Virus record (IMG/VR): IMGVR_UViG_3300030333_002569
Span: 2,531-22,896 of that record
Source of the DNA: a virus
Strand: one strand, 5' to 3'
DNA length: 20,366 nucleotides
Positions within the stretch are counted from its first letter, which is position 1. The number at the start of each line of letters is the position of its first letter. The translations under genes and the position numbers were made by a program. Shown piece after piece: positions 1 through 20,366 of this stretch. The notes under the pieces are model-generated. The model searched no databases. It saw only the letters and a program-made list of their open reading frames with translations, and was not told the DNA's origin.

Positions 1-2
1 CT

Positions 3-3000
3 CATCCTGGGCTTGTCGCTGGTGCTTTTGGGCAAGAATTTGTACAAGGGTCTGGTATAGGGTATGGAGAGTTTGCTAGACAAGATATGCGAGGAGCTGA
101 ATCAGCTCTTAGGTCTTTAGGGATAGGTGTTGGATATGGTGCTATTGGTACAGCTGGAGAAGCGGCTGTTACACAGAACTTTTTAGATTTAGCAAGAAAC
201 CGTTTTATGAAAGGTAGAGGTAGCCTTGTTAAAGATGTTTTTGTGCATGGAGGAATACGTTCTGCTCTAGGAGAGGGGACTGCAGAAACACTTCAGGAAA
301 GCATTAGTGTTGCTCAAAAATTTAGAATAGACCCAGACTATGATGCTTCACAAGCTAAATTAGATATGGGTGCTGCTGCGTTCGCTGGTTTTTTTGGTGG
401 TTTTGGTATGGGTCTTGGTACTGGATCTGCTGGAGCAGTTGTGGGTAGAGTCTCAGGTATTGGACGTGAGCAAATGCAAAAAGCTTATGAAAAAGTGGCA
501 GACCGTGAGTATTTTTCACAAATGAATGGTTTTGGTTTTGAGCCCAGCGGCTATAAAACAGCACCTGAACCCGAAGCGTGGTTATTGGCCCAAGTAGATT
601 CTTTATTTGACGAGTCTACAAATGCCCAAGGAGTACGTAATATTGATAAGCCTGCTGCTTATATTCCTTTTACTGACGCTATGGGGCCTGGACAAGCTGA
701 AAATTTCTTAGAAAGAAACGGCATTCAAAAACTTATAGATGAGAAAAAACTTTTTAGATCAGACTTACAAAATGGAATTGTTCTTACTAGAAGACCAGAA
801 ATAATACAAAAAATAAAAGACAATAAACTACGAAACGTTTCGCCTGGGCAAAACGCCGAAGATCTTTTATTAAAAGAGATTCTGGGTTATAGCGCTGTAA
901 GTACACCCGAAGATCAGTTTGTAATGGAGGTTGTCACTAATGATGACAAACAACAAACAGTTCATTATCAATCTTATAAAGATGAGGCAGCTTATGAAGA
1001 TACACTTAAAGCAGTTAAAAAAGTTGTCCCTGGGTTAAGTTCGGAAGGTAAATATAGGCTTCTTAAAACAAGAAACAATAAACCTATTACTGCTGAAGAA
1101 CATTTAGCAGATAGAGCAAGGCTAACTTCTGGAGAACGAGAAGTACAAATAGATTCTTACGCTGAAGATATGTATGAGGGAGACGGGGTATATGACGGAA
1201 AACCTTTGATGTCGGATGGGCGGTTTGTTGAAATGAGCCTTTTTATGTCTGAAGTAGCTCTAAAGAAATCTCGCGTTAAAAAATTTACAAAAGGAAAAAG
1301 GACACCAGAGAGCCTTTATTTTCCCCCTAGAATTACTGCGCTTCAAGGTAAAAAACAAGCTTTTGTAAAAGAAGTAAAAGACAGATTTGACACTCAAGGT
1401 ACTTTTTCTCAAGCGGACTACGCGAACCTTAGCGCTTTATTGGTTGAGCGATTAGCTTTAGTAGCAGAGTCAAAAGTTGATTCTAGTGGTCAGCCTTTTG
1501 CGAGTGAGAAAGAACGACAAGAAGAGATCGGTAGAGTTTCTGCTAAGGTGGGTCGAACTTTAACAGCAATCAAAGAAGAAGATATTGGAAAACCTAAGTC
1601 AGAAGTTTATGGAAAGCTTTATGATGTGTCGGATGTGAATAACCCTAAAAACCCAGACAACCCTAGAAACAGAACTGGTGTGGCTTGGGCGGACATTGTA
1701 GTTACTCCTGGGCACCTTCAAGTTATGAATGACGCGCTTGATGCTATAAATGCAAATCGCCCTGCAGATAAAAAAGTATTGGCGTATGGACGTAAAGACC
1801 CAAGAAGAAGAACAAATTTTGATTTAAAAGATAAGAACCTAATTGGTAAACCTCTTTCTTTTTTCTATACCGATGCGCTTATGGACGAGTATAGAACGTT
1901 AATTGCTGATAACCCAAACAACAACTATGAAATTGAATTAGACATGGATCCTGATTCTCCTACTTATGGCAATTTTTACATTAATGAGATAGGTGAACCT
2001 ACTGACATAGGTATTTATACTGTGCAACAACTAGTAAACGTTGGGATTGCAGAAGGAATTGAAATTGACCGTAAAGCAAAGCTAGACAAAAAACCCACTT
2101 CTAAATTTTTTATAAAAGGACGAGATAGTGCAGAGCATATAAGTGCAGCAAGAAAAAAACAACCTGTTGGTGTTTCTTTGACTCCTCTTTCTCTTAGAGG
2201 AGCTCAAGCAAACTCTTACTCGGGACTTACTACGCAGCCGGAAGCTACTGACTATAAAGCTTTTGATAAATGGATTTTAGACGGGTTCATAACATCTTTA
2301 GTTGAATTAGATAACTTAGGATATGATATATATGTACAGCGTACAACAGCAGGTAAAGATGAGCTTATAAAGCTACAAAACGCAATGCAAGCTGTAATTT
2401 ATAATGAGCAAGGCGACATCGATTATAAAAACATCTTAGATGACGTTGCCCCATATTTAAAAATATATGAACCTAAGAAAGGCATAGGAGGACGAAAGCC
2501 TCTTACTTTAAAATGGGCTGTAGGTCTTGTAGGCACAGGCCCCGTGGCTCAAAACATGCGAGAGCAAGCTAAGATAACTAGGAGGTTTGCAAGGCTTTCT
2601 AGAACAGAAGAGGATGCTCCAAAAATGTTTATAGACTATCGTTTAATCTTTACAAAAGCGAAGGCGTTAGAAATTAAACGGAAAGCGGGGGAAGAAATTA
2701 CTCCAGAGGAACTTGAAGCCGCTGCTTCTGAACAGCCTGTGTTTATCCGTAACAAAGATCAAATTGCTAATGCTTCTCCAGAAACAGAAGAACAAGTACG
2801 AAAAGAGCTTAGTAAGCCTATTCCTTATACTCCTCCTTATGTAGAGGAGGATCAAATTTTGTTAAATTGGCTTCAAGATGAGCTTCCTAGACTGCGTTTT
2901 ACAGAAAGCTATCAAAGAGGAAAAGATAAAATACGAGAAACGTTATTATCAGAAGGTGCTGTAGGACAAGAAGTATTTAAAACAACTGAAGAAGGTCAAT

Positions 3001-6000
3001 TTACACCTTTAAAAGAAACTACACCTTTTGGGCGGGAAATGGCAGAAGAGGTCTATAAACGGGTAAACCCCAACGCGATTCAATATTCAGATGAAGCAGT
3101 AGCAGCTGCAGTTGCAGAGTCAGAAAAACTTGCATTTGATTTTGAAGGCACGAGTGCTCCACAAAGACTACAGAATATTATAAGTTCTGGAAATATAAAC
3201 CAGGCAAAAGCAGAACAAATAAAACAACAAAAAGAGGCTAGGCTAAAAGCAGGCGAAAGAGGTAGACCGATGGAAGCTGTTACTTTATCTGAGAGCCTCG
3301 AAACAAGAACTATTCCTTTTGGGGAAAGTTTTACTTCTAAAGTACAAGAACGGCTATCTGAACAAGTAGGAGAAAAAAGTTTAGCGGAACGGCTGTATGA
3401 TATTGCTCATATTAATTTTAAACTTGACCCTGCTATGAAACTTGTAGTTATGGCGGCGGATGACAACATAGACAAAATGGATGCCTTTCAAGAAATTCCA
3501 ATGGAATTAAAAAAATTCCTTAAAGACAACCAAACAATTGTTAATGAAGTAGAGGCAGAAAAAGGTCGTAGAATTAGAGTTGGAGATACAAATGTAATAA
3601 TTTTACGTATGCCAAAGAAGAAAAAATTAACTGACGCTGAATTTACAGAAGTTGTTTTGGTATATGGACATGAACTAGGACACATAATATTAGATCAAGA
3701 AAATTATATGGGTAACTCTTTAAGTTGGGCGACCCCAAGTAAACAAGAGACTTATAAGCAAAGATTGATGCGAGCGTATGAAGAAGATTTAAAAAACATA
3801 GAAGCAGGAGCGTTTGCTTCAAACCCACAATGGATGGCTGAAAACGGCTTTGAGGAATGGTGGGCGGATAAAGGGAGTTCTTTTTTATTAGATACTGGCC
3901 TTAACGCCAAAAACGGTGGAGAAGCTATTGCAAAACAAACTGCAAATAGGATAAAGAAAGGGTGGTCTGGTATAGATAAACTTCTCCAAGAACGTTTTAC
4001 TCGTAACTCTGTTGGTTATCAAGAGTATGAAAAATATGCTCGAAATGTTGTTAGGGCTTATCGAGAAGGGTCTAGAGCTCCACGTAGGTTTAATCTTTCT
4101 GTTTTACAAAAAAGAAGAATTGATTCTATGTTCCAAGAGTCTTTAACAGGATTAAATAAAGAACAACGAAAAGTTGCAGCTTCTGCATACAAGACCGTTT
4201 TAGAGTGGAGCAAAGATGTCAAAAATGGGGGCATTGTTCACCCCTGGGTCAGAAAAGCTATTTTTGATACCGCGAACTTTATGAAAGGTATAGGAACAAG
4301 AAAAGAAGTTATGGATCACGTACAAGATCAGACCGGGATTAACACTTCAGAGTTTGGTGGGGTAGGCGCTTGGGCAACTTCCAAACTTACAGGAATTTCA
4401 CAATCTAGAACTCCACAAGGGTTACAACAAAGTGTTGGTATTAGAGCAAAATCTGCTCTTAACGCTGTTACAGACTTGGTAGCCCAAAAAACAACAGACA
4501 GTTTAGGGCGGGAAAAAACCATAATAGGAGATAACAATCCACATCTATTATTAGTCGAAGATGAATCGATTTCTATGTTTAAAGAAGAAAAAATAGACAC
4601 TGCTGGATTTACTATTGAAGACGTAAAAAAATATGAGAAAGGGCTTGGCGGAGAAATTTTATGGGTTTGGTTAGACACAGAAAACAGTAGCGGTAAAAAA
4701 GCTACCGCAAAAACAAATCACTCTTTTGGAATTGACCTTGATAATTTAGACATAAGCTTTGAGCGTTTGTTTAATGCTTCTTTGCCCTATCCAAAGATAG
4801 TGTTGCTTAAAGAAGACGGTTTAAAGTCTTGGCAAAAAACACAAATTAAAAAAGGACTTGCCGCAATACCCAAGGTTACAGAGGCTTTACCTGTTTTAAA
4901 CGAGCAAGGTTTTCCAATACCGAACATAGGAGATGGAACAGGTGGAACTTTAACGCCCGCTGCTTTTGAAGCTAGAAAATTTTCTAGGCAGTTTTCTAAG
5001 GATGAACAACTTGCTAGATGGGGAGTTAATATAAGAGACAATTGGGGTTTTGGTAGACAGCTTAATTGGGTAGAGATAGGTAATAATAATGAAATAAAAG
5101 AAAATTTAGTTAAGCTTGCAGTTAAAACACATAAAGGAAAACAATGGCCTATACGTGTTTATAGTAAAAAAACTTGGGACCAACTTAAAAGTAAAAAACT
5201 TGAAGACGGTTTAACTAATGTTAGGTTTTTTGCAAAGCCTGTATATGCTGAAACATTTGGAGAAAGCAGAAAGGTAGGGGAACATTATTATCGTGTAGTT
5301 CAAATTGATGAGGCTTTTGTTAGGCAAACAATCGACTCATTGGTACTCCCGCGCCCAGATGCGGCTAGTATTGATTCTCCTCAAGCGCCTCTTCCTGACC
5401 ATAACATAGGACCAAATACAGTTTCTGACCCAGAAGCAAAAGATCTTTCTATTGGCCTTTTGCCAGAAAGATCGCGTTTATTTGGAAAGATTCCTACTAA
5501 AGAGTTACGTAAGATTGAAGCTTTACATGATCCATACCTTGCGATGGATAGATATTTTAAACACACCTTAAAAAATATTTCTTGGAGGCAGCGTGGAGGA
5601 TGGCAAGAAATGTTGGCGGTTGTTAATGCCGTTAGAGACATGGACCAAAAAGAAGGGGACGATTTAAAAGAAGCAATTATGTATTCTTTAGGTAATTATA
5701 ACGGCGATATTTCTGCACCGCTTAGAAGTTTAAACAGTTGGGGGCTTTGGTTAAATATTACTACGCTTTTAGCGTTTGCGGTTTTTGCTTCTTTCCCTGA
5801 CTTTGCTGGCCCGATTATTCGTTCAAAAGAGTTTAAAGCTATTGGTAATGTTGCGGATGTCATTTCTGAGTATATAAAGGATGGTAATGGATTGAGGCAA
5901 TTTGCAAGAGATCTTGGGGTTGTTGCTCAGGAGTCTTTAGAAACTATTTTTGTATCTGCTGCTGACTTAGACTGGATGGAATCAAGACCTAGACTTTGGT

Positions 6001-6833
6001 CTGCTTACTTTTTCCAGTATACTTTTACAGAAGGGTACACGAGATTTATGCGTACTTTTGCCGCAGGGATGGGTAGGCAATTTGTAATTGAGCATGCTGA
6101 ACGGGCTAAAAAAGGCGACAAAGATTCCATGCGTTATTTAGCTGAATTAGCAGATGAACAAGGCGACCCTCTTACTTGGCAAACAGTTGAGAAATGGTTA
6201 AAGACTAACTATGATTCAAAAACAGGTAAGTACTCTTTTAATGGGCCAGAGGGGCGTAGAGTTAGGCTTGCTATTGGTAGGTTTGTAGACGAATCTATTA
6301 TTCGTCCTACTGCGTTAGATCGCCCTCTATATGCAAATGACCCTAGGTATTCTTTAATCTTTCAATTAAAAACTTTTTTCTATGCTTATGGTAAGACAGT
6401 TGTTGGAGGGGTAGCACGAGAAAGTATGACAAGACACGCGGAAGGAAAACCCATTAGCGCGGTGCTTGCACCTTTATTATTATATGCTACTACAGTTATT
6501 CCATTGACGATGCTTGGTTGGGATTTACGTGAAAGAGCAAAATTTAGATTAGCTCAATTAGCCCCTGGAGTAGAACCTAATTGGAAAACTGTTGGGCGCT
6601 CGCATTATATGGACCAGGGCGACTATTGGTTAGAAGTTTTTGATAGAACAGGGTCTTTTGGGCCTTGGACACAGCTGTTTCAAATGCAGCAAAGTGCGCA
6701 GTGGGGCAAGTTTTGGGGAACTCCTCTTATTGGCCCTAGCGCTGAGCGGGTAGAAGAATTTTTCATGGGGAGGGCTAAGCTACAAGATTATGTACCTATC
6801 TATTCCCAGCTACCTAGGACAGAATGGCAATAA
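3..6833 (+). CDS. Giant polyvalent / internal virion protein with zinc metallopeptidase domain (5' end missing)
   Basis: The reading frame is open to the left edge, so the start lies outside the window. The first ATG (87) has no Shine-Dalgarno and the Gly-rich sequence continues upstream of it; 2276 residues are visible. Counting from that ATG: hydrophobic Gly/Ala-rich segments with a GEGTAETLQE motif (about 10-120), a long charged region without recognised domains, then a metallopeptidase domain with H1195-E-L-G-H1199 (DNA 3669-3683) after a hydrophobic strand, and E1256-E-W-W-A-D1261 as probable third zinc ligand. The C-terminal 400 residues resemble LPD38 of phage large polyvalent proteins, with hydrophobic segments at about 1885-1912 and 2124-2147 and a conserved RPLYANDP..LIFQLKTF stretch. 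Polyvalent proteins are thought to be packaged and ejected with the DNA; the peptidase may cut host proteins or the protein itself. Family assignment is from memory of motifs; target and virion location are inferred. Confidence 0.85.
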   Translation, partial: HPGLVAGAFGQEFVQGSGIGYGEFARQDMRGAESALRSLGIGVGYGAIGTAGEAAVTQNFLDLARNRFMKGRGSLVKDVFVHGGIRSALGEGTAETLQESISVAQKFRIDPDYDASQAKLDMGAAAFAGFFGGFGMGLGTGSAGAVVGRVSGIGREQMQKAYEKVADREYFSQMNGFGFEPSGYKTAPEPEAWLLAQVDSLFDESTNAQGVRNIDKPAAYIPFTDAMGPGQAENFLERNGIQKLIDEKKLFRSDLQNGIVLTRRPEIIQKIKDNKLRNVSPGQNAEDLLLKEILGYSAVSTPEDQFVMEVVTNDDKQQTVHYQSYKDEAAYEDTLKAVKKVVPGLSSEGKYRLLKTRNNKPITAEEHLADRARLTSGEREVQIDSYAEDMYEGDGVYDGKPLMSDGRFVEMSLFMSEVALKKSRVKKFTKGKRTPESLYFPPRITALQGKKQAFVKEVKDRFDTQGTFSQADYANLSALLVERLALVAESKVDSSGQPFASEKERQEEIGRVSAKVGRTLTAIKEEDIGKPKSEVYGKLYDVSDVNNPKNPDNPRNRTGVAWADIVVTPGHLQVMNDALDAINANRPADKKVLAYGRKDPRRRTNFDLKDKNLIGKPLSFFYTDALMDEYRTLIADNPNNNYEIELDMDPDSPTYGNFYINEIGEPTDIGIYTVQQLVNVGIAEGIEIDRKAKLDKKPTSKFFIKGRDSAEHISAARKKQPVGVSLTPLSLRGAQANSYSGLTTQPEATDYKAFDKWILDGFITSLVELDNLGYDIYVQRTTAGKDELIKLQNAMQAVIYNEQGDIDYKNILDDVAPYLKIYEPKKGIGGRKPLTLKWAVGLVGTGPVAQNMREQAKITRRFARLSRTEEDAPKMFIDYRLIFTKAKALEIKRKAGEEITPEELEAAASEQPVFIRNKDQIANASPETEEQVRKELSKPIPYTPPYVEEDQILLNWLQDELPRLRFTESYQRGKDKIRETLLSEGAVGQEVFKTTEEGQFTPLKETTPFGREMAEEVYKRVNPNAIQYSDEAVAAAVAESEKLAFDFEGTSAPQRLQNIISSGNINQAKAEQIKQQKEARLKAGERGRPMEAVTLSESLETRTIPFGESFTSKVQERLSEQVGEKSLAERLYDIAHINFKLDPAMKLVVMAADDNIDKMDAFQEIPMELKKFLKDNQTIVNEVEAEKGRRIRVGDTNVIILRMPKKKKLTDAEFTEVVLVYGHELGHIILDQENYMGNSLSWATPSKQETYKQRLMRAYEEDLKNIEAGAFASNPQWMAENGFEEWWADKGSSFLLDTGLNAKNGGEAIAKQTANRIKKGWSGIDKLLQERFTRNSVGYQEYEKYARNVVRAYREGSRAPRRFNLSVLQKRRIDSMFQESLTGLNKEQRKVAASAYKTVLEWSKDVKNGGIVHPWVRKAIFDTANFMKGIGTRKEVMDHVQDQTGINTSEFGGVGAWATSKLTGISQSRTPQGLQQSVGIRAKSALNAVTDLVAQKTTDSLGREKTIIGDNNPHLLLVEDESISMFKEEKIDTAGFTIEDVKKYEKGLGGEILWVWLDTENSSGKKATAKTNHSFGIDLDNLDISFERLFNASLPYPKIVLLKEDGLKSWQKTQIKKGLAAIPKVTEALPVLNEQGFPIPNIGDGTGGTLTPAAFEARKFSRQFSKDEQLARWGVNIRDNWGFGRQLNWVEIGNNNEIKENLVKLAVKTHKGKQWPIRVYSKKTWDQLKSKKLEDGLTNVRFFAKPVYAETFGESRKVGEHYYRVVQIDEAFVRQTIDSLVLPRPDAASIDSPQAPLPDHNIGPNTVSDPEAKDLSIGLLPERSRLFGKIPTKELRKIEALHDPYLAMDRYFKHTLKNISWRQRGGWQEMLAVVNAVRDMDQKEGDDLKEAIMYSLGNYNGDISAPLRSLNSWGLWLNITTLLAFAVFASFPDFAGPIIRSKEFKAIGNVADVISEYIKDGNGLRQFARDLGVVAQESLETIFVSAADLDWMESRPRLWSAYFFQYTFTEGYTRFMRTFAAGMGRQFVIEHAERAKKGDKDSMRYLAELADEQGDPLTWQTVEKWLKTNYDSKTGKYSFNGPEGRRVRLAIGRFVDESIIRPTALDRPLYANDPRYSLIFQLKTFFYAYGKTVVGGVARESMTRHAEGKPISAVLAPLLLYATTVIPLTMLGWDLRERAKFRLAQLAPGVEPNWKTVGRSHYMDQGDYWLEVFDRTGSFGPWTQLFQMQQSAQWGKFWGTPLIGPSAERVEEFFMGRAKLQDYVPIYSQLPRTEWQ
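3669..3869 (+). other. Zincin active-site region of the giant protein
   Basis: This stretch encodes the HExxH motif (HELGH at 3669-3683) and, 57 residues further on, an EEWWAD motif (3852-3869). HExxH followed by a downstream glutamate is the gluzincin arrangement: two histidines and a glutamate bind zinc and the glutamate of HExxH is the catalytic base. All required residues are present, so the domain is predicted to be active. Confidence 0.75.
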
Positions 6834-6863
6834 ATACAACATAAGTTATAATAGAGAATTAAT

Positions 6864-7238
6864 ATGGCATATTCATCGACAATCAAATTAGTAGTAGGGG
6901 ATACTCTCCCCGTTTTGAACTTTACGCTAAAGGATAGTAATACTGCCGCTTCCGGGGCAACCCTAGATGCTGAGGATTCAGACACTTGGGCGCCTATAAA
7001 CCTAACTGGAGGCACAGTAAAACTTAGAATCCGTGAAGTAGGTTCAACTACTGTCTCTTCTACAATCACTTGCGCTCTTGTTTCAGCGGCAAACGGAACG
7101 TGTACATGTACATTTCCTAGTGGCACGTGGACCGCAGCAGGCACTTTCGAGGGTGAAATTGAATACACGACGTCTGCATCTGCAGTACAAACGGTTCAAG
7201 ATTTTATTAAGTTTGTAGTTAGAGACGATTTTGATTAA
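6864..7238 (+). CDS. BppU-N-like beta-sandwich phage structural protein
   Basis: A 124-residue protein beginning MAYSSTIKLVVGDTLPVLNF. The order is a GDTLPVLNFTLKD strand, a loop, NLTGGTVKLRIRE, a Val/Thr-rich strand, then GTFEGEIEY and a closing FIKFVVRD strand. This is the pattern of the Ig-like N-terminal domain of baseplate upper proteins (BppU_N) and similar small phage tail or neck proteins. It probably builds part of the virion surface or connects fibres. The start is set by the 30-base gap after the giant gene; the ribosome site (AGAGAA, 6853-6858) is weak. Its stop codon shares one base with the next start (TAATG), so the two are probably translationally coupled. The fold is reasonably clear; the exact role is inferred. 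Confidence 0.6.
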   Translation: MAYSSTIKLVVGDTLPVLNFTLKDSNTAASGATLDAEDSDTWAPINLTGGTVKLRIREVGSTTVSSTITCALVSAANGTCTCTFPSGTWTAAGTFEGEIEYTTSASAVQTVQDFIKFVVRDDFD

Positions 7239-8266
7239 TGGCATTTAAAATAACAGTTGATTACGTTGATTTAAAATTAACGATTGATACTGATTCTGTG
7301 GAGTCAGTGTCTACTTTTGTATTTGCAAAATCTACTGTTACTTATGTCGCTCTTCAAAACACCTTAGATTACATTAACTTAACTGCTGCAGACATTATTA
7401 CGGATGCAGACAGTAAGAACCTTTACTTTACTACAGAGCATAACTATTGGGGACAAGACGAGGCTGACTTTAAAGTCACTATGTCCGATGCTTTATCTTC
7501 GTTGGCAACTAGTTTAGCCAAGGCAGATGCTGCTACGTTTGATGCAGAAAATGAAACTGTGGCTAAAGCGCTTAGTACAGCTAAGTCTGAAACAGTGTCT
7601 TTGGCAGAGTCTTTATCTAAAACAATGCACTTTGTTAGAGCTTTTGCGGATACACCATCTGTAACAGAACAACTGTCGTATAGTTTAGGTAAAGCAGCTT
7701 CTGATACATTTAATTTTTCAGAAGCACAAACATTTAATTTTTCAAAACAGCCGACAGGAGATACAGTGGGGGCCAGTGATGCACTAGAATATGACCTCGA
7801 CTATACAATTGCGGATAGTTTTTCTTTTTCAGATTCCTTCAGCAGAGTCGTGCAATTTGCGCGTACTTTCTCGGATTCATTTACATTGGATGACGCAGCC
7901 AGTGTAGATGATGAGCTACAGACCGATGTAACGTTGATTAAAGGCAACATTGTGTCAGTTTCTGAAGCTCTTTCATATGCGTTTAGCACAACTGCCTCTG
8001 AAAGTGTTACAATATCAGAGAGTTTTGCGAACGCCTTTTCTACAGGTACTATTGCGGAAACAGCTAGTTTAGCTGAATCTTCAAGTTGGTCCTTTAGTAG
8101 AGGCACTCAGGCGGATTCGGTAACGATGTCAGAAGCATTAACAGCGCTGTTTAGCCCTACCTATGCAGATACTGCTTCATTATCGGATTCAATATCGGTA
8201 GAATTAACTATTGGAGGCGGGCCATTAAATACCACGGCTCTAAACTCCTCCATGTTAAATGCATAA
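7238..8266 (+). CDS. Fibrous structural protein of about 13 degenerate ~20-residue repeats
   Basis: 342 residues, start overlapping the previous stop by one base. Residues 1-73 form a mixed beta-like head domain. Residues 74-325 are about 13 units of 18-24 residues, each beginning near [D/E][S/T]xx[aromatic/aliphatic][S/T][D/E][A/S][L/F], for example ADSVTMSEAL and ADTASLSDSI. The protein ends in a Gly-rich turn and an Asn/Leu-rich tail (LNTTALNSSMLNA). There is no cysteine, signal peptide or membrane segment. The regular spacing and Ser/Thr/Asp-rich composition suggest an elongated fibre or solenoid on the virion. Its place between a BppU-like protein and the fibre genes supports a structural role. 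I do not recognise a named family; the function is unknown. Confidence 0.75.
   Translation: MAFKITVDYVDLKLTIDTDSVESVSTFVFAKSTVTYVALQNTLDYINLTAADIITDADSKNLYFTTEHNYWGQDEADFKVTMSDALSSLATSLAKADAATFDAENETVAKALSTAKSETVSLAESLSKTMHFVRAFADTPSVTEQLSYSLGKAASDTFNFSEAQTFNFSKQPTGDTVGASDALEYDLDYTIADSFSFSDSFSRVVQFARTFSDSFTLDDAASVDDELQTDVTLIKGNIVSVSEALSYAFSTTASESVTISESFANAFSTGTIAETASLAESSSWSFSRGTQADSVTMSEALTALFSPTYADTASLSDSISVELTIGGGPLNTTALNSSMLNA
7457..8212 (+). repeat. Protein-level tandem repeats, about 13 units of 18-24 codons
   Basis: Units start at roughly residues 74, 98, 118, 138, 156, 175, 193, 213, 237, 255, 274, 293 and 311 of the encoded protein. DNA identity between units is low while the amino-acid pattern is kept. 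These are therefore old, selected protein repeats, not recent tandem duplications. Confidence 0.65.
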
Positions 8267-8275
8267 GAGGTAATT

Positions 8276-8707
8276 ATGTCAGGCATAAATGATCAACTAC
8301 AGCTAAAAGGACACCTACAGATCCATCTTAACGATGAACTTGTACAGGACGTTGACAACTTGGTTGTTACAGCTGGTAAAAACTACGTTGCAAGCAGAAT
8401 AAAAGATGCTTCAGCAACTGCCATGTCACACATGGCTGTTGGCTCTGGTACTACTGCTGCTGCAGCTGGAAACACTGCTCTTGGTTCTGAACTAGGGCGT
8501 GTATCACTTACCAGTACTTCTGTTTCTAACGCCGTTGTTACTTATACAGCTACATTTGCAGCTGGTACAGGTACAGGTGCGGTAACAGAAGCAGGCATCT
8601 TGAACGCAAGTTCTAGTGGTACTATGTTGTGTAGAACAGTCTTTTCTGTAGTAAACAAAGGCGCTAATGACTCCATGACTGTCACTTGGACTGTAACTGT
8701 TAGTTAA
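8276..8707 (+). CDS. Conserved small phage structural protein (fibre- or collar-associated, family not named)
   Basis: 143 residues starting at an ATG preceded by AGAGGT (8266-8271), a good Shine-Dalgarno at the right distance. The N-terminal part (LKGHLQIHLNDELVQDVDNLVVTAG) and the later AVGSGTTAAAAGNTALGSELGRVSL, TEAGILN and LCRTVFSVVNKG segments match a protein type I recall beside tail-fibre genes in many marine and environmental phages. It is rich in Ala, Thr and Ser with beta-strand spacing, and has no signal peptide or membrane segment. It probably belongs to the virion, perhaps as a fibre connector or decoration. Existence as a gene is near certain; the role is inferred from position and composition. 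Confidence 0.7.
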   Translation: MSGINDQLQLKGHLQIHLNDELVQDVDNLVVTAGKNYVASRIKDASATAMSHMAVGSGTTAAAAGNTALGSELGRVSLTSTSVSNAVVTYTATFAAGTGTGAVTEAGILNASSSGTMLCRTVFSVVNKGANDSMTVTWTVTVS

Positions 8708-8708
8708 T

Positions 8709-8713
8709 AGGAG
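8709..8713 (+). promoter_or_regulatory. Shine-Dalgarno fixing the GTG start of the first fibre gene
   Basis: AGGAG lies seven bases before GTG at 8721, just after the stop of the previous gene (8705-8707). No in-frame ATG competes nearby, and the encoded N-terminus (MGVLFTNNASTTL) looks like the usual start of this fibre type, so GTG is accepted as the start. Confidence 0.8.
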
Positions 8714-8720
8714 TAGATAA

Positions 8721-11573
8721 GTGGGCGTACTGTTTACAAATAACGCCAGCACTACTCTTTCTGCTGCGATTAGTAGTACAAGTGCTACAAGTATTAGTGT
8801 GGCGAGTAGCTCAACCTTCCCTGCTCCAGGAGCGGGCGAGTACTTCTACGCCACAATAGATGACGGCAGTAACATTGAAATAGTCAAGGTTACAGCGGTT
8901 AGCGGTACAACGTGGACCGTGGTTCGTGGATCGGACAACACGACCGCTGCTACGTTTGCGAACGGCACTACAATACAACTACGTGCTGCAGCTGCGTTGT
9001 TAACGGATATTCAACAGAATATCGCGGCTAAGTCAGCTAACCAAACAGTCTACAACGCGACAACGGCAAGCAGTGCGACATCGTATGATGTTGGTACTAA
9101 TCCGCAGAATGAGAATAATGCGATGGTGTTTTTAGATGGTGTCATGCAACACCATGACACTTTTTCGTTCAGTGGTTCAACACTGACGTTTGACGCTGCG
9201 CCATCGAATGGTTTAAAACTCGAGGTTATCATAGATAACCTTATCAACCTACAAAGCTCTAATTTGACAGTAGACACATTTACTGCAACCAACGGGCAAA
9301 CAGCTTTTACTTTAAGTGATACACCAGCGGCAGAAGATAATCTGATCGTATTTATTGAGGGTGTATTCCAAAACCAAGATTCATACACTATTTCTAACAA
9401 CGTTTTGACAATGTCTGCAGGCGTTACGACGGGTAGGAAGGTAGTTGTCTATGTTATCAACCCCGTCAATATCGGTACTCCTAGCGATGGTACTGTTACT
9501 TCAGCAAAACTCTCAGGTAATATCACGATGCCAGGCACTTTGACCGTTGGCTCGAATGACGTTGCCTTCGATTCTCCTACTTTTGTAGTCGATAACGCAA
9601 ACTCGCGGGTGGGTTTGGGTACGGCGAGCCCGTCTGTGCCTGTAGATATTGTTGGCGATGTGAAGATGTCTTCTACTTTAGATCTAACTTCTCATCTGGA
9701 TATGCCAGATAACGCTAAGATAAAACTAGGTACAGGGGACGACTTAGAGATTTATCACGACGGTTCACATAACTATATTGACGCTGTAACTGGAGACCAA
9801 GACATTATCTTTAAAGGTACAGACAGTAGTTCTGATATAACAGCTCTTACCCTTGATATGTCAGACTTAGGTTCAGCTAAATTTAACGGACCAAATCTTA
9901 ATATTACAGCAGATGATGCTCGTCTTTTGGTAGAAGAAGCCGATGGAACAAACATTGGATGGTTTGGAGATATAACAGGTGGAGGTGTAGGTGGATGTTT
10001 CCTTTATAATCATGGTGGCACTGCAACAGTACAAATAAGAGCAGATGCTACTGCTGGATTTATAAATAATGGAGCTAATTTTGGAATTGGAACCGATAGT
10101 CCTGCAAGAAATTTAGTCGTAAGTTCTTCGGGTCAAACAGATGTAGCAATTGTTGCAGGTACTACTTCATCAGCACAATTACAGTTTGGAGATTCAGGTG
10201 ACGATAATATAGGTCAGATTGAATATAACAACAGTGAAAACTCTATGTCATTTTTTACTAATGCAACTGAAAGAGTATTCATAAACTCATCAGGTAATGT
10301 TGGTATCGGAACCACCTCAGTAAACGGAAGACTTCATAGTGAAGACTCAACCGCAGGAAACTGGGTAGGTTATTTTAATAATACAGGTACTGGTGGTGCA
10401 GGTGTATTAATCAAAAGTGCTGGCGCAACAGGAAGTGAAAATTTATTAGATGTTAGAAATGGAGATGGAACTGTATTTAAAATAGCTCAATCTAGTGGTG
10501 ACGTAACTCTCAGTGGCAACCTTTCAATGACATCAAATGTTATATATGCAAGCCAAATATATGTAAATGACAGAGTAGGACATAGAGATGATGCAAGTAC
10601 CTTTATAGATTTTGACACTGACACAATAAAGTTTGCTACAGATGGCGAAGCTATGAGAATAGATTCAAACAAAAATATTGGTTTTGGTACTACAACCCTG
10701 CCGACTGGTATGGGTTCTAGCTCGTATAAACAGTTTAAAATCGGTGGGGGTATATTAGCAGATTCAGGACACTCTTCAGGACATAACATAATGTTAGGAA
10801 ATAATGTTTATGTAGGAGCAAGTAACGATCTCAAATTCACTCATGCTGCGGCTGCTTCAGTAATCAATATGACAAGTGGTGATATCAATTTTAGAACGCA
10901 TGATGGCGGTGGAGCTTCAGCAGATGCTACAGCTTCATTAACTAGTAGATTCTACATAAAAGAAAATGGAAATATTGGAGTCGGAACCACAAGCCCTTCA
11001 GCTCCTTTTCACATTGCAGGTGGAAACCCTAATAGTACAGCCGATTCTGTTTTCCATGTTTCAAAAACAGGAGCAAATGATTTTACTTGTTGGTTAGGTT
11101 CAGGTGCAGATGATTATGGCTTAGGAATCAGAGGCGTAGGTAATTACGCTTTCGCAGTTTACGACCATAATGCAGGTGCTTATAGAGCAAGATTGCAATT
11201 CGGTGGAGATTTATATCTACAAAACACAACTGTCAACTCAATATCAGACAGAAGATTAAAGAAAAACATAGTTGATGCAAATTCACAGTGGAACGACATA
11301 AAAGCATTAAGATGGAGAAATTTTGAATGGAAAGAGGAACATCTCGATGGAACATATCTTGGCTTGATTGCAGATGAGGTAGAAGCCGTATCGCCTAACC
11401 TTGTAGAAATAAACGCACAACCAAAAGAAGATATTGATGCAGGGATAGAAGACCCTGAACATAAAGCGGTGAAATATTCTATTGTATGGATGAAAGCCAT
11501 GAAAGCATTACAAGAAGCTCAAGAAAGAATTGAAACACTAGAAGCAAAAGTACAAGCATTGGAGAGTAGCTAA
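8721..11573 (+). CDS. Tail fibre 1: virion-anchor domain, repeat shaft, C-terminal peptidase S74 chaperone
   Basis: 950 residues, GTG start. Residues 1-95 form an anchor-type domain (FTNNASTTL, EYFYATIDD, EIVKVTAVSGTTWTVVRG). Two tandem copies of a small beta module follow, at about 109-172 and 184-247 (MVFLDGVMQHHDTF versus IVFIEGVFQNQDSY). The shaft carries VGLG/GIGT-type repeats and the DNAKIKLGTGDDLEIYHDGS module seen in marine phage fibres. Residues 842-950 are a peptidase S74 domain: S842-D843, L846 and K847 keep the Ser/Lys spacing of endosialidase-type chaperones, which trimerise the fibre and then cut before the serine. A coiled coil ends the protein. Codon use changes near codons 330-400 (see findings). 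The stop overlaps the next start (TAATG). Confidence 0.9.
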   Translation: MGVLFTNNASTTLSAAISSTSATSISVASSSTFPAPGAGEYFYATIDDGSNIEIVKVTAVSGTTWTVVRGSDNTTAATFANGTTIQLRAAAALLTDIQQNIAAKSANQTVYNATTASSATSYDVGTNPQNENNAMVFLDGVMQHHDTFSFSGSTLTFDAAPSNGLKLEVIIDNLINLQSSNLTVDTFTATNGQTAFTLSDTPAAEDNLIVFIEGVFQNQDSYTISNNVLTMSAGVTTGRKVVVYVINPVNIGTPSDGTVTSAKLSGNITMPGTLTVGSNDVAFDSPTFVVDNANSRVGLGTASPSVPVDIVGDVKMSSTLDLTSHLDMPDNAKIKLGTGDDLEIYHDGSHNYIDAVTGDQDIIFKGTDSSSDITALTLDMSDLGSAKFNGPNLNITADDARLLVEEADGTNIGWFGDITGGGVGGCFLYNHGGTATVQIRADATAGFINNGANFGIGTDSPARNLVVSSSGQTDVAIVAGTTSSAQLQFGDSGDDNIGQIEYNNSENSMSFFTNATERVFINSSGNVGIGTTSVNGRLHSEDSTAGNWVGYFNNTGTGGAGVLIKSAGATGSENLLDVRNGDGTVFKIAQSSGDVTLSGNLSMTSNVIYASQIYVNDRVGHRDDASTFIDFDTDTIKFATDGEAMRIDSNKNIGFGTTTLPTGMGSSSYKQFKIGGGILADSGHSSGHNIMLGNNVYVGASNDLKFTHAAAASVINMTSGDINFRTHDGGGASADATASLTSRFYIKENGNIGVGTTSPSAPFHIAGGNPNSTADSVFHVSKTGANDFTCWLGSGADDYGLGIRGVGNYAFAVYDHNAGAYRARLQFGGDLYLQNTTVNSISDRRLKKNIVDANSQWNDIKALRWRNFEWKEEHLDGTYLGLIADEVEAVSPNLVEINAQPKEDIDAGIEDPEHKAVKYSIVWMKAMKALQEAQERIETLEAKVQALESS
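9045..9461 (+). repeat. Two tandem copies of a ~64-residue beta module in fibre 1
   Basis: Copy 1 (about 9045-9236) and copy 2 (about 9270-9461) share the order: Thr/Ala-rich strand, NxxxVFxxGVxQxxDxxxxS, a short strand, then Gly-Leu/Arg-Lys and a Val/Ile-rich strand. Similarity is clear in protein and weak in DNA. Confidence 0.6.
9139..9165 (+). terminator. Terminator-like hairpin inside fibre 1 (weak candidate)
   Basis: GTGTCATG (9139-9146) pairs perfectly with CATGACAC (9153-9160) around a six-base loop and is followed by five T (9161-9165). This is the form of a Rho-independent terminator, but the stem is only half G+C and it lies in a coding region, where it encodes part of a DGVMQHHDTF stretch. 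It may be chance. Confidence 0.2.
11244..11570 (+). other. Peptidase S74 (intramolecular chaperone) domain of fibre 1
   Basis: It starts at the predicted cleavage serine (codon 842) in ISDRRLKKNI and runs 109 residues to the end, through GLIADEVEAVSP and a terminal coiled coil. Catalytic Ser and Lys are five residues apart, as in the known self-cleaving members. Confidence 0.85.
11561..11564 (+). promoter_or_regulatory. Shine-Dalgarno for fibre 2, embedded in the last codons of fibre 1
   Basis: GGAG within the codons for the terminal Leu-Glu-Ser-Ser of fibre 1 lies eight bases before the ATG at 11573, which shares a base with the fibre 1 stop. Translation of fibre 2 is therefore probably coupled to fibre 1. 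Confidence 0.7.
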
Positions 11574-13573
11574 TGGCTAACACTAAGATAACAACGAACG
11601 TAATAGCAGACGACGCTATAACTCTAGATAAAATGGCAGGCCTTGCCAGAGGTAAAATTATCTATGGTGATAGTAATGGCAACCCAGCTGCTTTGGCTGT
11701 AGGTTCAAATGGCCAGGTACTTAAATCTGATGGCACGGATATAGCTTGGGGGACTGATAGTTCAGGGGTAGCATTAGACGACATATCTACAGGTGATGCA
11801 GCAACAACATTAGCAACTTCAGCAGGTAACATAACTATAGATGCACAAGGTAATGATACAGATATTATATTTAAAGGAACAGATGGAAGTTCTGACACAA
11901 CCTTCTTAACACTTGATGGGTCAGAAGCAGGAACAGCTACTTTTAATTCAGGGGTTGTTGTTGGTGGTGATATAACAAAAGGATCAGGTGAGTTTAAAAT
12001 TAAAAATACTGCCAATGGTCAAAATGTTGGCATATATACAACATCAAGTAGTTCAGAACTTCATGCACTAAAGATACATTCAGGCGGTAATGTTGAAGTT
12101 AAAAATGGTCCGCTAACTGTCGCAAATGGTCAGTCAGTCATGTCTACTGCTACATCTTGGGGAGCAGGCTTAACGATCAAAGCAACAAACGATGATGCAA
12201 GTCCTGCATATTTGAGTTTACACAAAGACCCTGCATCAGGTCACAGCACAATAGCTGATAATGATTATATTGGCTTTATAAATATGAGATCAGTTGATGG
12301 CAATGGTAATGCACATACTTACGTTGAGTTAACAGGTGTGGCTACTAATGTATCTCATGGCGGAGAAACAAGTAAATTATCTATCGGTACTTGGGGAGCA
12401 GGGACAGAATACAGTAGCAATCTTGTTGTATCAGGCGGACAAGTTGCTATCAATGGAGTGCCTAGTACATACAATGCAAACGCAAGAGACTTAGTTATTA
12501 GAAGTTATGATGGTGGAAATGTTGGTATGACCTTATCTTGTGGTGCTAGTAATGATGGTTTTATTGGTTTTTCTAATGGTGAAGATACAGGACTACATGG
12601 CTTAATACAATATGACCATGCTACAGATTCTATGCACTTTAGAACCAATGATGTTGATAGTCGTTTAATGATAGACTCATCTGGATCGGTTGGTATCGGA
12701 AACACAAATCCAAGCGGTATGCACTCAATGGTCAACAAACTTGTAGTTGGTTCAGGTTCAGGTAATCAAGGTTTAGCGATATATTCAGGTGCCGGTAGTG
12801 AAGGTGCTATTGGCTTTGCTAGAGACATTGCCGCTAACTCAGATGCCTATGATGGATTAATTGAATACAGTCAAGCCGATAGGTCAATGCGTTTTGGTAC
12901 AAATGCGGGTACAGAACGCATGAGATTAAAAACAGGTTTATCTATAGGTTCGGCAACTGATCCCGGCGCTTCTAATTTACTTGTCGCAGGTGTAATCAAA
13001 GTAGGTGCTGCTAGTCCTTCTCTTGCAGGTCTTGTTAGTATTCAAGATGGTAATCCGGGAGTTCCTGCTCTTTTCGTTTATAATACAAACGCTGATTCAG
13101 TTGGTATTAGGTCGCAAGTTAATAGCAGTGCTTCATCAAATTATATTTATTATGGTGTCAACTCAGGTGGAGGTGTATGGCAAATTAGAAACGATGGCGA
13201 CCATCAAGGTACAGATACAAGCATTGGTTCGCTTTCTGATTCAAGACTTAAAAAAGATGTAACTGATTTAACTTATGATATTGATAAATTCAAACAATAC
13301 AGACCCATTGAATTTAATTGGATAAATCCTGAATTACATAAAGCAGCTTCAGGCAAATCAAGAGGTTTCTTAGCTCAAGAAGTAAAAGCTTTAGATGACT
13401 ATTATGTTGACCAATACGATGCAGAAGGAGCCGACCTTTCTTTAGTAGATGCAGATAAAAAAGCATACTCAACAAAATTTGGATATAAAGATGCAATGTA
13501 TATATCAGTAATCAAACAACTCATAACAAGATTAGAAGCTGCGGAAGCCAAGATCACAGCACTAGAGGGATAA
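11573..13573 (+). CDS. Tail fibre 2 with C-terminal peptidase S74 chaperone
   Basis: 666 residues. The N-terminus (MANTKITTNVIADDAITLDK, then GKIIYGDSNGNPAALAVGSN) is a start type I know from cyanophage and other marine phage fibres; it lacks the anchor domain of fibre 1. A DIIFKGTDGSSDTTFLTLDG module (codons 97-116) repeats one in fibre 1. The shaft has VGIGNTNPSG-type repeats. Residues 555-666 are a peptidase S74 domain with S555-D556 and K560 intact and a FLAQEVKALDDYYVD segment. It is longer than, and only distantly like, the S74 domains on either side. It should fold as a trimer, cleave itself and act in host binding. Without an anchor of its own it may attach to fibre 1 or another tail part. 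One base overlaps the upstream stop. Confidence 0.88.
   Translation: MANTKITTNVIADDAITLDKMAGLARGKIIYGDSNGNPAALAVGSNGQVLKSDGTDIAWGTDSSGVALDDISTGDAATTLATSAGNITIDAQGNDTDIIFKGTDGSSDTTFLTLDGSEAGTATFNSGVVVGGDITKGSGEFKIKNTANGQNVGIYTTSSSSELHALKIHSGGNVEVKNGPLTVANGQSVMSTATSWGAGLTIKATNDDASPAYLSLHKDPASGHSTIADNDYIGFINMRSVDGNGNAHTYVELTGVATNVSHGGETSKLSIGTWGAGTEYSSNLVVSGGQVAINGVPSTYNANARDLVIRSYDGGNVGMTLSCGASNDGFIGFSNGEDTGLHGLIQYDHATDSMHFRTNDVDSRLMIDSSGSVGIGNTNPSGMHSMVNKLVVGSGSGNQGLAIYSGAGSEGAIGFARDIAANSDAYDGLIEYSQADRSMRFGTNAGTERMRLKTGLSIGSATDPGASNLLVAGVIKVGAASPSLAGLVSIQDGNPGVPALFVYNTNADSVGIRSQVNSSASSNYIYYGVNSGGGVWQIRNDGDHQGTDTSIGSLSDSRLKKDVTDLTYDIDKFKQYRPIEFNWINPELHKAASGKSRGFLAQEVKALDDYYVDQYDAEGADLSLVDADKKAYSTKFGYKDAMYISVIKQLITRLEAAEAKITALEG
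13235..13570 (+). other. Peptidase S74 domain of fibre 2
   Basis: Predicted cleavage serine at codon 555 in LSDSRLKKDV and lysine at codon 560. The domain is 112 residues, including an insertion (YDAEGADLSLVDADKK) absent from the neighbours, and a short coiled-coil end. Confidence 0.82.
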
Positions 13574-13574
13574 T

Positions 13575-15491
13575 ATGGCATTAACAAAAGTAACAGGTGA
13601 ATTAGTAGACATTGGTGATTTAGATATCTCCAATGTTGGTAGTATTCAATTAGACAGTATCGCAGGGGATGCTGATACAAACACTACAATTGCGTTCCCT
13701 GGGTCTGATGTCATTACTATGTCTACTGGAGGAAGCGAAAGGCTTCGTGTGGATGCTTCAGGAAGGTTATTTGTAGGACAAACAGCAAGTAGTGGTGTTA
13801 GAAGTACTGATCCTGAAGTACAAGTATCAGGAACAGATTTATCAACTTCTTCACTAGCTTTACATAGGTATCAAGCTAATGCATACGGACCTTATTTACA
13901 TTTTGCTAAAAGCAGGAATGGCACTGTAGGCTCACATACCATAGTACAAGATGGTGATGTAGTAGGAGCTTTAGGTTTCTATCCTTCTGATGGGAATGAT
14001 TTTGTAAGTCATTGCGCAGAAATAGTAGTTCAGGTTGATGGGACTCCCGGCAGTGATGATGTTCCCGGTAGAATAATTTTTAAAACTACAGCAGATGGTG
14101 CTGCTGCTTCAACTGAAAGAATGAGAATTACTTCAGCTGGAGAGGTTGGAATCGGAACTGCAAGCCCTGCTAGAGAGCTTCATGTTCATAAAGCATCAAG
14201 TGGTGCTACTTCAACTTCAAATAGTGTTCTCGTAGTAGAAGATGATGATAATACCGAACTAAGCATTTTAGGTGGGAGTTCGTCTGTATTAGCGATTAAC
14301 TTTGGGCATAGTGGTGATAATGATGAAGGAATAATATCTTTTAATACCACTTCAGGTTCAGAAGAATTAGGGCTTTCATCAAGTAAAGATATTACTTATA
14401 AAGTAACTTCAACAAACTCAACAGCAGGACATCACATATTCAAATCTTATAACACAGAGATTATGAGAATTGATGGTGGCACTAATCATGTTGGAATCGG
14501 AGCTACAAGCCCAGATACAGAACTTCATGTAGCTGCATCAAATAGCTCTGCCGGCACTTTGTATACAGCAGTTGGATCAGGTAATGTACCAAGTATCACT
14601 ATTCAAAACTCTAGTACAACAGATGATGTTAATGCTGCATTATTTTTTAAAGATAATAGTGGTATGCGTGCTTCCATAGGGGCAAGATTTGTTAGTCATG
14701 CAAGCGGAGATCAAAAAGCCCAACTTAGGTTTAGTGTTACTGGTTCAGGAACCACTAGAGAGAAAATGGTTTTAACAGAAGATGGTAATCTTTCGCTTGG
14801 TGCTGAAACCGCAAATCATAAAATAGAAGCCCACAGTGGCGCAGTCGCTTCAAAGTATGATGGAGACCATCACGTTGCGATTAGAGGATTGTCAGGCGGT
14901 CAATATATTCAGTATTCATCAGCCAACCCATTAGAATTTGTTTCTATAGACACCTATCCAAACTCAGGCGCAACAAGCAGAGCAAGATTAACCACGAATG
15001 GTCATTGGTTGGTGGGGACTAATTCATCAACAATCAATTCTTCTAATTTTGGAGTCTGTTTATTTGCTGATGGCAGACCCAAAACTTCTAAAAATGTGGA
15101 TGGTGGAAGCCATGTGATGAATGTATACGGAAATGCTGGTGAGTTCAGGGTTTATGGTGATGGAGATGTTCTAAATACCAATAACTCTTACGGACAGATA
15201 TCAGATGTCAGCCTCAAAGAAAACATTGTTGATGCAACCAGTAAGTTGGCAGATATAAACAAAGTGAAAGTTAGAAACTTTAATTTTATTGGTGACGATC
15301 TAAAACAAATCGGAGTAATCGCTCAAGAACTAGAAACTATTTTTCCTTCATTAGTCACAATTGATGAAGAAGAAGATGTCAAAACAGTTAAATATTCTGT
15401 GTTTGTACCAATATTAATTAAAGCCTTGCAAGAAGCAGACGATAAAATAGATGCTTTAGAAGCAAGAATTGCAACATTGGAGAGTAGTTAA
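13575..15491 (+). CDS. Tail fibre 3 with C-terminal peptidase S74 chaperone
   Basis: 638 residues, starting one base after the stop of fibre 2, with AGAGGG-like sequence upstream. It opens MALTKVTGELVDIGDLDISN, then TIAFPGSDVITMSTGGSERLRVDASGR, a short fibre start without an anchor domain. The shaft contains ERMRITSAGEVGIGTASPARELHV (in two pieces) and HVGIGATSPDTELHV repeats and a Ser/Thr-rich beta shaft. Residues 543-638 are a compact peptidase S74 domain (96 residues) with S543-D544 and K548 intact; SDVSLKEN is the most divergent of the three motifs. The end is a coiled coil whose last 72 bases match the end of fibre 1 at about 74% by hand count. It is probably a third receptor-binding or depolymerising fibre; no enzyme active site is recognised. 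Confidence 0.88.
   Translation: MALTKVTGELVDIGDLDISNVGSIQLDSIAGDADTNTTIAFPGSDVITMSTGGSERLRVDASGRLFVGQTASSGVRSTDPEVQVSGTDLSTSSLALHRYQANAYGPYLHFAKSRNGTVGSHTIVQDGDVVGALGFYPSDGNDFVSHCAEIVVQVDGTPGSDDVPGRIIFKTTADGAAASTERMRITSAGEVGIGTASPARELHVHKASSGATSTSNSVLVVEDDDNTELSILGGSSSVLAINFGHSGDNDEGIISFNTTSGSEELGLSSSKDITYKVTSTNSTAGHHIFKSYNTEIMRIDGGTNHVGIGATSPDTELHVAASNSSAGTLYTAVGSGNVPSITIQNSSTTDDVNAALFFKDNSGMRASIGARFVSHASGDQKAQLRFSVTGSGTTREKMVLTEDGNLSLGAETANHKIEAHSGAVASKYDGDHHVAIRGLSGGQYIQYSSANPLEFVSIDTYPNSGATSRARLTTNGHWLVGTNSSTINSSNFGVCLFADGRPKTSKNVDGGSHVMNVYGNAGEFRVYGDGDVLNTNNSYGQISDVSLKENIVDATSKLADINKVKVRNFNFIGDDLKQIGVIAQELETIFPSLVTIDEEEDVKTVKYSVFVPILIKALQEADDKIDALEARIATLESS
15201..15488 (+). other. Peptidase S74 domain of fibre 3
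   Basis: Cleavage serine at codon 543 in ISDVSLKENI, lysine at 548, then GVIAQELETIFPSLV and a terminal coiled coil. It is closer to the fibre 1 domain than to that of fibre 2. Confidence 0.82.
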
Positions 15492-15505
15492 CAATTTGTT
15501 ATGAT
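15477..15505 (+). promoter_or_regulatory. Candidate sigma70-type promoter with extended -10
   Basis: TTGGAG (15477-15482), a 17-base spacer and TATGAT (15500-15505), with TG one base before the -10 (extended -10). Predicted transcription would start near 15512, leaving a short leader with a strong ribosome site. It lies at the longest gap in the window, just after the three fibre genes. The -35 overlaps the last codons of fibre 3 and matches the consensus at only three positions. Confidence 0.4.
15489..15501 (+). promoter_or_regulatory. 13-base inverted repeat overlapping the -10 (possible operator)
   Basis: TAACAA-T-TTGTTA is a perfect inverted repeat. It begins at the stop codon of fibre 3 and runs into the candidate -10 box, a usual position for a repressor site. 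It is short and AT-rich, so chance is possible. Confidence 0.25.
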
Positions 15506-15518
15506 GAATTTTTTAATT

Positions 15519-15524
15519 AAGGAG
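15519..15524 (+). promoter_or_regulatory. Strong Shine-Dalgarno for the gene at 15532
   Basis: AAGGAG seven bases before ATG at 15532. It is the best ribosome site seen in the window, which fits a fresh translational start after the fibre genes. Confidence 0.8.
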
Positions 15525-15531
15525 AATAAAA

Positions 15532-15792
15532 ATGGCGGAAGATACCCCAAAAATAGAAACCGTTAACTTTGACGGAGAAGCCTACGCGGTAGAGGATTTA
15601 ACTAGTCGTGTAGTCGATGGGTTTAATACCCTAGTACGCTTGCAACAAGATGTGCAAGAGCAAGCTTATCAGCTTAAAAAGTCACAAAGCGCCCAAGGTG
15701 CTGTGTCTGTTGAGCTTAAAGCTATGATACAAGAGGATAAAATAAAACCTTTGCAAGATGAACCCCCTGTAGATGACGCAAGCACAGAATGA
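15532..15792 (+). CDS. DUF6447-like small phage protein
   Basis: 86 residues. A short beta hairpin (ETVNFDGEAYAVEDL) is followed by a long helix (residues 26-68, TLVRLQQDVQEQAYQLKKSQSAQGAVSVELKAM in outline) and an acidic Pro-rich tail. The layout, a DGxxYxxxDL start then a Leu/Gln-rich helix, matches small phage proteins grouped as DUF6447, whose role is unknown to me. There is no membrane segment. It is the first gene after the candidate promoter and overlaps the next gene by 20 bases, so the two are probably made together. An assembly or lysis-accessory role would be a guess. Confidence 0.6.
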   Translation: MAEDTPKIETVNFDGEAYAVEDLTSRVVDGFNTLVRLQQDVQEQAYQLKKSQSAQGAVSVELKAMIQEDKIKPLQDEPPVDDASTE

Positions 15793-16066
15793 ACGCAGAC
15801 TCGAAAGAGTTGAGGAGAAACTAGACAAATTGGCGGAAGCCGTTGTGTCTATTGCTCGTATTGAGGAACGCGTTAATACTGTACTTAAGCACCACGATAG
15901 GTTTTTTAATCGGCTAGATAGACTCGAAGCCCGAGTCGAAACTGTAGAAAACAAAAGCATGATGAATCAGAATGCTATTAGCATAGCAGAACGTTTTGTG
16001 TGGGTTGTTATTACTTCAGGAATAAGTATGTTGTTTTATTTCGGGGCAAGAAATGGCATATTTTAA
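15773..16066 (+). CDS. Coiled-coil protein with C-terminal membrane segment (XhlA/holin-accessory-like)
   Basis: 97 residues. Residues 5-62 form a heptad-like coiled coil (ERRLERVEEKLDKL, then NRLDRLEARVETVE) and residues about 75-91 a single hydrophobic segment (FVWVVITSGISMLFYF) followed by a short ARNGIF tail. A cytoplasmic coil with a C-terminal membrane anchor is the layout of XhlA-type haemolysin/holin-associated proteins. It may help lysis or anchor something to the inner membrane during infection. Its start lies inside the previous gene (20-base overlap, no clear Shine-Dalgarno) and its end overlaps the next gene by 14 bases, so translation is probably coupled. No endolysin is present in the window to support lysis by context. 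Confidence 0.55.
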   Translation: MTQAQNERRLERVEEKLDKLAEAVVSIARIEERVNTVLKHHDRFFNRLDRLEARVETVENKSMMNQNAISIAERFVWVVITSGISMLFYFGARNGIF

Positions 16067-18128
16067 AATAATAACTTTTGGTGGAATGGCTCCACAAATA
16101 TCTCCAAGGCTTCTTGCAGATGACATCGCACAAACAGCACAAGATGTTTTATTAGAAAGTAGTCGCCTTGTCCCTATTACAGACCATAGCGCTATGACAT
16201 CCAATTTAGGCGGTGGAGGTTCTACTTTAACAACTTCTGACCGTACTACTATTTATAAATACGAATATGATTCTACTTATAAATGGCTAGAATGGACAGA
16301 AGACGTAGACGTGGCTCCTGGACCTGTTGCAGGTAATACACAAGACAGACTGTATTGGACAGGGGAAGGAGGAGATTCTGGTTTCCCACGTATGAGTATT
16401 GATACTGCTATTATTAACACAAGCGGAAGTGGTAAATACCCTCGTACTTCTTATCGTTTAGGTATACCTGCCCCTACTTCTAGTGAAACACCGAGTTCAA
16501 TTATTACTGCAAGCACAGTGCAAGGTAATGCAATTACGTTTGATGGTTCTAGTTCAAGTGTTGTAGTAGTTGCAGATGAGACTATAACTGTTACGGCAGA
16601 TCAATATACAGCCTTAGCTAATGGAGATGCTGTTATTTATGGTAACGGGGGTGGTTCTGATATTGGTGGGTTAAGCAATAACACAACTTACTACGTTATT
16701 CGTGGCGCGTCCCCCAAGATTAAATTAGCAACTACGTTTGCGAATGCAATTGCTGGTAGTGCTATTAATCTTACGGCTGTGGGTTCTGGTTCTTCGCATG
16801 TGTTGACTCCTCTAGATGATGGTTCGCAAACTAAGTACAGTACATCCTACGTGTACACGTTTGTGTCCGCATATGGGGAAGAAGGACCTCCTTCTCTTGC
16901 TTCAGCTGTGTTTGACAAAGTGGATGGCCAAACTGTACAAGTAACGCTGCCTGCTACAAGTTTAAGCGGCACAGGGCGTACAAACACAAATGTTACACAC
17001 AAACGCCTGTACAGATCTAACACGGGTTCTAATACTACGGCGTTTCAATTTGTCGCTGAAATGACGCTTGGCACTACAACTTATAATGATTCTCTTGATA
17101 ACGATGAGTTAGCAGAGGTTATACCATCAACTTATTGGATCGGACCGCCAAACGAGGACACCGGTACGTATCCCGAGGGACCTATGCTTGGTCTAACTGC
17201 TATGCCAAATGGTATTTTTGCAGGGTTTAGAGGTAAAAGACTTTATTTTTCAGAGGCTTACATGCCACACGCGTGGCCCGTTAGCTACCGCATCACAATT
17301 GAAGAGGAAATTGTAGCAATAGGTATGGCAGGCAACGGGCTTATTGTCACAACTAAAGGTACACCGTACTTGGTTTCAGGTACAGATCCAAGAGCTATGC
17401 AGGTTCTACGTATTGAAGCAGCACAAGCTTGTTTAAATAAAGCATCGCTCGTGGACATGGGTGACATGGTTATGTACGCAGGTGCTGACGGACTTGTAGC
17501 CGCTGCTGGTACTGACGTGCAAGTCATTACTGAGGGTATTATTTCTCCACAACAATGGAGAACGGACTACTACCCAACAGCCTTAAAAGGTTTTAGATGG
17601 GAAGGTAAGTATGTAGGGCTATATACAAGCGGTAGTAACTATGGTGGATTTATATTTGACCCAAGAGGCGGTAAAAATACACTTGCTTTGCTTACACAAA
17701 CCAGCTCTACAGACGCAGCTGGTGGGTTTACTGACCCAGACGATAACGAACTGTATATTATTATTGATAACGCAGTTAAAAAGTTTCAGGGTGGCACTAC
17801 CTATCAAACTTTTACTTGGAAGAGTAAAGAGTTTGTGCCACCCAAACCTACAAGCATGGGGTTTTTAAAAGTTGATGCAGAGGCTTGGCCTGTAACAGTT
17901 AAAGTATACGGAGACGGTACTCTTTATTATCACGCGACAATTAGTACTTCTGGTAATGCGTATGCAGTAACTGGCTCAACTCCAAGTTTTAATGCAACAG
18001 ATATACCAGAGCCTGTAGTTAGACTACCCGCAACTGTTGCTAATTCTTTTTCAATTCAAATTGAAGCAGCTAAAGTTGTTAACGAAGTATGTATCGCGGA
18101 GTCTATAGATGAAATAAGAGGTGTATAG
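16053..18128 (+). CDS. Probable tail nozzle / tail tube-end structural protein
   Basis: 691 residues. The N-terminus (FGGMAPQISPRLLADDIAQTAQDV, in two pieces, then SSRLVPI) resembles the opening of short-tail nozzle proteins: a Gly-Gly turn, PRLL, AQxAxxVxLxSxxLxP. A beta insertion at about 160-253 (NGGGSDIGGLSNNTTYYVI ... SAINLTAVGSGSSHVLTP) is a module I recall from many marine proteins. A FnIII-like part follows at about 262-355 (TSYVYTFVSAYGEEGPPS), then repeated beta blades and a C-terminal beta domain (WKSKEFVPPKPTSMGFLKV ... ESIDEI). It would sit at the distal tail, perhaps holding the fibres. The start overlaps the previous gene by 14 bases; the stop overlaps the next start by one base. 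The nozzle role rests on motif analogy, not alignment. Confidence 0.6.
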   Translation: MAYFKIITFGGMAPQISPRLLADDIAQTAQDVLLESSRLVPITDHSAMTSNLGGGGSTLTTSDRTTIYKYEYDSTYKWLEWTEDVDVAPGPVAGNTQDRLYWTGEGGDSGFPRMSIDTAIINTSGSGKYPRTSYRLGIPAPTSSETPSSIITASTVQGNAITFDGSSSSVVVVADETITVTADQYTALANGDAVIYGNGGGSDIGGLSNNTTYYVIRGASPKIKLATTFANAIAGSAINLTAVGSGSSHVLTPLDDGSQTKYSTSYVYTFVSAYGEEGPPSLASAVFDKVDGQTVQVTLPATSLSGTGRTNTNVTHKRLYRSNTGSNTTAFQFVAEMTLGTTTYNDSLDNDELAEVIPSTYWIGPPNEDTGTYPEGPMLGLTAMPNGIFAGFRGKRLYFSEAYMPHAWPVSYRITIEEEIVAIGMAGNGLIVTTKGTPYLVSGTDPRAMQVLRIEAAQACLNKASLVDMGDMVMYAGADGLVAAAGTDVQVITEGIISPQQWRTDYYPTALKGFRWEGKYVGLYTSGSNYGGFIFDPRGGKNTLALLTQTSSTDAAGGFTDPDDNELYIIIDNAVKKFQGGTTYQTFTWKSKEFVPPKPTSMGFLKVDAEAWPVTVKVYGDGTLYYHATISTSGNAYAVTGSTPSFNATDIPEPVVRLPATVANSFSIQIEAAKVVNEVCIAESIDEIRGV

Positions 18129-19813
18129 TGGCTGAGACTAAAATACCTTCCATTTATAGAGTTCCTTCTAACACAGAACCAGAGCTAAAACGATATCTAG
18201 AGTCTGTACAAGAGGCGGTAGAGGTTCGTCTTGGGCGGCGTGGAGATGAACTTGATCAAGCTGTTACTTATAGAGATCTAATTGATTCTAACTTAGCTCA
18301 GAAAGCTTCTAGGCTTAATAGAGTTATAGAACCTATAACAGAAGACCCTACTCCTTCTATGCCTTTCAATACTATTCCTCAAAATGTAAAGGCGAGTGGT
18401 GCTTTTACTAAGATTCTTGTGACGTGGGACGACCATCAAATGGGCAGTTTGTTTGCACGAGCTGAAATATGGCGAAGTGGAATAAACGATCTTAACGCAG
18501 CTACGCTACAAGGGTCTGTTTATGGCTCAGTGTTTACGGATACAGTAGACTACAATACTACTATGTACTACTGGGTGCGCTTCGTACAGCGTGCAACTTC
18601 TGTTAGTGGCGATGAAACTTTTGGTCAGTTTTCTTCTCCTGCTGCAAGTGCTACAACATCTGCAAATATTTCAGCGGTTATGACTACGTTAAGCGAAACT
18701 TTAGCCGATATGCCTGGTTATAATTTACTTTCAACTACTGCAACAGCTGCGGTAGTTATAAAATCTAGCAGTGAACCTAGTACACGAGTTGGGGGCGGAG
18801 CGCTACAAGTTAATGATCTTTGGTCAGATACTGATGATGGTCAGTTGTATATGCGTAACTCAGCTAACAATGCGTGGGTAGCAGCACGTGATGCTACTTT
18901 AGTTACTACAGTAAACAGTTTAAGTTCTACAGTTACATCAAATTCAAGTAGCCTTGCAACTGCTAATAGCAATATAGCAACTTTAACTACAGAAAATACT
19001 GCTAGGGCTACGGAAATTGATAATCTTGAAGCGGACGTTGGTAAAAAATATGGGGGTAGGGTACTAACTACAAATGGGTCTAAAGATGTAAAAGTAGAAA
19101 CTATGGCTAATACAGCTAATAGCACTACAACTGCGGCCCATGGTATTACAAGCGATGATGTTACTGCAGGGGTATTTGTGTCTTTAAAAAATATTTCTGC
19201 TACAGGAGGATTAACAGCAGAGCAATTAAATAAAACTTTTAAAGTAACTTCTAGACTTAGCAATTCAAGGTTACAAGTCCAAGTTGTTGGAGACGCTGCA
19301 ACAAGTGCTGCAACAAGCGCTACAGTTGTAGACGGGTTAACAGTTGGTGCAAACGCAGGTCTAGCTCAGTTAGCAACAGTTACTGCGGATATTGAGGGGA
19401 ACGCACATTCTGCTTATGTAATGCAAGTTTCTGCAAATGGTTCTGTAGCTGGGATGGTACTTGAAGCAGTTGCTCAAGATGGAGTTACAGCTACCGCTGT
19501 ACAGTTCCAGGCTGATAAGTTTGCAATATGGAACGATAACAACGGAAGCACCGCTCCCTTTATTGTAAGCAGTAACACCGTTTATATAGCTAACGCTATG
19601 ATCCAAGATGCAGCCATAACAAACGCTAAAATAGCAGATGCTACAATTGAATCAGCTAAGATCGTTACGCTTAATGCAGATAAAATAAGATCAGGTACTA
19701 TTGAAGCTTCGACCGTGTTAAAAATAGGTTCTTCTGGTAGTGGTGCAACAGACCAACGTATTGAAATAAGCGCTTCAGGTAATAGAATATTAGTAGTGGA
19801 TGATTCATCGTAA
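18128..19813 (+). CDS. Lambda-J-like receptor-binding tail protein (FnIII, coiled coil, DUF1983-like end)
   Basis: 561 residues from a GTG that overlaps the previous stop (TAGTG). The conserved opening (IPSIYRVPSNTEPELKRYL, then VRLGRRGDELDQAVTYRDL) supports this start. Domains in order: helical head 1-70, FnIII-like 80-178 (ILVTWDDHQ, AEIWRS, YYWVRFVQRA), coiled coil about 255-305, an inserted beta module 313-400 (TTNGSKDVKVE ... AAHGITSDD ... FKVTSRLSNSRLQVQV), and a C-terminal part 415-520 with FQADKFAIWNDNNGSTAPF, NTVYIANAMIQDAAITNAKI and ATIESAKI repeats. The last part resembles the DUF1983 region of lambda host-specificity protein J. It likely forms a central tail-tip fibre that contacts the receptor. 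It is shorter than lambda J and lacks the large N-terminal hub part, which fits a non-siphovirus tail. Confidence 0.75.
   Translation: MAETKIPSIYRVPSNTEPELKRYLESVQEAVEVRLGRRGDELDQAVTYRDLIDSNLAQKASRLNRVIEPITEDPTPSMPFNTIPQNVKASGAFTKILVTWDDHQMGSLFARAEIWRSGINDLNAATLQGSVYGSVFTDTVDYNTTMYYWVRFVQRATSVSGDETFGQFSSPAASATTSANISAVMTTLSETLADMPGYNLLSTTATAAVVIKSSSEPSTRVGGGALQVNDLWSDTDDGQLYMRNSANNAWVAARDATLVTTVNSLSSTVTSNSSSLATANSNIATLTTENTARATEIDNLEADVGKKYGGRVLTTNGSKDVKVETMANTANSTTTAAHGITSDDVTAGVFVSLKNISATGGLTAEQLNKTFKVTSRLSNSRLQVQVVGDAATSAATSATVVDGLTVGANAGLAQLATVTADIEGNAHSAYVMQVSANGSVAGMVLEAVAQDGVTATAVQFQADKFAIWNDNNGSTAPFIVSSNTVYIANAMIQDAAITNAKIADATIESAKIVTLNADKIRSGTIEASTVLKIGSSGSGATDQRIEISASGNRILVVDDSS
19295..19318 (+). 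repeat. Two tandem 12-base repeats in the J-like gene
   Basis: GCTGCAACAAGT is followed at once by GCTGCAACAAGC, encoding Ala-Ala-Thr-Ser twice; a partial third copy follows. It probably arose by slippage in a flexible linker. Confidence 0.6.
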
Positions 19814-20361
19814 TGGCAAACAGAGTATTAATAGGAAATAAATCAGCTTCAGCTTCGCCCGGAACTAATTACGGATACGGAATGTACGTGTCAAAAGCCG
19901 GTAAAGATGTACTTACTTGTGGCAGAAAAGATTTACTGTTTGATTCTAGTCAAGGTACAGGAGCTTCTGGCTTTATATATGCCGAAGGGCAACAGTCTTC
20001 GTTAAGTTCTGCTTTAAATTTTTTAACGACTAATTCAAAAGACAATCTTGGTTATATACCTCTTGTCATACACGCTGAGGACATGCAACAGTCGCACAAT
20101 TGGGCAACCTCTGCAGGAAACCAAACAGACGAATGGTATGCAACCCGTGTGGATCTCATAAAAACAACCTCTTCTACAATTACTCCTATTAAAATGGGCT
20201 ATGGTGTTAATGCTAATCTTCCTTCTGACGGTCGAAGAACTTCAAATGCAGATGTTGGGCTAGGCTCAAGCCAAGCGTGTACAAATATTGGTTTTGTGGT
20301 ATTAAAAATACCGTGTGCTTATGGGTATATGAACAGCACTTATTTTGAGGAGACAGACTAA
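19813..20361 (+). CDS. Conserved phage protein of unknown function downstream of the J-like gene
   Basis: 182 residues, start overlapping the J-like stop (TAATG). It begins MANRVLIGNKSAS, then NYGYGMYVSKAGKDVLTCGRKDLLFDS. I recall this opening (a Gly-Tyr-Gly turn, YVSK.G.DVLT, LLF) from small proteins beside tail-tip genes in many phages. It has two cysteines in the C-terminal half and one in the N-terminal half, no signal peptide and no membrane segment. It is probably virion-associated, perhaps capping or decorating the tail tip. The gene call is firm; the role is unknown. Confidence 0.72.
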   Translation: MANRVLIGNKSASASPGTNYGYGMYVSKAGKDVLTCGRKDLLFDSSQGTGASGFIYAEGQQSSLSSALNFLTTNSKDNLGYIPLVIHAEDMQQSHNWATSAGNQTDEWYATRVDLIKTTSSTITPIKMGYGVNANLPSDGRRTSNADVGLGSSQACTNIGFVVLKIPCAYGYMNSTYFEETD

Positions 20362-20366
20362 TGGCT
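20361..20366 (+). CDS. Start of a further gene, cut by the right edge
   Basis: ATG GCT overlaps the preceding stop in the same TAATG arrangement used at four other gene junctions in the window. Only Met-Ala is visible, so nothing can be said about the product. Confidence 0.45.

Follow-up and report, generated by a model that had tools for sequence, protein, structure and literature searches.

Three consecutive fibre genes with S74 chaperones in a marine bacterial virus may encode a branched host-recognition apparatus

The tail fibre of the Ralstonia podophage GP4 is present as 18 chains in the portal-tail complex 8JOV. In phage CBA120, gp10-like XD2/XD3 domains bind the other tailspikes and so assemble them (PMC8825819). 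The Klebsiella phages KP32/KP34 and the phages K1-5/SP6 have an anchorless second receptor-binding protein with a conserved N-terminal peptide of 7-29 residues, by which it is believed to attach to a gp10-like domain (PMC6872550). S74 intramolecular chaperones have a Ser/Lys dyad, and its two residues lie five positions apart in K1F (S911/K916), T5 (S1264/K1269) and MyRF (S587/K592) (PMC4690869, PMC8326128). MyRF is cleaved by this dyad without a stalk Arg (PMC8326128).

Here we describe a locus of a marine bacterial virus that resembles each of these systems in part. The window, i.e. the whole stretch of DNA analysed, covers 20.4 kb of a 22.9-kb virus contig (Table 1). Three fibre genes (F1, F2 and F3) lie in tandem with intact open reading frames. 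The F1 stop and the F2 start overlap by 1 nt (TAATG), F2 and F3 are separated by 1 nt, and a Shine-Dalgarno-like sequence, AGGAG, precedes the GTG start of F1. The shafts of the three proteins have repeat motifs in common. No suitable inverted repeats were found, and switching of these genes by inversion was rejected. Related loci are referred to below by L numbers.

Table 1. Features of the fibre locus, with positions counted from the first letter of the window
Feature	Position	Strand	Description
g124, member of the F1 cassette	6864..7238	+	PF10651, E 8.5e-4, below cut-off
g143, directly 5' of F1	8276..8707	+	PF23140, E 0.004, below cut-off; phrog_5417
Fibre 1 (F1)	8721..11573	+	950 aa, GTG start; matches PF13884 and tail-fibre PHROGs
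F1 anchor domain, residues 1-97	8721..9011	+	homologous to GP4 tail fibre residues 3-117
F1 docking-type domain A, residues 110-170	9048..9230	+	T4 gp10 XD2/XD3-like (probable); profile match
F1 docking-type domain B, residues 184-244	9270..9452	+	T4 gp10 XD2/XD3-like (probable); also PF13799 (DUF4183)
F1 S74 intramolecular chaperone, Ser842/Lys847	11244..11570	+	109 aa from Ser to the end; PF13884, E 1.3e-10
Fibre 2 (F2)	11573..13573	+	666 aa, without anchor
F2 leader MANTKITTNVIADDAITLDK	11573..11632	+	common to F2-slot genes in L158, L102, L088 and L335
F2 S74 domain, Ser555/Lys560	13235..13570	+	112 aa from Ser to the end; PF13884, E 2.9e-9
Fibre 3 (F3)	13575..15491	+	638 aa, without anchor
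F3 leader MALTKVTGELVDIGDLDISN	13575..13634	+	kept in the F3-slot gene of L158
F3 S74 domain, Ser543/Lys548	15201..15488	+	96 aa from Ser to the end; PF13884, E 4.4e-10
691-aa tail protein	16053..18128	+	homologue of GP4 8JOV chain A; phrog_511, E 9e-141

An earlier note on this DNA had described three consecutive fibre genes, each with an intact S74 domain, and this description holds, as do its coordinates, its residue numbers and the five-residue Ser/Lys spacing. The matches to PF13884 (Peptidase_S74) are all C-terminal (F1 residues 842-895, F2 555-607, F3 543-594) and score 41.8, 37.5 and 40.1 bits, respectively, against a curated cut-off of 22. The dyads read S842-DRRL-K847, S555-DSRL-K560 and S543-DVSL-K548. 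This spacing is a rule of the family and no peculiarity of these fibres: every one of the 77 S74 domains taken from related loci has S-x4-K, and to find it therefore shows no more than that the domains are intact. The three domains differ in length (Table 1) and in sequence, as the note had also said, with an identity of about 41% between F1 and F3 and about 30% between F1 and F2; in a tree of the 77 S74 domains they fall into three separate, supported clades.

Among known structures, the S74 domain of F1 matches the L-shaped tail fibre 8hqz (E 2e-4) and that of F3 the long tail fibre 6f45 (E 0.002), with a weak match to the C-terminus of the GP4 fibre in 8jov (E 0.03). The monomer model of the F2 C-terminus (tip and S74) is poor (pLDDT 49) and gave no fold matches. 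The Arg that stands 14 residues before the Ser in K1F (R897) and T5 (R1250), where it is contributed by the neighbouring subunit, is absent from F1, F2 and F3, and this third catalytic Arg is not conserved at a fixed spacing across the marine S74 set. Since MyRF cleaves without a stalk Arg, the Arg at -14 is not a requirement of the family. The S74 domain of F1 is predicted to be cut off before Ser842. The S74 parts are under purifying selection, with dN/dS of 0.06-0.24 in the closer comparisons and 0.48 in the most distant one; the tips next to them are less constrained (about 0.56-0.59 in the two closest comparisons).

Runs of two or three S74 fibre genes are also found in other marine phages, among them cultured ones. 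Among 63 S74-bearing loci, 11 have two S74 fibre genes and six have three, the six including the window and its own contig; NATL1A-7 has two adjacent S74 genes, and CRP-235 has three within about 15 kb. The note's suggestion that several such genes in one phage are unusual is therefore not borne out. Three S74 fibre genes also stand together in L102, whose putative nozzle protein is 57% identical to that of the window, and in L335, L359, L363 and L365.

As the note had held, an anchor is found in F1 only. Residues 1-117 of F1 match the GP4 tail fibre of the 8JOV complex by phmmer (E 3e-7), by profile (E 8e-20) and by Foldseek (TMt 0.60, 31% identity), and F1 is therefore very probably a tail-anchored fibre; no GP4-type anchor domain is present in F2 or F3. 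The 691-aa protein encoded downstream matches chain A of the same complex (phmmer E 1e-65), and we infer that it is the tail nozzle. Two parts of a GP4-like podophage tail, the chain A homologue and the fibre anchor, are thus both present; the 22.9-kb contig yielded no portal or adaptor gene.

The F1 anchor is followed by a pair of domains that resemble each other and measure about 60 aa each. When the N-terminal part of F1 was modelled, Foldseek gave the N-terminal part of CBA120 TSP4 as its best match (E 7e-7), although confidence in the model is only moderate (pLDDT 63) and the TM-score to TSP4 is low (0.22). A profile of the domain pair was run on the 305 ORFs in 63 kb of CBA120 and G7C sequence together with the same number of reversed sequences. 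The top rank went to TSP4 (E 1e-4) and the next to TSP2 (E 2e-3), both on their XD2/XD3 domains and with modest scores, and hhalign puts the pair on TSP4 residues 200-246 (P 6e-5). G7C gp66 gave no match to the profile, and the link to XD2/XD3 is weak in sequence; the assignment of the F1 pair (hereafter the XD pair) as T4 gp10 XD2/XD3-like docking domains is for this reason probable, not proven.

F2 and F3 begin with MANTKITTN and MALTKVTGE, respectively, and thus have a leader of the pattern MA-x-T-K-[IV] in common; in relatives, the genes that occupy these slots start with MANTKIT, MAKTKVHGE or MALTKVTGE. The F3-slot gene of L158 has a conserved leader region (71% over 59 aa) in front of a body with a different C-terminus and no S74 domain. 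The leader opens 10 of the 14 complete S74 genes that lie directly behind another S74 gene, as against 4 of the 45 others (59 genes in all; Fisher 1e-5, not corrected for relatedness). It also opens an unrelated family of 93-aa proteins. A census by DNA pattern returned mostly this family, which means that the leader by itself lacks specificity; those matches that resembled fibres usually lay behind an S74 or XD gene. The first 60 residues of F2 and F3 occur in other phages within longer fibres, as shaft modules. In L264, an ORF of 31 aa resembling a remnant of the leader lies behind an S74 fibre.

In the loci examined first, a main fibre often had as many XD domains as there were leader fibres next to it. 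The prediction was set down before the scan, and the test loci were fetched with the XD pair alone. With the strict, pre-set pattern, counted downstream only, leader fibres were found in 23 of 35 independent XD clusters versus 8 of 97 XD-less ones (Fisher 9e-11). For the recount, both sides of the docking gene were read, GTG and TTG starts were allowed, and the leader pattern accepted K or Q and I, V or L. Clusters flanked by 3 kb or more on both sides counted as evaluable; leader fibres lay beside the docking gene in 21/21 of these, a figure that is partly after the fact since the pattern was widened beforehand, so that 23/35 stands as the pre-set count. Fibre loci without XD domains had leaders in 0/12 cases, and a scrambled motif was found in 1/21. 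Leaders never outnumbered XD domains in the recount: the numbers were two and two in nine independent clusters and three and three in L342, with fewer leaders than domains in the others. The cultured cyanophages P-SSP3 and NATL1A-7 each have a single gp10-like domain together with one leader-like fibre. L146, with two XD domains and one leader, and several genes with three or four XD domains and one leader mean that the one-to-one rule is not strict. Taken at the level of sequence, the XD-pair loci support a link between docking domains and leader fibres.

The interpretation we lean towards is that F1, F2 and F3 together make up a single branched apparatus for host recognition in a GP4-like podovirus, with F2 and F3 docked on F1. 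Trimerisation of each fibre would be assisted by the S74 chaperone at its own C-terminus, and this chaperone would then cut itself off before Ser842, Ser555 or Ser543. F1 would be fixed to the tail through its GP4-type N-terminal domain, while F2 and F3 would dock through their leaders on the XD-like domains of F1, one fibre per domain, and the different tips would allow the virion to bind several surface structures. A branched adhesin had been guessed at in the earlier note; the XD-like pair of F1 and the XD-associated leaders of F2 and F3 now favour it, the docking itself remaining a prediction.

The leaders and the XD pair also bear on where else F2 and F3 might be attached. They could be virion fibres that sit on another tail part, such as g143, g124 or the 86- and 97-aa proteins, and not on F1, which we consider unlikely. 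Candidates for such a role exist: g124 has a weak match resembling the BppU N-terminus and likewise accompanies F1 in relatives, being 91-100% identical in L158 and L121, and g143 has a weak likeness to the GP4 fiber I protein gp80 and adjoins F1 in L158, L121, L159, L160, L102 and L262. Moreover, L121 and L159 retain both XD domains of F1 at 99% identity with no leader fibre in the short stretch covered downstream (1-2 kb). Against this, leaders are missing from the XD-less fibre loci of the control, and leader fibres accompany XD genes even where the main fibre is without a GP4-type anchor (L123, L130, L359, L363, L364 and L397), which makes the XD gene the common factor.

The same two relatives, L121 and L159, carry hybrid fibres. 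The DNA of L121 is 96% identical to F1 over residues 1-387 and then 91% identical to F3 from residue 485; that of L159 is 98% identical to F1 over residues 1-348 and then 79% identical to F2 from residue 477. The S74 tree agrees: the F3 domain and the S74 domain of the L121 F1 anchor are sisters (92% identical), and the F2 domain forms a clade with L005 (98%), the S74 domain on the L159 F1 anchor (80%) and F2 of L158. The hybrids mean that blocks of tip plus S74 move between anchored and anchorless positions, and such a block is probably what recombines from one position, and from one virus, to another. A laboratory precedent for tip exchange comes from the kuttervirus S117: when a fifth tailspike gene was added, a chimera arose that joins the anchor of TSP4 to the receptor domain of TSP5 (PMC11414711).

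An origin of F1, F2 and F3 by recent tandem duplication of a single fibre gene, with no special arrangement, we find hardly credible. They do have shaft motifs in common and all end in S74, but DNA similarity among F1, F2 and F3 is confined to short stretches, and their S74 domains sit in separate supported clades, each closest to a domain of another virus; recent tandem duplication is rejected by this tree.

The hybrids lend more to the idea, also raised in the earlier note, of alternative host-range tips: only F1 would be on the virion, F2 and F3 being spare tips whose recombination onto the F1 anchor shifts host range. L121 and L159 are natural swaps of this kind, and the S117 chimera is in line with them. 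As an evolutionary process the note's idea was partly right, since relatives carry the tip and S74 of F2 or F3 on an F1 anchor. As an account of F2 and F3 themselves we think it distinctly unlikely: F1, F2 and F3 are coupled and have open reading frames throughout, their S74 residues are conserved, the leaders are conserved on F2- and F3-slot genes and would be needless in a mere store of tips, and invertible repeats are lacking. Tip swaps are compatible with the branched arrangement and do not exclude it.

F2 and F3 might finally act outside the virion as soluble adhesins, or be decaying genes. The F3-slot gene of L158, which lost or never had S74, and the remnant-like ORF of L264 would fit such a history. 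We give it very little weight, given the long intact ORFs, the selection on the S74 parts noted above and the recurrence of the arrangement in diverged relatives, e.g. L102 and L335.

The branched arrangement may extend beyond this virus. We tentatively suggest, with slightly less than even credence, that the leader, generalised to M-x(1-3)-T-[KQ]-[IVL], is a docking tag used across unrelated marine tailed phages, with one fibre per gp10-like domain (one, two or three), so that the number of branches and their tips could be read from the sequence and the modules exchanged between phage types. If this docking code is true, the branch number and make-up of the adhesins of uncultured marine phages become predictable from sequence, and the chaperone-tip block would be an exchangeable host-range unit common to podoviruses and long-tailed phages. 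In the open-access literature we found no report of the leader or of its link to gp10-like domains, and no description of the combination of S74, XD and leader or of the marine co-occurrence of leader and XD.

Compared with described systems, the closest tail is that of GP4: the anchor of its 439-aa fibre (8JOV) is homologous to that of F1, and its tail protein chain A to the 691-aa protein. No match was found between the GP4 fibre and the XD-like pair; the virus described here encodes three fibres, the first of them (F1) twice the length of the GP4 fibre. CBA120 TSP1-4 and G7C gp66/gp63.1 combine one anchored protein with XD2/XD3-like domains and anchorless partners with different tips (PMC8825819), much as proposed for F1, F2 and F3. 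In CBA120, docking of the partners runs through head or XD2 domains, whereas a short leader is proposed here, and the partners in the CBA120 and G7C complexes are lyase tailspikes, whereas here they are S74 fibres. The docking peptides of the Klebsiella and K1-5-like phages differ in sequence (MALxxLV and others, against MAxTK[IV] here), and in KP32 group A a chaperone is predicted in no second protein, whereas F2 and F3 both have one. K1F, T5 pb1 and MyRF share with F1, F2 and F3 the C-terminal S74 domain and the Ser/Lys spacing; K1F and T5 differ in having the Arg at -14. The components of this locus are of known kinds, and the anchor-branched adhesin is a known design, proposed here in another form.

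Residues 60-135 of F2, the second of the window's three tandem S74 fibres, form a shaft module. Roughly 100 ORFs among the retrieved loci contain it, often at 70-85% identity, and it is a candidate recombination site for tip swapping. The loci L342, L337 and L336 each encode three T4 gp10 XD2/XD3-like domains, which are putative docking sites, and three consecutive leader fibres, that is, anchorless fibres starting with a proposed docking peptide (MA-x-T-K-[IV] in the window).

Leader sequences are also found outside intact leader fibres. Downstream of an 801-aa S74 fibre in L264 lies a 31-aa ORF, MANTKITNHIVDKTFISGLTAAKARIETLEG, in which the leader is fused to a coiled-coil end; it resembles what is left of a collapsed leader fibre. 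A widespread phage protein of 90-105 aa (L197-L275) has the N-terminus MANTKITD[IV]MEWD, shared with the leader either by chance or for another reason; the genes preceding it end in a single-strand-binding-protein-like tail, DDDIPF.

Positions of the features discussed
Feature	Location	Remarks
F2 shaft module	window 11747-11980	
342-aa protein	window 7238-8266	many S/T-rich repeats (SESFS, SDS-type)
31-aa ORF	L264:2757-2850	
g342-g143-F1 cassette	L121:10833-11827, with following genes	one fibre only
g342-g143-F1 cassette	L159:1-5821, with adjoining genes	90-99% identical to window's

The 342-aa protein (g342) always lies between the conserved genes g124 and g143 of the anchored-fibre (F1) cassette; we found no family of known function for it. 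In L121 the cassette is followed by a tail gene set unlike the window's, including a DUF7936 protein and a phrog_3287 virion protein. In L159 it adjoins a gene for a head completion protein (PF05521) together with genes for a head-tail adaptor and for tail completion, and these neighbours indicate a phage of long-tailed type. Either the adhesin module has crossed between morphotypes or this short contig is a chimera; such crossing has been reported for Alteromonas phages (PMC10579305).
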